Below the pieces are notes generated by a model. The model was not told the DNA's origin, did not search any database, and saw only the letters and a list, made by a program, of their open reading frames with translations. 64,000 nt of DNA, from assembly GCF_003387475.1 (NCBI RefSeq), contig NZ_QUNO01000004.1, positions 1-64,000 on the forward strand, read 5' to 3'. Shown here one piece after another: positions 1 through 64,000 of the stretch. Position 1 is the stretch's first letter; every line of letters starts with the position of its first letter. This stretch comes from Kutzneria buriramensis (GTDB taxonomy: Bacteria > Actinomycetota > Actinomycetes > Mycobacteriales > Pseudonocardiaceae). Position numbers and translations under genes: made by a program.

Positions 1-161
1 GTTCAACCATCTCAAAGGAACCCACTAAGGGGTTATTCATTCAAGTACTGGCTATTACAGTACGCTGTTGAGTTCTCAAAGAACACACGCACACCGTCAC
101 TTGGCTCTTTCAAGCCGCGTTCAGGGGCTTCGGTGTTTCGTTTTGCTGTGTTTGAAGCTTA
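1..161 (-). promoter_or_regulatory. rRNA operon leader (16S gene lies left of window)
   Basis: Read on the minus strand, 65-85 gives the TTCTTTGAGAACTCAACAG type motif. In actinobacteria (for example the mycobacterial rrs leader) this motif sits in the antitermination/processing region a short way upstream of 16S rRNA. A shorter related piece, TTCCTTTGAGA, occurs at 11-21 on the same strand. The 16S gene itself is not in the window, so the rRNA operon is inferred to read leftwards across position 1. Confidence 0.7.
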
Positions 162-185
162 TCCGGTCCGGATTCTCCCTGTCAA
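156..185 (-). promoter_or_regulatory. rRNA-type promoter, minus strand
   Basis: On the minus strand a perfect -35 TTGACA (180-185) is followed after 18 bases by TAAGCT (156-161), a good sigma-A-type -10. It lies directly upstream of the rRNA leader motif. A weaker second -10, TAGAGT, is at 234-239 on the same strand, so tandem promoters are possible. Confidence 0.65.
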
Positions 186-208
186 ATCGGCTTGTTCTTG
201 CCGATTTG
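183..208. promoter_or_regulatory. Inverted repeat overlapping the rRNA promoter -35
   Basis: Arms CAAATCGGC and GCCGATTTG (183-191 and 200-208) form a perfect 9-bp stem with an 8-base loop. The repeat overlaps the TTGACA box, so it could be an operator or a terminator shielding the promoter from upstream transcription. Its function is inferred only from position. From 209 to about 460 no gene is seen. Confidence 0.4.
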
Positions 209-461
209 CTGGGGTTCGTCCCGGGCGTCACTGACTCTACCAGACTTTCTCAGTGGCTTTGTCGGTGACCCGCTGGCGTCCGTTTCCGTCCTGCCCTGCG
301 GTACGTGGAGAACATTAGCAGCCGATCCAAGGCGCTTCCAAATCGGCCCCCTGACGCTCCTGGCCAAGATCCATCGACGCAGGTCAGGGCCGTGCGCGAC
401 GCCCCTGACCACCCCGGAAAAGCCCCCCGATCGCGGCCGCTATGACGGGCGTCACATCGGC

Positions 462-1061
462 TCATCGCAGTGCTTCGAACACCGATCCGCCGACAACAAC
501 GCCCAGAAGGGCGCCGACGAGAACTTGCTTCACGGTGTGGTCGCGCAGCTCGACCCGTGACCAACAGACGACGGCGACCGCCACGAACGCGGCCAACCAT
601 GCGACTCCCGCAACCAAGGCGGCGATAGTTGCGCCGCCACTGGCCACGGCCGCGTGCGCGGACACCTTCCACCAGTGCGTGATGACGAGAGTGACCGCGA
701 GCGAGAAGAACATCGACGTGACGAGCGCGAGCATTTCCCGCGGCGCGCCGGCGAGCGCCAGCACGGCCAGGCCCACGAGCACGGACGCCAGCGCGATCAG
801 CAGCGGGATTCGGCGTTGCTCGCGTTTGCCGACGTGATGGTCGGTCAGGCGGCCGAGGCGCACGCCGACCAGGATCGCGCCGAACGGGATGAGGCTGGAG
901 AACAGCGCTGCCAGCACTCCCCAGAGCAGACCGGCGGCAATGGTGTCGCCGGCGTGCAGTCCGACGAGGAAGGAGATTTCGACGATCACGACCACCGGCG
1001 CGAAAACCTCGGTGGCTACGCGCGCGGCCGATCGGCGGAAGGAGCGGGACTCGACAGTCAC
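462..1061 (-). CDS. PAP2-like membrane phosphatase
   Basis: A 199-aa integral membrane protein with about five hydrophobic segments. It resembles the phosphatidic-acid phosphatase type 2 fold: WWKVSAH in the middle resembles the second PAP2 motif (usually PSGH), and SRVELRDH near residue 170 resembles the third (SRx5H). The first motif and the final Asp after the His are not clear, so activity is uncertain. PAP2 proteins dephosphorylate lipid phosphates at the membrane. The gene is monocistronic, with a Crp-like palindrome about 110 bp upstream. It is adjacent to the rRNA operon but shows no functional link to it. Confidence 0.65.
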   Translation of the reverse strand: MTVESRSFRRSAARVATEVFAPVVVIVEISFLVGLHAGDTIAAGLLWGVLAALFSSLIPFGAILVGVRLGRLTDHHVGKREQRRIPLLIALASVLVGLAVLALAGAPREMLALVTSMFFSLAVTLVITHWWKVSAHAAVASGGATIAALVAGVAWLAAFVAVAVVCWSRVELRDHTVKQVLVGALLGVVVGGSVFEALR

Positions 1062-1171
1062 TCGCCGAGTATGGGAAACCCCGCAGTGCTGCCAGGTCGG
1101 GGGTCCGACAGCACTACGGGGTCATTCGGCTCATCGCTGCCGTCACGGAGCGCGTTACAGCGCCTCGGAGG

Positions 1172-1187
1172 TGTGACTTGAGTCACT
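1172..1187. promoter_or_regulatory. Crp/GlxR-like palindrome
   Basis: TGTGACTTGAGTCACT fits the Crp-family consensus TGTGA-N6-TCACA with one end mismatch. It lies 111 bp upstream of the PAP2-like start and could act on that gene. No other regulatory signal was seen in 1062-1370 apart from the hairpin at 1244-1283. Confidence 0.4.
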
Positions 1188-1243
1188 TTCAGGTGAACCG
1201 CTCGGGGTTTCTCCCGGCGTGGAGGAGACGCGTCGGGAGATGG

Positions 1244-1283
1244 CGCCGGTCGGCGCGGGCCCTGCATCCCGCGCCGACCGGCG
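1244..1283 (-). terminator. Strong GC hairpin
   Basis: A perfect 16-bp stem (1244-1259 with 1268-1283) and 8-base loop lie about 90 bp past the stop of the 48-aa gene on the minus strand. There is no U-tract, as is common for actinobacterial terminators. Confidence 0.55.
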
Positions 1284-1370
1284 ATGGCTCGCAGCTGGGA
1301 GGGCACGCCCGGGTCGAATCGGGCGCGGCTGCGGAGGCCGGTCGGGAAGTCGGATCGAAAAGGCCGACGC

Positions 1371-1517
1371 TCAGCGCAGGCCCTGCATGCGCGACTGAGC
1401 CATGATCATCAGCTCGTGGCGCATAGCCGGGGTGGCAGCAGCGTCGATCGCCTTGCTCACGGCACGGCGAGTGCGGGACTCGGCACGGCGGGCGCGGATC
1501 TTCGCGGCGAAGTTCAT
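1371..1517 (-). CDS. 48-aa basic conserved small protein
   Basis: A 48-aa ORF starts MNFAAKIRARR and ends in SRMQGLR. It is strongly basic in its first half (about nine Arg/Lys in the first 22 residues) and has an amphipathic, Met-rich second half. An AGGG-containing purine stretch lies 7-15 bases before the ATG. The compact self-contained reading frame, regular codon use and downstream hairpin support a real gene. Its pattern resembles small Arg-rich proteins widespread in actinobacteria, but I cannot assign a function; RNA or membrane binding is a guess from the charge. Confidence 0.6.
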   Translation of the reverse strand: MNFAAKIRARRAESRTRRAVSKAIDAAATPAMRHELMIMAQSRMQGLR

Positions 1518-1695
1518 GGGGTCTGCATCCCTCTCAAGGTCATGCTTCTGGTGCGGTAGTACCAGTATGCACCCGCACGACCCCGCAAACCACCACTTTG
1601 TCCGGTGAGATGCGGCACATGCCGATGAATCATCGGCAGACTAGCCCGCTTCACCCCTTGTTCATCCGGCGATCACGCCCTGTCCGCCGAACGTG

Positions 1696-2892
1696 TCACT
1701 CCTCCCGACCGAGCAGGAACCGCCCGAAATGCGGCACGGTGAACGCGATCCGCCCGCGCTCGGCCGAGTAGACCAGCCCCTTCTTGATCAGGTTGTCCCG
1801 CGCGGGCGACAGCGACGACGGCTTTTTCCCCAGGTAGACGGCCACATCCGTGGTGCCAACGGATTCGTCGCGCCCCTCGGTCAGGTCGGCCATCGCGCGC
1901 AGGTACTCCCGCTCGGCCGGGGTCGCGCGCTCGTAGCGTGAGCCGAAGAAACCGACCGCCAGCTCCGCCTCGGCCTCCGGCGCGGCCATCGCCACGTCCT
2001 CATGGGTGATCGGATCCGCCGGCGCCGCGTCCCAGGCCGCCTTCGCGTACGCCTGCACGAAGTACGGGTAGCCACTGGAGGCGTCGAACAGCGCGTCCAA
2101 CGCCTGCGGGCTGATCTCCGCGCCCTCCCGGGCCACCGGCGCGAGCACCGCGTGATCGGCGTCCTCGCGGTCGAGCTGCCCGATCAGCACGTACCGGAAC
2201 AGGCGCTCGGAGTAGGACTTGCTCGCCGACAGCAGCGCGGGCAGGTGCGGCAGGCCGGCGCCGACCACCACCAGCGGCGCCCCGGACTGGGACAGCTCGT
2301 GGCAGGCGGCGCACAGCGCGGAGATGTCGTCGGGCTGCACGTCCTGCATCTCGTCGATGAGCAGCGCCACCCCGGTGCCGACGTCCTGAGCCAGCTCGGC
2401 GACGTCGGTGAACAGCTCGACCAGGTCGATCTCGATGTCGCCGGAATCGGCGCGGCCCTGCGCGGCCGGCGCGTCGATGCCCGGCTGCCAGCGCTCGCGC
2501 AGCTTGGCGCCGTCCGGGTTGGCGCGCAGCGCGAACGCCTTGAGCACGCCGAGCACCGTCTCGACCCGGTCCGGGTCGCGATGCCGGACGGCGAGGTCGC
2601 GGATCGCCCGGTGCAGCGCGGCCGACAGCGGCCGTCGCAGCTCGGCGTCCGGACGGGCCTCGATCTTGCCGGCGCCCCAACCACGCTTGACGGCCATCGA
2701 GCGCAACTCGCCGAGCAGCACCGTCTTGCCGACGCCCCGCAGGCCGGTGAGCACGAGACTGCGTTCCGGCCGGCCGCGCGCGACCCGTTCGAGCACGACG
2801 TCGAAGGCGGCGAGTTCGCGGTCCCGACCGGCCAGCTCGGGCGGTCGTTGCCCGGCCCCGGGGGCGAACGGGTTGCGCACCGGATCCATCAT
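1696..2892 (-). CDS. AAA-family ATPase (ORC/Cdc6-like)
   Basis: A 398-aa cytoplasmic P-loop ATPase. Walker A is GLRGVGKT (residues 50-57) and Walker B is LLIDE (177-181), followed by a sensor region. The C-terminal ~100 residues look like a winged helix (AEREYLRAMADL onwards to SPARDNLIKKGLVY). This is the layout of the stand-alone AAA/ORC-like ATPases common in actinobacteria, often annotated only as ATP-binding protein; the substrate is unknown. Start: two adjacent ATGs (2892, 2889). It is divergent from the winged-helix regulator at 3015 across a 122-bp gap. It could be DNA-binding, but nothing here fixes its role. Confidence 0.85.
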   Translation of the reverse strand: MMDPVRNPFAPGAGQRPPELAGRDRELAAFDVVLERVARGRPERSLVLTGLRGVGKTVLLGELRSMAVKRGWGAGKIEARPDAELRRPLSAALHRAIRDLAVRHRDPDRVETVLGVLKAFALRANPDGAKLRERWQPGIDAPAAQGRADSGDIEIDLVELFTDVAELAQDVGTGVALLIDEMQDVQPDDISALCAACHELSQSGAPLVVVGAGLPHLPALLSASKSYSERLFRYVLIGQLDREDADHAVLAPVAREGAEISPQALDALFDASSGYPYFVQAYAKAAWDAAPADPITHEDVAMAAPEAEAELAVGFFGSRYERATPAEREYLRAMADLTEGRDESVGTTDVAVYLGKKPSSLSPARDNLIKKGLVYSAERGRIAFTVPHFGRFLLGREE

Positions 2893-3014
2893 CGGACCGT
2901 ATCGGCGCGTCTAGTGCTGGCTCAATACACCGGAAGACTCAGGTATCGGTTGCGAGCTGTGCAGTACTTGCGGTTTGATAAGTGCGGACGGAGCGGCAAG
3001 TGGGAGAGAACCGG

Positions 3015-3839
3015 ATGGACGCGCACCCGGCGCAGCGCCTGGACGACGTGGTCCACCAGCGGGTTCGGCTGGGCATTCTGACCGTGCTCAGCACCGAGCC
3101 GCGGGTGGCCTTCACGGTGCTGCGCGACCTGCTCGGCCAGCCGGACAGCGGGCTGAGCCGGCACCTGCGGGTGCTGGAGGACGCCCGCCTGGTGGACACC
3201 GACAAGGTGATCGAGGACCGCAAGCCGCGGACCTGGATCTCGATCACCGACGCCGGCCGGCACGCGCTGCGGCAGGAGCTGGCCGCGCTGCGCTCGATGA
3301 TCTCGGCCATCGAGACCGGCGGCGCGGACCTGCTGGCGTTCGCCGCGCTGCTCGGCGACGAGCCGGGGGAGCGCGACCGGGAGCGGGCCGACCTGGTGAT
3401 CAGCGAGGTGCCCGCGGGCTTCCGGCTGGCCCGGGAGTCCGCGGTGGACAGCAACTACCGGCTGGTGTCCATGCCGGGCGCCGACTGGGGCAGCCACAGC
3501 AGCCAGGCGCTGACCTTCCGCAGCCACGGCCTGCTCGGCGGCCATTTCCGCAGCTTCGCGTCGGCGACCGCGGGCGTGCACGTGATGCTCGTGGAGCTGG
3601 GCAACCCTCAGGCCCCGATCGCCATCCTGAGCGCGCTGGCTCCGTCCAATCTGCTGATCGACGGGCTCGACCCGTATCGGGGATTCGTCACCGAGCGGGA
3701 GGGCGGCGGCACGTTGGGGGTCTGCTGGATCGCGGTCGGCCCCTATCTGGTGTGTGTCTCGATGACCGGCGACGAGGAGGTGATCAGGGCGCAGCTGCCC
3801 CATTTCGCGGCAGGCCAACGCGCGAAGCTCACACGTTAG
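3015..3839 (+). CDS. Winged-helix transcriptional regulator with extra C-terminal domain
   Basis: A 274-aa protein. The first ~95 residues form a MarR/ArsR-like winged helix (VLRDLLGQPDSGLSRHLRVLE as the recognition region, then a basic wing, EDRKPRTWISIT). The remaining ~170 residues form a separate domain I do not recognise, perhaps a ligand sensor. The ATG at 3015 is preferred over the upstream in-frame GTG at 2982 because GGGAGAG sits 7 bases before it. It lies upstream of the KimA-like transporter (52-bp gap), so it may regulate that gene or the divergent ATPase. This is inference from position. Confidence 0.8.
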   Translation: MDAHPAQRLDDVVHQRVRLGILTVLSTEPRVAFTVLRDLLGQPDSGLSRHLRVLEDARLVDTDKVIEDRKPRTWISITDAGRHALRQELAALRSMISAIETGGADLLAFAALLGDEPGERDRERADLVISEVPAGFRLARESAVDSNYRLVSMPGADWGSHSSQALTFRSHGLLGGHFRSFASATAGVHVMLVELGNPQAPIAILSALAPSNLLIDGLDPYRGFVTEREGGGTLGVCWIAVGPYLVCVSMTGDEEVIRAQLPHFAAGQRAKLTR

Positions 3840-3891
3840 GAACCCGTCAAAGCGGCTGTACGGCGACCGGGCGCGGTCGCACAGTGCGGGC

Positions 3892-5691
3892 GTGACGACA
3901 ACTGCGACCCGAGCGGTCCCCGTGTCCCGCGACGACCAGCGGCATCGGCTGACCACGGTGACCGGCATGGCCGGCCTCGGGTTGGACGCCATCGCGTCCG
4001 TGGCCTACGGGCCGGAGTCGATCGTGCTGGTGCTGGCCGCGGCCGGCTCCGCCGGACTCGGGTGGACGCTGCCGGTGACGGTGGCGATCGTGGTGCTGCT
4101 GGGCGTGCTGATCGCCTGCTACCGCCAGGTGATCCAGGCGTTCCCCGACGGTGGCGGCGCCTACACGGTGGCCACCCGCTACCTCGGCCGGCGTGCCGGC
4201 CTGGTCGCTGGCGCGTCGCTGGTCGTCGACTACGTGCTCAACGTGGCCGTCTCCGTGGCGGCCGGCGTGGCCGCGCTGACGTCGGCGTTTCCGGCGCTGC
4301 TGCCGTGGAGCACCGAGCTGTGCGTGCTGGTGCTGGTGATCGTCACGGGCGTGAACCTGCGCGGCATCGTGGTCGGCGCCAAGGCGTTCGCGCTGCCGGC
4401 GGCCGTGTTCGTCACCTCGGTGCTGGTGGTGATCGTGGTCGGGCTGTTCCGGCCGGAGGTCACCGCGCCGGCGTCGCAGTCGACGACCATCGGCTCGGTC
4501 GGCGCGCTGCTCGTGCTGGCCGCGTTCGGCAACGGGTGCTCGGCGCTGACGGGCGTGGAGGCGATCGCCAACGCGACGCCGTCGTTCCGGTCACCGCGAC
4601 GGCAGCGGGCCCGGCGCGCGGAGGCCGGCCTGGGGCTGATCCTCGGCGTGCTGCTGATCGGGCTGGCCGTGCTGATCCAGCGGTTCGATGTGCGTCCGAC
4701 CGAGGGCCGCACGGTGCTGTCGTTGGTCACCGAGGGCTCGATCGGCAATGGCTGGCTATACGTGGTGATCCAGCTGTCCACGGTGCTGCTCCTGGCGTTG
4801 GCCGCCAACACTTCGTTCGGCGGGCTGCCGGTGCTGGCCGCGAAGTTGGCACGCGACGACTACCTGCCGCACGTGTTCGGATTGCGGGCCGACCGGCTCG
4901 TGCACCGGCACGGCGTGCTGGTGCTCGCCGTGCTGTCGGGCGCGCTGTTGGTGGGCACCGCGGGCCGGGTCGATGTGCTGGTGCCGTTGTTCGCGATCGG
5001 CGTGTTCGTCGGGTTTGCGCTGGCGCAGATCGGCATGGTCCGGCACTGGCGGGCCGAGCGCGGTCGGGGCTGGCTGCCGCGTGCCCTGCTGAACGGGTTC
5101 GGCGCCGTGTTGACGATCGCCGCGCTGATCGACGTCACCGCCTCCAAGTTCCTGGAGGGCGCGTGGCTGATCGTGCTGGTGATCCCGGTGTTCGTGCTGC
5201 TGTTCAGCATCGTGCGGCGGGCTTATGACCGGATCGGCCGGGACATCGGCGTCGGCACGGTGCCGGCACGGCCGCGGCGTACCGGCTCGGTGGTCGTGGT
5301 GCCGGTGGTCGCGATCACCAAGCTGACCGCGGAGTGCCTGTCGACCGCGCTGTCGATGGGTGATCGGGTAGTGGCCGTGCACGTCTCGTTCGACGACGAG
5401 CAGGACCGGGCCCGGCGGTTCGAGGCCGACTGGCAGGAGTGGCGGCCGGAGGTGCCGCTGGTGCTGCTGGACTCGAAGCACCGCGTGCTCGGGCCGCCCA
5501 TCGCCCGCTACGTGAAGTCGCTGACCGACGAGCACGTAGTGGTTCTGATCGGCGAGATCGAGCCGGCCGCGCGGTGGGAACGGATGCTGCGCAACCGGCG
5601 TGGGGCGGTGGTCGCCCGCTGTGTCGGGCGCACCACGTCCGCCGTGGTGTGCCGGCTGCGGTTCCGTCTGGGCTTCTCTAACACTGTCTAG
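3892..5691 (+). CDS. KimA-like APC-superfamily potassium/amino-acid transporter
   Basis: A 599-aa protein with about 12 membrane segments (residues ~25-440) and a ~155-aa cytoplasmic C-terminal domain. The early motif GLDAIASVAYGPESIVLVL closely recalls the KimA (YdaO) family of proton-coupled potassium importers, as does the USP-like soluble tail (VVVVPV...VVAVHVSF). General APC permeases of amino acids share the fold, so the substrate is not certain. Start GTG, with no clear Shine-Dalgarno. No c-di-AMP riboswitch is possible in the 52-bp upstream gap. Its end overlaps by 4 bp, tail to tail, with a TMEM175-like potassium channel, which supports a role in potassium balance. Confidence 0.8.
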   Translation: MTTTATRAVPVSRDDQRHRLTTVTGMAGLGLDAIASVAYGPESIVLVLAAAGSAGLGWTLPVTVAIVVLLGVLIACYRQVIQAFPDGGGAYTVATRYLGRRAGLVAGASLVVDYVLNVAVSVAAGVAALTSAFPALLPWSTELCVLVLVIVTGVNLRGIVVGAKAFALPAAVFVTSVLVVIVVGLFRPEVTAPASQSTTIGSVGALLVLAAFGNGCSALTGVEAIANATPSFRSPRRQRARRAEAGLGLILGVLLIGLAVLIQRFDVRPTEGRTVLSLVTEGSIGNGWLYVVIQLSTVLLLALAANTSFGGLPVLAAKLARDDYLPHVFGLRADRLVHRHGVLVLAVLSGALLVGTAGRVDVLVPLFAIGVFVGFALAQIGMVRHWRAERGRGWLPRALLNGFGAVLTIAALIDVTASKFLEGAWLIVLVIPVFVLLFSIVRRAYDRIGRDIGVGTVPARPRRTGSVVVVPVVAITKLTAECLSTALSMGDRVVAVHVSFDDEQDRARRFEADWQEWRPEVPLVLLDSKHRVLGPPIARYVKSLTDEHVVVLIGEIEPAARWERMLRNRRGAVVARCVGRTTSAVVCRLRFRLGFSNTV

Positions 5692-6329
5692 CTCTGAGCC
5701 AATACTGGCTTAGAGTTTCGTATCCACCGGCTGACCATGCTGACCGGGACCAGGAGCAGCCAGGCCCAGTTCGCCTCGGAAGGACTGATGAACTCGGCGA
5801 CCAGCACCCAGACCAGGAACACCAGGGCGGCGCCGATCGGCAGGGTGTACCAGCTGAACCGGGGGAACCGGCCGGGCATCGGCTCGGCGTCGCCGGCGGC
5901 CTGCGCCACCGCGATGATCACGCACTGGATGGCGAACACCGCGATGACGTTGGCGGCGTAGAGGGCGAACGAGATCGACTCGGCGCCGTGCTTGGCCAGC
6001 AGCGACGACGGGAACGGCAGCAGCGCCACGAAGCCGAGCATCACCACGTTCAACGTCACCAGGCGCGGGTGCCGCAGCTTCAGCCGGCGGAACAGCCGGT
6101 GGTGCGTCAGCCAGAGCACGCCGATCACGAAGTAGCTGATCACGTACCCGGAGACGGCCGGCACCAGGTCGGCCAGCGCCTTGTAGAAGTCGTCGCCGTG
6201 CGCCTCGTCGGGAACCCTGATGTCCAGCACCAGCAGGGTCATCGCGATGGCGAACACGCCGTCGGACAGGGCGAGCACGCGCCCCAGGTCGACGTCACCG
6301 CGGTCTTCTCTCTCGTCGCCCTCAGCCAC
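5688..6329 (-). CDS. TMEM175-like (DUF1211) potassium channel
   Basis: A 213-aa membrane protein with about six hydrophobic segments. The first carries the hallmark SDGVFAIAMTLLVLDI (residues ~22-37) of bacterial TMEM175/DUF1211 proteins, which form tetrameric potassium channels. The single six-helix unit is the normal bacterial size. The stop overlaps that of the convergent KimA-like transporter. Only 11 bp separate its start from the stop of the thiolase gene behind it, so it may be read through from that gene. Confidence 0.85.
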   Translation of the reverse strand: MAEGDEREDRGDVDLGRVLALSDGVFAIAMTLLVLDIRVPDEAHGDDFYKALADLVPAVSGYVISYFVIGVLWLTHHRLFRRLKLRHPRLVTLNVVMLGFVALLPFPSSLLAKHGAESISFALYAANVIAVFAIQCVIIAVAQAAGDAEPMPGRFPRFSWYTLPIGAALVFLVWVLVAEFISPSEANWAWLLLVPVSMVSRWIRNSKPVLAQS

Positions 6330-6340
6330 GGGGCATCAAG

Positions 6341-7579
6341 TTAGGGCTTCTCCAGGATCGCGGCGACGCCCTGGCCACCGGCCGCGCAGATCGAGACCAG
6401 ACCGCGACCGGCCCCCTTCTCGTTCAACAGTTTCGACAGCGTGGCGACGATTCGACCGCCGGTCGCGGCGAACGGGTGGCCGGCCGCGAGCGAGGAGCCG
6501 TTGACGTTGAGCTTGGCCCGGTCGATGTCGCCGACCCCGTTCTTGTGCCAGGCCGCGAGCGTGGCCAGCACCTGAGACGCGAACGCCTCGTGGATCTCGT
6601 AGAAGTCGAAGTCGGCGAGCGTCAGGCCGGCCCGTTCCAGCATCCTCGGCACGGCATACACCGGCGCGGTGAGCAGGCCGTCCTCGCCGTGCACGTAGTC
6701 GACGGCGCCCGTCTCCGTCCAGGTCAGGTACGCCAACACCGGAATGCGATGCTTTTTCGCCCATTCCTCGCCGGCCAGCAGCACCACCGAGGCGCCGTCG
6801 GTGAGCGGCGTGGAGTTGCCGGCCGTCATGGTGTCGCCGAAGGCCGGCTTGAGCTTGGCCAGCTTCTCCACCGTGGTGTCGGCACGCAGGTTCTGGTCGC
6901 GGGTCAGGCCGAGGTACGGCGTGACCAGGTCGTCGAAGAAGCCGCGCTCGTAGGCGGCGGCGAGGTTGCGATGGCTGGCCGCCGCGAGCTCGTCCTGGTC
7001 CTCTCGGGTGATGCCCCACTCCTGCGCGGTGATCGCCGCGTGCTCGCCCATCGACATGCCCGTGCGGGGCTCGGCGTTGCGCGGAATGTTCGGCACCACG
7101 TGCGTCGGGCGGAGCTTGGTCGCCGCGCGCAGCCGGGCGCCGACCGTCTTGGCCCGGTTGAACTCCAGCAGCACCTGGCGCAGGCCCTCGTTCACGCCGA
7201 TCGGGGCGTCGCTGGTGGTGTCGACGCCGCCGGCGATCGCCGAGTCGATCTGCCCGAGCGCGATCTTGTTGGCCGCCGCGATGATCGCTTGCAGGCCGGT
7301 GCCGCAGGCCTGCTGGAGATCGTAGGCCGGGGTTTGGGGCGACAGACGGCTGCCGAGAACCGCTTCCCTGGCTAGGTTGAAGTCACGGCTGTGCTTGAGC
7401 ACCGCTCCCGCGACCACCTCACCGACCCGTTCGCCCTGCAGCCCGAACCGGCTGACCAGGCCGTCCAGCGCGGCGGTCAGCATGTCCTGGTTGGACGCGG
7501 TGGCGTACGGACCGTTGGACCTGGCGAACGGGATGCGGTTGCCGCCGAGCACGGCCACCCGCTGAACGGTCGGGGTCAT
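6341..7579 (-). CDS. Acetyl-CoA C-acetyltransferase (thiolase, FadA2/FadI type)
   Basis: A 412-aa thiolase that cleaves 3-ketoacyl-CoA in beta-oxidation, or runs the reverse condensation. The nucleophile is Cys92 in QQACGTG. The C-terminal GHPFAATGGR supplies the catalytic His, and ICAAGGQG near the end supplies the second Cys. Length is normal for the family. It is divergent from fabG4 across a promoter carrying the composite operator at 7593-7624. The same thiolase-FabG4-HtdX grouping is known from Mycobacterium tuberculosis (Rv0243, Rv0242c, Rv0241c), which supports a shared pathway. Confidence 0.93.
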   Translation of the reverse strand: MTPTVQRVAVLGGNRIPFARSNGPYATASNQDMLTAALDGLVSRFGLQGERVGEVVAGAVLKHSRDFNLAREAVLGSRLSPQTPAYDLQQACGTGLQAIIAAANKIALGQIDSAIAGGVDTTSDAPIGVNEGLRQVLLEFNRAKTVGARLRAATKLRPTHVVPNIPRNAEPRTGMSMGEHAAITAQEWGITREDQDELAAASHRNLAAAYERGFFDDLVTPYLGLTRDQNLRADTTVEKLAKLKPAFGDTMTAGNSTPLTDGASVVLLAGEEWAKKHRIPVLAYLTWTETGAVDYVHGEDGLLTAPVYAVPRMLERAGLTLADFDFYEIHEAFASQVLATLAAWHKNGVGDIDRAKLNVNGSSLAAGHPFAATGGRIVATLSKLLNEKGAGRGLVSICAAGGQGVAAILEKP

Positions 7580-7592
7580 GCCTCGACAATAA

Positions 7593-7624
7593 CCTACTTA
7601 CGAGTAGACTTACCAGCGAGTAGG
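7593..7624. promoter_or_regulatory. Composite operator, copy 1 (thiolase/fabG4 promoter)
   Basis: A 32-bp segment has an outer palindrome CTACT-TACG-AGTAG (7594-7607) and an adjoining half-perfect site TACCAGCGAGTA (7611-7622). It matches the operator at 10515-10546 at 25 of 32 positions. It overlaps the fabG4 Shine-Dalgarno region and sits between two divergent genes, so binding could repress both. The TetR protein at 9841-10488 is the likely binder. Confidence 0.7.
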
Positions 7625-7636
7625 GAGGCGTCTCGC

Positions 7637-8938
7637 ATGTCAGATCGGTACCTCCAGTTCGCCCAGTCCGGTTTCGGGCGGTTCGTCACCGGCCGGCTCG
7701 GGCTGCCGCGGCCGGCCCGCTTGCGGCGGTACCGCCCGGGGCAGCCGGCGTTGGCGGGTCCGGTGCTGACCGGCGGCGCCGGCCGGCTCGACGCCGTGCT
7801 CAAGGGACACGCCACCGGCGGGGACGCGCCGTACGGGGCACTGGTCTTCGACGCCACCGGCATCGACACCCCCGAGCAGCTGCGCGCGCTGCACACCTTC
7901 TTCGGGCCGGTCATTCGGCAGCTCGGACCGTGCGGACGGGTCGTGGTGCTCGGCACCCCGCCCGAGGAGCTCACCAGCGTGCCGGCGGTTGTCGCGCAGC
8001 GGGCGCTGGAGGGATTTGTCCGCTCCGTCGCCAAGGAGCTGCGGGCCGGCAGCACCGCCCAGCTCGTCTACGTGTCCGAAGGCGCCGAGCCGAACGTCGA
8101 GTCGACGCTGCGGTTCCTGCTCAGCGCCAAGTCCGCTTACGTGTCCGGGCAGGTCATCCGGGTCGGCGCCGCCGAGGTGGTCGAGCCCGTGGACTGGGAG
8201 CACCCACTCGCCGACCGGGTCGCCCTGGTTACCGGTGCGTCGCGGGGCATCGGCGCCGCGATCGCCGAGGTGCTCGCCCGGGACGGCGCGCACGTCGTGT
8301 GCCTCGATATCGCCGCTCAGGGCGGCGAGCTGTCCGAGGTCGCCAACCGGGTCGGCGGGTCCGCCGTGCAGATGGACATCACCGCGCCGGACGCGCCCGC
8401 CCGGCTCGTCGAGTACTTCCAGCTGCGGCACGAGGGCGTGGACATCGTCGTGCACAACGCCGGCATCACGCGGGACAAGACGTTGGCGAAGATGACCGAG
8501 GACCAGTGGGACGCCGTGCTCGCGGTGAACCTCACCAGCCAGCTCCGGGTCAACGACGGCCTGGTGAAGGCCGGGGCGTTGCGGCGCAACGGCCGGATCG
8601 TCGGGGTGTCGTCGATCGCCGGCATCGCCGGCAACGTGGGGCAGACCAACTACGCCACCAGCAAGGCCGGCGTCATCGGCATGGTTCGGTCGCTCGCGCC
8701 GGAGCTCGCCAGCCGCGGCAGCACCATCAACGCCGTCGCTCCCGGTTTCATCGAGACCAAGATGACCGCCGCCGTGCCGCTGTTCATCCGGCAGGCCGGG
8801 CGGCTGATGAACAGCATGTCCCAGGGCGGGCTGCCGGTGGACGTCGCCGAAACCATTGCCTGGTACGCGAATCCCGCGTCGTCCGGGGTCAACGGCAATG
8901 TCGTCCGGGTGTGCGGGCAGAGCCTGCTGGGGGCGTGA
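7637..8938 (+). CDS. fabG4: High-molecular-weight 3-oxoacyl reductase (FabG4-like)
   Basis: A 433-aa, two-domain short-chain dehydrogenase. The N-terminal Rossmann-like domain (1-185) has lost the usual motifs. The C-terminal domain is complete: TGASRGIG at 199-206, NAG at 274-276, the Ser in VSSIAG (325-326), and YxxxK at Tyr339/Lys343. This is the architecture of mycobacterial FabG4 (Rv0242c), which reduces 3-oxoacyl-CoA with NADH. ATG at 7637 has GGGAGG 9 bases upstream; longer upstream frames are not needed. It is translationally coupled to htdX (TGATG overlap). Confidence 0.92.
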   Translation: MSDRYLQFAQSGFGRFVTGRLGLPRPARLRRYRPGQPALAGPVLTGGAGRLDAVLKGHATGGDAPYGALVFDATGIDTPEQLRALHTFFGPVIRQLGPCGRVVVLGTPPEELTSVPAVVAQRALEGFVRSVAKELRAGSTAQLVYVSEGAEPNVESTLRFLLSAKSAYVSGQVIRVGAAEVVEPVDWEHPLADRVALVTGASRGIGAAIAEVLARDGAHVVCLDIAAQGGELSEVANRVGGSAVQMDITAPDAPARLVEYFQLRHEGVDIVVHNAGITRDKTLAKMTEDQWDAVLAVNLTSQLRVNDGLVKAGALRRNGRIVGVSSIAGIAGNVGQTNYATSKAGVIGMVRSLAPELASRGSTINAVAPGFIETKMTAAVPLFIRQAGRLMNSMSQGGLPVDVAETIAWYANPASSGVNGNVVRVCGQSLLGA

Positions 8939-9789
8939 TGTTCCTTCGTGCGGCGCTGACCAGTTTCCGGCGCGGCGGCTCCTCGCTGCCCGCCGATGTC
9001 CTCTCGCTGTCGGATGTGGCCGTCGACGTGGCGCATTTGGCCGCGTACAACCGGGTTTGCGGTTTCGGGCTGCGGGACGAGCTGCCCGCCACCTATCCGC
9101 ATGTGCTGGCCTTTCCGTTGCAGATGCGGCTGATGACGTCGTCCGGTTTCCCGTTTCCCCTGCCCGGCTTGGTGCATGTCGGGAACCGGATCACCGTTTC
9201 GCGGCCGGTTCTCGCTTCGGAGCGGTTCGACCTCCGGGTGCGGGCCGTCGACCTTCGGTCACACGAGCGGGGGCGGCAGTTCGACGTCGTCAGCGAGCTG
9301 CTGGTCGGCTCGGACGTGGTGTGGACCGACGTCAGCACGTATCTGCGTCGGGAGGGCTCTGCCGGCTCCGGCGGTTCTTCCGTTGAGCCACCGTCGCCGT
9401 CCGCCGTGTGGTCTGTGCCTGGCGACATCGGCCGTCGTTACGGGGCGGTGTCCGGCGACCGGAATCCCATCCACCTCAACGCCTTGGCTGCGCGGCTGTT
9501 CGGCTTCAAGCGGGCCATCGCCCACGGGATGTGGACCAAGGCCCGGTGCCTGGCTGCCTTGGAGGAACGGCTTCCCGCCGCCTACACCGTGGATGTGAGG
9601 TTCAAGCTGCCCGTGCTGTTGCCAGCCAAGGTCGGTTTCAGCGCGTCGGCGGTGGGGGACGGGTGGGAATTCGCCGTACACGACATCCGCACCGGCCGAC
9701 CTCATTTGGCCGGAACGATAGCCCCCGCCCTATCCCAGGGGGGCGACCCCGAGCCCAGTCTACCAGCGGAAACGCCTACTGGATCTTGA
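8938..9789 (+). CDS. htdX: 3-hydroxyacyl dehydratase, MaoC/HtdX family
   Basis: A 283-aa double hot-dog protein. The C-terminal half has the hydratase-2 motif with Asp174 and His179 (YGAVSGDRNPIHLN), then the AIAHGMW segment. It would hydrate or dehydrate 2-enoyl and 3-hydroxyacyl thioesters, one step before FabG4. The start overlaps the fabG4 stop by one base. The last ~22 residues (from about 262) are encoded by the DnaA-box repeat element at 9720-9842, so the C-terminus appears to be a replacement of the ancestral end. Its Pro/Ser/Gly-rich make-up fits a non-conserved tail. Confidence 0.88.
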   Translation: MFLRAALTSFRRGGSSLPADVLSLSDVAVDVAHLAAYNRVCGFGLRDELPATYPHVLAFPLQMRLMTSSGFPFPLPGLVHVGNRITVSRPVLASERFDLRVRAVDLRSHERGRQFDVVSELLVGSDVVWTDVSTYLRREGSAGSGGSSVEPPSPSAVWSVPGDIGRRYGAVSGDRNPIHLNALAARLFGFKRAIAHGMWTKARCLAALEERLPAAYTVDVRFKLPVLLPAKVGFSASAVGDGWEFAVHDIRTGRPHLAGTIAPALSQGGDPEPSLPAETPTGS

Positions 9790-9842
9790 TACCGGTCGTC
9801 CTGTGGACAACCGGGGAATCGACCCTCGGCCTGTGGACAACT
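9720..9842. repeat. Dispersed ~120-bp element with two DnaA boxes, copy 1
   Basis: Colinear with the copy at 14878-14997. Both have CCCCCGCC, a run of six G, GATCTT, and then two TGTGGACAA (the complement of the actinobacterial DnaA box TTGTCCACA). In this copy the boxes are at 9802-9810 and 9832-9840, 30 bp apart. Box 2 directly abuts the tetR stop codon. The left part forms the 3' end of htdX. Confidence 0.7.
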
Positions 9843-10488
9843 ACTTCGGCGGCTGCCACATCTGGCCCTCGACGAGGTTGCCGAAGCCCATCCAGACCAG
9901 GTTCATCAGGCGGGCGGCGACCGCGCCGGCGGATTCCTCGGGGTGGTCGAGCCACCAGTCGGCGAGCGACTCGCCGGCACCGACCAGGGCGGCAGCCATG
10001 GCGTCGGCGTGCAGGGTGGCGGCCTCGCTGTCGGCGGTGTTCAGCAGCAGCGCGGCGACGAGGCTGACGGCGCGGCGGCGCATGTCGAGGAGTTCCTGAG
10101 CGAAGGGGCCGCCCTGGGCGCTGGCCTGGCGGTGCAGCACCTGCCAGCTGTCCCGATACTCGCCGACGAAGCCGAAGAATGCCCGGAGACCGTGCCATAG
10201 CTGCACGTCGGGACGGTCGCCGGCGCCGCTGACGCCGTCGGCGATGGCCTCCATGAGACGGGTGGCCTCGCGCCGGATGCAGGCGGCGAACAGGTCCTCC
10301 TTGGAGCCCAGGTAGGCGTACACCATGGGCTTGGAGATGTCGGCGACCTCGGAGATCTCGTCCATCGACGCCGCGTGGTAGCCGCGCTGGGAGAAGACCC
10401 CCACGGCGGCGTCGAGGATCTGCCGCTCACGCACCTCGCGTGGCAGCCGCTTGGCCCGGACCCGGCCGGCCGCGTCATTCGTCCGCAT
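9841..10488 (-). CDS. TetR-family transcriptional regulator
   Basis: A 215-aa protein. Residues ~18-65 form the TetR helix-turn-helix (RQILDAAVGVFSQRGYHAASMDEIS, then ISKPMVYAYLGSKEDLF). The C-terminal domain is all-helical and presumably binds an acyl-CoA or similar ligand. It is divergent from the SCP2/acyl-CoA dehydrogenase genes, and the shared promoter holds a near-perfect TACTCGCGAGTA palindrome. The same composite site recurs at the thiolase/fabG4 promoter, so the protein probably represses itself and both flanking fatty-acid units. The stop codon touches the DnaA-box element. Confidence 0.9.
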   Translation of the reverse strand: MRTNDAAGRVRAKRLPREVRERQILDAAVGVFSQRGYHAASMDEISEVADISKPMVYAYLGSKEDLFAACIRREATRLMEAIADGVSGAGDRPDVQLWHGLRAFFGFVGEYRDSWQVLHRQASAQGGPFAQELLDMRRRAVSLVAALLLNTADSEAATLHADAMAAALVGAGESLADWWLDHPEESAGAVAARLMNLVWMGFGNLVEGQMWQPPK

Positions 10489-10514
10489 CCGAAGCAGGCT
10501 ATCTTGCCGGCGTA

Positions 10515-10546
10515 CCTACTACACAGTAGGCTTACTCGCGAGTAGG
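10515..10546. promoter_or_regulatory. Composite operator, copy 2 (tetR/SCP2 promoter)
   Basis: CCTACT-ACAC-AGTAGG (10515-10530) is followed directly by the perfect palindrome TACTCGCGAGTA (10533-10544). It lies between divergent tetR and the SCP2 gene, just ahead of the latter's GGAGGT Shine-Dalgarno. It is the better of the two copies in the window. Confidence 0.75.
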
Positions 10547-10562
10547 TACGCGGAGGTGGGGC

Positions 10563-11102
10563 ATGGCCGACATCGAGCAGTTGACATCGATCGACCCGAA
10601 GAAACTCAGCAAGGACGAGTTCGTGGCGCTGCTGTCCTCCTTCACCGAGGCGGCGCAGGACGGCGCGCAGTTCGACCTCAGCGCGATGCCGCCGCAGGAC
10701 TTCGCGCGGATCATCTCCCGGGCGTCCAAGGACCAGATCGAGGCCGTGATGGCCCAGCCGGCGCTGCGCGGGCCGATCCTGGACGAGGTGTTCCGGCGCA
10801 TGGAGGTGCACTTCCGCACCGAGCGCGCCGGTTCGACGCGGGCGATCGTGCACTTCCGACTCACGGGCGGCGACGACTTCGACCGGTACCAGGTGGCGAT
10901 CAACGACGGCGCCTGCGCGATCACCAAGAACGGCGAGGACGAGCCGCGCGCCACCGTGACGCTGGCGCCGCTGGAATTCCTCAAGCTGGCCACCGGCAAC
11001 GCGTCGGCCCCCGTGCTGTTCATGACCGGGAAGCTGAAGGTCAAGGGCGATCTCGGTTTCGCGGCCGGCTTCATGAGCCTGTTCGACATCCCCAAGGCGT
11101 GA
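10563..11102 (+). CDS. SCP2 sterol/lipid-binding domain protein
   Basis: A 179-aa protein. Residues ~75-178 form an SCP2 fold (DRYQVAINDGACAITKNGEDEPRATVTL and the hydrophobic C-terminal stretch TGKLKVKGDLGFAAGFMSLF). The N-terminal ~70 residues are helical and lack a signal peptide. Such proteins bind lipids or acyl-CoA in the cytosol. A good GGAGGT lies 5 bases before the ATG. It is the first gene of a two-gene unit with the acyl-CoA dehydrogenase (15-bp gap), under the composite operator. Confidence 0.85.
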   Translation: MADIEQLTSIDPKKLSKDEFVALLSSFTEAAQDGAQFDLSAMPPQDFARIISRASKDQIEAVMAQPALRGPILDEVFRRMEVHFRTERAGSTRAIVHFRLTGGDDFDRYQVAINDGACAITKNGEDEPRATVTLAPLEFLKLATGNASAPVLFMTGKLKVKGDLGFAAGFMSLFDIPKA

Positions 11103-11117
11103 GAGGACTTATCCCCG

Positions 11118-12332
11118 ATGGCCGGCTTCTCCCTCGAACTCAACGAGGACCAGCGCGACCTGCGTGACTGGGTGCACGGCTTCGCCAAGGACGTGATCCG
11201 GCCGGCCGCCCCGGAGTGGGACGAGCGCGAGGAAACACCGTGGCCGATCCTCCAGGAGGCCGCCAAGATCGGCCTCTACGGCTTCGAGTCGCTGGCGACC
11301 TGGTTCGCCGACCCGATCGGCCTCTCCCTGCCCATCGCCACCGAGGAGCTCTTCTGGGGTGACGCCGGCATCGCGCTGGCGATCATGGGCACCGGGCTCG
11401 CGGTGGCCGGCATCTTCGCCTCCGGCGAGCCGGAGCAGCTGGCCGAGTGGGTGCCGGAGTGCTTCGGCGACGAGAACGACCCGAAGGTGGCCGCGTTCTG
11501 CGCCTCCGAGCCGCAGGCCGGCTCGGACGTCAGCGGCTACAAGACTCGGGCCCGTTACGACGAGGCCACCGACGAGTGGGTGATCAACGGTCAGAAGGCG
11601 TGGGCCACCAACGGCGGCATCGCCAACGTGCACGTCGTCACCGCGGTCGTCGACCCCACGCTGGGCGCGCGCGGCCAGGCCGGCTTCATCGTGCCGCCGA
11701 ACACCCCCGGCGTGGCCAGCACCCGCAAGATCAAGAAGCACGGCCTGCGGGCCTCGCACACCGCCGACGTGTTCTTCGACGACGTGCGCGTGCCGGGCCG
11801 CTGCGTGCTCGGTGGCAAGGAGCGCGTGGAAGCCCGGCTGGCCCGGGCCCGCGAGGGCAAGAAAGCCGGCGGGCAGGCCGCGATGGCGACCTTCGAGACC
11901 ACCCGCCCCACCGTCGGCGCGATGGCCGTCGGCGTCGCCCGCGCCGCCTACGACTACGCGCTGGAGTACGCCAAGGACCGCGAGGCCTTCGGCCGCAAGA
12001 TCATCGAGAACCAGTCGATCGCCTTCGACCTGGCCAACATGCGCATGGAGATCGACGCCGCGCGCATGCTGGTGTGGCGGGCCGCCTGGATGGGCCGCAA
12101 CAACGTGCCGTTCGAGGCCGGCGAGGGCTCGATGTCCAAGCTCAAGGCCAGCGAGGTCGCCGTCTGGTCGACCGAGCGCGCGATCCAGATCCTCGGCGGC
12201 GCCGGCTACACCCGTGAGCACCCGGTGGAGCGCATGCACCGCGACGCCAAGATCTTCACCATCTTCGAGGGCACGTCCGAGATCCAGCGACTGGTGATCT
12301 CGCGGGCCATCTCCGGGATCCACATCCCCTGA
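11118..12332 (+). CDS. Acyl-CoA dehydrogenase
   Basis: A 404-aa flavoprotein catalysing the first, FAD-dependent step of beta-oxidation. Motifs in order: FCASEPQAGSDV (FAD/substrate loop), WVINGQKAWATNGG, AFGRKIIENQ, and the C-terminal IFEGTSEIQRL with the family's catalytic-base Glu. Length is that of short/medium-chain enzymes, not the ~610-aa FadE5 type that accompanies this cluster in mycobacteria. It forms a unit with the SCP2 protein and ends at a clear terminator. Confidence 0.93.
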   Translation: MAGFSLELNEDQRDLRDWVHGFAKDVIRPAAPEWDEREETPWPILQEAAKIGLYGFESLATWFADPIGLSLPIATEELFWGDAGIALAIMGTGLAVAGIFASGEPEQLAEWVPECFGDENDPKVAAFCASEPQAGSDVSGYKTRARYDEATDEWVINGQKAWATNGGIANVHVVTAVVDPTLGARGQAGFIVPPNTPGVASTRKIKKHGLRASHTADVFFDDVRVPGRCVLGGKERVEARLARAREGKKAGGQAAMATFETTRPTVGAMAVGVARAAYDYALEYAKDREAFGRKIIENQSIAFDLANMRMEIDAARMLVWRAAWMGRNNVPFEAGEGSMSKLKASEVAVWSTERAIQILGGAGYTREHPVERMHRDAKIFTIFEGTSEIQRLVISRAISGIHIP

Positions 12333-12341
12333 GCCGACGCG

Positions 12342-12379
12342 GGCGAAGAGGCACCCGGGCGAGAGCTCGGGTGCCTCTT
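12342..12379. terminator. Bidirectional terminator hairpin
   Basis: A perfect 14-bp stem (12342-12355 with 12366-12379) with a 10-base loop sits exactly between convergent acyl-CoA dehydrogenase and the 115-aa membrane protein gene. Confidence 0.8.
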
Positions 12380-12385
12380 CGTATC

Positions 12386-12733
12386 TCAGGCGGTGTACGC
12401 AAGGGCGGCATAGGACAGGCCACCGAGGCCGGCGACGATCACGACGTACGAGCCGAGGGCGATCACCAGTGCCCGGCCGGGAGCAGCTCGGCGGAGGGCG
12501 AGGGCGTAGACGACGGCGGCGAGGATCGCGGCGAACACCGCGAACAGGAACATGAGGAACCAGGCGACGCCGAACGTCAGGCCGGCGACCACGGCGGCCA
12601 GCACGGCGTTGCGGACGCCGAGGTGGCGACGGGCGATCGCGAATATCGCGCCGCCGGCGATCACGGCGCCGATCGCCGGCGCGGCCACCACGAGGTCGAA
12701 CACGAGCGCCTCGGGTCCGTTCTGTCTGCTCAT
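12386..12733 (-). CDS. Hypothetical membrane protein, 115 aa
   Basis: Four hydrophobic segments (about residues 10-30, 40-58, 60-80, 90-112), no signal peptide and no recognised motif. The arrangement recalls small DUF4190-like actinobacterial membrane proteins, but I cannot place it. It is divergent from the glutaminase gene (56-bp gap) and convergent with the acyl-CoA dehydrogenase. Confidence 0.65.
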   Translation of the reverse strand: MSRQNGPEALVFDLVVAAPAIGAVIAGGAIFAIARRHLGVRNAVLAAVVAGLTFGVAWFLMFLFAVFAAILAAVVYALALRRAAPGRALVIALGSYVVIVAGLGGLSYAALAYTA

Positions 12734-12789
12734 ACCGCTTTCAGACGTGCCACCGGTGCGGTGGTTGGCGGTTTACGCCGGACAGCACA

Positions 12790-13710
12790 ATGGCGGTCGT
12801 GGACTACCAGGAACTGCTCGACGGCGCGGTCGAGGCGGGCCGGGCGCGGCTCGGCGACGGCCGGGTCGCGGACTACATCCCGGCGCTGGCCTGCGCCGAC
12901 TCGACCGCGCTCGGCATGGCGCTGGCGACCGTCGACGGCGAGGTGTTCGAGGCCGGGGACGCCGCGCGGCCGTTCTCCATCCAGAGCATCTCGAAACTGT
13001 TCACGCTGGCCCTGGTGCTGGCCGAGGGCGGCGAGGCGCTGTGGCGGCGGGTGGGCCGCGAGCCGTCCGGCAATCCGTTCAATTCGTTGGTACAGCTGGA
13101 AACCGAGCACGGCATTCCGCGAAACCCGTTCATCAACGCGGGCGCGATCGTGGTGACGGACCGCCTGCTCGGCCTCACCGGGGACGCGGCCGGCGCGGTG
13201 CGCGGGTTCCTGCGGGCGGAGACCGGAAACCCTTCGCTGGCAACGAATCGGGAGATCGCGGCATCGGAAGCCCAGCACGGGCACCGGAACGCGGCGCTCG
13301 CGCACTTCATTGCCAGCCACGGCAACCTCGACAACGACGTGGACGCGGTGCTGGCCCAGTACTACGAGCACTGCGCGATCGAGGCCAGCTGCCGGGACCT
13401 CGCGCTCGCCGGCCGATTCCTGGCCCGGCACGGGGTTCGCGCCGACGGCGAGCGGCTGTTGACCCGCAGCGAGGCCAAGCAGGTGAACGCGGTGCTGCTG
13501 ACGTGCGGCACCTACGACGCGGCCGGCGAGTTCGCGTATCGGGTGGGGCTGCCGGGCAAGAGCGGCGTCGGCGGCGGTGTGCTCGCGATCATCCCGGGCC
13601 GGGGCGCGGTCTGCGCCTGGAGCCCGGGCCTGGATCCGGCGGGCAACTCGGTCGCGGCCGTCGCGGCGCTGGACGCTTTCACCACGGCCAGTGGGCTTTC
13701 CGTGTTCTAG
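12790..13710 (+). CDS. glsA: Glutaminase
   Basis: A 306-aa serine-dependent glutaminase that hydrolyses L-glutamine to glutamate and ammonia in the cytosol. The catalytic SxxK is Ser66/Lys69 in FSIQSISKLF, as in E. coli enzymes. The family blocks EPSGNPFNS, NPFINAGAI and the C-terminal GKSGVGGGVLAI are all present. Length is the usual ~305-310 aa, with no STAS or ankyrin extension. The stop overlaps by 4 bp the stop of the convergent membrane protein. Confidence 0.95.
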   Translation: MAVVDYQELLDGAVEAGRARLGDGRVADYIPALACADSTALGMALATVDGEVFEAGDAARPFSIQSISKLFTLALVLAEGGEALWRRVGREPSGNPFNSLVQLETEHGIPRNPFINAGAIVVTDRLLGLTGDAAGAVRGFLRAETGNPSLATNREIAASEAQHGHRNAALAHFIASHGNLDNDVDAVLAQYYEHCAIEASCRDLALAGRFLARHGVRADGERLLTRSEAKQVNAVLLTCGTYDAAGEFAYRVGLPGKSGVGGGVLAIIPGRGAVCAWSPGLDPAGNSVAAVAALDAFTTASGLSVF

Positions 13711-14378
13711 GGCTTCTCGGGCGGCTGGTACGTGTCGGTCGGCGGCAGGTCGACCGGTACCTCGAAGCCCATCGGCGGCGTGTCCGCGTCGACCTGGTAG
13801 ACGATCACCTCGTCCGCCGGCGCGGTCGGCGCCGACGCGGCCTCGGGCGTGAGGCCGAGCAGCAGCACGGAGCCAAGGGCGGCGACGAGGCAGGCGGCGA
13901 TCAGGATCCACATGCCGGCGCCGGTGGTGTAGCCGAAGCCGTCGGCGTCGGCGTTGACGGAGATGGAGTCGATCAGGTTGGTGGCGGCGAACCAGATGTA
14001 GCCGGCGATCAGCGCGCACGCGGCGACCGCGAACAGGCGCACCCGGACCAGGTTCAGCGGCCGGCCGCGGCCGCGCAGCAGCGCGTCGGCTCCGTACAGG
14101 GCGAGCGCGCCGGCGACGACCGCCGGCAGGCCGAAGTAGTTCGGGCGGGACGCCGTGCCGAACGGCACGCCGAGGGTGGGGTACTCGGTGGTCCACGACG
14201 TGGTGGTGAACGTGTGGCCGACCGAGGTCAGCCCGAACGAGAACGACATCGACAGGTCGAACAGGCTGCCGAACGTGCCGCCGATGGCAAGCAGGCCGGC
14301 CGCCAGCAGCACGACGCCGGCCACGATCCGGCGGGACGGCAGCCGGACGACCGGCACGGACGGCGTCGGTTCGCTCAT
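13707..14378 (-). CDS. Hypothetical four-helix membrane protein, 223 aa
   Basis: Hydrophobic segments at about residues 18-38, 85-105, 115-135 and 150-172 flank a 45-residue Thr/Ser-rich, probably extracytoplasmic loop (~45-80). The C-terminus is a ~45-residue acidic, Pro-rich tail. No domain is recognised. It stands alone between glsA and the PPOX gene (29-bp gap to the latter's stop). Confidence 0.65.
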   Translation of the reverse strand: MSEPTPSVPVVRLPSRRIVAGVVLLAAGLLAIGGTFGSLFDLSMSFSFGLTSVGHTFTTTSWTTEYPTLGVPFGTASRPNYFGLPAVVAGALALYGADALLRGRGRPLNLVRVRLFAVAACALIAGYIWFAATNLIDSISVNADADGFGYTTGAGMWILIAACLVAALGSVLLLGLTPEAASAPTAPADEVIVYQVDADTPPMGFEVPVDLPPTDTYQPPEKP

Positions 14379-14407
14379 GTCACCGATTCTGCACGAACCG
14401 GCCGCTG

Positions 14408-14827
14408 TCAGTAACGCTTGATGCGCTCCACCTCCTGCCCGGGCCGCCAGACCTGGATGAGCAGGTGCTTGCGGTCGTCACCGATCCCGGTGAACACCGC
14501 CTGCCGCAGGTCGAGCCGGAACTTGTGGTGGTCGCTGGCCACGGGGTCCGCGACGGCGACGCCGGACAGCTTGGCGTCGCCGTCGGGACCGGGATTGGAG
14601 TGCAGCGAGAACCGGCCGTCGCGCAGCAGGTCCCGCGCCTTCATCGCACCGAGCATGGAGCCGATGGTCAGGTCGGGGCCGTCGAACGCGACCTCGGTGC
14701 CGCTGACCCGCGGCGATCCGTCCCGGCGCAGGGTGGCGAGCACGTGGCTCACCTCCGCCGTGAGCACCCGCCGCACCTCGGCGGCCAGCTCCGCCGCCTC
14801 CCCTTCGAACTGCTGCCATGTCGCCAT
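14408..14827 (-). CDS. Pyridoxamine 5'-phosphate oxidase-fold protein
   Basis: A 139-aa split-barrel flavin/F420-binding protein. VSHVLATLRRDGSPRVSGTEV is the typical first strand pair, followed by IGSMLGAMKARDLLRDGRFSLHSNP. Single-domain members of this size in actinobacteria often bind F420 or heme; the substrate cannot be told. ATG at 14827 is chosen over longer upstream frames because the fold begins within 25 residues of it. The second DnaA-box element begins about 50 bp upstream. Confidence 0.8.
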   Translation of the reverse strand: MATWQQFEGEAAELAAEVRRVLTAEVSHVLATLRRDGSPRVSGTEVAFDGPDLTIGSMLGAMKARDLLRDGRFSLHSNPGPDGDAKLSGVAVADPVASDHHKFRLDLRQAVFTGIGDDRKHLLIQVWRPGQEVERIKRY

Positions 14828-14877
14828 GGCCCCGACCCTGCCAGCTGCCCCTGACAAAACCGTGCGACCAACAAGCA

Positions 14878-14997
14878 TCCCCCGCCACTCCCTGGGGGGC
14901 AGCCCCGTCGCCAGCCTACCCACCGCGGGGCCTAGTTGATCTTCAATGAAGGTCGCCTGTGGACAACTGCTTCAACAGGCGGCGCCTGTGGACAACT
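14878..14997. repeat. Dispersed ~120-bp element with two DnaA boxes, copy 2
   Basis: Same order of landmarks as 9720-9842: CCCCCGCC at 14879, six G at 14894-14899, GATCTT at 14938, TGTGGACAA at 14958-14966 and 14987-14995 (29 bp apart). Offsets from the first landmark are 59, 79 and 108 against 60, 80 and 110 in copy 1. Box 2 ends one base from the merR stop codon. Confidence 0.7.
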
Positions 14998-15938
14998 CAG
15001 GCGTGGCAGCGGGTGGCGGCTTCCAGCCAGTCGCGGGCGGGCTTGGGGCTGGGGTACTCGGGCCAGCCGTTGATCTTGCCGAGGAGGTTCCAGAACCGCT
15101 CGGCCCGGTCGTCGGCGAAGATGTCGTAGAGCCGGACCAGCCAGGTCCGGAACTCGGCGTCGTCGTCACGCCCGATGGCGGCGGCCAGTGCGGCGCGCAT
15201 CTCGGCGACGATGCGGCGGCCGGCCTCGGACTCGGGGGCCTCGCCGGCGGCGATGACCTCGGTGACCTTGGTCAACGCCTGCTCGTAGGCGGTCTGGAAG
15301 GCGGTCGTCACCGCGTCGACGGTGCCCTCCTCGGTCATCCGGACGTTCTCGACGGCCATCGCCCGGGTCTTGGCCCGGAACGACGGGTCGCGGATCAGCT
15401 CGACGAACTCGATCCACGCCTCGACCTGCTCGGGCGAGGGGTCGTCGGGCAGGTCGGGACGAACTCGGCGCATCCAGGCGGCGTTCTCCGGCTCCGGCAG
15501 GCCCAGGTCGACCTCCCGCCAGAAGTCCTCGACAATCGCCTGCCGCTCCTCCTCGGTCATGCGGGCGAGTTCGTGCACCATCTCCAGCTCCTTCGGGCTC
15601 GACCCGCGCTTGGCCACGGCGCGCAGCACGGACCGTCGCAGCCGCAGCGTCCTGATCTGGACGTCGAGCGCCTCGGCGTGCTCCGCGGCCAGCTCCGGGA
15701 TGCTCAGCTCACGGGCGAGCACCCGGGTCACGGTCGGCAGGTCCACGCCCAGCTCACGCAGCGTGCGAACGAACTTCAGCCGTGTCAGCGCGTGGATGTC
15801 GTACATCCGGTAGCCGGCGTGGGTGCGTTCGGTCGGGGGCAGCAGACCCGAGTCGGAATAGAACCGGATGGTGCGCACGGACAGGCCGGTCAGCCTGGCC
15901 AGCTCCCCGATTCCGTACAGGTCGTCGTCCCCGTTCAC
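14997..15938 (-). CDS. MerR-family transcriptional regulator, long form
   Basis: A 313-aa protein. The N-terminal ~70 residues are a MerR helix-turn-helix and wing (YGIGELARLTGLSVRTIRFYSDSGLLPP, then GYRMYD), followed by a helical linker. A ~200-residue helical C-terminal domain, rich in Glu and Arg, presumably binds a ligand; it is longer than metal-sensing MerR proteins. GTG at 15938 is taken as the start; GTG at 15944 is equally possible. The promoter carries a MerR-type dyad, so self-regulation is likely. It is divergent from the S1-domain gene. Confidence 0.88.
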   Translation of the reverse strand: MNGDDDLYGIGELARLTGLSVRTIRFYSDSGLLPPTERTHAGYRMYDIHALTRLKFVRTLRELGVDLPTVTRVLARELSIPELAAEHAEALDVQIRTLRLRRSVLRAVAKRGSSPKELEMVHELARMTEEERQAIVEDFWREVDLGLPEPENAAWMRRVRPDLPDDPSPEQVEAWIEFVELIRDPSFRAKTRAMAVENVRMTEEGTVDAVTTAFQTAYEQALTKVTEVIAAGEAPESEAGRRIVAEMRAALAAAIGRDDDAEFRTWLVRLYDIFADDRAERFWNLLGKINGWPEYPSPKPARDWLEAATRCHA

Positions 15939-15955
15939 GCCCACAACGGTGAAGT

Positions 15956-15976
15956 CTCCACCTACTGGAGGGTCAA
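15956..15976 (-). promoter_or_regulatory. MerR-type dyad and -35 box of merR
   Basis: CTCCA-N5-TGGAG (15956-15970) directly follows a minus-strand TTGACC -35 (15971-15976). The dyad thus fills the spacer of the promoter, the usual geometry for MerR regulators, just 18 bp from the gene start. Confidence 0.55.
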
Positions 15977-16137
15977 CGCATTTACGGCTATCCTCGCCGG
16001 CGTGACTGCCGGGTCGGCCTCGAGCCACGAGCGGATCGGGTACCCGGCCACGGTTTGACCGCCTCGCGGGCCCGTGGCCCGCCTCCGCGCGCATTCGTCC
16101 ACTGAGGACACGCGCGAGGAGAGGAGGTGAGTGGCGA

Positions 16138-16350
16138 ATGTCCTGGAACGAGTTCCTCGCCGGCCACGCGGTCGGCGATGTCGTCGACGGCACGGTGAGC
16201 AAGGTGCTGCCGTTCGGCGCCTTCGTGCGGATCGACGGCGTCGACGGCCTGTTGCCGCAGGTCAAGTCCGTGGCCGACGGCCAGAGCGTGCGGGTGCGCA
16301 TCCTCGCGATCGACGAGGACCAGCAGCGGTTCAGCCTGGCGATGGCGTAG
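16138..16350 (+). CDS. Single S1-domain RNA-binding protein
   Basis: A 70-aa protein consisting almost entirely of one S1 motif (GDVVDGTVSKVLPFGAFVRIDGVDGLLPQ, then RVRILAIDEDQQRFSLAM). Single-domain S1 proteins bind RNA and are seen beside larger genes in actinobacteria; the target is unknown. A strong GAGGAGGTG precedes the ATG by 8 bases. A 13-bp hairpin follows. No operon partner. Confidence 0.85.
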   Translation: MSWNEFLAGHAVGDVVDGTVSKVLPFGAFVRIDGVDGLLPQVKSVADGQSVRVRILAIDEDQQRFSLAMA

Positions 16351-16357
16351 CGAGGCA

Positions 16358-16390
16358 CCGGCAGGGGCGGGGACCGACCGCCCCTGCCGG
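16358..16390. terminator. Bidirectional terminator hairpin
   Basis: CCGGCAGGGGCGG pairs perfectly with 16378-16390 around a 7-base loop, between the convergent S1-domain and GH64 genes. Confidence 0.8.
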
Positions 16391-16402
16391 CTTGCCGGCA
16401 CC

Positions 16403-17545
16403 CTAGAACGGCGTGAGCGTCACCGTCATGGCCGAGGGCGCCGGGTCCTGGATGAAGGCGGCGAAGTTGGCGACGTCGTCGAAGGCGAACCCGTAGGCGT
16501 GCCCGTCGACGCTGTTGTCGTGCATCGCCTTCGCGTACAGGTGCGGCTTCGCGTTGGCGTAGAACGACTTCGGGTCGGTCGCGGGCTGGTTGGCGTTGGC
16601 CAGCAGCGTGCCGCGGTTCAGGCCGGCGGCGACGATCGCGGCGACGGGGCCGGTGACGCCGTCGTTGGGGGCGGCCAGGGCGCCGTCGCAGAACAACACA
16701 TCCCTGGTGGTGGGCCGTTTGATCGGGGCGACGCCCTTGTCGAACTGGAGCACGTCGCCGGAAACGCGGCCGGTGAAGGTATTCGTGTCGGTCTTGACCA
16801 CGAGGTCGGTCGACGCGTACTTCCTCCACACCTGGTCCACGAAGGCGTCGAAGAAGTCGGCCGGGAACAGGCCGGCCTCGATGCCGTGCCCGGGCGCCAT
16901 AACCCGTTGACCGTTGTCCACCACCAACTTCCCGAACACGGGGTCGGCGCTCAGCGTCTTGAGGATCGCGGCGCGGCCGCCGGCGGTGAGCGTGCCCGTG
17001 GTCTGCACAGCCTTGCCGGACAACTGGATTGCCATCGGCATGCTGAACATGTCCACCATCGTGGTGTTGCAGAACATGCCGGCGTCGTTGAACGTGAACT
17101 CGATCCAGTCGTGCAGGACGTTGAAGCTGGGGTCGCTGGACACCCACCCGGCCGGGAACTGCAGCGCCGTGCCGTTGACGACCTTGAACGGCAGCTTGGC
17201 GCCCGCCGCGAAGTACACCCGGCCGGACATCTTGGGCAGGGTGATCGTCGTGCCGAAGGGGATGCTGAGATCGGCGAAACCGTTCGCGCCGTTGAGGGAA
17301 GCGGACACGGCCTGGAGGCTGCCGTCGGCGCGGACGAAGGCCTGGTTGCCGGCCGGATCGGTGCCGACGATGTACATCGTGAGCTCGTTGTCGGCGTGCA
17401 CCCCGGTCTTGTTGACGGCGCTGAGCCGCAGCCCCGCCGGCGCGGCGGCCTTGGCGTCGCCGGTCCACGATGTGACCGCGATCCCGACGGGCACGGCGGC
17501 GGCCACCGCCGCCGCGCCGCCGAGGAACGTCCTCCTACTGATCAT
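16403..17545 (-). CDS. Tat-exported GH64 beta-1,3-glucanase
   Basis: A 380-aa secreted enzyme. MISRRTFLGG is a twin-arginine signal, with hydrophobic core to about residue 33 (AKA cleavage). The mature part matches the GH64 / thaumatin-like glucanase pattern: LHDWIEFTFND, FPADFFDAFVDQVWRKY, RDVLFCDGALA and a C-terminal YGFAFDDV. GH64 enzymes cut laminarin-type beta-1,3-glucan to pentasaccharides, consistent with attack on fungal walls. ATG at 17545 is preferred over GTG at 17572 because the Tat motif begins there. A LacI-type palindrome and a long hairpin lie directly upstream. Confidence 0.85.
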   Translation of the reverse strand: MISRRTFLGGAAAVAAAVPVGIAVTSWTGDAKAAAPAGLRLSAVNKTGVHADNELTMYIVGTDPAGNQAFVRADGSLQAVSASLNGANGFADLSIPFGTTITLPKMSGRVYFAAGAKLPFKVVNGTALQFPAGWVSSDPSFNVLHDWIEFTFNDAGMFCNTTMVDMFSMPMAIQLSGKAVQTTGTLTAGGRAAILKTLSADPVFGKLVVDNGQRVMAPGHGIEAGLFPADFFDAFVDQVWRKYASTDLVVKTDTNTFTGRVSGDVLQFDKGVAPIKRPTTRDVLFCDGALAAPNDGVTGPVAAIVAAGLNRGTLLANANQPATDPKSFYANAKPHLYAKAMHDNSVDGHAYGFAFDDVANFAAFIQDPAPSAMTVTLTPF

Positions 17546-17554
17546 GAGCCGGCT

Positions 17555-17600
17555 CCCGTTCCGCGTAAGCACCCTCGTGAGAGCGCTTACGCGGAACGGG
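17555..17600 (-). terminator. 16-bp hairpin containing a LacI-type operator
   Basis: Arms 17555-17570 and 17585-17600 are perfectly complementary, with a 14-base loop. It follows the bkdC stop and precedes the GH64 start on the same strand, so it can end the Bkd transcript. Within it, TGAGAGCGCTTACG (17578-17591) matches 10 of 14 positions of the CebR/BglR-type operator TGGGAGCGCTCCCA. A dual terminator/operator role is inference. Confidence 0.6.
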
Positions 17601-17624
17601 TCCGAATTGGTTCAGACCTGTGAA

Positions 17625-18950
17625 TCAGTAGGTGATCGCCACCGCCGGGTCGGCCAGCAGCGCGCCGACGTCGGCCAGGAACTGCGAGCCTTGCTGGCCG
17701 TCGACCACCCGGTGGTCGAAGCTCAGCGCCAGCTGGCACACCTTGCGCGGCACCACCTGGCCGTCCACCACCCACGGCATGTCCCGGATCGCGCCGAACG
17801 CGAGGATCGCCGACTCGCCGGGGTTGATGATCGGCGTGCCGGTGTCCACGCCGAACACGCCGACGTTGGTGATGGTGATGGTGCCGTTCAGCATGTCCGC
17901 GGGAGTGGTCTTGCCGTCCCGCGCGGTCACGGTGAGCTGGTCCAGCGCCTCGGCCAGGCCGCGCAGCGACAGCTGGTCGGCGTCGCGGACCTTGGGCACC
18001 ACCAGGCCGCGCGGCGTGGCGGCCGCGATGCCCAGGTGCACGTAGTCCTTGTAGACGATCTCGTTCGCGGCGGCGTCCCAGGTGGCGTTCACGTCCGGCG
18101 TGCGGCGCACCGCGAGGCACACCGCCTTGGCTGCGAACACCAGCGGGGTCAGCTTGACGCCCCGGAACTCCGGGCTGTCCTTGAGCTTCGCCCGCAGCTC
18201 CATCATCGGCGTGACGTCGATGGTGAGGAACTCGGTGACGTGCGGCGCCGTGAACGCGCTGTCGACCATGGCCTGGGCGGTCGCCTTGCGCACGCCCTTG
18301 ATCGGCACCCGGCGCTCGCCCCGCTGGGCGACGGCCGGAGCGGCGGCGACCGGGGTGGCGGCCTGCTCCACGTCGTCCCGGGTGATCACGCCGCCCGGCC
18401 CGCTGCCGGCCAACGCGCCCAGGTCGATGCCAAGCTCCTTGGCCAGCTTGCGAACCGGCGGCTTGGCCAGCGGCACGTAGCCGCCGGCGGCCACCACGGG
18501 TGCCGGCTCCGGGGCGATGACCGGCGGCGTCGGCACGACCGTGGCCGGGGCTGTCGCCGCGGACACGGCGGCCGACGCGGGCACGGCCGCCGGTGACCCG
18601 ACGCGGGCACGGCGCTTGGCCGCGACCTGCTTGACGCCGTAGCCGACCAGGTTGGGCACCCGCTCCGGCTCGACCGAGCCGTTGACCGGCGCGGCCTCCC
18701 CGTTCGGGTCGGTGTCGATGACGATGATCGGCGTGCCGACGTCGACCGTCCTGCCCGGCTCGACCAGCAGCTCGCTGACCACGCCCGCGAACGGGCAGGG
18801 CAGCTCGACCGCGGCCTTGGCGGTCTCGATCTCCACGATGATCTGGTTGACGGTGACCGCGTCGCCCGGCTTGACGTGCCAGGTGAGGATCTCCGCCTCG
18901 ACCAGCCCCTCGCCGACGTCGGGCAGGGGGAAGTCCTTGAACTGCGGCAT
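17625..18950 (-). CDS. bkdC: Branched-chain 2-oxoacid dehydrogenase E2 (dihydrolipoamide acyltransferase)
   Basis: A 441-aa protein with one N-terminal lipoyl domain (lysine in EIETAKAAVELP, about residue 44), an Ala/Pro linker, a peripheral-subunit-binding domain (PVRKLAKELGIDLGAL, ~165-200) and the catalytic domain ending with FDHRVVDGQQGSQFL (the HxxxD active site). It transfers acyl groups to CoA in the cytosolic complex. It is third in an operon behind both E1 subunits, 15 bp after the beta gene. No E3 gene is in the window. A pyruvate-type complex cannot be fully excluded, but separate E1 alpha and beta genes favour Bkd. Confidence 0.9.
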   Translation of the reverse strand: MPQFKDFPLPDVGEGLVEAEILTWHVKPGDAVTVNQIIVEIETAKAAVELPCPFAGVVSELLVEPGRTVDVGTPIIVIDTDPNGEAAPVNGSVEPERVPNLVGYGVKQVAAKRRARVGSPAAVPASAAVSAATAPATVVPTPPVIAPEPAPVVAAGGYVPLAKPPVRKLAKELGIDLGALAGSGPGGVITRDDVEQAATPVAAAPAVAQRGERRVPIKGVRKATAQAMVDSAFTAPHVTEFLTIDVTPMMELRAKLKDSPEFRGVKLTPLVFAAKAVCLAVRRTPDVNATWDAAANEIVYKDYVHLGIAAATPRGLVVPKVRDADQLSLRGLAEALDQLTVTARDGKTTPADMLNGTITITNVGVFGVDTGTPIINPGESAILAFGAIRDMPWVVDGQVVPRKVCQLALSFDHRVVDGQQGSQFLADVGALLADPAVAITY

Positions 18951-18965
18951 GGTGACGCGATCCCC

Positions 18966-19988
18966 CTACCAGGCCAGCGAACGGTCGACGGCGGCCAGCA
19001 CCCGGTCCAGGTCGGGCAGGAAGTTCTCCTCCAACTTGGCCGGCGGGTACGGGGTGTCGAAGCCGGTCACCCGCAGCACGGGCGCCTCCAGCGAGTAGAA
19101 GCACTCCTGCTGGACCTTGGCGGCGATCTCGCCGGTGATCGATGCCTCGCTGGGCGCCTCGCTGACCACGATCAGCCGGCCGGTGCGCCGCACCGACTCG
19201 TAGACCGGGGCCAGGTCCAGCGGCGACAGCGAGCGCAGGTCGATGACCTCCAGGTCGAGGCCGTCCTCGGCGCCGGCGGTGGCCGCGTCGAGGCTGGTCT
19301 TGACCATCGGGCCGTACGTGGCGATGGTCGCGGTCGACCCCTTGCGGACGACCCGCGAGCTGAACAGCGGCTGCGGGGCGATCGACGGGTCGAGCTCGGC
19401 CTTCTCGTGGTAGCGGCGCTTGGGCTCGAAGAACAGCACCGGGTCGTCGCACTCGATGGCCTGGCGCAGCATCCAGTGCGCGTCCACCGGGTTGGAGCAG
19501 GCGACCACCTTCAGGCCGGCGGTGTGCGCGAAGTACGACTCCGGGGACTCGGAGTGGTGCTCCACCGCGCCGATGCCGCCGCCGAAGGGCACCCGCACCA
19601 CGATCGGCAGCTTGATCCGGCCCTGGGTCCGGTAGTGCAGCTTGGCCAGCTGGCTGACGATCTGGTCGAAGCCGGGGAAGATGAAGCCGTCGAACTGGAT
19701 CTCGCAGACCGGCCGGTAGCCGCGGATGGCCAGGCCGATCGCGGTGCCGATGATGCCGGACTCGGACAGCGGCGTGTCCAGCACGCGCTGTTCGCCGAAG
19801 TCCTTCTGGAGCCCGTCGGTGACGCGGAAGACGCCGCCGAGCTTGCCGACGTCCTCACCCATCACGATGACCTTGGGATCGGCCTCCATCGTGGCGCGCA
19901 GGGCCTGGTTCAGGCCCTTGATCATGGTGATCTTCTGCGGCGCGGCGGACGGCGTGTCCGTCGAGCGGTCCATGGTCGGCGCGGCCAT
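18966..19988 (-). CDS. bkdB: Branched-chain 2-oxoacid dehydrogenase E1 beta
   Basis: A 340-aa transketolase-like beta subunit. Typical stretches are MGEDVGKLGGVFRVTDGLQ, DTPLSESGIIGTAIGLA and PFGGGIGAVEHHSESPE. With the alpha subunit it decarboxylates branched 2-oxoacids from valine, leucine and isoleucine, giving the starters of iso/anteiso fatty acids as well as energy. The start codon overlaps the alpha stop (ATGA), so the two are translationally coupled. Confidence 0.92.
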   Translation of the reverse strand: MAAPTMDRSTDTPSAAPQKITMIKGLNQALRATMEADPKVIVMGEDVGKLGGVFRVTDGLQKDFGEQRVLDTPLSESGIIGTAIGLAIRGYRPVCEIQFDGFIFPGFDQIVSQLAKLHYRTQGRIKLPIVVRVPFGGGIGAVEHHSESPESYFAHTAGLKVVACSNPVDAHWMLRQAIECDDPVLFFEPKRRYHEKAELDPSIAPQPLFSSRVVRKGSTATIATYGPMVKTSLDAATAGAEDGLDLEVIDLRSLSPLDLAPVYESVRRTGRLIVVSEAPSEASITGEIAAKVQQECFYSLEAPVLRVTGFDTPYPPAKLEENFLPDLDRVLAAVDRSLAW

Positions 19989-21184
19989 CAGTGCTCACCT
20001 CCGGCGAACCCGGCGAGGTAGGTCTCGTACTCGTCCTGCTGGGCCCGCAGCGCGGGGCTGGGCTCGGCGTACACGTTGTCGAACATCCGGCCCGGGGGCG
20101 GTTCCGGCAGGTTCACGCAGTGCTCGCGCAGCACCGCCGCCAGCTCGTCGGCCTCGGCCTCGACGCCGTCGAAGAAGTCGTGGTCGGCGAAGCCGTTGCG
20201 GCTCAGGTGCGCCTTCACCCGCTCGATCGGGTCCTTGAGCTTCCACTCCTCGACCTCGGTGGACAGCCGGTAGCGGGTGGCGTCGTCCGAGGTGGTGTGG
20301 GAGTCCATCCGATAGGTGAACGCCTCGATCAACACCGGGCCGTTGCCGTGCCGGCACTCCTCCAGGGCCCAGCGGGCCACGGCCAGCGTGGCCAGCACGT
20401 CGTTGCCGTCGACCCGGATGCCGGGGAAGCCGTAGCCGCGGGCCCGCTGGTACAGCGGGAGCCGACTCTGCCGCTCGGTCGGCTCGGAGATGGCCCACTG
20501 GTTGTTCTGGCAGAAGAACACCAGCGGCGCGTCGTAGACCGCGGCCCACACGAACGCCTCGTGCACGTCGCCCTGGCTGGTCGCGCCGTCGCCGAAGAAG
20601 ACCATGGTGGCCTCCCCGTTGTCGTCGCCGACCTTGCCGTCGAAGCGCTGGCCCATGGCGTAGCCGGCCGCGTTCAGGCACTGGTTGCCGATCACGATCG
20701 TGTAGGGGTGGAAGCGCCGCTCCACCGGGTCCCAGGCACCGTGGTCGACGCCGCGGAACATGCCCACGATCTCGTTCGGGTGAACCCCGCGGCACCAGGC
20801 CACGCCGTGCTCGCGGTAACTGGGGAAGGCCATGTCGGTGGGCCGCAGCGCGCGGCCGGCGCCGATCTGCGCGGCCTCCTGGCCCAGCAGCGGCACCCAC
20901 AGGCCCAGCTGGCCCTGCCGCTGGAGCGCGTTCGCCTCCCGGTCGGCACGGCGGACCAGGACCATGTCCCGGTACAGGCCGCGCAGCTCCTCGGGCGTGA
21001 TGTCGAGGTGGAAGTCCGGGTGGTCGACGCGCTCACCCTCGGGTGTGAGCAGCTGGACCAACTCCGGGCCACCCTCGCTGGTGGCCCGCAACCCGGCGAT
21101 CACCTGTTCCGCCGTGGGCTGCGCCGCGGTGGCGGCTGGGGCTCCCGACGGCTGCGGTTGCGACCATCGTTCTGGGGACGACAT
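19988..21184 (-). CDS. bkdA: Branched-chain 2-oxoacid dehydrogenase E1 alpha
   Basis: A 398-aa ThDP-binding subunit. FFGDGATSQGDVHEAF through CQNNQWAIS is the ThDP motif (GDG...NN). The TYRMDSHTTSDD block carries the phosphorylation-loop equivalent. A ~40-residue Pro/Ala-rich N-terminal extension precedes the core. ATG at 21184 has GGAGAAGG 5 bases upstream and is preferred to the in-frame start at 21313. First gene of bkdABC. No operator-like site was identified in the upstream 415-bp gap apart from the promoter of the opposite gene. Confidence 0.92.
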   Translation of the reverse strand: MSSPERWSQPQPSGAPAATAAQPTAEQVIAGLRATSEGGPELVQLLTPEGERVDHPDFHLDITPEELRGLYRDMVLVRRADREANALQRQGQLGLWVPLLGQEAAQIGAGRALRPTDMAFPSYREHGVAWCRGVHPNEIVGMFRGVDHGAWDPVERRFHPYTIVIGNQCLNAAGYAMGQRFDGKVGDDNGEATMVFFGDGATSQGDVHEAFVWAAVYDAPLVFFCQNNQWAISEPTERQSRLPLYQRARGYGFPGIRVDGNDVLATLAVARWALEECRHGNGPVLIEAFTYRMDSHTTSDDATRYRLSTEVEEWKLKDPIERVKAHLSRNGFADHDFFDGVEAEADELAAVLREHCVNLPEPPPGRMFDNVYAEPSPALRAQQDEYETYLAGFAGGEH

Positions 21185-21471
21185 TGCGCCTTCTCCTCGT
21201 CTACGACGCCGACCGGCCGCTTGTGGCGGACCGGATCCGGCTCCGTCGCCGGCCACCGCCGACCCGGTGAGGCGGAACGGTGGTCCGTCGACACTGACGG
21301 AACTCCCTTCCATCCTGACACGCGCTCACCCGAACCGGTGAGCGTCACCACACCGAAGTCAACCAAGCGTGACCACCTGCACCACTGTGAACTGCGGAAA
21401 CACCGGACCGGCCCAGGCTAACCGGCGACCGGCCCGCAGTACCCGGCGACACCGGCCCAGTACTCGTCGCC

Positions 21472-21508
21472 CACCGTGTCCACGGTGTCGCAGCCGGCTC
21501 GCTATAGT
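21472..21508 (+). promoter_or_regulatory. Promoter with palindrome, Cys-rich small gene
   Basis: CACCGTG-TC-CACGGTG (21472-21487) lies where a -35 would be, followed by a good -10 TATAGT (21503-21508). The leader to ATG 21600 would be about 85 bases. The rest of 21185-21599 shows no gene. Confidence 0.45.
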
Positions 21509-21599
21509 GATCTTGGGGGATTCGTCGGGACCTGGGGAGAGGCGGCCGGCGAGTGCGAGGGGTACAACCCGCGCAGCCAGACCTGCCGAAGGGCCGCTA

Positions 21600-21890
21600 A
21601 TGCCGATCATCACCAAGCTCACCAGCCGGATCGACGGCAGTGAGTATCCGTTCCAGAAGCGCGACTTCCCGACCACGCTGATCTCCGCCGTCACCGAGTG
21701 CGGCTGCAAGCTGGGGGAACACAGCTACACCACGATCGCGGTGACGCAGACCGACTCGGCCACGCTGGAGCGCCGCAAGTGCGTGTGCAGCGGCTGTCAC
21801 GAGTGCGAGACCTACGAGGTACGGGTCATGCCGCACGCGCCGAGCACCGGCCGCCGCCACTCCGAACCGATCGGTCGGTCGGCCTCCTAG
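21600..21890 (+). CDS. Cys-rich hypothetical protein, 96 aa
   Basis: Soluble, no signal peptide. Five cysteines cluster in two places: CGC at 45-47 area and CVCSGCHEC near residue 70, a possible zinc-ribbon-like metal site. The C-terminal ~20 residues are basic and His/Arg-rich. No family recognised. AAGGG lies 9 bases before the ATG, and a promoter with a TATAGT -10 lies about 95 bp upstream. It is followed 10 bp later by the M20 peptidase gene, so the two may be co-transcribed. Confidence 0.6.
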   Translation: MPIITKLTSRIDGSEYPFQKRDFPTTLISAVTECGCKLGEHSYTTIAVTQTDSATLERRKCVCSGCHECETYEVRVMPHAPSTGRRHSEPIGRSAS

Positions 21891-21900
21891 TATCGGCCGG

Positions 21901-23319
21901 GTGGAGCCAACAGCACTGACCACCACCGTCAACGGGCTGTGGGACGACGCCGTCCTGCCCAGCCTCTCCGAGTTCGTCGCGATCCCCGCGGTGTCGCCGG
22001 CCTTCGACCCGGCCTGGGCCGCCAACGGCCACCTCGCCGCCGCCGTCGCGCACGTGAAGTCCTGGATCGCCGACCGCGGTCTGCCGGGCGCCGAGCTCGA
22101 GGTCGTCCAGCTGCCCGAGCGCACCCCGCTGCTGCTGGTCGACATCCCCGCCACGCCCGGTCACGAGGATGCCGGCACCGCGCTGCTCTACGGCCACCTG
22201 GACAAGCAGCCGCCGGTCGGCGGCTGGGCCGACGGCCTGGACGCGTGGACGCCGGTCATCCGGGACGGCCGCCTGTTCGGGCGCGGGGCCGCCGACGACG
22301 GCTACGCCGGGTACGCCGCCACCGCCGCCATCGAGGCCCTGCGGGCCAACGGCGGCGCGCACGGCCGATGCGTGCTGATGCTGGAGGCCGCCGAGGAGTC
22401 CGGCAGTCCCGACCTGGAGCCCTACGTCCGGCACCTGGCCGACCGGCTCGGCCGGGTGACGCTGGTGGTGTGCCTGGACTCCGGTGCCGCCGACTACGAC
22501 CGGATGTGGCTGACCACGTCCCTGCGCGGCATGGTGCAGGTGACCCTGACCGTGAAGGTGCTGGACTTCGGCCAGCACTCCGGCATGGTCAGCGGCATCG
22601 TGCCCAGCTCGTTCCGGGTGGCCCGGCAGCTGCTGGACCGCATCGAGGACTCCGCCACCGGCCGCATCAAGATCGCCGAGATGCACGTGGACGTGCCGGC
22701 CGGCCGGCAGGCCGAGATCCGCGAGAGCGTCGCCACCGCGCCCGGCTTCGCCAGCGCCGGCATTCCGTTCCTGCCCGGCGTCGCGCCGGTCACCGGCGAC
22801 GAGGTCGAGCAGGTGCTCAACAACACCTGGGGCCCGACGCTGTCGATCATCGGCGCCGAGGGGCTGCCCGCGCCGGCCGACGCCGGAAACGTGCTGCGGC
22901 CGTACACCACCCTCGTGCTCAGCTTCCGGCTGCCGCCGACCGCCGACTCCGCCGCCGCGCTGGAGGCCGTCACCAAGGCGCTGACCACCGACGTGCCCTA
23001 CGGCGCGCACGTGGAGCTCAGCCGGGTGGAGCACGCCGACGGGTGGAACGCGCCGGAGCTCGCGCCGTGGCTGCGGGAGGCGCTCGACACCGCCGGTCAG
23101 GACGTCTTCGGCGGCCCCTGGCGGACGCTCGGCGTCGGCGGCTCCATCCCGTTCATGGGTCTGCTGAACGGTCTGTACCCGGACGCGCAGTTCGTCGCCA
23201 CCGGCGCGCTCGGCCCGGGCAGCAACGCCCACGTGCCGGACGAGTCGCTGCACCTGGACTACGCGAAGAAGGTCACCGTGGCGATCGCGAAGGTGCTGGA
23301 CGCCCACGCCCGGCACTGA
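21901..23319 (+). CDS. M20-family metallopeptidase (dipeptidase)
   Basis: A 472-aa cytosolic zinc peptidase. Metal and catalytic residues sit in LLYGHLDKQPP (His and Asp), RGAADDGYAGY (bridging Asp) and LEAAEESGSPDL (general-base Glu pair). A dimerisation domain follows (~residues 200-340) and the final metal His lies in GPGSNAHVPDE. The closest general type is the CNDP-like dipeptidases/carboxypeptidases. GTG start. A hairpin terminator follows. Confidence 0.9.
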   Translation: MEPTALTTTVNGLWDDAVLPSLSEFVAIPAVSPAFDPAWAANGHLAAAVAHVKSWIADRGLPGAELEVVQLPERTPLLLVDIPATPGHEDAGTALLYGHLDKQPPVGGWADGLDAWTPVIRDGRLFGRGAADDGYAGYAATAAIEALRANGGAHGRCVLMLEAAEESGSPDLEPYVRHLADRLGRVTLVVCLDSGAADYDRMWLTTSLRGMVQVTLTVKVLDFGQHSGMVSGIVPSSFRVARQLLDRIEDSATGRIKIAEMHVDVPAGRQAEIRESVATAPGFASAGIPFLPGVAPVTGDEVEQVLNNTWGPTLSIIGAEGLPAPADAGNVLRPYTTLVLSFRLPPTADSAAALEAVTKALTTDVPYGAHVELSRVEHADGWNAPELAPWLREALDTAGQDVFGGPWRTLGVGGSIPFMGLLNGLYPDAQFVATGALGPGSNAHVPDESLHLDYAKKVTVAIAKVLDAHARH

Positions 23320-23331
23320 CTTGACGGCCGC

Positions 23332-23375
23332 CGGCCCGCGTGCTCCCGCAGGTCACAAAGGACGCACGCGGGCCG
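23332..23375 (+). terminator. Hairpin after M20 peptidase gene
   Basis: CGGCCCGCGTG (23332-23342) pairs perfectly with 23365-23375; the loop is 22 bases. It starts 12 bp past the peptidase stop. Confidence 0.55.
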
Positions 23376-23447
23376 TCGCCGCGAAGTCGGCGAGGCGACG
23401 CCCCGACAACCCGCCGAGTGCCAGTCGCGGTGCCGCACACTGGTGGG

Positions 23448-26138
23448 GTGAGCGAGCAGATCGAGTGGGCGCGACTGGCCGAGTCGGACGACACGGACGC
23501 CCCATGGCGGCACTGGGGCCCGTACCTGTCCGGCCGGCAGTGGGGCACGGTTCGCGAGGACTACTCGGCCAGCGGCGACGCCTGGTCGTTCTTCCCGTTC
23601 GACCACGCCCGCTCGCGCGCCTACCGGTGGGGCGAGGACGGCATCTCCGGCATCTGCGACCGGCACGGCTTCCTCAACCTGGCGCTCGCGCTGTGGAACG
23701 GCAAGGACCCGATCCTCAAGGAGCGGTGGTTCGGCCTGGCCAACGAGGAGGGCAACCACGGCGAGGACGTCAAGGAGCACTGGTGGATCCTCGACGGCAC
23801 GCCGACGCACTCGTGGATGAGCGTGCTCTACCGTTATCCGCAGGCCGAGTTCCCGTACCAGAAGCTGCGTGACATGGCCCGCGCCGCCGGTCGGCAGGCG
23901 CGCGAGCCGGAGCTCGCGGACACCGGGGTGCTCGACGAGAACCGGTTCTTCGACGTGGTCACCACGTACGCGAAGGCCGGCCCGAGCGACATCTGCGTGG
24001 AGATCGCCGCGACCAACCACGGCCCGGACGCCGCGCCGCTGCATCTGTTGCCGCAGTTGTGGTTTCGCAACACCTGGGCGTGGGGCCGGGACGCCCGGCG
24101 GCCGGCGCTGGAGGCGACCCGGCTCAACGGCAGGTGCGTGGTGGTCGCGGAGCACTCGTCGCTGGGCCGGTACACGCTGCACATGGACGGCGCGCCCACG
24201 CTGCTGGTCACCGACAACGAGACCAACGACGTGGAGCTGTTCGGCAGCGCCAGCAACGAGACCCGGTACACCAAGTGCGGCATCGACGCGCACGTGGTGC
24301 GCGGCGAGGCCGGCACCTGCCAGGTGATCGGCGAGGGCAGCGCGTCCCGGCCGGGCACCAAGGCGGCCGCGTGGTACCGGTTCGACTCTGTCGCGCCCGG
24401 CGAGACAGTGATCGTGCGGCTGCGGCTCATCGCCGGCAACGGCCACGTCGACCCTTTCGGCGCCACCTTCCACACCGCCGTCCAGGACCGCCGGCGGGAG
24501 GCCGACGAGTTCCACGAGAGCATCGCGCCCGAGCTGGACGCCGAGCGCAAGCAGGTGCTGCGGCGGTCGCTGGCCGGTCTGATGTGGACCAAGCAGCACT
24601 ACCGGTTCAAGGTGCGGGACTGGCTGGCCGGCGACCCGGCCCAGCCGCCGGCCCCCGACCTGCGCCGAGGCATCGGCGGCCGCAACGTGCACTGGCGGCA
24701 CTTCGACGTGGCCGACGTGATCTCCATGCCCGACGAGTGGGAGTACCCCTGGTTCGCCGCGTGGGACCTGGCGTTCCAGGCCGTGCCGTTCGCGCTGGTG
24801 GACCCGGCGTTCGCCAAGGAGCAGCTGCTGCTGCTCTGCCGCGAGTGGATGATGCACCCCAATGGCCAGCTGCCGGCGTACGAATGGGACTTCGGCGACG
24901 CCAACCCGCCTGTGCACGCATGGGCGGCGCTCCAGGTGTACCGCGCGGAGGCGGCGCCGGACCGCAAGTTCCTGTCCAAGGTGTTCCACAAGCTGCTGCT
25001 GAACTTCTCGTGGTGGGTCAACCGCAAGGACGCCGACGGCAGCGACCTGTTCGAGGGCGGCTTCCTCGGCATGGACAACATCGGCCCGGTCAACCGGTCC
25101 ACGCCGATGCTGGGCGACTGGCGGCTGGAGCAGTCCGACGCCACGTCGTGGATGGCCGCGTTCAGCCTGCACCTGCTCCAGATCGCGCTCGAGCTGGCCC
25201 GTGAGGACGAGTCCTACGAGGACGTGGCCACCAAGTTCGTCGAGCACTTCCTCTACATCGCGCGGGCCTTCAACAACTTCGGGTCGACCACGCGCGGGCT
25301 GTGGGACGAGGACGACGGATTCTGCTACGACCTGGTGTCGCGGCGGCGTCCCGACGGCACGCTGGAGTCCGAGCCGGTGCGGGTGCGGTCCATGGTCGGG
25401 CTGATGCCCGTGCTGGCGCAGGCCGTGCTGGAGCCGTGGGTGTTCGCCGAGCTGCACGGATTCACCAGCCGGCTGGACTACCTGCTGCGCAAGCAGCCCG
25501 AGTTCGCCCAGTTCATCACCTGGCAGCAGGTCGGCGACGAGCGTCGGGCCAGCCTGGCGCTGTTGGACGCCAAGAAGCTGCGGCGGGTGCTGTCCCGGAT
25601 GTTCGACGAGGCGGAGTTCCTGTCCCCGCACGGCATCCGCTCGCTGTCCGCGGCCCACCGCGACGGCGTCGACGTCCAGTTCGCCGGCCAGGCCCACATG
25701 ATCGGCTACGAGCCCGGCGAGTCGATGACCCCGATGTTCGGCGGCAACTCCAACTGGCGCGGGCCGATCTGGTTCCCCACCAACGCCATGCTGGTGGAGG
25801 CCCTGCGCCAGGTCGACGACTTCCACGACGGCCAGTTCCATGTGGACCTGCCGACCGGCTCGGGCCACGCCGTCACCGCCGGCGAGGCCGCCGACGAGTT
25901 GGCCCGCCGCCTCGTCAGCATCTTCCTGCCCACCGCCGACGGCAGCCGCCCCTGCGACGGCAAGCGGGTGGAGGCGACGGACTCGCCGCTGTGGCGGCCG
26001 CACATCGCGTTCAGCGAGTACTTCGACGGCGACACCGGCGAGGGCCTCGGCGCCACCCACCAGACGGGATGGACCGCCCTGGTCGCCCGCCTGCTGGCCA
26101 CCCCGATCCACAACCCGGCGCGGCAGGACGGATCCTGA
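23448..26138 (+). CDS. GH63-like glucosidase (MGH1-type)
   Basis: An 896-aa cytosolic protein without signal peptide. An N-terminal beta-rich domain (to ~370) is followed by a catalytic (alpha/alpha)6 barrel with DEWEYPWFAAWDLAFQ, LPAYEWDFGDANPPVHAWA, GGFLGMDNIGP and the C-terminal NSNWRGPIWFPTNAML block. These are signatures of GH63-related actinobacterial hydrolases such as mannosylglycerate or glucosylglycerate hydrolases and oligosaccharide glucosidases. The acidic residues in the DWDF/WDLAF-like segments are probable catalytic acids. The exact sugar is unknown. GTG at 23448 is chosen because the family similarity begins there. Confidence 0.82.
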   Translation: MSEQIEWARLAESDDTDAPWRHWGPYLSGRQWGTVREDYSASGDAWSFFPFDHARSRAYRWGEDGISGICDRHGFLNLALALWNGKDPILKERWFGLANEEGNHGEDVKEHWWILDGTPTHSWMSVLYRYPQAEFPYQKLRDMARAAGRQAREPELADTGVLDENRFFDVVTTYAKAGPSDICVEIAATNHGPDAAPLHLLPQLWFRNTWAWGRDARRPALEATRLNGRCVVVAEHSSLGRYTLHMDGAPTLLVTDNETNDVELFGSASNETRYTKCGIDAHVVRGEAGTCQVIGEGSASRPGTKAAAWYRFDSVAPGETVIVRLRLIAGNGHVDPFGATFHTAVQDRRREADEFHESIAPELDAERKQVLRRSLAGLMWTKQHYRFKVRDWLAGDPAQPPAPDLRRGIGGRNVHWRHFDVADVISMPDEWEYPWFAAWDLAFQAVPFALVDPAFAKEQLLLLCREWMMHPNGQLPAYEWDFGDANPPVHAWAALQVYRAEAAPDRKFLSKVFHKLLLNFSWWVNRKDADGSDLFEGGFLGMDNIGPVNRSTPMLGDWRLEQSDATSWMAAFSLHLLQIALELAREDESYEDVATKFVEHFLYIARAFNNFGSTTRGLWDEDDGFCYDLVSRRRPDGTLESEPVRVRSMVGLMPVLAQAVLEPWVFAELHGFTSRLDYLLRKQPEFAQFITWQQVGDERRASLALLDAKKLRRVLSRMFDEAEFLSPHGIRSLSAAHRDGVDVQFAGQAHMIGYEPGESMTPMFGGNSNWRGPIWFPTNAMLVEALRQVDDFHDGQFHVDLPTGSGHAVTAGEAADELARRLVSIFLPTADGSRPCDGKRVEATDSPLWRPHIAFSEYFDGDTGEGLGATHQTGWTALVARLLATPIHNPARQDGS

Positions 26139-26145
26139 CCCGCCG

Positions 26146-26751
26146 ATGCTGATATGGATCAACGGCCCGTTCGGGGGGAGGAAAGACCGCGACGGCGTAC
26201 GAACTCCACCGTCGCCTTCCCGGCAGCATCGTGTCCGACCCCGAGCACCTCGGCTTCGCGCTGCACCGCATGCTGCCGCCGGCCCTGCGCGGAGACTTCC
26301 AGGACCTCGCGGCCTGGCGGCGTGGCGTGCGCGAAATGCTGGACTTGGCCCTGCGCAGCCATGACGGTCCGGTCATCGTCCCCATGACGTTGGTGGAGGC
26401 CGGCTATTTCACGGACATAGTCGGCCGACTGCGCGACGACGGTCACGAGGTGCACCACTTCGCCCTGCTCGCCGAGCCCACGACCGTGCTGCGACGACTG
26501 AACGGGCGCGGGCTTCGGCCGGGACTGAAGCACGGGAGCTGGGCCGTGGCGCGTCTCGACGACTGCCTGACCCGGCTGGGCGACGCGGCGTTCGCGACGC
26601 ACATCGCCACCGACGATCGGACGGTCGCGCAGGTCGCCGAACCGTCGCCCGCTCGGTCGGGCTGCCGATCACTCCGAACACCGATGGCCCGCTGCGCGCG
26701 CGACTGCGCCGGTACGCCACCAGCTTTCGGCACATCAGGCCGGATCGATGA
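26146..26751 (+). pseudogene. TmrB-like P-loop protein, doubly frameshifted
   Basis: MLIWINGPFGG at the start, then after a +1 shift GKTATAYELHRRLPG, SDPEHLGFALHRMLPPALRGDFQDL, VPMTLVEAGYF and HHFALLAEP match the TmrB (tunicamycin-resistance) ATP-binding family over its full ~200 aa. The first shift is at the run of six G (26173-26178), where five would keep frame inside the Walker A loop. A second, opposite shift near 26640 restores the original frame for VARSVGLPITPNTDGPLRAR to the TGA at 26751. Start and stop are in the same frame, so the two errors compensate. It could be decay or sequencing error; as written no functional P-loop is made. Confidence 0.8.
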
Positions 26752-26912
26752 CCGCGGCCGATGTCGTCGATCGAAACGTCCGAACTATCACGCTGGGTAA
26801 CTTTTCCACCACTTGGCTCAGCGACTCGTAACAAGAAGTGACCGTTGTGCCCTAGTCACTCGCTCGATCGGGTGACACGATTCGGCGGAATCGATTGTGA
26901 GCGGAGGCCGCC

Positions 26913-27815
26913 GTGTCCAGACCTGGTGCTAGAGCCGTGCTGGCCCTGCCCATCGTCCTGCTGCTCGCCGCCGGGTGCGGCACAGCCGGCAACGGGACCA
27001 CAGCGGGTGGCGCCAGCGTCTCGACAACAACTGCGGCCGACAGCACAGCCCTGGGCGCGATGGTGCCGCCGGACGTGGCCAAGGACGGCAAGCTCACCAT
27101 CGGTACCGACGCCACCTACGCGCCCAACGAGTTCCTGGACAGCGGCAAACCCGCCGGCATGGACATCGACCTCGGCAACGCGATCGCCCAGCAGCTGGGC
27201 CTGACCGCCGACTTCCAGACCGGCGCCTTCGACACGCTGCTGCCCGGCGTGTCCGCCGGCAAGTACGAGCTGGCGATGTCCTCGATCAGCGTGAACACCG
27301 ACCGCCTCCAGGCGGTGGACCTGGTCACCTACTTCACCGCCGGCACCGCGATGGCGGTGCTCAAGGGCAATCCGGCCGACCTGGCCCTGGACGGCCTGTG
27401 CGGCCACACCGTCGCCGTGGAGAAGGGCACCACCCAGGACCAGGACCTGGCGGCCCGCTCGGCGAACTGCACCCAGAGCGGCAAGCTCCCGATCACGGTG
27501 TCCGAGCTGCCGGCGCAGACGGACGTGGTGCAGGCGCTGACGTCCAAGCAGGCGGACGCCATGCTGGCGGACTCGCCGGCGGTGGCGTACGCGATCAAGC
27601 AGGCCGGTGGCCAGCTGGAGCAGCTCGGCGGCACGTTCGCCACCGCCCCGTACGGGATCGCGGTCGGCAAGAGCAAGGGCGACCTGGCCAAGGCGGTGCA
27701 GGGCGCGGTGCAGGCGCTCATCGAGGACGGCATGTACCAGCAGATCCTGGACAAGTGGGGGATCAGCGCCGGCGGGATCAAGACCTCCGAGATCAATCCG
27801 CAGACGTACAGCTGA
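26913..27815 (+). CDS. Polar amino-acid ABC substrate-binding lipoprotein
   Basis: A 300-aa lipoprotein. Signal to LLAAGC (Cys22), a Thr/Ala-rich linker, then a family-3 solute-binding domain (LTIGTDATYAPNEF, MDIDLGNAIAQQLG, GKYELAMSSISVNTDR, and VAVEKGTTQD in lobe 2). It would deliver a glutamate- or glutamine-like ligand to a membrane permease. GTG start with GGAGG upstream. It has no permease of its own; the nearest permease/ATPase genes are at 29989-31547, beyond an opposing gene, and may be shared. Confidence 0.88.
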   Translation: MSRPGARAVLALPIVLLLAAGCGTAGNGTTAGGASVSTTTAADSTALGAMVPPDVAKDGKLTIGTDATYAPNEFLDSGKPAGMDIDLGNAIAQQLGLTADFQTGAFDTLLPGVSAGKYELAMSSISVNTDRLQAVDLVTYFTAGTAMAVLKGNPADLALDGLCGHTVAVEKGTTQDQDLAARSANCTQSGKLPITVSELPAQTDVVQALTSKQADAMLADSPAVAYAIKQAGGQLEQLGGTFATAPYGIAVGKSKGDLAKAVQGAVQALIEDGMYQQILDKWGISAGGIKTSEINPQTYS

Positions 27816-27848
27816 GCCGGGTCGAGCGGTGCCCGACCCGGCCCGACG

Positions 27849-28946
27849 TCAGCGGCTGTGCGCCCGCAGCCAGCAGGCCAGATCGTTCAGCGGCCGCTGG
27901 TCGATGGGCTGGAAGTCGTCGGCGAACAGCGACGGCGTCTGCCCCAGCGAATGTCCCAGCGACGGATAGAAGTCCAGGTCACCGCGCAGGGCGGCGTGCA
28001 GCCGGAACGCGCCGGTCGGCGGCACGTTGGCGTCCCGCCCGCCCTGTAGCACCAGCGTCGGGAACTTGGACAGCGCCCGGGCCTGGTCCAGCACCGACGG
28101 CAGCGCGCGGCCCGGGGCGTAGATGTTGAACACGCCGCCCGGCTGGAACTGCGCGTCGAACGTCTTCTCCAGGCCCGGCAGGAACTCGGTGTCCACGTCC
28201 AGCTTGCCGTCGCCGTTGGTGTCGAAGGTCGGGCTGACGGTGTAGTCGGTGCCGTTGTACGAGCCCGGCGCCACGAACCCGATGTACTCGGTGGCGACCA
28301 GGCCGCCACCGCCGTGCGCGGCCCGCTGGAGGTCGGCCGGCGCGAGCTGCTGGCCGAAGGTCCGCAGGTAGGGCTGGGCGACGCGGGTGGCCTGGTCGGT
28401 GAACAGGTCCCGCCACCCCGAGGTCACCGGCCCCTGGAACGCGACGCCGGCCAGCTCCGGGTGCTTCACCGCCAGCGCCGCGGCGATCGTGCTGCCCTCG
28501 CTCCAGCCGTAGAGGAACACCCGGTGCTTGTCGACGTGCTGGTCGGCCTCGGCCGCGGCGAGCACCGTACCGGCGTCGTCGAGCATCTTGGGCAGGTCCA
28601 GCTTCGTGTAGAAGTCCTGGTAGTCGACCGTGCCGTCGGCGTGGACGTACCGCTTGTCGTACCGCATCACCGCGAAGCCCCGCGCGGTGAGCGCGGCCGA
28701 GATGTCGGCGAAGATGTGCGACTTGCCGAGCACGTTGGCGTCGCGGTTCTCCGGCCCGGACCCCGGGATGAGCACAACCACCGGCGCATGCCGGACGTCG
28801 GTCGGATAGTCCAGTTGGCCGCCCCCGGCGAAGTCGCCGAACTGGAAAGTGAACTGCTCGTGCGCCACGGCGGCGGGCGCCGCCTGCGCTGTGGCCGCGC
28901 CGCCCAGGAGCAGGCCGGCAGCGGCGAGTATCGCGATTCCCCTCAT
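27849..28946 (-). CDS. Secreted alpha/beta hydrolase
   Basis: A 365-aa protein. Sec signal peptide to AQA (about residue 22). An alpha/beta-hydrolase core follows, with VVVLIPGSGPENRD (oxyanion strand), the nucleophile Ser in YGWSEGS, and a C-terminal LGHSLG region carrying the likely His. It resembles the S9-like hydrolases annotated as secreted esterases/peptidases; the substrate is unknown. It lies between the two amino-acid ABC binding-protein genes on the opposite strand. Confidence 0.82.
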   Translation of the reverse strand: MRGIAILAAAGLLLGGAATAQAAPAAVAHEQFTFQFGDFAGGGQLDYPTDVRHAPVVVLIPGSGPENRDANVLGKSHIFADISAALTARGFAVMRYDKRYVHADGTVDYQDFYTKLDLPKMLDDAGTVLAAAEADQHVDKHRVFLYGWSEGSTIAAALAVKHPELAGVAFQGPVTSGWRDLFTDQATRVAQPYLRTFGQQLAPADLQRAAHGGGGLVATEYIGFVAPGSYNGTDYTVSPTFDTNGDGKLDVDTEFLPGLEKTFDAQFQPGGVFNIYAPGRALPSVLDQARALSKFPTLVLQGGRDANVPPTGAFRLHAALRGDLDFYPSLGHSLGQTPSLFADDFQPIDQRPLNDLACWLRAHSR

Positions 28947-29130
28947 GGCCCCCGACCGTATTCCGGATGGTGGGCCCTCGTCCGGTCAAGTGGGCAGCGG
29001 GCCCGTCCGGTGGCAGGATGCCGGTCACCACTACTCCGGACGAGGGAGAGCTTGTGACCGAGCTTGCGAGGGCACCATTGGACACAGTGGCCTTGGTCGC
29101 AGACTCGCCGAGCGCCAGCGAGGTGGGACT

Positions 29131-29988
29131 GTGACCCGCCTCAAAGTGTGGACCGTGATCCCGGCGGTCGCCGTCGCGATGGTCGCCGGCGGGTGCGTCG
29201 AGTCGACCAGCACGTCCGGACCCGGCACGGACGGCGTGCAACTGGTCCAGTCGGGCAAGCTGCTCACCTGCGCCCACCTGCCGTACGTGCCGTTCCAGTA
29301 CAAGGACGGCGACAAGGTCGTCGGCTTCGACGTGGACGTGGTCGACTTCGCGGCCAAGAAGCTGAACGTCCCGCAGCAGGTGATCGACACGCCGTTCGAC
29401 GGCATCAAGTCCGGCGCGGACCTGAACTCCAGCCAGTGCGACGTGGTGGCCGGCGCGATCACCATCAACGCCACGCGGGCCCAGAACTTCGACTTCACCA
29501 TCCCGTACTTCGAGGCCACGCAGGCGCTGCTGACCAAGACCGGCAACGACTACAAGTCGCTCGACGCCCTGGCCGGCAAGAAGGTCGGCGTGCAGTCGGA
29601 CACCACCGGCGAGGACTACATCAAGGGCTGGAACGCCAAGCACGGCGGCAACATCACCGCGGTCGCCTTCGAGGACTCGGCACTGCTGGAGGCGGCGGTC
29701 AAGACCGGCCAGGTGGACGCGTCCATCAACGACAACGGCATCCTCTACGACTACGCCAAGAAGAACCCGGACACGCAGGTCAGCGCCGAGTTCAACACCA
29801 ACGAGCAGTACGGCTTCGGCGTGAAGAAGGGCAACGCGGCGCTGCTCAAGGTGCTCAACGACGCGATCAAGGCCTCGGCCGGCGACGGCACCTACGCGGC
29901 GGCCTACGAGAAGTGGTTCGGCCGCAAGCCGTCCTGGCAGCCGGGCGACCAGCAGCCGGCCAGCCCGACCACCACCAGCAAGGGCTGA
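29131..29988 (+). CDS. Polar amino-acid ABC substrate-binding lipoprotein (operon)
   Basis: A 285-aa lipoprotein with lipobox AGGC (Cys22) and a family-3 solute-binding domain ([60 protein letters not shown]). The C-terminus is a Gln/Thr-rich tail. GTG at 29131 follows GAGGTGGG. It begins a three-gene operon with the permease (adjacent start) and ATPase. Its sequence differs clearly from the 26913 paralogue, so the two likely bind different amino acids. Confidence 0.9.
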
Positions 29989-30801
29989 GTGGTGGCGCTG
30001 ACCCGTCGGCAGCGCCGGACGGCGGTCCGCGGCACGCAGTACGGCGTGCTCGTGGCCGCCGTCCTGGTGCTGGTGTTCGCGGCCAACTGGGGCGACATCC
30101 AGCGCGGCTTCTTCGACCTGAACGCGGCCAAGCAGCTGTTCCCGGACGTGCTGACGATCGCGCTGGTCAACACCGTCAAGTACACGGTGTTGGGCTTCGT
30201 TTTCGGCCTGCTCCTCGGGCTGGTGCTGGCGCTGATGCGGCTGTCGTCGGTGCCGCCCTACCGCTGGCTCGCCACCGTCTACATCGAGTTCTTCCGCGGC
30301 GTGCCGGCGCTGCTGGTGTTCCTGGCCTTCGGCTTCGGCGTGCCGATCGCGTTCCACGTGCGGTTCACCACGCTGTCCACGGTGGTCGCGGCGCTGGGGC
30401 TGGTCGGCGCGGCGTACATGGCCGAGACGATCCGCGCCGGCATCCAGGCGGTGCCCAAGGGGCAGCTGGAGGCGGCCCGGTCGCTGGGCATGTCGCAGTT
30501 CCGGGCGATGGTGTCGATCGTGATCCCGCAGGCGTTCCGGATCGTGCTGCCGCCGCTGACCAACGAGTTGATCCTGCTGGCCAAGGACTCCTCGCTGGTG
30601 TACCTGCTCGGCCTGACCGGCTCGGAGTACGAGCTGACCAAGTACGGCCGGGACGCGATGAACACCGTGCAGTCGATGACGCCGCTGGTCGCGGCCGGCC
30701 TGTGCTACCTGATCATCACGATTCCGCTGTCGTACCTGAGCCGCTACCTGGAGCGGCGCACGAGCGGGGAGTCGAAGCGCGGGCTGGAGGTCCTGTCGTG
30801 A
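29989..30801 (+). CDS. Amino-acid ABC transporter permease
   Basis: A 270-aa membrane protein with about five to six helices of the HisM/GlnP type. The EAA loop ([27 protein letters not shown]) couples it to the ATPase. It starts directly at the binding-protein stop (GTG 29989; GTG 29992 also possible) and ends overlapping the ATPase start by 4 bp. Confidence 0.92.
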
Positions 30802-31547
30802 GCGTCATCGAGATCTCCGGGCTGCACAAGGCTTTCGGGTCGCTGGAGGTCCTGCGCGGCATCGATCTGACGGTCGAGCGCGGGGACGTGGTGTGCATCA
30901 TCGGGCCGTCCGGCTCGGGCAAGTCCACGCTGCTGCGCTGCGTGAACCTGTTGGAGCAGCCCGATTCCGGCAAGGTCGTGGTGGACGGCACCGAGCTCAC
31001 CGACCCGGACGTGGACATCGACAAGGCCCGCCGCCGGCTTGGCATGGTGTTCCAGAGCTTCAACCTGTTCAACCACCTCACCGTGCTGGACAACCTCACC
31101 ATCGCGCAGCGCAAGGTGTTGGGCCGCAGCCGGGACGAGGCCGAGCGGATCGCCAAGCAGAACCTGGAGAAGGTCGGGCTGGCCGGGCGCGAGCGGTCGA
31201 TGCCCTCGCAGCTGTCGGGCGGCCAGCAGCAGCGGGCCGCGATCGCCCGCGCGCTGTCGATGGACCCGCAGGTGATGCTGTTCGACGAGCCGACCTCGGC
31301 GCTGGACCCGGAGCTGGTCGGGGACGTGCTGGGTGTCATGCGGGCGCTGGCCGACGAGGGCATGACCATGCTCGTGGTGACCCACGAGATGCAGTTCGCC
31401 CGCGAGGTCGCGGACACGGTGCTGTTCATGGACGGCGGCGTGGTCGTCGAGCAGGGCCCGCCGGCGCAGGTCATCGGCGCGCCGACACAGGAGCGGACCC
31501 GCACGTTCCTGGCCCGCGTGCTCAACCCCACCGGTGACAATCCGTGA
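30798..31547 (+). CDS. Amino-acid ABC transporter ATP-binding protein
   Basis: A 249-aa GlnQ-type ATPase. Walker [10 protein letters not shown] (about residue 36), Q-loop in MVFQSFNLF, signature LSGGQQQR, Walker B VMLFDEP, H-loop THEM. It energises uptake through the permease at 29989. GTG start within the permease stop (GTGA). Confidence 0.95.
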
Positions 31548-31667
31548 GATTGTCCGTTCTTGTCACGAACAGCGCCTAACTGACTGCGGTGCGTTGACTT
31601 TGTTCGATCACCGGATTTACGGTCGCCCCCTGTGGTCCACGTCGCAGTCGACCAAGGGGAGGCGCCC

Positions 31668-33020
31668 ATGCGGGCACGCACCATCGCCGCGGGATTGGCC
31701 GTCGCCGCGCTGACCCTGCCGCTGGCCGGGTGCGGCGGGGATTCGGCGGGCGACGCCAAGACGATCAAGATCGTCTACCGCAACTACAGCGACTTCCCGC
31801 AGATGGACACCTTCATGAAGGCGGTGAAGAAGGAGTTCGAGGCGGCCAATCCCGGCGTCACCGCCCAGCTGACGCCGGTGTCCAGCCTGGACAGCGACTA
31901 CCTGGCCAAGGTGCAGCTGATGCAGCGGTCCCCGTCGACCGCGCCGGACGTGCTGTTCGAGGACAGCTTCAACGTCAACGCGGACGCCGCCGCCGGCTAC
32001 CTGCTGCCGATCGACGACTACCTGGCCAAGTGGTCGGACTGGAACAGCCAGTTCATCCCCACCACCAAGCAGGCCGGCAAGGCGACCGATGGCAAGACCT
32101 ACGCCGTGCCGATGGGCACCGACTCGCGCGGCCTGTGGTTCAACAAGGACATCTTCGCCAAGGCCGGCCTGCCCACCGACTGGCAGCCCAAGACGTGGAA
32201 CGACGTGCTCGACGCGGCGCGCAGGATCAAGCAGACGCAGCCGGGCGTGGAGCCGATGTACATGCCGCTGGGCAAGCCCGCCGCCGAGGCGATGTCCATG
32301 CAGTCGCTGGAGATGCTGCTCTACGGCACCGACACCAAGAACCTGTACGACGAGAAGGCCGGCAAGTGGGTCGCGCCCAGCAAGGGTTTCCAGGACGCGC
32401 TGGGCTTCGTCGACACCGTCATGAAGGAGAACCTGGCGCAGACGCCGGCGCAGGCCGAGGACACGCAGTGGGCGCAGACCCAGATGCCGCTGCTGATGTC
32501 CCAGGGCAAGCTCGGCTTCATGATGGACGGCGGCTGGTACGCCCGGTACTGGGAGGACGGCGGCGTCGCGCCGTTCCCGAACTGGTCCAAGACCCTGGGC
32601 ACCACCACCTTCCCCACCCAGCACGGCCAGGCCCCGGGCAAGGTCACGCTGTCCGGCGGCTGGACGCTGGCGGTCGGCGCGTCCACCGGCAACGCGGACG
32701 CGTCCGTGAAGTTCATCGAGACCGCGATGAACAAGGAGAACTCGGCGTCGATCGACGTGGCCTGCTCGTGGCTGCCGGTGCGGGAGGACGTGAAGGCCGA
32801 TCCGCGGCTGGCCCAGAAGGACCCGACCGAGCCCTTCTGGAGCAGCCTGGTGTCGTTCACCCGCTACCGGCCCACGTTGTCGGAGTACCCGCAGGTGTCC
32901 AACGCGATGGACGTGGCCGGTGACTCCGTGGTCAACGGCGGCGATCCGGCGCAGGCGGCGCAGAAGTGGGCGCAGGACGTGGCCAAGGCGGTCGGCTCCG
33001 ACAAGGTGACGGCCGGTTGA
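31668..33020 (+). CDS. Sugar ABC transporter substrate-binding lipoprotein
   Basis: A 450-aa family-1 solute-binding lipoprotein. Lipobox LAGC (Cys22), then KTIKIVYRNYSDF, YAVPMGTDSRGLWFNKDIFAKAG and GKLGFMMDGGW, typical of oligosaccharide binders of the MalE/UgpB kind. ATG at 31668 has AGGGGAGG 5 bases upstream. The upstream 120 bp holds a TTGACT -35-like box (about 31594). First gene of a four-gene unit with two permeases and a ROK kinase; the sugar is unknown. Confidence 0.9.
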   Translation: MRARTIAAGLAVAALTLPLAGCGGDSAGDAKTIKIVYRNYSDFPQMDTFMKAVKKEFEAANPGVTAQLTPVSSLDSDYLAKVQLMQRSPSTAPDVLFEDSFNVNADAAAGYLLPIDDYLAKWSDWNSQFIPTTKQAGKATDGKTYAVPMGTDSRGLWFNKDIFAKAGLPTDWQPKTWNDVLDAARRIKQTQPGVEPMYMPLGKPAAEAMSMQSLEMLLYGTDTKNLYDEKAGKWVAPSKGFQDALGFVDTVMKENLAQTPAQAEDTQWAQTQMPLLMSQGKLGFMMDGGWYARYWEDGGVAPFPNWSKTLGTTTFPTQHGQAPGKVTLSGGWTLAVGASTGNADASVKFIETAMNKENSASIDVACSWLPVREDVKADPRLAQKDPTEPFWSSLVSFTRYRPTLSEYPQVSNAMDVAGDSVVNGGDPAQAAQKWAQDVAKAVGSDKVTAG

Positions 33021-33886
33021 GGCGCGCCCCGCGGTTCGGGGTGTGGCTGCCGCCGCTCGCCCCGTCGATCGTCCTGTTGGGACTGTTCGTCGCCGGCCCG
33101 ATCATGTGGTGCTTCTACGCGGCCTTCACCAACTCGGCGCTGAGCGGGATCGCCGCCCGGCGGCCGAAGTTCGTCGGCCTGGACAACTTCACCACCGCGT
33201 TCACGAGTTCGGACGTGGCGTCGTCGCTGTGGCTGACGGTGGTGTTCGTGCTGCTGTCGGCGGTGCTCGGGCAGAACGGGCTCGGCATCCTGCTGGCGGT
33301 TTTCCTGCAACACCGGGGAAAGCTGCTGCGGGGCGTCGTCGGCACGGTGGTGGTGGCGGCCTGGGTGCTGCCGGAAGTCGTTGCGGCGTTTGCCATCTAC
33401 GCCTTCCTCAACGCAGGGGGCACGCTGAACGAGGTGCTCGGCTGGTTCGGACTGGGCCAGAACTGGCTCTACACCGCGCCGATGCTGGCCGTGGTGCTGG
33501 CCAACGTCTGGCGCGGCACGGCGTTCTCCATGCTCGTCTACCAGGCGGCGCTGAGCGAGGTGCCCAGCGACCTCGTCGAGGCGGCCGAGGTCGACGGGGC
33601 CGGTCCGGTGGGGCGGTTCTGGCACGTGGTGCTGCCGGTGATCCGCCGGACCGTGGTCACCAACCTGATGCTGATCACCCTCCAGACGCTGGGCGTGTTC
33701 GGGCTGATCTACGTGCTGACCGCGGGCGGCCCGGACAACAGGACCCGCACGCTGCCGCTGCTCATGTACGAGCAGGCGTTCAAGTTCGGGCAGATCGGCT
33801 ACGGCACCGCGATCGCCCTGGTGCTGCTGGTGCTGGGCGCGGTGTTCTCGCTGGTGTACATCCGCAGCCTGAGGGCGGAGGTCTGA
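33017..33886 (+). CDS. Sugar ABC transporter permease 1 (MalF type)
   Basis: A 289-aa protein with six helices and the EAA loop EVPSDLVEAAEVDGAGPVGRFWHVVLP. TTG at 33017, overlapping the binding-protein stop, is taken as the start because it keeps the basic cytoplasmic N-terminus RRAPRFG; GTG at 33041 would cut into the first helix. Coupled translation is therefore likely. Confidence 0.87.
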   Translation: MRRAPRFGVWLPPLAPSIVLLGLFVAGPIMWCFYAAFTNSALSGIAARRPKFVGLDNFTTAFTSSDVASSLWLTVVFVLLSAVLGQNGLGILLAVFLQHRGKLLRGVVGTVVVAAWVLPEVVAAFAIYAFLNAGGTLNEVLGWFGLGQNWLYTAPMLAVVLANVWRGTAFSMLVYQAALSEVPSDLVEAAEVDGAGPVGRFWHVVLPVIRRTVVTNLMLITLQTLGVFGLIYVLTAGGPDNRTRTLPLLMYEQAFKFGQIGYGTAIALVLLVLGAVFSLVYIRSLRAEV

Positions 33887-34702
33887 ATGCGCGGCCCCCG
33901 CCTGGTGGTCAACCTGGTGCTGCTCGCCGTCGCCCTGCTGTTCGTGGCCCCGCTGCTGTGGCTGGTGACGGCCTCGTTCGACGCGCGCGGCGGCCTGGCC
34001 GCGAAGGTGCCCGGCGACTTCACCCTGGGCAACTTCGGGCAGATCCTGAACTGGCAGGTCGGCGGCCGGCCGCTGGTCAACGGCCTGTTCATCAGCGCCG
34101 GCACCGCGATCATCGCGGTGATCGTGGCGGTGCTGGCGGCGTATCCGCTGTCCCGCTACCAACTCCGCTTCCGCCGGCCGTTCCTGTACACGATCCTGTT
34201 CACCACCGGCCTGCCGGTGACCGCGATCATGGTGCCGGTGTACGGCCTGTTCGTGCGGCTGGAACTGGTCGACTCGCTGTGGGGCACCACTGTTTTCCTT
34301 GCCGCCACGGCACTTCCGATGGCCATCTGGATGTGCAAGAACTTCATGGACGGCATCCCGGTCAGCCTGGAGGAGGCGGCCTGGGTGGACGGCGCGTCGT
34401 CGATGCAGGCGCTGCGCTCGATCGTGCTGCCGCTGATGGCGCCGGGCGTGGCGGTAGTCGGGATCTTCACGTTCATCTCGGCCTGGGGCAATTTCTTCGT
34501 GCCGTTCGTGCTGTTGCTGGACCCGGACAAGATGCCGGCCTCGGTGGGCATCTTCTCGTTCTTCGGGCAGAACGGGCTCGTCGCGTACGGGCAGCTCGCG
34601 GCCTATTCGATCCTCTACACGACGCCCGTGCTGGCGCTGTATCTGCTGGTGTCCCGGTGGCTCGGGGGCGGCTTTAGCATGGCGGGAGCAGTCAAGGCGT
34701 AG
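33887..34702 (+). CDS. Sugar ABC transporter permease 2 (MalG type)
   Basis: A 271-aa protein with six helices and the EAA loop GIPVSLEEAAWVDGASSMQALRSIVLP. It starts at the base after the permease 1 stop. No ATPase is encoded in the unit, so a shared MsiK-like ATPase encoded elsewhere is probably used, as in other actinomycete sugar importers. Confidence 0.9.
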   Translation: MRGPRLVVNLVLLAVALLFVAPLLWLVTASFDARGGLAAKVPGDFTLGNFGQILNWQVGGRPLVNGLFISAGTAIIAVIVAVLAAYPLSRYQLRFRRPFLYTILFTTGLPVTAIMVPVYGLFVRLELVDSLWGTTVFLAATALPMAIWMCKNFMDGIPVSLEEAAWVDGASSMQALRSIVLPLMAPGVAVVGIFTFISAWGNFFVPFVLLLDPDKMPASVGIFSFFGQNGLVAYGQLAAYSILYTTPVLALYLLVSRWLGGGFSMAGAVKA

Positions 34703-34714
34703 GGAGGAATCCGG

Positions 34715-35605
34715 GTGACCGACCACGTGCTGGCGCTCGACGTGGGCGGCACCAAGATCGCCGCCGGACTGGTCGACGCGCAGGGCTCGGTGCTGCGCCG
34801 CGCCGCGCGGCCGACTCCCGCGCACGACGCCGAGCTGGCCTGGCAGGCCGTCGCCGACCTGGTCGCCGAGGTGCTGGACGGGGCGGCGCCGAGCGCCGTC
34901 GGCATCGGCTCCGCCGGCCCCGTCGACACCGACGCCGGCACCGTCAGCCCGATCAACATCAACGGCTGGCAGGCGTTCCCGCTGCGCTCACGGGTGCAGG
35001 CGCTGCTGCCCGGGGTGCCGGTCTCGCTCGCCGGCGACGGCCTGTGCATCGCTCTGGGCGAGCACTGGCTCGGGGCCGGGCGCGGCAGCCGATTCATGAT
35101 CGGCATGGTGGTGTCCACCGGCGTCGGCGGCGGCCTCGTGCTGGACGGCAAGCCGTTCGGCGGGCGCACCGGCAATGCCGGGCACATCGGGCACGTGGTC
35201 GCCGAGCCGGACGGATGGCCGTGCACCTGCGGCGGTCGGGGCTGCGTGGAGACCGTCGCCGGCGGGCCGAACATGGTGCGGTGGGCCCGTGAACAGGGCT
35301 GGTCCGGTTCCGACGCCATCGAGCTGGAGCGCTCCGCCCGGGCGGGAGATGCCGTTGCGGCGGCGGCGTTCGAACGCGGCGGCAAGGCCGTCGGGCTGGC
35401 CATCGCCGCGGCCGGGGCCATCTGCGACCTGGACCTGGCGGTGATCGGCGGCGGCATCTCGCGCACCGGCGACCTGCTGTTCGACCCGATCCGGCGGACG
35501 CTGGACGTGCACGCCGGCCTGTCCTTCCTCAGGGGCCTCAAGGTGGTCAAAGCAGAGCGCGACGACTCTGGACTGGTCGGAGCCGCCGCGCTGGCGCTGC
35601 TTTGA
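34715..35605 (+). CDS. ROK-family sugar kinase
   Basis: A 296-aa cytosolic kinase. The N-terminal phosphate loop is DVGGTKIAAGLV (8-19). The ROK zinc motif CTCGGRGCVE is complete (CxCGxxGCxE), and ExxGHIGH supplies sugar contacts. No helix-turn-helix, so it is an enzyme, not a ROK repressor. It probably phosphorylates the hexose brought in by the preceding ABC system (12-bp gap; GGGAGGAA before the GTG). Glucose or N-acetylhexosamine are both possible. Confidence 0.88.
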   Translation: MTDHVLALDVGGTKIAAGLVDAQGSVLRRAARPTPAHDAELAWQAVADLVAEVLDGAAPSAVGIGSAGPVDTDAGTVSPININGWQAFPLRSRVQALLPGVPVSLAGDGLCIALGEHWLGAGRGSRFMIGMVVSTGVGGGLVLDGKPFGGRTGNAGHIGHVVAEPDGWPCTCGGRGCVETVAGGPNMVRWAREQGWSGSDAIELERSARAGDAVAAAAFERGGKAVGLAIAAAGAICDLDLAVIGGGISRTGDLLFDPIRRTLDVHAGLSFLRGLKVVKAERDDSGLVGAAALALL

Positions 35606-35627
35606 TGATCACCGGCAACACAGGAGT

Positions 35628-35648
35628 CGCGCGGAACGCGCGGCAAAA
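35628..35648. repeat. Short repeat also found at 42093-42113
   Basis: 21 bp identical in both places: a small GC hairpin (CGCG-CGGAA-CGCG core) followed by GGCAAAA. Here it lies in the 45-bp gap between the convergent ROK kinase and symporter genes; in the other place it is the tail of a palindromic element. Confidence 0.55.
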
Positions 35649-35650
35649 AC

Positions 35651-37306
35651 TCAGTGGACCGCGATCTCCTTCAGCTTCGGGTGACCCTCGTCGGCGTCGT
35701 AGTCCTCGTGGTTGGTGGCGTCGAGGCCGTTGAACCACTTGGCCTGGCGGGCGATCACCGTGACGATGACGGCCACGACCAGGTTGGCGATCAGCGCCAC
35801 CGCGCCGACGTAGATCTGCACCGCCGAGCCGGCGAACGGGTGCCAGCCGAACAGCGACAGATTGCCGGTGGCCAGCGCCGAGCCGCCGAAGTGGGCGTGC
35901 CCGTTGGCCGCGTTGGGGATGGTGTAGAGCAGGTACAGGCCCCAGCCCATGCCGACGATCCAGCCGGCGACCAGGCCCCACCGGTGCAGCCAGCGGGTGT
36001 ACAGGGCGATGGCCACCGAGGGCAGCGTCTGGAGGATGATCACGCCGCCGATGAGCTGGAGGTCGATGGAGAACTGCGGGTCCACGAACAGCACGAAGGC
36101 GACCGCGCCGAACTTCACCACCAGCGAGGCGAGCTTGGCCTGGGTGGCCTCCTGCTTGGGGGTGGCGTCCCGCTTGAAGTACTCCTTGTAGATGTTGCGG
36201 GTCCACAGGTTGGCCGCGGCGATGGACATGATCGCGGCCGGCACCAGCGCGCCGATGCCGATGGCGGCGAAGGCGATGCCGGCGAACCAGGCCGGGAACT
36301 GCTGGCCGAACAGCACCGGCACGATGGTGTTGGAGTCCGGCTTGCCGGTCGCCTGGTTGACGATCGGCTTGGCCCCGGACACCAGCGCCACGTAGCCGAG
36401 CAGCGCGAGCAGGCCCAGCACCAGCGAGTAGGCCGGCAGCGCGACCATGTTCTTCTTGATCACGGTCCGGCTCTTGGACGCCAGGATGCCGGTCACCGAG
36501 TGCGGGTACAGGAACAGCGCCAGCGCCGAGCCCAGGGCCAGGGTGGCGTACTGGAGCTGGTTGGTCGGGCCGAGGATGATCGAGCCGGTGGGCTTGCCGG
36601 TGGCCGGGTTGGGCTTGGCCAGCGTGGCGGCGGCCTGGTCGAAGATGTGGCCCCAGCCGCCGAGCTTGGACGGCAGGTAGACGATCGCGACGATGATCAC
36701 CAGGTAGATCAGCGCGTCCTTGACGAACGCGATCAGCGCCGGCGCCCGCAGGCCGGACTGGTAGGTGTACAGCGCCAGGATGACGAAGGCGATGAACAGC
36801 GGCAGGTGGCCGAGCAGGCCGCTGCCGTTGACGCCCATGGTCCGCAGCACCGACTCCAGGCCGACCAGCTGCAGCGCGATGTACGGCATGGTGGCGACGA
36901 TGCCGGTGATGGCGACCAGCAGCGCCAGCAGCGACGAGCCGTAGCGGCCGCGCACGAAGTCGGCGGGGGTGACGTAGCCGTGCATCCGGGACACCGACCA
37001 CATCCGCTGCAACGGCAGGAACACGATCGGGTAGAGCACGACGGTGTAGGGCAGGGCGTAGAAGCCGAGCGCGCCGGCGCCGAAGATCAGCGCGGGCACG
37101 GCGACGAAGGTGTACGCCGTGTACAGGTCGCCGCCGACCAGGAACCAGGTGACCCAGGAGCCGAACTTGCGGCCACCCAGGCCCCACTCGTCGAGGTGGT
37201 CCAGCGTGTTGCCGGCCTGCCAGCGCGACGCCATGAAGCCCATGACGGCGACCAGCACGAACAGCACCAGGAAGACGACGAGTTCGACGACTTGCGACGT
37301 GGTCAT
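35651..37306 (-). CDS. Sodium/solute symporter, MctP-like monocarboxylate permease
   Basis: A 551-aa SSS-family protein with about 13 helices. LDEWGLGGRKFGSWVTWFLVGGDLYTAYTFVAVP is the family's N-terminal signature; RMHGYVTPADFVRGRYGS and AAIMSIAAANLWTRNIYKEYF follow. Rhizobial MctP members take up pyruvate, lactate and related acids; acetate is another option. The start overlaps by 4 bp the stop of a DUF3311 protein, the usual small partner. Confidence 0.88.
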   Translation of the reverse strand: MTTSQVVELVVFLVLFVLVAVMGFMASRWQAGNTLDHLDEWGLGGRKFGSWVTWFLVGGDLYTAYTFVAVPALIFGAGALGFYALPYTVVLYPIVFLPLQRMWSVSRMHGYVTPADFVRGRYGSSLLALLVAITGIVATMPYIALQLVGLESVLRTMGVNGSGLLGHLPLFIAFVILALYTYQSGLRAPALIAFVKDALIYLVIIVAIVYLPSKLGGWGHIFDQAAATLAKPNPATGKPTGSIILGPTNQLQYATLALGSALALFLYPHSVTGILASKSRTVIKKNMVALPAYSLVLGLLALLGYVALVSGAKPIVNQATGKPDSNTIVPVLFGQQFPAWFAGIAFAAIGIGALVPAAIMSIAAANLWTRNIYKEYFKRDATPKQEATQAKLASLVVKFGAVAFVLFVDPQFSIDLQLIGGVIILQTLPSVAIALYTRWLHRWGLVAGWIVGMGWGLYLLYTIPNAANGHAHFGGSALATGNLSLFGWHPFAGSAVQIYVGAVALIANLVVAVIVTVIARQAKWFNGLDATNHEDYDADEGHPKLKEIAVH

Positions 37307-37512
37307 CGCTTCTCACCCCGGCTCTTGGCGTAGACGATCCCGACGCAGATCACGCCGACCGGCACGAACAGGAACTGGTACCAGTAGAAGAACGGCAGGC
37401 CGAACACCCGGGGCCCGTCGGAGTTGAACCAGGGCGTGATCAGCATCAGCAGGGGGACCAGCAGCAACAGGTTCCACGGGTTCCACCGCCGTGGTGGCGG
37501 TTCAGTCGGCAT
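37303..37512 (-). CDS. DUF3311 small membrane protein, symporter partner
   Basis: A 69-aa protein with two membrane segments (residues ~14-32 and 40-62) and the pattern PLLMLITPWFNSDGPRVFGLPFFYWYQ typical of DUF3311. These small proteins are almost always encoded just ahead of SSS symporters and are thought to aid their assembly or function. Overlap with the symporter start suggests coupled translation. Confidence 0.88.
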   Translation of the reverse strand: MPTEPPPRRWNPWNLLLLVPLLMLITPWFNSDGPRVFGLPFFYWYQFLFVPVGVICVGIVYAKSRGEKR

Positions 37513-37620
37513 GACATCCTCCCGGCGTAGCGGATGAAGCGGATGTTAAGCCGAGATGATCGTGATCGCCCCGATCAGTTGTAACAATTGCGACCCGTTG
37601 GGGGGATCCCTCACTTCCCG

Positions 37621-39324
37621 TCACCGGGGTGCTTGATCCAACTGGGTGGCCGTGACGGCCGCCGCGACCTGGGCGCAGTCGTCCGCGGTGATGCCGGCGA
37701 CGCCGGCGTCCTGGTTGGCCCGACAGGACACCGCCAGCGCGTTGCCCAGGTCCTGGAACGTCGCCCTCGGCGTGAGCAGGTTCTCCACGCCGAACCACAC
37801 CTGCACGGCCTTGGCCACGCCGAGGCCCCGGACGTTCTGGCCGTTGAAGCCGGCGCCGTCGGTGATCAGGAAGGCCGCCTTGTTCACCACGCCGTCGTTG
37901 GCGTGCGGGTCGGGGTTGCTGCTCACCCAGAACGGGCCGTTGACCCGGTCGGGCTGCTGGAACCGCTGCGGGTTGCGCATGTCCCGGATCGCGCCGATGG
38001 CCGAGCCGGCGCCGATCAGCCAGCGGTTCGCGGCGCTGTCGTTGGGGTCGCCGGTGGTGATGCCGATGAACTTGCCGAACACGTCGGACATGCCCTCGTT
38101 CAACGCGTCGGCCAGGCCGCCCTGGAGACCGGAGGTGTGCTGGGTGACGCCGTGGGTGAGCTCGTGCCCGGTGATGTCCTCGGTGGTCACGCCCTCGCCG
38201 AAGGCCATCTGCTCGCCGTCCCAGAAGGCGTTGAGGAACGGGCAGCGCTCGCCGACCATGCAGATCCGCACGGTGCCGCGGATGGCCTTGCCGGTGCCGT
38301 CGCCGTAGTCGGCGCCGATCAGGGAGGTCAGGTCCAGGCCGGTGAACCGCGCGTAGAAGTTCTGGGCGTCGCCGAAGAACTTGAACACGGTCCCGACGTC
38401 GCCGGCCGACGAGCCGCCGTTCTCGGTGCGGACCAGCGGGAACGCCGCGCCGCAGCGCACCGAGGCCAGGCTGCCGCTGACGAACCGCCGCCGCGCGTCG
38501 CAGACGTCCCGGTTGACTGCCTCCCGGGTCTCCGACCAGGACTGCACCACGTCGGTGCGGTTGGCACCGACCACCATGGACCACTGCTGGTCGGCCCGCG
38601 TGCCCCGGATGTGCACCACGTAGACCGGTTTGGCCGCGGCCGTCCCGGGCACGCCGCCGAGCGTCGGGTCCCACCAGTACTGCTCGGTCGACTGCACGCT
38701 CAGGTCGGTGGCCTTGAGCTTCTTGGCGTCGGCGGTCGCGGAGACCGCCTTCTGACCGGCGGCACGCAGAGTCTGCGACGGGTCGACGGGAAAGTCGCCG
38801 GAGCGGGCGCTGGTGGTCTTGCCGACGGCGCTGACCAGGGAGCCGTCCTTGCCGAGGGCCTGCACGATCTGGCCGCCGAACACCGGCCTGCCGCCGATCG
38901 TCTGCTGGTAGCGCAGGATCGTGCCGAACGGCACCGGACGGATGTCAGTCAGCCGCAGCGAGGCCGGGTCCACTCGCCAGACCTGGGCGATCTCGGCCAG
39001 GTGGGACTGCCCGGCGGAGGCGGGGGAGCTGCCGGCGGTCGAAGGCAGCGGGGTCTGCGGCAGCATGCCGACCACGCGCCCGGTGGCGTCGGTCTGCACG
39101 GTGATCTGCGACTGCGCCGCGGTGCCCGGCACCGGCGAGGACGGGGCCGAGGTCGGCGGCGGGCCGGGCAGCGGCACCGCGGGCGGGTCGTCGCCGCCGG
39201 TCAAGGAGTGCGCAAACGCTTCCACCTTGTTGCTCGGAGTGGCCACGGCGACCAGGACACCGGCGGCGATCAGCACGGCCGCGCCGACGATCGCCACGTC
39301 ACCGATCATGCCTCTGCGTGCCAT
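37621..39324 (-). CDS. M4-family (thermolysin-like) metallopeptidase
   Basis: A 567-aa exported protease. An N-terminal membrane/signal segment (residues 8-28) and a Pro/Ser-rich stretch are followed by a FTP/PepSY-like propeptide (~110-265). The catalytic domain has HELTH (387-391) and the third zinc ligand Glu410 in NEGMSD. The propeptide presumably inhibits until cleavage. Extracellular protein degradation is the expected role. Divergent from the C15-like gene. Confidence 0.93.
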   Translation of the reverse strand: MARRGMIGDVAIVGAAVLIAAGVLVAVATPSNKVEAFAHSLTGGDDPPAVPLPGPPPTSAPSSPVPGTAAQSQITVQTDATGRVVGMLPQTPLPSTAGSSPASAGQSHLAEIAQVWRVDPASLRLTDIRPVPFGTILRYQQTIGGRPVFGGQIVQALGKDGSLVSAVGKTTSARSGDFPVDPSQTLRAAGQKAVSATADAKKLKATDLSVQSTEQYWWDPTLGGVPGTAAAKPVYVVHIRGTRADQQWSMVVGANRTDVVQSWSETREAVNRDVCDARRRFVSGSLASVRCGAAFPLVRTENGGSSAGDVGTVFKFFGDAQNFYARFTGLDLTSLIGADYGDGTGKAIRGTVRICMVGERCPFLNAFWDGEQMAFGEGVTTEDITGHELTHGVTQHTSGLQGGLADALNEGMSDVFGKFIGITTGDPNDSAANRWLIGAGSAIGAIRDMRNPQRFQQPDRVNGPFWVSSNPDPHANDGVVNKAAFLITDGAGFNGQNVRGLGVAKAVQVWFGVENLLTPRATFQDLGNALAVSCRANQDAGVAGITADDCAQVAAAVTATQLDQAPR

Positions 39325-39397
39325 CGGTGTGACCCTCCGCGAGAAACCCGACTACTTGCCGTATTGCTCTACGCACGGATGCACGAGACTCGTTCAC

Positions 39398-40699
39398 GTG
39401 GCGATTACGAATAAACTTCACGTATTGGCCCCTACCGTCCTGGCGCTGACCCTGCTCAGTCCGGCCGTGGCGCAGGCCGACCCGACCGCCCAGTGCCTCA
39501 ACCCGAACGCCAAGATCACCGTCGAGGAGCAGCGGCTCACCGCGACCATGCCGGCCGGCGGCCCCGCCGTCGGCCCCACCCTGGTCACCCAGGCCGGCTT
39601 CGACCCGCTGGTCGGCGCCTACCTCCAACAGCTGTGCGCGGCGAAGTCCACGTCCGCCGCGCGCCAGTTGGTGACCGCCGCAGGCGACAACCTCTGGCAG
39701 ACCGCCGTCGACCGCGCCCAGGGCCGCCGCCCCGGCATGGGCACGCTCGACACCCACGACGACCGGCCGCTGTACTGGGCCCGCCTCCAGATGAGCAAGG
39801 ACCTGAGGCAGTGGCAGCCGAAGTTCGCCCTGTCGGCTGCCGACCGCACGTCCCTGCTCACCGCGCTGGACCACGGCTCCCGCGGCCTGGACTCGGACCG
39901 GCTGCCGGCCGGCGCCGGCGTCAGGAAGGTCATGGTCAGCGGCTTCGACCCGTTCGAGTTGGACGGCGACGGCGTGCGCATCTCCAACCCGGCCGGCGCG
40001 GCCGCCCTCGCGCTGGACGGCCTGACCGTCAGCACGCCGAACGGCCCGGCGGTGGTGCAGGCGGTCAGCTTCCCGGTCGTCTGGGGCTACTTCGACCAGG
40101 GCATCGTCGAGGCGGCCTACGGCGCCGCCATCAAGGACGCGACGCACCGGCCGGACATGGTCGTGACGATCAGCCAGGGCCGGCCGGGCCAGTTCGACAT
40201 CGAGCGGTGGGCCGGCGACTGGCGCGGCGGCTTCCCCGACAACAACAACGCCAGCTCGACCGGCCCGGTGCCGGCGGCCGCGGGCTGGCCGCAGCCGGCC
40301 GACCAGTTCATCGAGACCACGCTGCCGTACCAGCAGATGCAGGCCACGCCGACCGGCAGCTACCCGGTGAACTTCGACCTGCTGTTCTGCGTCTGGTCGG
40401 ACAGCACCCACCCGGGCACCGGCCAGCAGGTGTGCCGCACCGACGCGCCCAAGCCGGGGGAGGTCGCCGCGCAGGGCGGCGGCGGTGACTACCTGTCCAA
40501 CGAGAGCATGTACCGGGCCAACCGGGTGCGGCTGGGCCTGGGCGCGACCGCGGTCCGCGGCGGCCACCTGCACACCCCCGTACTGGGCGAACCGGCTGGT
40601 CCGACCGCGCTGACCGATGCCGCCTTCGAGGGGCGGCGCACCGCGATCGTGAACCAGACAGTGGCACTGGTCACGGCCGCCGCGAGTGCTTTGAGCTGA
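39398..40699 (+). CDS. Secreted pyroglutamyl-peptidase-like (C15) protein
   Basis: A 433-aa protein with a signal peptide to AQA (about residue 27). After a ~150-residue N-terminal region, VMVSGFDPFELDGDGVRISNPAG matches the start of pyrrolidone carboxypeptidases (TGFEPFGG...NPA), and GGHLHTP near the end matches their FIHVP histidine block. A Cys occurs at LLFCVW, but its alignment with the catalytic Cys is unsure. Classical C15 enzymes are ~215-aa and cytosolic; this is twice as long and exported. GTG start with weak Shine-Dalgarno. Confidence 0.65.
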   Translation: MAITNKLHVLAPTVLALTLLSPAVAQADPTAQCLNPNAKITVEEQRLTATMPAGGPAVGPTLVTQAGFDPLVGAYLQQLCAAKSTSAARQLVTAAGDNLWQTAVDRAQGRRPGMGTLDTHDDRPLYWARLQMSKDLRQWQPKFALSAADRTSLLTALDHGSRGLDSDRLPAGAGVRKVMVSGFDPFELDGDGVRISNPAGAAALALDGLTVSTPNGPAVVQAVSFPVVWGYFDQGIVEAAYGAAIKDATHRPDMVVTISQGRPGQFDIERWAGDWRGGFPDNNNASSTGPVPAAAGWPQPADQFIETTLPYQQMQATPTGSYPVNFDLLFCVWSDSTHPGTGQQVCRTDAPKPGEVAAQGGGGDYLSNESMYRANRVRLGLGATAVRGGHLHTPVLGEPAGPTALTDAAFEGRRTAIVNQTVALVTAAASALS

Positions 40700-40836
40700 T
40701 CCGGGGTAGTCGACCTGGGGGATGCCCGGTTCGGCCCGTACGGCAGAGTCGGAGCATCCCTCAGGTCATTGCCAGGTTGGCACCCGGTTGAGCCGGTACG
40801 GTCGAGCGACCGATACCCGAACGGACGAGGAGTGTG

Positions 40837-41733
40837 ATGGTGCGGCGGGGCTGGTTGGCGGTCATCGTGCTGGCGCTCGGCTTGGTGAGCGCCTGCGGCA
40901 GACCGGCCGCGGACCCTGCCGCCAGGCTGACGGCCACGCCCAGCTCGCCCAGCAACTCGGCCGGGCTGGCGCCGGTGCCGATGCCGCAGGTGGACAGCGG
41001 CGGCGTCAGCCGGGACAAGCTGCCGGCCGTCGGCGACTGCATCGACGCCGACCACAAGACCGTCGCCTGCACCACGCCGCACCAGGGCGAGGTGACGCTG
41101 ATGGGGGACCTGCCCGACGGGCTGCCGGACGCTCTGCCCGACGACACCACCATGACCCGCTCGGCGCTGCCGCCCTGCCGGGACTCGCTCGCCGACTACC
41201 TCAAGAGCAAGGACGCCGACGCCACCGACATCCAGGCGTGGGCGTTCTGGCCGCAGGCCGACGCCTGGACGAAGGGCGAGCGGTGGCTGGTCTGCGCGGC
41301 GACCCAGATCGACTCGGCCGGCAACCCCGTCACCATGACCGGGTCGCTGCGTGACGGCCTGGCCGGCGGCGGTTTCGCCCGCTACCAGACGTGCACCGTG
41401 AGCTCGCCGTCGCGCGACGAGACCCTGCGGTTCGGGCCCTGCGACAAGCCGCATCTGGGCGAGGCGATGCCAGGGGTGCAGGCGCTGGGCCGGTCCACCG
41501 ACGCCATGCCGGCGACGGACGTGATCAACCAGATCGCCCGCAACCGCTGCTCGTCGGAGCTGGCCAGCTACCTGGGCACGTCGTCGCGGACGGACGTCAC
41601 CTACACCTGGCGCGCGCCGGACACCCGGCAGGCGTGGGCGCAGGGGTACACCAATCTGATCTGTTACGCCGAGGCTGCCCGCTCGGTCGGCGCGCGCCTG
41701 CAGGGGATCGGGAACGGTCCCCTGCCGCGCTGA
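40837..41733 (+). CDS. Septum-formation family lipoprotein
   Basis: A 298-aa lipoprotein. Signal to VSAC (Cys20) and a short Ala/Ser linker, then two copies of the septum-formation (PF13845-type) unit: GDCIDADHKTVACTTPHQGEV and, from about residue 190, CTVSSPSRDETLRFGPCDKPHLGE. The paired Cys in each unit suggest disulfides outside the membrane. The family name derives from a corynebacterial/mycobacterial link to septation; the molecular role is unknown. GTG starts on either side of the ATG are possible. Confidence 0.8.
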   Translation: MVRRGWLAVIVLALGLVSACGRPAADPAARLTATPSSPSNSAGLAPVPMPQVDSGGVSRDKLPAVGDCIDADHKTVACTTPHQGEVTLMGDLPDGLPDALPDDTTMTRSALPPCRDSLADYLKSKDADATDIQAWAFWPQADAWTKGERWLVCAATQIDSAGNPVTMTGSLRDGLAGGGFARYQTCTVSSPSRDETLRFGPCDKPHLGEAMPGVQALGRSTDAMPATDVINQIARNRCSSELASYLGTSSRTDVTYTWRAPDTRQAWAQGYTNLICYAEAARSVGARLQGIGNGPLPR

Positions 41734-41742
41734 CCAACTGCG

Positions 41743-41892
41743 TCAGAGCTCGGACCGGTCGTCGCCGACGGTGGCGACAGCGGTCACGCCGTCGCCGTCG
41801 GAAGTCTTCTGGGCGGATCTGGACAACGCGATGATCGCCATGGGCAGGGCGGTCGCCGCGAGCGCCAGCATCGCCAACGCCGCGAAAATCAC
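41743..41892 (-). CDS. 49-aa single-helix membrane protein
   Basis: Starts MIFAALAMLALAATALPMAII, a hydrophobic helix (residues 2-23), followed by a short polar acidic tail ending in DDRSEL. GTG start with a perfect AGGAGG exactly 6 bases upstream is the main evidence. Too short for domain assignment. Convergent with the septum-formation lipoprotein gene (9-bp gap). The function is unknown; small membrane peptides of this form often accompany larger membrane complexes. Confidence 0.65.
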   Translation of the reverse strand: MIFAALAMLALAATALPMAIIALSRSAQKTSDGDGVTAVATVGDDRSEL

Positions 41893-41984
41893 GTCACACC
41901 TCCTCGTATGAGAGGAGGACGCCGCAGCGCCCGCGCCGGTTGCTCACTCGTCCGGCGGACACGCGAGGCCGCACCGGTGCTTGG

Positions 41985-42113
41985 CCCGGTTGTCGCATTT
42001 CGAGGGCCGCCGGCCGACGCGCCCACCACCGAGCCCACGCGGCCCTCGAAATGCGGCAAGGGCCGGGCGCCGGCTTAGGAGCGGCCTCGCCCCGCGCGGA
42101 ACGCGCGGCAAAA
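41985..42113. repeat. Palindromic intergenic element, copy A
   Basis: Perfect 16-bp arms (41995-42010 with 42039-42054) enclose a 28-base centre CCGACGCGCCC...ACCGAGCC. Further imperfect pairing extends outwards, and a GC hairpin with CAAAA tail follows (42093-42113). The same centre, arm pattern and flank GGCAAGGGC recur at 54104-54250. It has the form of a MITE/REP-like sequence and fills most of the 283-bp gap before pckG. Confidence 0.65.
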
Positions 42114-42175
42114 GCACGGAACGGCCGGTGAGGGTCGCATCATTGGGACCCTCACCGGCCGAAGTCTTCCCGGGA

Positions 42176-43987
42176 TCAGCCCAGGCGCTGCTTCAGGGCC
42201 TCGAACTCGTCACGCAGCGAGGTCGGCAGCTTGTCGCCGATCTTGGTGAACCACTGCTCGATCAGCGGCAGCTCCGCCCGCCACTCCTCGGCGTCGAAGT
42301 CCAGCGCGGCGGCGATGTCCTCGGCCGGCGCGTCCAGGCCGGACAGGTCGAGGTCGGCCGGCGTCGGCACGTGGCCGATCGGCGTCTCCTCGGCGGCGGC
42401 CTTGCCCTCGATGCGCTCGATGGCCCACTTCAGCACGCGGCTGTTCTCGCCGAATCCCGGCCAGAGGAAGCGCTTGTCGTCGCCGCGGCGGAACCAGTTC
42501 ACGTAGAAGATCTTGGGCAGCTTCTCCGCGTTGGCGTTCTTGCCCAGCTGGATCCAGTGGTTGAAGTAGTCGCCGGCGTGATAGCCGATGAACGGCAGCA
42601 TGGCCATCGGGTCGCGGCGCACCACGCCGACCTGGCCGACGGCCGCGGCGGTGGTCTCGCTGGACAGCGTCGCGCCCATGAACACGCCGTGCTGCCAGTC
42701 GCGGGACTCGGTGATCAGCGGCACCGTGGTGGCGCGGCGGCCGCCGAAGAAGATCGCCGAGATCGGCACGCCCTTGGGGTCGTCCCACTCCGGCGCCAGG
42801 ATCGGGCACTGCTGCATCGGCGTGCAGTAGCGGGAGTTCGGGTGCGAGGAGAGCTCCGTCGACTCCGGCGTCCAGTCCTGCTTCTTCCACGAGGTGAGGT
42901 GCGCGGGCTTCTCGCCCATGCCCTCCCACCAGATGTCGCCGTCGTCGGTCAGCGCCACGTTGGTGAACACCGAGTTGCCGCGCTCGATGGTCCGCATGGC
43001 GTTGGGGTTGGTGTGGTAGTCGGTGCCCGGCGCGACGCCGAAGAAGCCGTACTCCGGGTTCACCGCGTACAGCCGGCCGTCCTCGCCGAACCGCATCCAC
43101 GCGATGTCGTCGCCGAGCGTCTCCACCCGCCAGCCGGGGATGGTCGGCTCCAGCATCGCCAGGTTGGTCTTGCCGCAGGCCGACGGGAAGGCGGCCGCGA
43201 TGTAGTGGACCTTGTTCTCCGGCGAGATCAGCTTGAGGATCAGCATGTGCTCGGCGAGCCAGCCCTCGTCGCGGGCCATCACCGAGGCGATCCGCAGCGA
43301 GTAGCACTTCTTGCCCAGCAGCGCGTTGCCACCGTAGCCCGAGCCGAACGACCAGATCGTCCGCTCCTCGGGGAAGTGGGTGATGTACTTCGTGTCGTTG
43401 CACGGCCACGGCACGTCGGCCTGGCCCGGCTCGAGCGGCGCGCCCACGGAATGCAGGGCCTGCACGAACTCGGCGTCGTCGGTGAAGCGGGCCAACGCCT
43501 TCTCGCCCATACGGGTCATGATGCGCATCGAGGCGACGACGTATTCGGAATCGGTGATCTCCACGCCCAGCATGGGTTTGTCGGCCGACAGCGGCCCCAT
43601 GCAGAACGGAATCACGTACATCGTGCGACCACGCATGCAGCCCCGGTAGAGGTCGAGCATGATGGCCTTCATCTCGGCCGGCTCCATCCAGTTGTTCGTC
43701 GGGCCCGAGTCGGCCGGGTCGACGGAACAGATGAAGGTGCGCTCCTCGACGCGGGCCACGTCGTTGGGGTCCGACGCCGCCCAGTAGGAGTTGGGCTTCT
43801 TCTTGAGCGGGACGAAGGTGCCCGCCTCGACCAGCGCCGCGTTGATCCGCGCCGACTCCTCCTCGGAGCCGTCCACCCAGACCACCCGGTCCGGAGTGGT
43901 CAGCTCCGCCACTTCCTGCACCCAGGTCAGGAGCCGTGCGTTGGTGGTCGGTGCCTGGTCGAGACCGGGGATGGTCAGTGCGGTCAT
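42176..43987 (-). CDS. pckG: Phosphoenolpyruvate carboxykinase (GTP)
   Basis: A 603-aa cytosolic enzyme converting oxaloacetate and GTP to PEP and CO2, the entry to gluconeogenesis. [12 protein letters not shown] is the kinase P-loop with the reactive Cys of GTP-type enzymes. [24 protein letters not shown] and [25 protein letters not shown] are family blocks. Length is standard. ATG at 43987 has AGGAGA 5 bases upstream. Upstream lie a LacI-type and a DasR-like palindrome (44242-44255, 44299-44310), possible carbon-source control. Confidence 0.96.
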
Positions 43988-44241
43988 CTCGTCTCCTGCC
44001 CTGGGGTCTGCCGGACGAAAGCACAAGGGACGCCGCTGTCCCGGATGTGCAGACGACGGCGTCCTCATGGAAATGCGGAACACACCCGGCGGCGTCCGGG
44101 TGTGAGGTTTAGGGGATGCCCAACTGTATCCGGGTTACACAGCGGTGGCCGACCGTTCACCTGTCAGCCACCTCACATAAGCGATCAAGGAATCGATTCA
44201 GCACTCTTTTTGAGCAGGCTCGAGGCACAAAAAGGGATCGA

Positions 44242-44255
44242 TGAGAGCGCTTCCA
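44242..44255. promoter_or_regulatory. LacI-type (CebR/BglR-like) operator candidate
   Basis: TGAGAGCGCTTCCA matches 12 of 14 positions of the actinomycete consensus TGGGAGCGCTCCCA. It lies 255 bp upstream of pckG. A weaker relative is in front of the GH64 gene (17578-17591). Confidence 0.5.
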
Positions 44256-44298
44256 GTGTGTAACGGCGGTCACTCCGGAATCGTTTCTGAATACCTAT

Positions 44299-44310
44299 TG
44301 GTTCAGACCA
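44299..44310. promoter_or_regulatory. DasR-like (dre) palindrome
   Basis: TGGTTCAGACCA resembles the DasR operator core TGGTCTAGACCA (arms identical, centre differs). Flanks are AT on the left and T on the right. No chitin or aminosugar gene follows on the plus strand. Confidence 0.4.
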
Positions 44311-44633
44311 TAACGGACCACGTGGATCGGGCCGGCGAAATGGTAGCCCAAAATGAGACATCCCCGACACCAGACGGTATCGAGGCTGTGTCCGGGCTTA
44401 CGGGAGACGCAGCCCACGAGCTGTTGCGGCGGAGCCGGACGACCGCCCCTACCGGCGGGTAGGGTCGGGCCGGACGAGGTCACCGGCTGCGGAGCCGATC
44501 CGGACAATAACCCGCGAATCGCCCTCGCTCGGACCGCCCGTGGACCGACTCGACGGCCGCCGCCGATCGCCCGCACTCCATCAGCCGACTCGCCAGCCGC
44601 CGACTTGATGGCCGCGGCCGATCGCCCCGTCGA

Positions 44634-45067
44634 TCAGACCCGCTCGCCGGCCGCCGAAACTGGCGCGGACCATCGCCCGCCGCCATGTCCGATCGCGCCG
44701 CCCACTCGCCTCGATCAGGACCGCTCACCAACCGCCGAAACTGGCGCGGACCATCGCCCGCCGCCATGTCCGATCGCGCCGCCCACTCGCCTCGATCAGG
44801 ACCGCTCACCAACCGCCGAAACTGGCGCGGACCATCGCCCGCCGCCGTGCCCGATCGCGCCGCCCACTCGCCTCGATCAGGACCGCTCACCAACCGCCGA
44901 AACTGGCGCGGACCATCGCCCGCCGCCGTGCCCGATCGCGCCGCCCACTCGCCTCGATCAGGACCGCTCACCAACCGCCGAAACTGGCGCGGACCATCGC
45001 CCGCCGCCGTGCCCGATCGCGCCGCCCACTCGCCTCGATCAGGACCGCTCACCAACCGCCGAAACTA
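44634..45067. repeat. 81-bp tandem repeat array
   Basis: Four near-identical 81-bp units start at 44720, 44801, 44882 and 44963. A fifth partial unit runs to 45067, and one diverged unit precedes them (44634-44719); still weaker copies flank both sides. Units differ mainly at one spot (CCATGTCC in the first two copies, CCGTGCCC in later ones). 81 is a multiple of three and several frames on both strands stay open, so protein-like repeats appear on paper (27 residues per unit). Confidence 0.9.
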
Positions 45068-45121
45068 ACGCCGGCCAGTGCCGGTCGGCGCGCCCGATCG
45101 GCTCCAGCTGATCGCTCTCGA

Positions 45122-45775
45122 TCAGGTCCACTCGCCGGTCGCCGAGTCCGTGCGGACCGCCTGCTGGCCGCCCTGCTGCTCGCCGCCCCACGACTGGTCG
45201 TCCGCGCCGAACTCCGCGAAGCCCTGGCCGTCCCGCTGGTACACCCCGCCCGCGTCGATATGGCCGCGCTCGATCTCGGTCCACTGGTGCTCGCCGGTGT
45301 GCTCGGAGATGGTGACCTGCCCCTTGGCGTCGATCTCCATCGAGTAGTCGGCCTTGCCGTCGCCGTCGGCGTCCGTGTACAGCCACGTGTTGCCGTCGGC
45401 GTCGGTGACGACCGCGGTGTCGTTGTGCCCGCTGTTGGTGGTGTCGGCGGTGGCCGGCCCGACGTTCTGCTCACCGTGCGGGGTGTCAACGGTGATCGAC
45501 CCGTTGCCGCCGCCCTGGGTCCACTTCCCGCTGGCCGCGTCGTAGTGCGACTGCCCGATCTGGTGGCCGTCGGCGTCGTACCTGGTGGCCAGGTCGGCGG
45601 TGCCGTCGTGGTCGGTGTCGGTGTAGGCGACGTGCCCGCCGTCGTCGCCGTCCACCTCGGCGGTGTCGAGGGTGCCGTCGTGGTGGTAACTCTCGGTCTC
45701 CGCGGCGGTGTACTCGTGCCCGTCGACCTCGATCTTCAGCTCGTGACCGTCGGCCGCACCGTTGTCGATGTACAC
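45122..45775 (-). CDS. Acidic Asp/Gly-repeat protein
   Basis: A 217-aa, strongly acidic protein without signal peptide. It is built from repeated TDxDxDGxxD units (YTDTDHDGTADLATRYDADG, YTDADGDGKADYSMEIDAKG and weaker ones), like calcium-binding EF-hand or thrombospondin-3 loops, separated by Gly/Ser/Gln-rich stretches. Similar acidic proteins (DUF6802-like) are known in Pseudonocardiales. It lies 71 bp downstream of the dynamin operon on the same strand and may belong to it. The function is unknown; calcium binding is inferred from the motif only. Confidence 0.75.
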   Translation of the reverse strand: MYIDNGAADGHELKIEVDGHEYTAAETESYHHDGTLDTAEVDGDDGGHVAYTDTDHDGTADLATRYDADGHQIGQSHYDAASGKWTQGGGNGSITVDTPHGEQNVGPATADTTNSGHNDTAVVTDADGNTWLYTDADGDGKADYSMEIDAKGQVTISEHTGEHQWTEIERGHIDAGGVYQRDGQGFAEFGADDQSWGGEQQGGQQAVRTDSATGEWT

Positions 45776-45846
45776 CGCGCTACCCCCGTCTTCACCGGTT
45801 CTTGCTGGTTGGACTCACGGTAGGGCGGATCGGTTCCCACAACCAG

Positions 45847-47658
45847 TCAGCCGCGGTCCCGCAGCTGCCGCAGGGTGGTCAGCAGCGCCTCGCCACGGTC
45901 CCGAGCGGCGGTGACGTCGGCGAGCTGCCCGGCGACGGCCTGCTGCTGCCGGGTCCGTTCGGCGGCGTCGAGGCGCAGCGCCTTGTCGACCTCGCGGAGC
46001 TCCTCCTCGATCGCCTCGATACGGCCGGTCAGCGCCTCGTCCAGCGCGAGCGACAGCTGACCCTCGGCGTCGATGAGCTGCTCGGACACGAGCTGGTCGA
46101 GGGTGGAGCGGGCGTCGGCGAGGGCATCGGAGAGCCACTGGCGCATGTGCTGCTTGTCGGCAAGGTGCTTGCGGGTGCGGGCCATCCAGTAGCCGGCGCC
46201 GAGGCCGAGCACGATCGTCACGGGAAGCACGATCGGGTTCAGGGCGGCGACGCCGATGCCGGCCAGCGGCAGTGCGGCGATGCGGCCGGCGCCGAGTCCA
46301 CCGGAGACGCCCATGAACACCAGCAGCCGGTCCTCGGCGGTCGCCGTCCGCTTCTCGGGGGCCCTCAGCACGACGGGCGGCTGCCCGCCGCGCGCGAACT
46401 GGGCCCGGATCACGGCCATCTCCGGTACCGAGAACAGCTCGGCGAGGGCGGCGTCGGCGGCGCGACCGAGCCGGTCGGCGAGCACGGCGTTGATACGGGC
46501 GGAGATCACCTGCAACGCGGCGTCCACCTGCTGCGGCAGCGCCGCGAGAGCCTCCTTGTCGGCGCTGTCGATCGTCTGCCGGAACCAGGCCTGCGCGTCC
46601 CGGACCTGCCGGCTGACCTCGTGCAGCGACTCCAGCCGCGCCCGCTGGATCTCGGTGCGCAGCTTGACCTGCCAGCTCCGGGTCGACGACTTGCGCTCGG
46701 CGGCCAGCTTGTCGCGGCGGGCCCGCAGCGCATCGGCCTCGTCGTGGCCGGTCTCCAGCGCCCGCGCCGACGATTCGAGCCGGGCGACGACCTCGCCGAT
46801 GGCGGTGGTCAACGTCCGCAGGGCGTTGGCCTCGGCCAACATCAGCGACCGTCCGACGACCAGCTCCTGCACGGCCACCTGAAGATCGCCGACGCCGGAC
46901 TTCTCGCGCAGCATCGCCGCGGCAGCGGGATTCGGGGCCTTCGCGGCCATCTCGAACATCCGCGCCGACACCGGATGGAACTTCGCGGCGGCGAAGCGCG
47001 GCGCGTGCTCGGCCAGCAGCCGACGGTCCGCGTCCAGGATCTCGCGCCAGCCCCGGAACTGGTCCACCTTGGTCAGCGCGAACACCACCGTCTCGACGCG
47101 TTCGCCGACACCGGCGAGGAAATCCAGCTCCCCCTTGGTGAACGGCGCGGAGGCGTCCACCACGAACAGCAGGGCGGTGGCCGTCGCGGCGGCCTCGGCG
47201 GCCAGCTCGCCGTGCATGGAGTTGAGCCCGCCGACGCCAGGAGTGTCCACAACGGACAGACGCGCCAGCAACGGGATCGGGGCCTCGACCTCGATGTGCC
47301 GGGGCGGCTGCTGCTCGCCGCCGGTGATCCAGCGGCCGAGCTCCTCGACGGGGATGTCGATCGGCTCGGCATAGCAGGCGCGCGCCGCCCACGTCTCGCC
47401 GTGCCGCAGCACGAGGTAGCTCGCGGTGGCCACGTCGGCGTCCACGGGCGACAGCCCCGGCGTTGCGATCAGGGCGTTGACCAGGGAGCTCTTGCCGCGG
47501 TTGGTCTCGCCGACGACCACCACCGACGGCGTGGCGTCCCGCCGGGCGAGCAGTCGCTCGATCTGGTCGGCGGCCCGGCCGTCGTGGTCGCGGAGCAGCG
47601 TCGCCAGGCGCTCGCGGGCCTGTTTGACCAGCTGCGGCAGTTGCGGGGTCGGCGTCAT
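45847..47658 (-). CDS. Dynamin-like GTPase, IniA-like
   Basis: A 603-aa large GTPase. P-loop GETNRGKS (50-57), G3 DTPG (138-141), G4 TKVD (196-199). A long helical stalk is interrupted at ~430-480 by two adjacent hydrophobic helices (ALPLAGIGVAALNPIVLPVTIVLGLGAGYWM), the membrane-insertion paddle of bacterial dynamins such as mycobacterial IniA. It should remodel the cytoplasmic membrane. The start overlaps the GrpE-like stop (ATGA), so these are coupled. Confidence 0.85.
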   Translation of the reverse strand: MTPTPQLPQLVKQARERLATLLRDHDGRAADQIERLLARRDATPSVVVVGETNRGKSSLVNALIATPGLSPVDADVATASYLVLRHGETWAARACYAEPIDIPVEELGRWITGGEQQPPRHIEVEAPIPLLARLSVVDTPGVGGLNSMHGELAAEAAATATALLFVVDASAPFTKGELDFLAGVGERVETVVFALTKVDQFRGWREILDADRRLLAEHAPRFAAAKFHPVSARMFEMAAKAPNPAAAAMLREKSGVGDLQVAVQELVVGRSLMLAEANALRTLTTAIGEVVARLESSARALETGHDEADALRARRDKLAAERKSSTRSWQVKLRTEIQRARLESLHEVSRQVRDAQAWFRQTIDSADKEALAALPQQVDAALQVISARINAVLADRLGRAADAALAELFSVPEMAVIRAQFARGGQPPVVLRAPEKRTATAEDRLLVFMGVSGGLGAGRIAALPLAGIGVAALNPIVLPVTIVLGLGAGYWMARTRKHLADKQHMRQWLSDALADARSTLDQLVSEQLIDAEGQLSLALDEALTGRIEAIEEELREVDKALRLDAAERTRQQQAVAGQLADVTAARDRGEALLTTLRQLRDRG

Positions 47659-47960
47659 GACTGTCCTACGTAGACGATCACGATCGGCGCCCGCAGCGAC
47701 TGGCCGCGGTCGGTGAAGCCGGGCACCTCGGTCTCGGCGATCAGCCCCACCAGCGCCGGGTCGTCGGTCGGCGCGGTGCCGCCGGCCTCGTGCACGGCCG
47801 GGTCGAACCGCTCGCCGTCGGGCCGGACCGCCCGCACACCGACCTCGGCGAGCCCCTGCTCCAGCCGCGCCACCACGCCGGCGCTGCGGGCCCGGTCCAG
47901 CGCGTACAGGCACATCCCGATCAGTGCCCGGCGCTCGGCGAGTGCCTGCTCAGCCTCCAC
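47655..47960 (-). CDS. GrpE-like nucleotide-exchange factor, short form
   Basis: A 101-aa protein. The C-terminal half has the GrpE head pattern (GVRAVRPDGERFDPAVHEAGGT, then ALVGLIAETEVPGFTDRGQSLRAPIVIVYV). The long dimer helix of true GrpE is reduced to ~45 residues. GTG start 11 bp inside the end of the upstream dynamin gene; the stop overlaps the next dynamin start. No DnaK-like gene is in the window, so the partner could be an Hsp70-like protein elsewhere or a dynamin itself. Confidence 0.72.
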   Translation of the reverse strand: MEAEQALAERRALIGMCLYALDRARSAGVVARLEQGLAEVGVRAVRPDGERFDPAVHEAGGTAPTDDPALVGLIAETEVPGFTDRGQSLRAPIVIVYVGQS

Positions 47961-49485
47961 TGGCCCCCCTCAGTTGCTGCCAGATGAGGAAATATGCCCG
48001 GTGCACCACGTGCGCGACCCGGCTTTGCGCCGGAGTGGCCCCGAACGAGGCGAACGAGCGCCACCAGCCGGCCCGCTCCAGGGCATAGGCGACGAGCTCG
48101 TGCGGCGGCCGGCCGACCAGGCCCAGCTGCTCGGGAATGCTGGCGGAGCCGCCGACCCGCAGGACCTCCTCGGCCAGGTCGTCGGGCATCGACACGGCAT
48201 TCGCGGTGATCAACGTCAGCGCTTCGAGGAGTCGGAGCTGGTGAGCCTCGGGACGGCCGAGCAGCTGCTCGATGGCGTCGTGCACCCGCCGCCGCTCGCC
48301 CGGATCGGCCGCGGCCAGCGCCGTCACCGAGGCGAGCGCGGCCGCCGCCTTGATCCCGTCGGCGCGGGCCCGGAACACGGCGTCCAGCTTCGCGCGGACG
48401 TCGGCGAGCCCGGAGGCGTCGAGCAGGACACGCCGCAACGCCCCGGCCGTGATCTCCGGCTCGGCGCGGATGGCCCGCACCGCGTGGCCGACGCCGTACA
48501 GGTCGAGCTTGGTCAGCAGCCGGGCGCGGGTCGTCGCCGGCACCGGGCACTCCCAGGTGGTGAACAGGTCCGCCGACATCAACATCGTCTGCCAGCTGTC
48601 CTCGTCGACCTCGGCCAGCTCGCGCAGGGCATCGGCGTCGGCCGAGGTGAACGCCCCCGACTCGGCGGACTCGGCCAGCAGCCCGATCACCGGCAGCACA
48701 TCGGCCACCCGCGGTTTCAACGTCGCGGCCTGCCGGCCGGCGAGGAGCGCGGCCGCCTGCCACACGTCGCCGTCCGAGCCCGTGACGGATTCCGGCGGGA
48801 TCGTGTCGGCCTTGTTCAGTACGGCGATGGCGTTGACCGGGCCGGCGTCGCGGCCGGCGGTGGCCGCAGTGAACGCCCGCAGCGTCTCCTGGTCGTCGGC
48901 GCGGACGGTCTGCGTGAAGACGTAGAGCACCGCCTCCGCGCCGGCGACCGCGTCCCGCGACACCTGGTCCAGCAGCTTCTCGGTCCGCGCCACCGATTCC
49001 GAGTCCAGCGACCCGAGCCCCGGCGTGTCGATCACGGTGAGTTCCCGCAGCACCTCGTTGGTGAGGTACGCCTCCAGGTGCGACACCGTCCGGACGTCCG
49101 CGTCCAGCTCCGCGGGGATCATGCCGTCCGGGTCGAAGGGCAGCACCCGCCGCGAGCCGTCCACGCCGACGACCTCGATTCGGTCCACCGCGCCGTACTG
49201 GAACCGGGTCACCAGCCGGGTGGTCTCGCCGATGCCCACCGGCGCGACACGCCGCCCGATCAGGGCGTTGACCAGCGTGGACTTGCCGGACTTGAGCCGC
49301 CCGGCGACGGCCACCTGGAGCGGCGCCGACAGCCGCCGGACCACCTCGTCGAAGCCCGCGGCGGTGGCCGGGCCGACCTGCGGCCGCAGCGTGTGCGCCA
49401 ACCGCGCCACCGCGGCCGACAGCGGCCCGGCCAGGGAGGAGGTCACCAGGCAGATGGTGCCATGCCGGCGATGTGGATCACTCAT
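47950..49485 (-). CDS. Dynamin-like GTPase, IniC-like
   Basis: A 511-aa GTPase. P-loop GRLKSGKS (62-69), G3 DTPG (153-156), and LNKAD as G4. It lacks an obvious membrane hairpin, as IniC does compared with IniA. First gene of a tight three-gene unit (with the GrpE-like and IniA-like genes). ATG at 49485 is chosen; no strong Shine-Dalgarno is seen and V14 is an alternative. Divergent from the histidine kinase gene (71-bp gap). Confidence 0.83.
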   Translation of the reverse strand: MSDPHRRHGTICLVTSSLAGPLSAAVARLAHTLRPQVGPATAAGFDEVVRRLSAPLQVAVAGRLKSGKSTLVNALIGRRVAPVGIGETTRLVTRFQYGAVDRIEVVGVDGSRRVLPFDPDGMIPAELDADVRTVSHLEAYLTNEVLRELTVIDTPGLGSLDSESVARTEKLLDQVSRDAVAGAEAVLYVFTQTVRADDQETLRAFTAATAGRDAGPVNAIAVLNKADTIPPESVTGSDGDVWQAAALLAGRQAATLKPRVADVLPVIGLLAESAESGAFTSADADALRELAEVDEDSWQTMLMSADLFTTWECPVPATTRARLLTKLDLYGVGHAVRAIRAEPEITAGALRRVLLDASGLADVRAKLDAVFRARADGIKAAAALASVTALAAADPGERRRVHDAIEQLLGRPEAHQLRLLEALTLITANAVSMPDDLAEEVLRVGGSASIPEQLGLVGRPPHELVAYALERAGWWRSFASFGATPAQSRVAHVVHRAYFLIWQQLRGASGG

Positions 49486-49556
49486 TCTGGGGTAGTAGCT
49501 GTCTGTGGTACCCCAGGGCGACGCTGCGGCCGGGGCACCGAACATAGGCTGGGCCC

Positions 49557-50774
49557 GTGCGACGGCTGAGCCTGTGGATGCGTGCTCACCCGGTGGTCGG
49601 GGACACCCTGATCGCCGGGCTGATCGGCATTCCCGACCTGCTGAGCACCGTCGCGAACCTGGGCGGCACGCCGCGCGGTGTGTACCTGCTGGTGGGCCTG
49701 TTCCTGTGGGGACCGCTGATCTTCCGGCGGGCCCGGCCCAAGCTGACCAGCAACATCATCCTGGTCGCGGCGTTCGTGCAGCTGGTCACCCACAACGTGA
49801 CGCACGGCGAGTACGGGATCATGGAAGGCGTGCCGGTGCGGCCGGCCGACTTCGCGCTCGGCATCGCGCTGTACACGATGGTCGCCTACGTGGGCCGCCG
49901 GCAGGGCCTGATCTACGCGGCCTGGCTTCTGCTCGGCACCGTGCTGTGGGAGGTCTGGCGGATCCAGGACCCGCCCGAGGTGGCCATCAGCTTCTTCATG
50001 GTCGTCTGCATCTTCGGCTTCTGCTGGGCGGTCGGCGAGTTCGTCGGCGCCCGCCGCGCGCTCAACGCCGAGTTGCTGGAACGGCTGAAGCTGCTGGAGG
50101 TCGAGCGCGACCAGCAGGCCAGGATCGCCGTCGCCGACGAACGCACCCGGATCGCCCGCGAGCTGCACGACGTCGTCGCGCACGCGGTGAGCGTGATGGT
50201 GGTGCAGGCCGACGGCGCCGCCTACGCGCTGCAATCGGATCCGCAGATGGCGCAGCTGGCGCTGTCCACGATCTCCGACACCGGACGGCAGGCGCTGGGC
50301 GAGCTGCGCCGGCTGCTCGGCCTGATGCGCAACGAGTCCGACAGCGAGACCGACCGGCTGCCGCAGCCGGACACCAGCTCGCTGCCGCAGCTGGCCGAGC
50401 AGGTCCGCACCGCCGGCCTGCCGGTGAGCCTGACGCTGCGCGGCGACCTGGGCGACCTGCCCGCTGGCGTCGGGCTTTCGGTGTACCGCATCGTGCAGGA
50501 GGCGCTGACCAACTCGCTCAAGCACGCCGGCGGCAGCGCGTCCGCGGACGTGTTCGTGACCAGGGCCGAGGACCGGATCGACGTGGTGGTGGACGACAAC
50601 GGCTTCGGCACGCCGCGCGAGCTGGCCGGCATGTCCGGCGGCAACGGGCTGATCGGCATGCGGGAGCGGGCCGGAGTGCTCGGCGGCAGCCTGGAGGCCG
50701 GGCCGCGGCCGGGCGGCGGCTGGCGCGTCCACGCCGTGCTGCCGGTCGGCGCCGCGCAGGGACCCCTAGTCTGA
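49557..50774 (+). CDS. Sensor histidine kinase (NarL-type, HisKA_3)
   Basis: A 405-aa protein. Four to five membrane helices (residues ~15-160) without a large sensor domain, a coiled coil, then the dimerisation helix with phospho-His204 in RELHDVVAH and an ATPase domain (DDNGFGTPRE, GNGLIGMRER). Likely an intramembrane-sensing kinase. It overlaps the response-regulator start by one base, so the two form a pair. The stimulus is unknown; the divergent dynamin operon next door is a possible target, by position only. Confidence 0.92.
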   Translation: MRRLSLWMRAHPVVGDTLIAGLIGIPDLLSTVANLGGTPRGVYLLVGLFLWGPLIFRRARPKLTSNIILVAAFVQLVTHNVTHGEYGIMEGVPVRPADFALGIALYTMVAYVGRRQGLIYAAWLLLGTVLWEVWRIQDPPEVAISFFMVVCIFGFCWAVGEFVGARRALNAELLERLKLLEVERDQQARIAVADERTRIARELHDVVAHAVSVMVVQADGAAYALQSDPQMAQLALSTISDTGRQALGELRRLLGLMRNESDSETDRLPQPDTSSLPQLAEQVRTAGLPVSLTLRGDLGDLPAGVGLSVYRIVQEALTNSLKHAGGSASADVFVTRAEDRIDVVVDDNGFGTPRELAGMSGGNGLIGMRERAGVLGGSLEAGPRPGGGWRVHAVLPVGAAQGPLV

Positions 50775-51439
50775 TGCCCGTGATCCGAGTTCTGCTGGTG
50801 GACGACCAGGAACTGATGCGGATGGGCTTCCGCATGGTGCTCAACGCGCAGGAGGACCTGGAGGTGATCGGCGAGGCCGCGGACGGCGTGGACGCGGTGC
50901 GGCTGGCCGAGGAGCTGCGGCCCGACGTGGTGCTGATGGACGTGCGCATGCCGCGGCTGGACGGCGTGGAGGCGACCAAGCAGATCACCGAGGCCGGCAC
51001 CGCCAAGGTGCTCGTGATGACCACGTTCGACATGGACGAGTACGCGCTGTCGGCGCTGCGCAACGGCGCCAGCGGCTTTCTGCTCAAGGACACCCCGCCG
51101 GCCGACCTGGTGTCGGCGCTGCGGGCGGTGGCCAGCGGCGACGCGGTGGTCTCGCCCAGCGTCACCAAGCGCCTGCTGGACCGCTTCCTCGGCCCGGCCG
51201 GTGGCGGCGAGCTGCGCGACGCGTCGGTCCTGGACGTGCTCACCGAGCGTGAACGCGAGGTGCTGGTGCTGATCGCCAAGGGCCTGTCCAACACGGAGCT
51301 GGCGCAGAAGCTGTTCCTGTCCGAGGCGACCGTGAAGACGCACGTCGGCCGCATCCTCGCCAAGCTGGAGCTGCGGGACCGCGTGCAGGCGGTGGTGCTG
51401 GCCTACGAGACGGGGCTGGTCCGACCCGGCGACGTGTGA
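50774..51439 (+). CDS. Response regulator, NarL/FixJ family
   Basis: A 221-aa protein. Receiver domain with acidic pair Asp10/Asp11 and phospho-acceptor Asp56 (VVLMDVRMP), a conserved Thr and Lys (FLLKDTPP), then a LuxR-type helix-turn-helix (LTEREREVLVLIAKGLSNTELAQKLFLSEATVKTHVGRIL). Partner of the kinase ahead of it. Confidence 0.95.
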   Translation: MPVIRVLLVDDQELMRMGFRMVLNAQEDLEVIGEAADGVDAVRLAEELRPDVVLMDVRMPRLDGVEATKQITEAGTAKVLVMTTFDMDEYALSALRNGASGFLLKDTPPADLVSALRAVASGDAVVSPSVTKRLLDRFLGPAGGGELRDASVLDVLTEREREVLVLIAKGLSNTELAQKLFLSEATVKTHVGRILAKLELRDRVQAVVLAYETGLVRPGDV

Positions 51440-51469
51440 GCCCGGGCCGGACCAGGGTAGGGATCCCCG

Positions 51470-52372
51470 TTACGTCAGACAGTTCGGCGTCCAGGCGTAC
51501 GCCGGGTCAAGGGCGTTGCGCACGAGCTGGATCGCGATGTGGTCGTACGTGATGTTGATGTGCTCGGTGCCGTCGATCAGGCAGTAGTCCTGCAGCCGCA
51601 GATTGGTGACCTGCGGGCCGGACAGGTAGGCCGAGGTGTAGGGCGTGACCACCTCGTCGGTGCGGGTGGCGACGACGGTGTAGTTGACGCCGGACACGGT
51701 GTCGCCGCCGTTGTTGAGGTTGGTCAGGAAGGCGGAGCCGACTTCCTGCTGGACGCAGGACGCGCACAGCGCCCCGACGAAGTCGTTGCCACCGGGCAGC
51801 GACCGCACCGCCTCGACCAGGCCGTCGAGATCGGTGCCGTGATTGGACGGGGCGAGGCCGACCAGAGTGCCGACCTTGTTCGCGCCGCCGAGGAACTTGA
51901 GGTAGTAGCGCGGCATCATGCCGCCCTGGGAGTGCCCGACGATGTCCACCTTCGACGCGCCGGTGGCGGCGAGCACCTTGTCGATGTACTGGCCGAACTG
52001 GCCGGCCGTGGTGGGAATGTCCCCCAGGGCCTGGAACATGCCGCCCTCGGGGCCGCCCAGATTGGGCGCGAACACGCAGTAGCCGTCCCGCTTGAGGATC
52101 CAGGACAGCCCCGCCCAGTCGTCGTAGGCGTTCGCACCGGTTCCGTTGGACAGCACGACCGGGCGCGGGTGCGCGGCGGTCGGCTTGCAGGTGAAGTCGT
52201 TCGACCCGGGTGGCGAGGCGGTCGGGTGGCCTAACGCGTAGACCGCCGCCGAGGCGATGTTGGGCTGGGCCGGGCCGGCGGCTGACTCGCTCGCCGACGC
52301 GGTTGAGGTGCTGACGAGCATCGTGGCCGTGATCAGGGCTAGCCCCGTCACGGCGCGTGCGATTGTTCCCAC
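51470..52372 (-). CDS. Secreted lipase, class 2 type
   Basis: A 300-aa protein with a Sec signal to about ASA (residue 27). The mature domain has NGTGANAYDDW, the nucleophile elbow VGHSQGG and CASCVQQEVGS, matching the LIP class 2 / EstA-like actinobacterial lipases. Four to six Cys are probably in disulfides. An extracellular esterase or lipase. Divergent from the HAD gene. Confidence 0.88.
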   Translation of the reverse strand: MGTIARAVTGLALITATMLVSTSTASASESAAGPAQPNIASAAVYALGHPTASPPGSNDFTCKPTAAHPRPVVLSNGTGANAYDDWAGLSWILKRDGYCVFAPNLGGPEGGMFQALGDIPTTAGQFGQYIDKVLAATGASKVDIVGHSQGGMMPRYYLKFLGGANKVGTLVGLAPSNHGTDLDGLVEAVRSLPGGNDFVGALCASCVQQEVGSAFLTNLNNGGDTVSGVNYTVVATRTDEVVTPYTSAYLSGPQVTNLRLQDYCLIDGTEHINITYDHIAIQLVRNALDPAYAWTPNCLT

Positions 52373-52498
52373 GGACGCCCTCCGCTTCCGCAGGCGCCGG
52401 CCTCGTTGCCGACGCGCAACTTGCGAAACGATCCGTTTCCGTTTCGGTGATTGCAGTCACACCGAATTCACCCCGGGGAGGTAGTTACGCTCCGTGTT

Positions 52499-53281
52499 GT
52501 GCGCCCTGCCCTGATCGCCCTCGACGTGGACGGCACGATCCTGGACTCGACCGGCACGATCTCGCCGGCCGTGCGCGACGCCATCGCCCGCGCACAGGCC
52601 GCCGGCGCGCACGTCGTGCTGTCGACCGGACGGACCGTGCTTGGCGTCCGCACCGTCATCACCGAGCTCGGCTTCACCACCGGCACCGCGCTCTGCTCGA
52701 ACGGGGCGGTGCGGCTCAACCTGGCCAGCGGCGAGGTGATCCCGCTGGCCACCTTCGAGCCGGCGCCGGTGATCACCCAGCTGCGGGCGCTGCTGCCCGG
52801 CGTGACCTTCTCGCTGGAGGAGCCCGGCGTCGGCAACCGGGTCAGCACCGGCTATCCCGGCGACGGCTCCGGCACCCGGCGGCAGGTCGACGACGTGGAG
52901 CTGGCCGCGACCCCGACCACGCGCATGATCGCCTACTGGAACGGCGTCACCAAGGCGCAACTCGAGGCGCTGATGGACGTCTCACCCATTGCCGGCGTCA
53001 CGTGGACGTACGACCATCACAGTGACGCGTGGCTGACCGTCGTCGCCGAGGGCATCTCCAAGGCGAGTGCGCTGGAGCAGCTCCGGCTGGAGCTGGGAGT
53101 GCCAGCGGACGCCACCGTGGCGTTCGGCGACGGGCACAACGACATCGCGATGCTCCGCTGGGCGGCGCTGGGTGTGGCCATGGGCAATGCCGCCGACGAC
53201 GTGCGGGCGGCCGCCGACGAGGTGACCGGCAGCATCGCAGAGGACGGCGTGGCGACCGTGCTCGACCGACTGTTCCGATGA
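52499..53281 (+). CDS. HAD-superfamily phosphatase (Cof type, IIB)
   Basis: A 260-aa cytosolic phosphatase. Motif I DVDGT (9-13), motif II STGRT (about residue 42), a large C2 cap, and motif IV GDGHNDIAMLRWA, as in Cof-type sugar-phosphate and FMN phosphatases. GTG at 52499; the nearest GGGGAGG is 17 bases away and TAGTTA at 52482 could be a -10, so a near-leaderless transcript is possible. Confidence 0.88.
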   Translation: MRPALIALDVDGTILDSTGTISPAVRDAIARAQAAGAHVVLSTGRTVLGVRTVITELGFTTGTALCSNGAVRLNLASGEVIPLATFEPAPVITQLRALLPGVTFSLEEPGVGNRVSTGYPGDGSGTRRQVDDVELAATPTTRMIAYWNGVTKAQLEALMDVSPIAGVTWTYDHHSDAWLTVVAEGISKASALEQLRLELGVPADATVAFGDGHNDIAMLRWAALGVAMGNAADDVRAAADEVTGSIAEDGVATVLDRLFR

Positions 53282-53293
53282 GGGGATGAGCAA

Positions 53294-54076
53294 GTGCGCA
53301 AGTCCGTAGCGGGTGCGGCCCTGTTGTTGATGACGTTGGGCGCGTGCAGCGCCCAGACGACCGGCTCGCCGGCCCCGGCCCCCGGCGGTCAGCCGGCCGC
53401 CAGCACCGAGACCGACGCCGTGCAGCTCGTCGCGCTGGCCAAGACCAGCACGTCCAAGAGCCGGACCGTGAAGATCGACGCCACCGTGGACACGTCCGGC
53501 CAGCACGTCACCATGACCGGCCAGGGCGCGTTCGGCGGCGACAGCTCGCAGATGGAGATGCAGCTCGGCACCACCGCCGGCGCCCTGGAGATGCGCCTGC
53601 TGGACAAGGTCGTCTACCTCAAGCCGCCGGCCGGCGCGCAGTCCCGGCTGGGCACCGACAAGCCGTGGATCAAGCTCGGCGGCTCCGACGACCCGCTCTC
53701 CCAGCTCATCGACGGCGGCCTGGACCAGCTGGCCACCCAGAACGACCCGACCACGTTCCTGAACCAGATCTCGCAGGGCGGCAAGATCACCAAGACCGAG
53801 AAGACCACGCTCGACGGCCAGCCTGCGACGCACTACACGATCGACGTGGACACCGCCAAGGCCAAGGCCGACCTGCCGCCGCAGCTGGCCGGCGCGGTCT
53901 CGCCGATGACCGTGGACCTGTGGCTCAACGGCGACAACCTGCCGCTCCAGGTGAACGCGGTGGCCGGCAACACGTACGCCGCGAAGATCCACTACACCGA
54001 CTGGGGCGGCAAGGTCGACGTCCAGGCCCCGCCCGCTGACCAGGTCGCGGACCTCAAGGACCTCGGCGGTCATTGA
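53294..54076 (+). CDS. LppX/LprG-like lipoprotein, paralogue 1
   Basis: A 260-aa lipoprotein. Lipobox LGAC (Cys18), a Pro/Ala/Gly linker, then a single beta/helix domain of the LppX_LprAFG kind (KIDATVDTSGQHVTMTGQGAF, LLDKVVYLKP, KTTLDGQPATHYTIDVD, ADLPPQLAGAVSPMTVDLWL). Mycobacterial relatives carry lipids to the cell envelope. GTG start 12 bp after the HAD gene. A clear paralogue follows at 54322. Confidence 0.83.
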   Translation: MRKSVAGAALLLMTLGACSAQTTGSPAPAPGGQPAASTETDAVQLVALAKTSTSKSRTVKIDATVDTSGQHVTMTGQGAFGGDSSQMEMQLGTTAGALEMRLLDKVVYLKPPAGAQSRLGTDKPWIKLGGSDDPLSQLIDGGLDQLATQNDPTTFLNQISQGGKITKTEKTTLDGQPATHYTIDVDTAKAKADLPPQLAGAVSPMTVDLWLNGDNLPLQVNAVAGNTYAAKIHYTDWGGKVDVQAPPADQVADLKDLGGH

Positions 54077-54103
54077 CGGGTAGGGCCAGCACCCCGCGAG
54101 GCC

Positions 54104-54250
54104 CCGCCCCTGCTTCGCACGGTTGCTGGGTTTTCGAGCTCCGCCACCCGACGCGCCCCACCGAGCCGACGCGGGCCTCGAAAACCCGGCAAGGGCGAGG
54201 CAGGGGCTCAAAGGGGGCCGAGCCGAGCCGCCGAAGGCGGCGCCAAAAAA
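54104..54250. repeat. Palindromic intergenic element, copy B
   Basis: Arms GGGTTTTCGAG (54128-54138) and CTCGAAAACCC (54177-54187) flank the centre CCGACGCGCCCCACCGAGCC. Outer pairing (GCCCCTGC...GCAGGGGC) continues, and a GC hairpin with CAAAAAA follows (to ~54250). It matches element A at 41985-42113 in order, centre and the flank GGCAAGGGC. It fills the gap between the two paralogous lipoprotein genes. Confidence 0.65.
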
Positions 54251-54321
54251 TCGGTGGTGGGGCTGAATAGCCTGGTGGTGAGGCTGCCGATCGTGGCCGA
54301 AACCAGGGGGGACCCACCATC

Positions 54322-55086
54322 ATGCGCAAGACTGTTGTGGGCTGTGCCGTGCTCGTGACGCTGGCTGCCTGCGGCGGCCCGCAGAACGCCAGCGCCGGCG
54401 GGCCCGAGCCCGTGACCGACGCCGTGCAGCTGGCCGCGCTGGCCAAGACCAGCGCCGACAAGACCAAGAGCGTCGACATGGACGCCGTGATCAACGTCCA
54501 GCAGCAGAAGATGGAGATGTCCGGCGCGGCGCTGATCGACGGCGCGAACACGCAGCTGGACATGAAGATGAGCAGCAAGACCGGCGACATGGAGATCCGG
54601 ATCGTCGACAAGGCGGTCTACATGGCCCTGCCCGCCGATGCCCTGAGCAAGGAGGGCGTCACCACGCCGTGGCTGAAGCTCGGCGGCGGGGACGACCCGC
54701 TGTCCAAGGCGCTGGCCGGCGGCTTCGACCAGATGGCGGAGCAGAACAGCCCGACGTCGGTGCTGGACCAGCTGTCCAAGGCCGGCAAGATCACCAAGAG
54801 CTGGCAGACGACGCTCAACGGCCAGCCGGTCACCCACTACGCGCTCCAGGTCGACACGGCCAAGGCCGGCGAGGCCGACAAGCTGCCGGCCGACGCGGCG
54901 GCCCAGCTGCCCAAGACCGCGGACGTCGACATCTGGCTGACCAAGGACCAGCTGCCGGTGCAGGTCGTGATGTCGATGGGCAGCCTGTTCACGTCGACCA
55001 TCCACTACACGAACTGGGGCGCGAAGGTGGACGTCGCCGCGCCGGCCGCCGACCAGGTCACCGACATCGCCAGCCTCAAGCACTGA
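54322..55086 (+). CDS. LppX/LprG-like lipoprotein, paralogue 2
   Basis: A 254-aa lipoprotein with lipobox LAAC (Cys15). It aligns with the 53294 product through the whole domain: TDAVQLAALAKTSADKTKSV, RIVDKAVYMALPADALS, WLKLGGGDDPLSKALAGGFDQ and IHYTNWGAKVDV. The two arose by tandem duplication; a palindromic repeat now separates them. Same likely envelope-lipid role. Followed by two hairpins. Confidence 0.83.
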   Translation: MRKTVVGCAVLVTLAACGGPQNASAGGPEPVTDAVQLAALAKTSADKTKSVDMDAVINVQQQKMEMSGAALIDGANTQLDMKMSSKTGDMEIRIVDKAVYMALPADALSKEGVTTPWLKLGGGDDPLSKALAGGFDQMAEQNSPTSVLDQLSKAGKITKSWQTTLNGQPVTHYALQVDTAKAGEADKLPADAAAQLPKTADVDIWLTKDQLPVQVVMSMGSLFTSTIHYTNWGAKVDVAAPAADQVTDIASLKH

Positions 55087-55097
55087 CCCACCGCTCG

Positions 55098-55140
55098 GAA
55101 GGGACCATTCCACACGTTCACCGTCAGGAATGGTCCCTTC
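55098..55140 (+). terminator. Terminator hairpin after lipoprotein 2
   Basis: GAAGGGACCATTCC (55098-55111) pairs perfectly with 55127-55140 around a 15-base loop, 12 bp past the stop. Confidence 0.75.
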
Positions 55141-55168
55141 ACTGCGTGTGGGATCACCCGTTGGGACT

Positions 55169-55200
55169 AGCCGGCATCGGTCCTGGGTCCGATGCCGGCT
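55169..55200 (+). other. Second hairpin ahead of ABC ATPase gene
   Basis: A perfect 12-bp stem (55169-55180 with 55189-55200) and 8-base loop, 27 bp before the ATPase ATG. It could be a second terminator or a leader structure of the ABC operon. Confidence 0.5.
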
Positions 55201-55227
55201 GACTTCCGGCCCCGGCATGCTTGCACC

Positions 55228-56145
55228 ATGATCGAGGCAATCGGCCTGACCAAACGCTACGGGCGGACCGTGGCGGTGCGGGACCTGTCGTTCACGGTCC
55301 GGCCGGGCCGGGTGACGGGCTTCCTGGGGCCGAACGGCGCCGGCAAGTCGACGACGATGCGCATGATCCTGGGCCTCGACCGGCCGACCGAGGGCCGGGT
55401 GTTGATCGACGGCCGGCCGTATCACGAGCTCAGGCACCCGATGCGCACGGTCGGCGCGCTGCTGGACGCGAAGTGGGTGCATCCCAACCGCTCGGCCCGC
55501 AACCACCTGCGCTGGCTGGCGCGGGCCAGCCAACTGCCCAGGGCCCGGGTGGACGAGGTACTGGCGCAGGTCGGGCTGACGACCGTTGCCGACAAGCGGG
55601 CCGGGACGTTCTCGCTGGGCATGTCTCAGCGGCTGGGCATCGCCGCCGCGCTGCTGGGCGACCCGCAGGTGTTGCTGTTCGACGAGCCGGTCAACGGCCT
55701 GGACCCGGAGGGCATCCTGTGGATCCGCCGGATCATGCAGGGCCTGGCCGCCGAGGGGCGCACCGTGCTGGTGTCCAGTCACCTGCTGTCGGAGATGGCG
55801 CAGACCGCCGAGGACCTGATCGTCATCGGCCGCGGACAGTTGATCTCCCAGGGCACCGTCGACGCCTTCGTCAACGGGGCCACCGAGACCACCGTGCTGG
55901 TGCGCAGCCCGCAGGCCGAGCGCCTGGTGGAGGTGCTGACCCAGTGGGGCATGTCGGTGCGTATCACGGACGATGACGCGCTGGTGATCAGCGGCGGCAG
56001 CAGCGACCAGATCGGCGAGATGGCCGCGACGCACGGCGTCGTGCTGCACGAGCTGAGCCCGCAGCAGGGTTCGCTTGAGGAGGCGTTCATGCGCTTGACC
56101 GGTCACGCGGTCGAGTACCAGTCGGACGAGGTGACCGTGTCGTGA
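55228..56145 (+). CDS. ABC transporter ATP-binding protein, exporter type (copy 1)
   Basis: A 305-aa CcmA/DrrA-like ATPase. Walker A GPNGAGKST, signature FSLGMSQR (the degenerate form of this group), Walker B VLLFDEPVNGLDP, H-loop SSH. A ~70-residue C-terminal extension follows, as in drug- or bacitracin-type exporters. Coupled to the permease by a GTGA overlap. A close paralogue lies at 57046. Confidence 0.9.
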   Translation: MIEAIGLTKRYGRTVAVRDLSFTVRPGRVTGFLGPNGAGKSTTMRMILGLDRPTEGRVLIDGRPYHELRHPMRTVGALLDAKWVHPNRSARNHLRWLARASQLPRARVDEVLAQVGLTTVADKRAGTFSLGMSQRLGIAAALLGDPQVLLFDEPVNGLDPEGILWIRRIMQGLAAEGRTVLVSSHLLSEMAQTAEDLIVIGRGQLISQGTVDAFVNGATETTVLVRSPQAERLVEVLTQWGMSVRITDDDALVISGGSSDQIGEMAATHGVVLHELSPQQGSLEEAFMRLTGHAVEYQSDEVTVS

Positions 56146-56867
56146 CGCTGCTGGCCGTCGAGCGGATCAAGCTCTTCTCCACGCGTGCGCCGGTGTGGTG
56201 CATCGCGACCGCGCTGGTGCTGACCATCGGCGTCACCGCCGGCCTCACCATGCTCGACCACGCCGGCGAGGGGCCGACGCCGTCGAGCACGCAGACCATG
56301 TACATCCTGGGCCTGACCGTGATCATGGTGATGGCCACGCTGTCGGTCACCACCGAGTACCGCTTCGGCACGATGCGGGCCACGTTCCAGGCGGTGTCCA
56401 GTCGTAGCCGCGCGCTGCTGGCCAAGGCCACCGTGCTGGCGATCGTCGCCGGTCTGGTCGGGGAGGTGTCGTCGTTCGGGTCCTGGGGCGTGGCCAAGCT
56501 GATCGCGCACAGCCCGGACACCGACATCCACACCGCCGCCGAGTGGCGGCAGATCGCCGGCATGGGCCTGGTGTACGCGATCGCCGCCGTGCTGGCCGTC
56601 GCGGTGGGCGCGCTGCTGCGCCAGAGCGCCGCGGCGGTGGCCATCCTGCTGGTGTTCCCGCTGCTGGTCGAGCAGCTGGTGGAGATCATTCCGCGGGTGG
56701 GCGACCGGCTGCACGACTGGATGCCGTTCGTGGCCGCGAGCCAGTTCGCGAGCACCGCGGACCGGGGCCTGCCCTACGGCCCGTGGGGCGGTCTGGCCTA
56801 CTTCGCGGCGATCGCCGCCGCCCTGCTGGTGGCCGCTCTCGCAGTGGTCGAAAAAAGAGACGCCTGA
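56142..56867 (+). CDS. ABC-2 type exporter permease
   Basis: A 241-aa protein with six hydrophobic segments; TTEYRFGTMRATFQAVSSR between helices 2 and 3 is the ABC-2 motif coupling to the ATPase. GTG start overlapping the ATPase stop. The substrate is unknown. The second ATPase at 57046 has no permease and could share this one. Confidence 0.87.
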   Translation: MTLLAVERIKLFSTRAPVWCIATALVLTIGVTAGLTMLDHAGEGPTPSSTQTMYILGLTVIMVMATLSVTTEYRFGTMRATFQAVSSRSRALLAKATVLAIVAGLVGEVSSFGSWGVAKLIAHSPDTDIHTAAEWRQIAGMGLVYAIAAVLAVAVGALLRQSAAAVAILLVFPLLVEQLVEIIPRVGDRLHDWMPFVAASQFASTADRGLPYGPWGGLAYFAAIAAALLVAALAVVEKRDA

Positions 56868-57045
56868 ACCGCGTCATGACGGCGCACGTGTGTCGTCTCA
56901 CGGGTACAGGGGCTGGGGAACGAGTGGGAATCGGGGCCCACTCGGGCGAGGGTCCGGACCGCCGATCGGGGGGCGGCCCGGACCCTTGCCGACACCCGGA
57001 CCGCCTGGTCCACCACCATTTCCTGTTCCCTGGGATCATGCGGAC

Positions 57046-57945
<900 letters not shown>

Positions 57946-57953
57946 CCGCCGTT

Positions 57954-57965
57954 TGGTCCAGACCA
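57954..57965. promoter_or_regulatory. DasR-like (dre) palindrome
   Basis: TGGTCCAGACCA differs from the DasR core TGGTCTAGACCA by one base. It sits 8 bp past the copy 2 ATPase stop and about 140 bp before the next gene. No other signal was seen in 57946-58105. Confidence 0.45.
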
Positions 57966-58105
57966 AGTCGTGATCGGTGGTTCGGCCGCTCGAATGGCGT
58001 AATAACTGCATGAAGACCACGTGAACTCCCGCACAGGAACGTGCGAAGCGCCGCCAGAAGTGATCGGATCGAATTATCCCGTCAGGCAGCCCATGGAGGT
58101 GAGCG

Positions 58106-58651
58106 GTGGCGGTGACCGATTCGCACCCACGTCGCAACACACGCAAGAGCGTGCGGGTGGAGCCGATGGCCACGCTGGAGTGGTCTCAGGCGGTCGAGCT
58201 GGCAGGCGTCCGGGACGACGCCGCCGGACCCGAGGACATCCGTCGCGCCTGGATCCACCGGGCCCCCGAACGACAGGTCGTCGGCCTGTACCGGGTGCTC
58301 AGCCAGTTCGAGCCCGAACTGCCCGCGCCCTGGTGGCTGCGGGCGCTGGCCGCCGGCGGGCTGCCCACCCGCAAGGCCGCCTTCCGGATGGAGGACGAGG
58401 TCGGCGAGCTGCTCGCCGCCCGGCCGGGCTGGGTCTACGTGCCCTGGGAGGACGGCTACTGGGAGTACGTGCCGTCCGAGGTGTACGCGGCCGGCGAGGC
58501 GCCGACCGTGCCCACCACCGTGCTGTTCACCGCCCGCCACCGCGGCTGGCTGGACGTGCTGCCGGCGCACCGTGGCGCCGTGCCCAAGCGGACCGCGGTC
58601 CGCGGCGTCGACGACCTCCGGAGCAGGCTGGACGACATCGAGGCGACCTGA
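58106..58651 (+). CDS. Hypothetical protein, 181 aa
   Basis: Soluble, no signal peptide. A basic N-terminal stretch (HPRRNTRKSVR) is followed by an alpha/beta region rich in Trp and Tyr (RPGWVYVPWEDGYWEYVPSEV, TARHRGWLDVLPAHRG). No domain recognised. GTG start after GAGGTGAG. It is followed 20 bp later by trmB on the same strand and may be co-transcribed with it. Confidence 0.65.
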   Translation: MAVTDSHPRRNTRKSVRVEPMATLEWSQAVELAGVRDDAAGPEDIRRAWIHRAPERQVVGLYRVLSQFEPELPAPWWLRALAAGGLPTRKAAFRMEDEVGELLAARPGWVYVPWEDGYWEYVPSEVYAAGEAPTVPTTVLFTARHRGWLDVLPAHRGAVPKRTAVRGVDDLRSRLDDIEAT

Positions 58652-58671
58652 TCTGGAAGAGTCATGCAACC

Positions 58672-59403
58672 GTGAGACAGTCAGACCCGAATCAGGCCGA
58701 GCAGCGTCCACCGCACCACCGCTCCATCGTCTCCTACGTCCAGCGCGGCGAGCGCATGACGGTCGGCCAGCAGCGCGCCTGGGACACCCGGTGGCCCGAA
58801 CTGGGCCGCGAGGTGAAGGAGCTGCCGCCCGGCCCGCTCGCGCTGGACGAGTGGTTCGGCCGGCCGGCGCCGGTGCTGCTGGAGATCGGGTCCGGGATGG
58901 GCGAGACCACCTCGCAGCTGGCTGCCGCGCAGCCGGAGCTCAACTACCTCGCCGTCGAGGTGTACAAGCCGGGTCTGGCCCAGCTCATCCTGCGGGCCGA
59001 CGTCCTGGAGGTGGACACGCTCCGGCTGCTGCGGGGCGACGCCGTCACCGTGCTGACCGAGCACCTGGAGCCGGCGTCGCTGGCCGGCGTGCGGCTGTTC
59101 TTCCCGGACCCGTGGCCCAAGGCCAAGCACCACAAGCGGCGCATCGTGCAGCCCGACTTCGTCGCTCTGGTGGCGTCCCGGCTCGTGCCCGGCGGTGTGT
59201 TCCACATGGCCACCGACTGGGAGGAGTACGCGGAGCAGATGATGACCGTGTGTAGCGACGAGACTCGGTTGCGCAACGTGTACGCGGATGAGCCGGGCGG
59301 GTGGGCGCCCCGACCCGACTGGCGGCCGGTCACCAAGTTCGAGAACCGGGCCGTCGAGGAGGGCCGGATCAGCCACGACCTGATGTTCGCCAAGGTCGAC
59401 TAG
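58672..59403 (+). CDS. trmB: tRNA (guanine-N7-)-methyltransferase
   Basis: A 243-aa SAM-dependent enzyme making m7G46 in tRNA. The SAM loop is LLEIGSGMGE (about 65-74). The TrmB hallmark FFPDPWPKAKHHKRRIVQ is intact, and MATDWEEYAEQM and the C-terminal TKFENRAVEEGR complete the active site. GTG at 58672 is chosen; a 25-30-residue basic N-terminal arm precedes the core as usual. Confidence 0.95.
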   Translation: MRQSDPNQAEQRPPHHRSIVSYVQRGERMTVGQQRAWDTRWPELGREVKELPPGPLALDEWFGRPAPVLLEIGSGMGETTSQLAAAQPELNYLAVEVYKPGLAQLILRADVLEVDTLRLLRGDAVTVLTEHLEPASLAGVRLFFPDPWPKAKHHKRRIVQPDFVALVASRLVPGGVFHMATDWEEYAEQMMTVCSDETRLRNVYADEPGGWAPRPDWRPVTKFENRAVEEGRISHDLMFAKVD

Positions 59404-59503
59404 GTCACCCGACCAGGTAATCAAGCTGCGACGCCCTGCGGTCGAGTCGGCCACTCTCGGTCTAACGCTCACCCTTTCGGGGGGAGATCCACTAGGCCGA
59501 CGT

Positions 59504-60685
59504 GTGCCCCTTCTGGCAGTGACGAGTGAGGCCGGGCGGCGGTTACGGTTGCCGACCGTGACGGCTCTGGCAACCCTCCCTGCCCTCGACTGCGTCGATC
59601 TCGACGCCGCCGAGGAGTTCCTCCGCATGTTCCACGACGCGCACCCGGAGGCCGGGCCGGTGAGCCAGCGCCTCACGACCGTACGCACCGAGATCGCCGA
59701 CACGGGCACCTACCGGCACACGCCCCAGGAGCTCGCCTACGGCGCCCGGGTGGCGCTGCGGGACAGCGGCTGGTGCACCAGCGGCGTGCCGTGGCGCCGG
59801 CTCAAGGTCCGCGACCTGCGCGGCCTGCGCAACGCGGCCGCGGTCGCCGCCGAATGCGTGCAGCACCTGCGGCTGTCCACCAACGGCGGCCAGATCCAGC
59901 CGCTGGTCACGGTGTTCGCGCCGGACACGCCGTCCACGCCCGGGCCGTGCATCTGGAACGAGCAGCTCGTGCGGTACGCCGGCTATCGGGACGCCAACGG
60001 CAAGGTCGTCGGCGATCCGCGGTACGCCGACTTCACCGCCGCCGTCACGAACATGGGCTGGCGGCCGCCGACCCAGCGCGGCCGGTTCGACCATCTGCCG
60101 CTGGTGGTGGAGACCGCGCACGAGGGACCGCAGCTGTTCACGGTGCCGCGGGACATGATCCAGGAGGTGCCGCTGGAGCACCCCGACCTGGCGTGGTTCG
60201 TCGAGCTCGGGCTGCGCTGGCACGCCGTGCCGGTGATCAGCAACATGCGCCTGGTGATCGGCGGCGTGACCTATCCGGCGGCGCCGTTCAACAGCTGGTT
60301 CGTCGGGGCCGAGATCGGCACCCGCAGCCTGGCCGACGAGGGCGCGTATGCGGTGGCCAGGGAGGTCGCCGCGCGGCTCGGGCTGGACACCCGCACCGAG
60401 CGGACGCTGTGGCGGGACCGGGCGACCGTCGAGCTGAACCGAGCGGTGCTCCACTCGTTCGACGCCGCCCAGGTGACGATCACCGATCACCATGCCGAGG
60501 CGCTGCACCGGCTGGCGTGGCTGCGATCGCGGCAGCGGGCCGGCGGCAACCGGCCGGCGTTCCGGATCGACTCGACGACGGCGCAGCGGGCCAGGCAGGG
60601 CGCCCCGGCGCGGTTCGCCGACGCCGTCGACACCGAGCCGCACGGCGGTCGGCTCGCGGCCCTGCTGCGCAAGCAGTTGGGCTGA
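59504..60685 (+). CDS. Divergent bacterial nitric oxide synthase oxygenase-like protein
   Basis: A 393-aa protein that follows bacterial NOS through most of its length: ELAYGARVA (76-84), IWNEQLVRYAGY (150-161), VGDPRYADFT, FDHLPLVVE, EVPLEHPDLAWFVELGLRWHAVPVISNMRL (221-250), YPAAPFNSWFVGAEIG (257-272, with the arginine-binding Glu at 270) and the DHH at 328-330. The heme-thiolate motif is altered: family W-R-N-S-x-R-C-I-G-R reads L-R-D-S-G-W-C-T-S-G, keeping Cys91 but losing the Trp and the Arg next to the Cys. The usual C-terminal W-x-VPP-x-S pterin/dimer segment is missing, replaced by an Arg-rich tail. NO formation is therefore uncertain. GTG at 59504; GTG at 59558 is possible. Confidence 0.8.
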   Translation: MPLLAVTSEAGRRLRLPTVTALATLPALDCVDLDAAEEFLRMFHDAHPEAGPVSQRLTTVRTEIADTGTYRHTPQELAYGARVALRDSGWCTSGVPWRRLKVRDLRGLRNAAAVAAECVQHLRLSTNGGQIQPLVTVFAPDTPSTPGPCIWNEQLVRYAGYRDANGKVVGDPRYADFTAAVTNMGWRPPTQRGRFDHLPLVVETAHEGPQLFTVPRDMIQEVPLEHPDLAWFVELGLRWHAVPVISNMRLVIGGVTYPAAPFNSWFVGAEIGTRSLADEGAYAVAREVAARLGLDTRTERTLWRDRATVELNRAVLHSFDAAQVTITDHHAEALHRLAWLRSRQRAGGNRPAFRIDSTTAQRARQGAPARFADAVDTEPHGGRLAALLRKQLG

Positions 60686-60692
60686 GGGGTGC

Positions 60693-60797
60693 TTACTTGG
60701 TCTGCTCGCTGTCGACCAGCAGGCCCGTGACCACCATGACCGCCAGCACCAACATGCCGACCACCGCGCCGCTCCAGGTCATGACCATCGAGAACAT
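60693..60797 (-). CDS. 34-aa single-helix membrane peptide
   Basis: MFSMVMTWSGAVVGMLVLAV and onward to LLVDSEQTK: one hydrophobic helix with a short polar C-terminus. AGAGGTG lies 5-11 bases before the ATG, and the stop is 8 bp from the convergent NOS-like stop. The short length limits certainty, but helix plus Shine-Dalgarno support translation. Function unknown. Confidence 0.55.
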   Translation of the reverse strand: MFSMVMTWSGAVVGMLVLAVMVVTGLLVDSEQTK

Positions 60798-60954
60798 CTC
60801 GCACCTCTTTCTCCGACGTTGCCTCAAGCCTCGCCGTGCGGTGCGTCATCGGGCGTCGGCCCGCGGACTCGATCCCGGCTACGCCGCAGGTCTGACAGGG
60901 CGCCAGCCCACGGGTTGACGGCGGTGGCCCCGGCTACGCCCTACGGTGTCCGAC

Positions 60955-62115
60955 GTGGAGAACGGGTACCTCGGCTGGCGGGCGCTGGCCCGCCGCCAGT
61001 GGCCGCTGGCCACCGCACTCGTGCTGCTGATGCTGTTGCAGATGGTGGAGTGGCGCGGGCTGGACCCCGGCCTGTGGTGGCAGCTGCCGTTCGACCTGAT
61101 CCTGTTCGTGCTGGCCGTGATCTCGCCGCGCCGCCCGTTCGACGCCGCGCTGGCCGCCTCGATCACCATCTTCGCGAGCGCGCTGCTCGTGCACTGGCTC
61201 GGCCACGTGCAGATCGGCGGCGACATCATCCCGCTGGCCGCCGGCATGGCGATGGTCGCGATCGTGGTGCGGCAGGCCACGCGGGGCCGGGCCGCGGTGG
61301 GCACCCTGGCCCTGATCGCGTCGAACCTGGTCGCGGTCTACCTCGACAACGACAGCGTCCCCGACTCCGCACCGTTGGAGCTGGTGAACGTCGGCACCGT
61401 ATGGGGTGTCTGCTTCGCGGTCGCCATCGGCACCGGCCTGTACTTCCGCGCCCGCGACCGGGAACGCCGTCAGGCCGAGTCCGCCTCCGTTGCCGCCGCG
61501 CAGCAGGCCGAGCGGCTGGCTCTGGCCCGGGAGCTGCACGACGTCGTCGCGCACTACGTCACCGGCATCGTCGTGCACTCGCAGGCCGCCCAGGCCATCG
61601 CCGACCAGAACCCCGAGGCCGCCCGGCAGGTGCTACCGATCATCACCGCCAGCGGGCACGAGGCGTTGACCGCCATGCGCCGCCTCGTCGGCACCCTGCG
61701 CGGCACCGAGGCCTCGCCCACCAGCCGTGACAACGACGAGCTGGAGGCCCAGATCCGGCGCACCGTCGAGCAGGTCGGTGGGCCCGTGCGGCTCGAGGTG
61801 AAGCTCGCCGACCCCGTGCCGCCCGAGCTGGCGCAGTCCGTGATCCGGCTCGTGCAGGAGTCGCTGACCAACGCCCGCAAGCACGCCGCCGGCGTCAGCC
61901 GGATCGATGTGGACGTGCGCACCGACGACGGCGCCGTGCTGGTGCGGGTCGCCGACGACGGAACCGGCCAGCACAGCAGCCCCGTCGGCGGGTCCGGCGG
62001 CTTCGGGCTCGTCGGCATGCGGGAGCGGGTCGAGCTGCTCGGGGGCCGGTTCAGCGCCGGTCCGAACGGCGGCAGCGGCTGGACGGTGGCCGCCGAGCTG
62101 CCGCTGGGCGGATGA
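60955..62115 (+). CDS. Sensor histidine kinase without adjacent regulator
   Basis: A 386-aa NarL-type kinase. Five to six helices (~15-165), phospho-His195 in RELHDVVAHYV, ATPase domain (VADDGTG, GFGLVGMRER). GTG at 60955 is favoured: TACGGT at 60942-60947 is a plausible -10 only 7 bases away, which would give a leaderless message. GTG at 60946 is the alternative. The next gene, 12 bp on, is an amidohydrolase, and no response regulator is nearby, so the kinase is an orphan here. Confidence 0.9.
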   Translation: MENGYLGWRALARRQWPLATALVLLMLLQMVEWRGLDPGLWWQLPFDLILFVLAVISPRRPFDAALAASITIFASALLVHWLGHVQIGGDIIPLAAGMAMVAIVVRQATRGRAAVGTLALIASNLVAVYLDNDSVPDSAPLELVNVGTVWGVCFAVAIGTGLYFRARDRERRQAESASVAAAQQAERLALARELHDVVAHYVTGIVVHSQAAQAIADQNPEAARQVLPIITASGHEALTAMRRLVGTLRGTEASPTSRDNDELEAQIRRTVEQVGGPVRLEVKLADPVPPELAQSVIRLVQESLTNARKHAAGVSRIDVDVRTDDGAVLVRVADDGTGQHSSPVGGSGGFGLVGMRERVELLGGRFSAGPNGGSGWTVAAELPLGG

Positions 62116-62127
62116 CAGAATCCCGTC

Positions 62128-63459
62128 ATGGTTGAGGCTTTCCGGCTCCGTGCCCCGGTTGTGCTGCCCTGCGACGCCGCCTGCTCCGTCGTCCGCGACG
62201 CGGTCGTCGACGTCGGCGCCGACGGGCGGCTGGGCTACGTCGGGCCCGCCTCCAACGCGCCGGAGATCTCGCTGCCCGTACGGGATCTGCCCGGCATCCT
62301 GATGCCCGGTCTGATCAACGCCCATGCGCACAGCCCCATGACCGTGCTGCGTGGGATGGGCGGCGACCTGCCGCTCATGGCGTGGCTCCAGGACGTCATC
62401 TGGCCTGCCGAGGGGCGCCTCGACGGCGACGACGTGCGGGCCGGCATGCGGCTCGGGGCGTTGGAGATGCTTCGGCACGGCGTGACCACCAGCGTCGAGA
62501 TGTACTTCTACGCCGAGTCCATCGTCGAGTCGGTGCTGGAGGTCGGTTCGCGGGTCGTGCTCACGCCGGCCGTGATCGCCGCGCCCGGCTGGGACCGGCT
62601 CGGCAGTTGGCTGCACATGACCGACCAGATCAGCGCGTGGATCGACGCGGACGGGCTGCGGTTCGGGCCCGGGGAGCGGATCGAGCTCGGCTACGGGCCG
62701 CACTCCGCGTACACGCTGCCCGCCGAGGCGCTGCCCGTCATCGCCGCCGAGGCCCGGCAGCGAGGGGCTCTGTTGCACATCCACGTAGCCGAGTCCCTCG
62801 CCGAGGATCAGGCCGTGCGGGAGGCCCACGGCTCCGTGCCGCTGCTGCTCAATTCGCTGGGGGTGTTCGGCGGCCGGGTGCTGACCGCCCACTCCGTCCA
62901 TCTGTCCGATGTGGACATTCAGCTCTACGCCGCCGGCGGCGTCGGCGTCGCCCACTGCCCCGGCTCCAACGCCAAGCTGGCCTCCGGCACCGCTCGGCTC
63001 CTGGACCTGCGCCGCCATGGCGTGCAGGTCGGCCTCGGCACCGACGGTCCCGCCAGCAACGACGACCTCGACCTCTGGCAGGAGATCCAGCTCGCCGCCA
63101 TGCTCGCCCGGCTCTCGTCCGCCGACGCCGCCGCCCTCACCGCCGCTCAGTCCCTGCTCATGGCCACCCGTGGCGGCGCCGCCGCCATCGGCCGTGACGA
63201 CCTCGGCACCCTCGCCCCCGGCGCGTGTGCCGACCTCGTGCACATAGACCTCGACGACCCCGCCTTCGCCGCCGGCCTCGACGTCCCCGACGCCCAACTC
63301 CTGTCCAACCTCGTCTGGGCCGCCGGCTCACGGCGTGTGCGCGAGGTCTGGGTCGCCGGCTCCCAGGTCGTCGCCGACGGCGAGGCCACGCAGGTCGACC
63401 GCGCCGCGGCGGCGGCGGAGGTCCGCAAGGTCACCCACCGCCTGCTGGCGGACGCCTGA
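62128..63459 (+). CDS. Amidohydrolase, TRZ/ATZ (MTA/SAH deaminase-like)
   Basis: A 443-aa metal-dependent deaminase. PGLINAHAHSPM supplies the first metal His pair, the HIHVAES block the third His and acid, TAHSVHL the next, and LGTDGPASNDDLDLWQE the metal Asp. This matches the 5'-methylthioadenosine / S-adenosylhomocysteine deaminase branch; chlorohydrolase-type substrates are also possible. It follows the histidine kinase by 12 bp and may be co-transcribed with it. Confidence 0.85.
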   Translation: MVEAFRLRAPVVLPCDAACSVVRDAVVDVGADGRLGYVGPASNAPEISLPVRDLPGILMPGLINAHAHSPMTVLRGMGGDLPLMAWLQDVIWPAEGRLDGDDVRAGMRLGALEMLRHGVTTSVEMYFYAESIVESVLEVGSRVVLTPAVIAAPGWDRLGSWLHMTDQISAWIDADGLRFGPGERIELGYGPHSAYTLPAEALPVIAAEARQRGALLHIHVAESLAEDQAVREAHGSVPLLLNSLGVFGGRVLTAHSVHLSDVDIQLYAAGGVGVAHCPGSNAKLASGTARLLDLRRHGVQVGLGTDGPASNDDLDLWQEIQLAAMLARLSSADAAALTAAQSLLMATRGGAAAIGRDDLGTLAPGACADLVHIDLDDPAFAAGLDVPDAQLLSNLVWAAGSRRVREVWVAGSQVVADGEATQVDRAAAAAEVRKVTHRLLADA

Positions 63460-64000
63460 CTAAGCGGCCGCTTCGCAGGATTCCGCCGGGACCTGCGGGG
63501 CGGCCGTTTCGACGACTCGGGGCTTGCGGCGGCTGATGGCCACGCCGGCAAGGCACAGGGCGCCGCCGATCAGGCCGAGGGCCGTCGGCACCTCGCCGAG
63601 CGTCACCCACGACACCAGCACGGCGATGCCGGGGACGCACAGCGTCGTGGCGGCCATGCGACCGGCGTCGGTCCGGGCCAGGGCGTACGCCCACGTGGTG
63701 AATGCGATCGCGGTGGGTCCGACGCCCAGGAAGACGACGCCGGCGATCGACCCACCGGAGGCGTGGGCGAGTTCGACCACGGCCTGCGGGGCGAACGGCA
63801 GTGTGGCGACCAGGCCGGCGGCGCAGCCGACCCAGGTCGCGGTGACCGCGTCGACGGAGCGCAATGCGACCTTCTGCATCAACACCCCTGCGGCGTAGAG
63901 CACGGCGGTGACCAGGCCCAACACGATGCCCAGCGTGTCGACCACACCGCCGCCGTCACCGCCGACGGCGATCACGAGGACGCCGGTGAAGGCGACGAGC
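63460..64000 (-). CDS. EamA/DMT-family transporter, partial (start beyond window)
   Basis: The open frame runs unbroken to the window edge; about 180 C-terminal residues are visible. At least five membrane helices in the second EamA repeat (GVVFLGVGPTAIAFTTWAYALARTDAGRMA, then VPGIAVLVSWVTLGEVPTALGLIGGALCLAGV) mark the drug/metabolite exporter superfamily. The full protein should be ~290-300 aa with ten helices. The substrate is unknown. The stop immediately abuts the convergent amidohydrolase stop. Confidence 0.85.
   Translation of the reverse strand, partial: LVAFTGVLVIAVGGDGGGVVDTLGIVLGLVTAVLYAAGVLMQKVALRSVDAVTATWVGCAAGLVATLPFAPQAVVELAHASGGSIAGVVFLGVGPTAIAFTTWAYALARTDAGRMAATTLCVPGIAVLVSWVTLGEVPTALGLIGGALCLAGVAISRRKPRVVETAAPQVPAESCEAAA

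Follow-up and report, generated by a model that had tools for sequence, protein, structure and literature searches.

A conserved cassette of Pseudonocardiaceae that joins predicted DnaA boxes to a promoter-like core

Comparison of genomes identifies a real, conserved, family-wide cassette in the Pseudonocardiaceae, in which predicted DnaA boxes are joined at a fixed distance to a promoter-like core. Its best reading, to which we give an even chance of being right, is that of a dispersed, old, selectively maintained micro-transcription unit under DnaA control. Two copies occur in the window, that is, the whole 64-kb stretch of DNA analysed here from Kutzneria, an antibiotic-producing soil bacterium, and one of them forms the end of the neighbouring htdX gene.

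Anatomy and distribution of the cassette

Both window copies lie on the minus strand (Table 1). A preliminary description had pointed to the likeness of positions 9720-9842 and 14878-14997; the likeness is real and the landmarks read as described there, while the spacing of about 30 bp given for the paired boxes is right for copy 1 (30 bp) and comes to 29 bp at copy 2. Perfect TGTGGACAA sites number four in the window, at 9802, 9832, 14958 and 14987, versus a mean of 0.11 in 100 shuffles. A feature absent from that description is a hexamer resembling a promoter -10 element, which starts exactly 48 bp after the start of the proximal box. The distal box of copy 1 directly adjoins the tetR stop codon (9841-9843), as had been stated, and lies outside the conserved core, because the model match covers only 9716-9812. 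Both boxes of copy 2 fall within a 28-base direct repeat (79% identical), and one of them may therefore be a local duplicate. This copy is located between a MerR gene (stop 14997-14999; Pfam MerR 5.5e-18) and a PNPOx-like gene (about 14408-14827; PNPOx_N 3.8e-6, slightly below its cut-off), sharing its strand with both.

Table 1. Coordinates of the two cassette copies, their landmarks and the genes adjoining copy 1 in the window
Feature	Position	Strand	Basis or remark
Copy 1, conserved core	9712..9813 (model match 9716-9812)	-	14-copy alignment; 81.5 bits, E 3.8e-22
Copy 1, distal predicted DnaA box TTGTCCACA	9832..9840	-	Starts 78 bp before the -10-like hexamer
Copy 1, proximal predicted DnaA box TTGTCCACA	9802..9810	-	Starts 48 bp before the hexamer
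AAGATC motif, -35 region	9782..9787	-	Many Kutzneria copies; not conserved in other genera
Copy 1, -10-like hexamer TAGACT	9757..9762	-	TANNNT in 127/127 aligned copies
Predicted transcribed stretch	9721..9750	-	GGGG (inferred start near 9750) and CCCCCC/GGGGG hairpin; conserved columns
HtdX C-terminal codons supplied by the element	9720..9789	+	Open reading frame list; six Kutzneria htdX loci compared
Copy 2	14872..14969 (model match 14873-14968)	-	77.1 bits
Copy 2, distal predicted DnaA box	14987..14995	-	Starts 77 bp before the hexamer
Copy 2, proximal predicted DnaA box	14958..14966	-	Starts 48 bp before the hexamer
Copy 2, -10-like hexamer TAGGCT	14913..14918	-	
TetR-family gene, stop abutting copy 1	9841..10488	-	Pfam TetR_N 1.4e-15
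htdX, MaoC-like dehydratase, convergent with tetR	8938..9789	+	Pfam MaoC_dehydratas 5e-15; name as in the preliminary description

Read along its own strand (minus in the window), the cassette, which is roughly 100 bases long, mostly has one or two DnaA boxes of the form TTRTCCACA, then a linker, a TANNNT hexamer usually bordered by GG on both sides, a GGGG, a hairpin made of G and C, and a tail enriched in T; its 3' part runs GGGG, CGCCCCCC.GGGA..GGG.GGGGGCTG and then T-rich sequence. The box typically starts 47-48 bp before the hexamer, measured from start to start and not as a gap. In four Kutzneria genomes, a box carrying no more than one mismatch begins 47-49 bp ahead of the hexamer in 96 of the 105 copies, and in 84 of these the distance is 48; the other nine divide into four in which an insertion sequence separates box from hexamer and five whose box is weaker. 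Where there is an upstream box, its start lies 66/67 bp (46 counts) or 77/78 bp (14) before the hexamer, or, on the opposite strand, 64/65 bp (12). Perfect boxes are absent from 8 copies, single in 47, double in 49 and triple in one. Other genera show a box at 46-49 in 13/16 loci (best locus per genome), the background being 1.7e-4 per position. T1, A2 and T6 of the hexamer, which resembles a sigma-70-type -10 sequence and stands at a constrained position, are found in all 127 aligned copies, a count to be read with the hexamer included in the models, though not forced by the alignment, and with relatives in family f31 lacking the A. Because box and hexamer formed part of the training data of the models, hits were to some extent chosen for both and the joint presence of the two is partly selected; copies without a box were still recovered.

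In the host genome (G000; 11.97 Mb in 65 contigs), a search with 9720-9842 returned 14 matches, among them the copy at 14879 (70% identity, E 1.9e-4), and a model built from 14 copies of this genome (R1, copies called at E<1e-8) returned 24, the next match having E 0.06; the repeat thus extends well beyond the pair originally described. Kutzneria genomes G001, G005 and G006 hold 28, 19 and 34 copies, giving 105 with those of the host. Six Kutzneria relatives carry from 5 to at least 66 copies each, the gap inside the genus being more than tenfold (5 in G002, at least 66 in G004). A search of 60 genomes at E<=0.001 gave matches in 23/36 Pseudonocardiaceae genomes from 17 genera, with 1 to at least 67 matches per positive genome, and in 0/24 genomes of 15 other families of the order. 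The family-wide model R2, applied with stricter filters to 296 genomes of the class, matched four: the host, one more member of the Pseudonocardiaceae and two genomes of family f31 (E 5e-5 to 4e-4). Family f31, which belongs to the same class, has a repeat in which TTGACTGG starts 48 bp after the start of a DnaA box; G332 holds three copies that are nearly identical, and G186 holds one (L282, L285, L287, L283). An exact pattern taken from the element occurs in 17 stretches of the named genome collection, all from Kutzneria, a result that says little on spread because the pattern contains GATC, a Kutzneria feature. An origin from phages or plasmids was considered and set aside: copy 1 had no match in plasmid or phage collections, and one core pattern had none in viral contigs. 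Among the papers listed on DnaA boxes and DnaA regulation, actinobacterial repeats, small RNAs and datA/DARS, titles and abstract openings mention no such cassette.

Genomic placement, age and mobility

By a simple codon-usage gene caller, which is rough and missed htdX itself, 104/105 copies lie outside genes, some of them overlapping a gene end. Copies favour convergent gaps and avoid divergent ones: the 105 gaps that hold them comprise 49 convergent, 32 and 20 tandem, 3 divergent and one undetermined, versus 11/57 convergent and 11/57 divergent among neighbouring gene pairs of the window (Fisher p 0.0006 and 0.0007). At 6/30 cydB loci of the family (L246, L247, L249, L251, which is weak, L253 and L261) a cassette stands between cydA and cydB in antisense orientation, and in L252, L255 and L257 one is found ~1 kb downstream of cydB.

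The htdX locus illustrates how closely a copy can become associated with a gene. In the open reading frame list the frame of htdX crosses the element to a TGA at 9787-9789, in agreement with the initial claim that the element encodes the last ~22 residues of HtdX. Relatives lacking the insert, which had been suggested as a comparison, are available among the six Kutzneria htdX loci aligned (G003 yielded no htdX): sites in G000, G005 and G006 are filled, and those in G001, G002 and G004 are without the element. The ends of htdX and tetR adjoin in G002 and G004, while htdX of G001 has a different neighbour. In G005 the element is located after the htdX stop, and htdX of G000 and G006 has no tail resembling that of G002 and G005, its frame instead entering the element. 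The original picture of a dispersed repeat with predicted DnaA boxes, lying between genes and ending htdX, is borne out by the 24 host copies and by the htdX ends of G000 and G006. It also carries a warning for annotation, as a protein may owe its C-terminus to such an element.

Flanking proteins place 72/105 copies in 28 cross-species groups, four of which span all four species; one link (G001_4891716 with G005_6495453) probably runs via a shared insertion-sequence gene, and the figure is better read as ~71/105. Across 64 cross-species pairs, which still include those of the group with this link, identity is 0.83 in the box, 0.81 in the hexamer, 0.91 in the GG that follows, 0.68 in the AAGATC region and 0.48-0.54 in the linkers; since box and hexamer are kept and linkers have largely drifted, the copies look selected. 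Linker identity is 0.52 for orthologues, 0.40 for copies of the same genome and 0.39 for non-orthologous copies of different genomes, and, being no higher within genomes than between them, it argues against a recent burst. In the stretch from box to start, the best paralogue (a maximum over many copies) averages 0.72 vs 0.67 for the best orthologue, which is ahead in 23/72 cases, so exchange between copies may have taken place; copy 1 itself is nearest to a paralogue (0.84), its orthologue standing at 0.76. Average linker identities lend no support to gene conversion as a general process or to a recent burst. On balance, the alignments suggest that the copies are old, with diverging linkers and landmarks held in place.

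The element had been described as mobile-looking. Filled and empty sites at htdX and a copy number from 5 to at least 66 agree with this term, while the ends, which are not enriched in repeats, and the conserved neighbours do not; because ~71/105 copies share conserved neighbours with another species, mobility is at best ancient. Target-site duplications, proposed as a check, did not emerge over the 105 copies, with flanking 6-base direct repeats at 13/105 vs 36/105 in controls that are mostly coding DNA. The best terminal inverted 10-mer averages 8.03 over the same copies vs 7.94 in control stretches, and the window copies have no matching pair of ends. Membership of the cassette among MITEs or insertion-sequence derivatives is not supported. 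Insertion sequences do occur within copies: in G001, those near 4990282, 6188163, 6954553 and 8877749 (L204) hold four insertion sequences of ~1.35 kb at an identical site in each, just a few bases beyond the DnaA box; all four share one 344-aa rve-type transposase and, by eye, are flanked by 4-5-bp duplications. A second insertion-sequence-like end, TTGCAACAC, stands directly after the hairpin in G001_5467168, G001_4891716 and G005_6495453.

Copies also crowd the region of the replication origin. The dnaA gene is at C4:150342, about 140 kb from the window element, and 18/28 copies in G001, 12/19 in G005 and 23/34 in G006 lie within 1 Mb of dnaA, where an even spread would give 4.8, 3.6 and 5.9; in other genera the counts are 24/37 (G032) and 5/7 (G027). 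A control with tRNA genes, loci less than 5 kb apart being collapsed, places 19/38 loci within 1 Mb in G006 (p 0.16 vs the copies; rank test 0.065) and 16/42 in G032 (p 0.024; rank test 0.010), which weakens the case for a strong origin bias specific to the cassette. According to an excerpt of PMC4210621, essential genes of K. albida crowd oriC, as do core genes in this genus. Since core genes and tRNA loci also crowd oriC, much of the clustering follows core-gene placement.

Predicted DnaA binding and a possible transcript

The box of the cassette is also that of the replication origin. Downstream of dnaA, G000, G005 and G006 carry three perfect and three one-mismatch boxes, with the same spacing, within about 235 bp, and a further two or three boxes, none with more than one mismatch, stand about 130-165 bp ahead of the match of the DnaA model; the frame behind the box cluster in G006 resembles the DnaN beta clamp by eye. 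Such classic boxes behind dnaA in three Kutzneria genomes (L137, L136, L205) differ from a statement in the excerpt of PMC4210621 that the K. albida oriC holds no classic DnaA box. Judged by their sequence, the boxes of the cassette are probable DnaA binding sites. TTRTCCACA occurs 171 times in G006 vs 48 times for a reversed-pattern control, and 44 of these sites belong to its 34 copies. Outside elements, 53 boxes in 46 stretches were examined among those listed, and TANNNT stands 48 bp after the box in 2/13 cases from six loci picked for paired boxes and in 0/40 single boxes; both hits, in L199 and L201, stand before likely start codons. In these two loci a pair of boxes, with TAGCGT 48 bp on from the proximal one, precedes the gene for an SLBB-domain protein, which we take to be ComEA, and that for a SAF-domain protein, respectively. 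The same box-hexamer geometry may therefore also drive ordinary genes in a few cases.

In the micro-transcription unit proposed here, DnaA would bind one box, whose centre lies some 56 bp ahead of the inferred start, or two, the second, distal box occupying one of two alternative positions that differ by a helical turn. Bound DnaA would then recruit or modulate RNA polymerase at a promoter with a -10 of the GGTAGACT type and without a conserved -35. Transcription would begin on GGGG and end shortly afterwards at the G/C hairpin with its T-rich tail, yielding a G-rich RNA some 40 nt long. If the following gene points the same way, read-through would turn the cassette into a DnaA-responsive leader promoter.

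The sequence signals bear unevenly on this proposal. In the 105 copies the T fraction rises to 0.40 at 41-47 bases past the hexamer start, as compared with 0.15 at 52-63 and 0.19 at 70-109, and the T tail is weak in both window copies. Within 9600-15200, no consensus promoters or terminators and no -35 element at 16-18 bp were called, and the -35 region is not conserved across genera. The 127 predicted transcribed stretches exceed mononucleotide shuffles in folding stability by a mean of 2 kcal/mol, and a G-quadruplex appears in the best fold of 31/127 of them vs 14% of such shuffles, an excess that does not establish one; six hairpin stretches showed no folding advantage over dinucleotide shuffles (z -0.63 to 1.49). 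The hairpin columns show no covariation, and an RNA structure supported by it was accordingly dropped, as was a known Rfam RNA, the best match being ffh at 21.1 bits vs a gathering threshold of 35, with ffh absent in 14 other cassette loci. In the weak f31 relatives both GGTTGACTGG and the 48-bp distance are retained, and the hexamer position reads TTGACT, with the -10 A lost; this sequence would be poorly tolerated by a -10 and counts against the promoter reading.

It is tempting to extend the proposal to a distributed read-out of DnaA, in which dozens of DnaA-switched micro-promoters of the same geometry, each giving a ~40-nt G-rich RNA or a short G-rich R-loop, would answer rising DnaA or fork passage through the origin-proximal core with a chromosome-wide burst of a single RNA species, the same geometry also driving some protein genes. 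We regard this extension as unlikely.

Competing readings and relation to known systems

The boxes themselves may be the function, soaking up DnaA soon after the origin fires, with the promoter-like part incidental or belonging to another protein. Such titration, which we consider rather doubtful, is favoured by the conservation of boxes at orthologous sites, by the number of copies near dnaA in G001, G005, G006 and G032, and by the excess of TTRTCCACA in G006, but it requires neither an invariant -10-like hexamer, nor a fixed box-hexamer distance, nor a hairpin. The origin bias on which it leans is modest against the collapsed tRNA loci and is matched by the oriC-crowded essential genes of K. 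albida noted above, and the 47 copies with one perfect box only and the 8 with none fit it poorly. Membership of datA or DARS, named in the preliminary description, is not supported, as most copies have one or two boxes and a promoter-like geometry, for which datA and DARS are not known.

Conservation of the G/C columns without compensatory change, the f31 relatives that retain GGTTGACTGG and the distance while losing the -10 A, and the preference for convergent gaps would also suit a two-part DNA site, at which DnaA and a second protein bound to GGTAGACTGG/GGGG would act without transcription, for example in chromosome organisation or recombination. The freer inner bases of TANNNT and the T-enriched 3' tail, however, resemble transcription signals, and we hold this reading to be quite improbable. 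A decaying selfish repeat of the MITE, REP or Correia kind, spread through intergenic gaps and carrying box and promoter by chance, would account for dispersal, for the intergenic position of 104/105 copies and the variable copy number within one genus, for filled and empty htdX sites, and for best paralogues often more alike than orthologues. It seems very unlikely, given ends with no excess of inverted matches or flanking direct repeats, linkers that give no sign of a recent burst and landmarks kept against drifting linkers in the 64 pairs.

We therefore retain the DnaA-controlled micro-transcription unit as the best reading. The cassette suggests that replication control and transcription may be linked in a way not recognised so far. 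If the reading is true, 17 genera offer a ready-made system for studying DnaA as an actinobacterial transcription factor and for testing whether bacteria broadcast their replication state.

Among known dispersed repeats, the Correia elements of Neisseria and the REP/ERIC sequences are about 100-150 bp long, intergenic and dispersed, and Correia elements carry promoters. The cassette is like them in size class, intergenic position and dispersal, and differs in showing no excess of terminal inverted repeats, in carrying a DnaA box and in being constrained at orthologous sites. Streptomyces reportedly has a single DnaA-box cluster, said to have been described by Smulczyk-Krawczyszyn in 2006, which likewise places actinobacterial boxes outside oriC; the cassette, in contrast, is repeated. 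Genes controlled by DnaA are known individually. The DnaA-box clusters of B. subtilis and datA/DARS of E. coli, as presented in an excerpt of PMC5295017, share with the cassette the location of boxes outside oriC; datA holds five boxes in ~1 kb, whereas the cassette mostly has one or two per copy, exists in dozens of copies and ties its boxes to a -10-like hexamer and a hairpin. Closer in arrangement are DnaA-regulated promoters such as those of nrdAB and dnaA in E. coli and nurR in S. meliloti, which DnaA activates or represses (PMC8203912, in excerpt) and where boxes lie upstream of a promoter as they do here upstream of a promoter-like core. Unlike those promoters, the cassette is repeated with a fixed geometry, often without a gene of its own, and the action of DnaA upon it is one that we infer.
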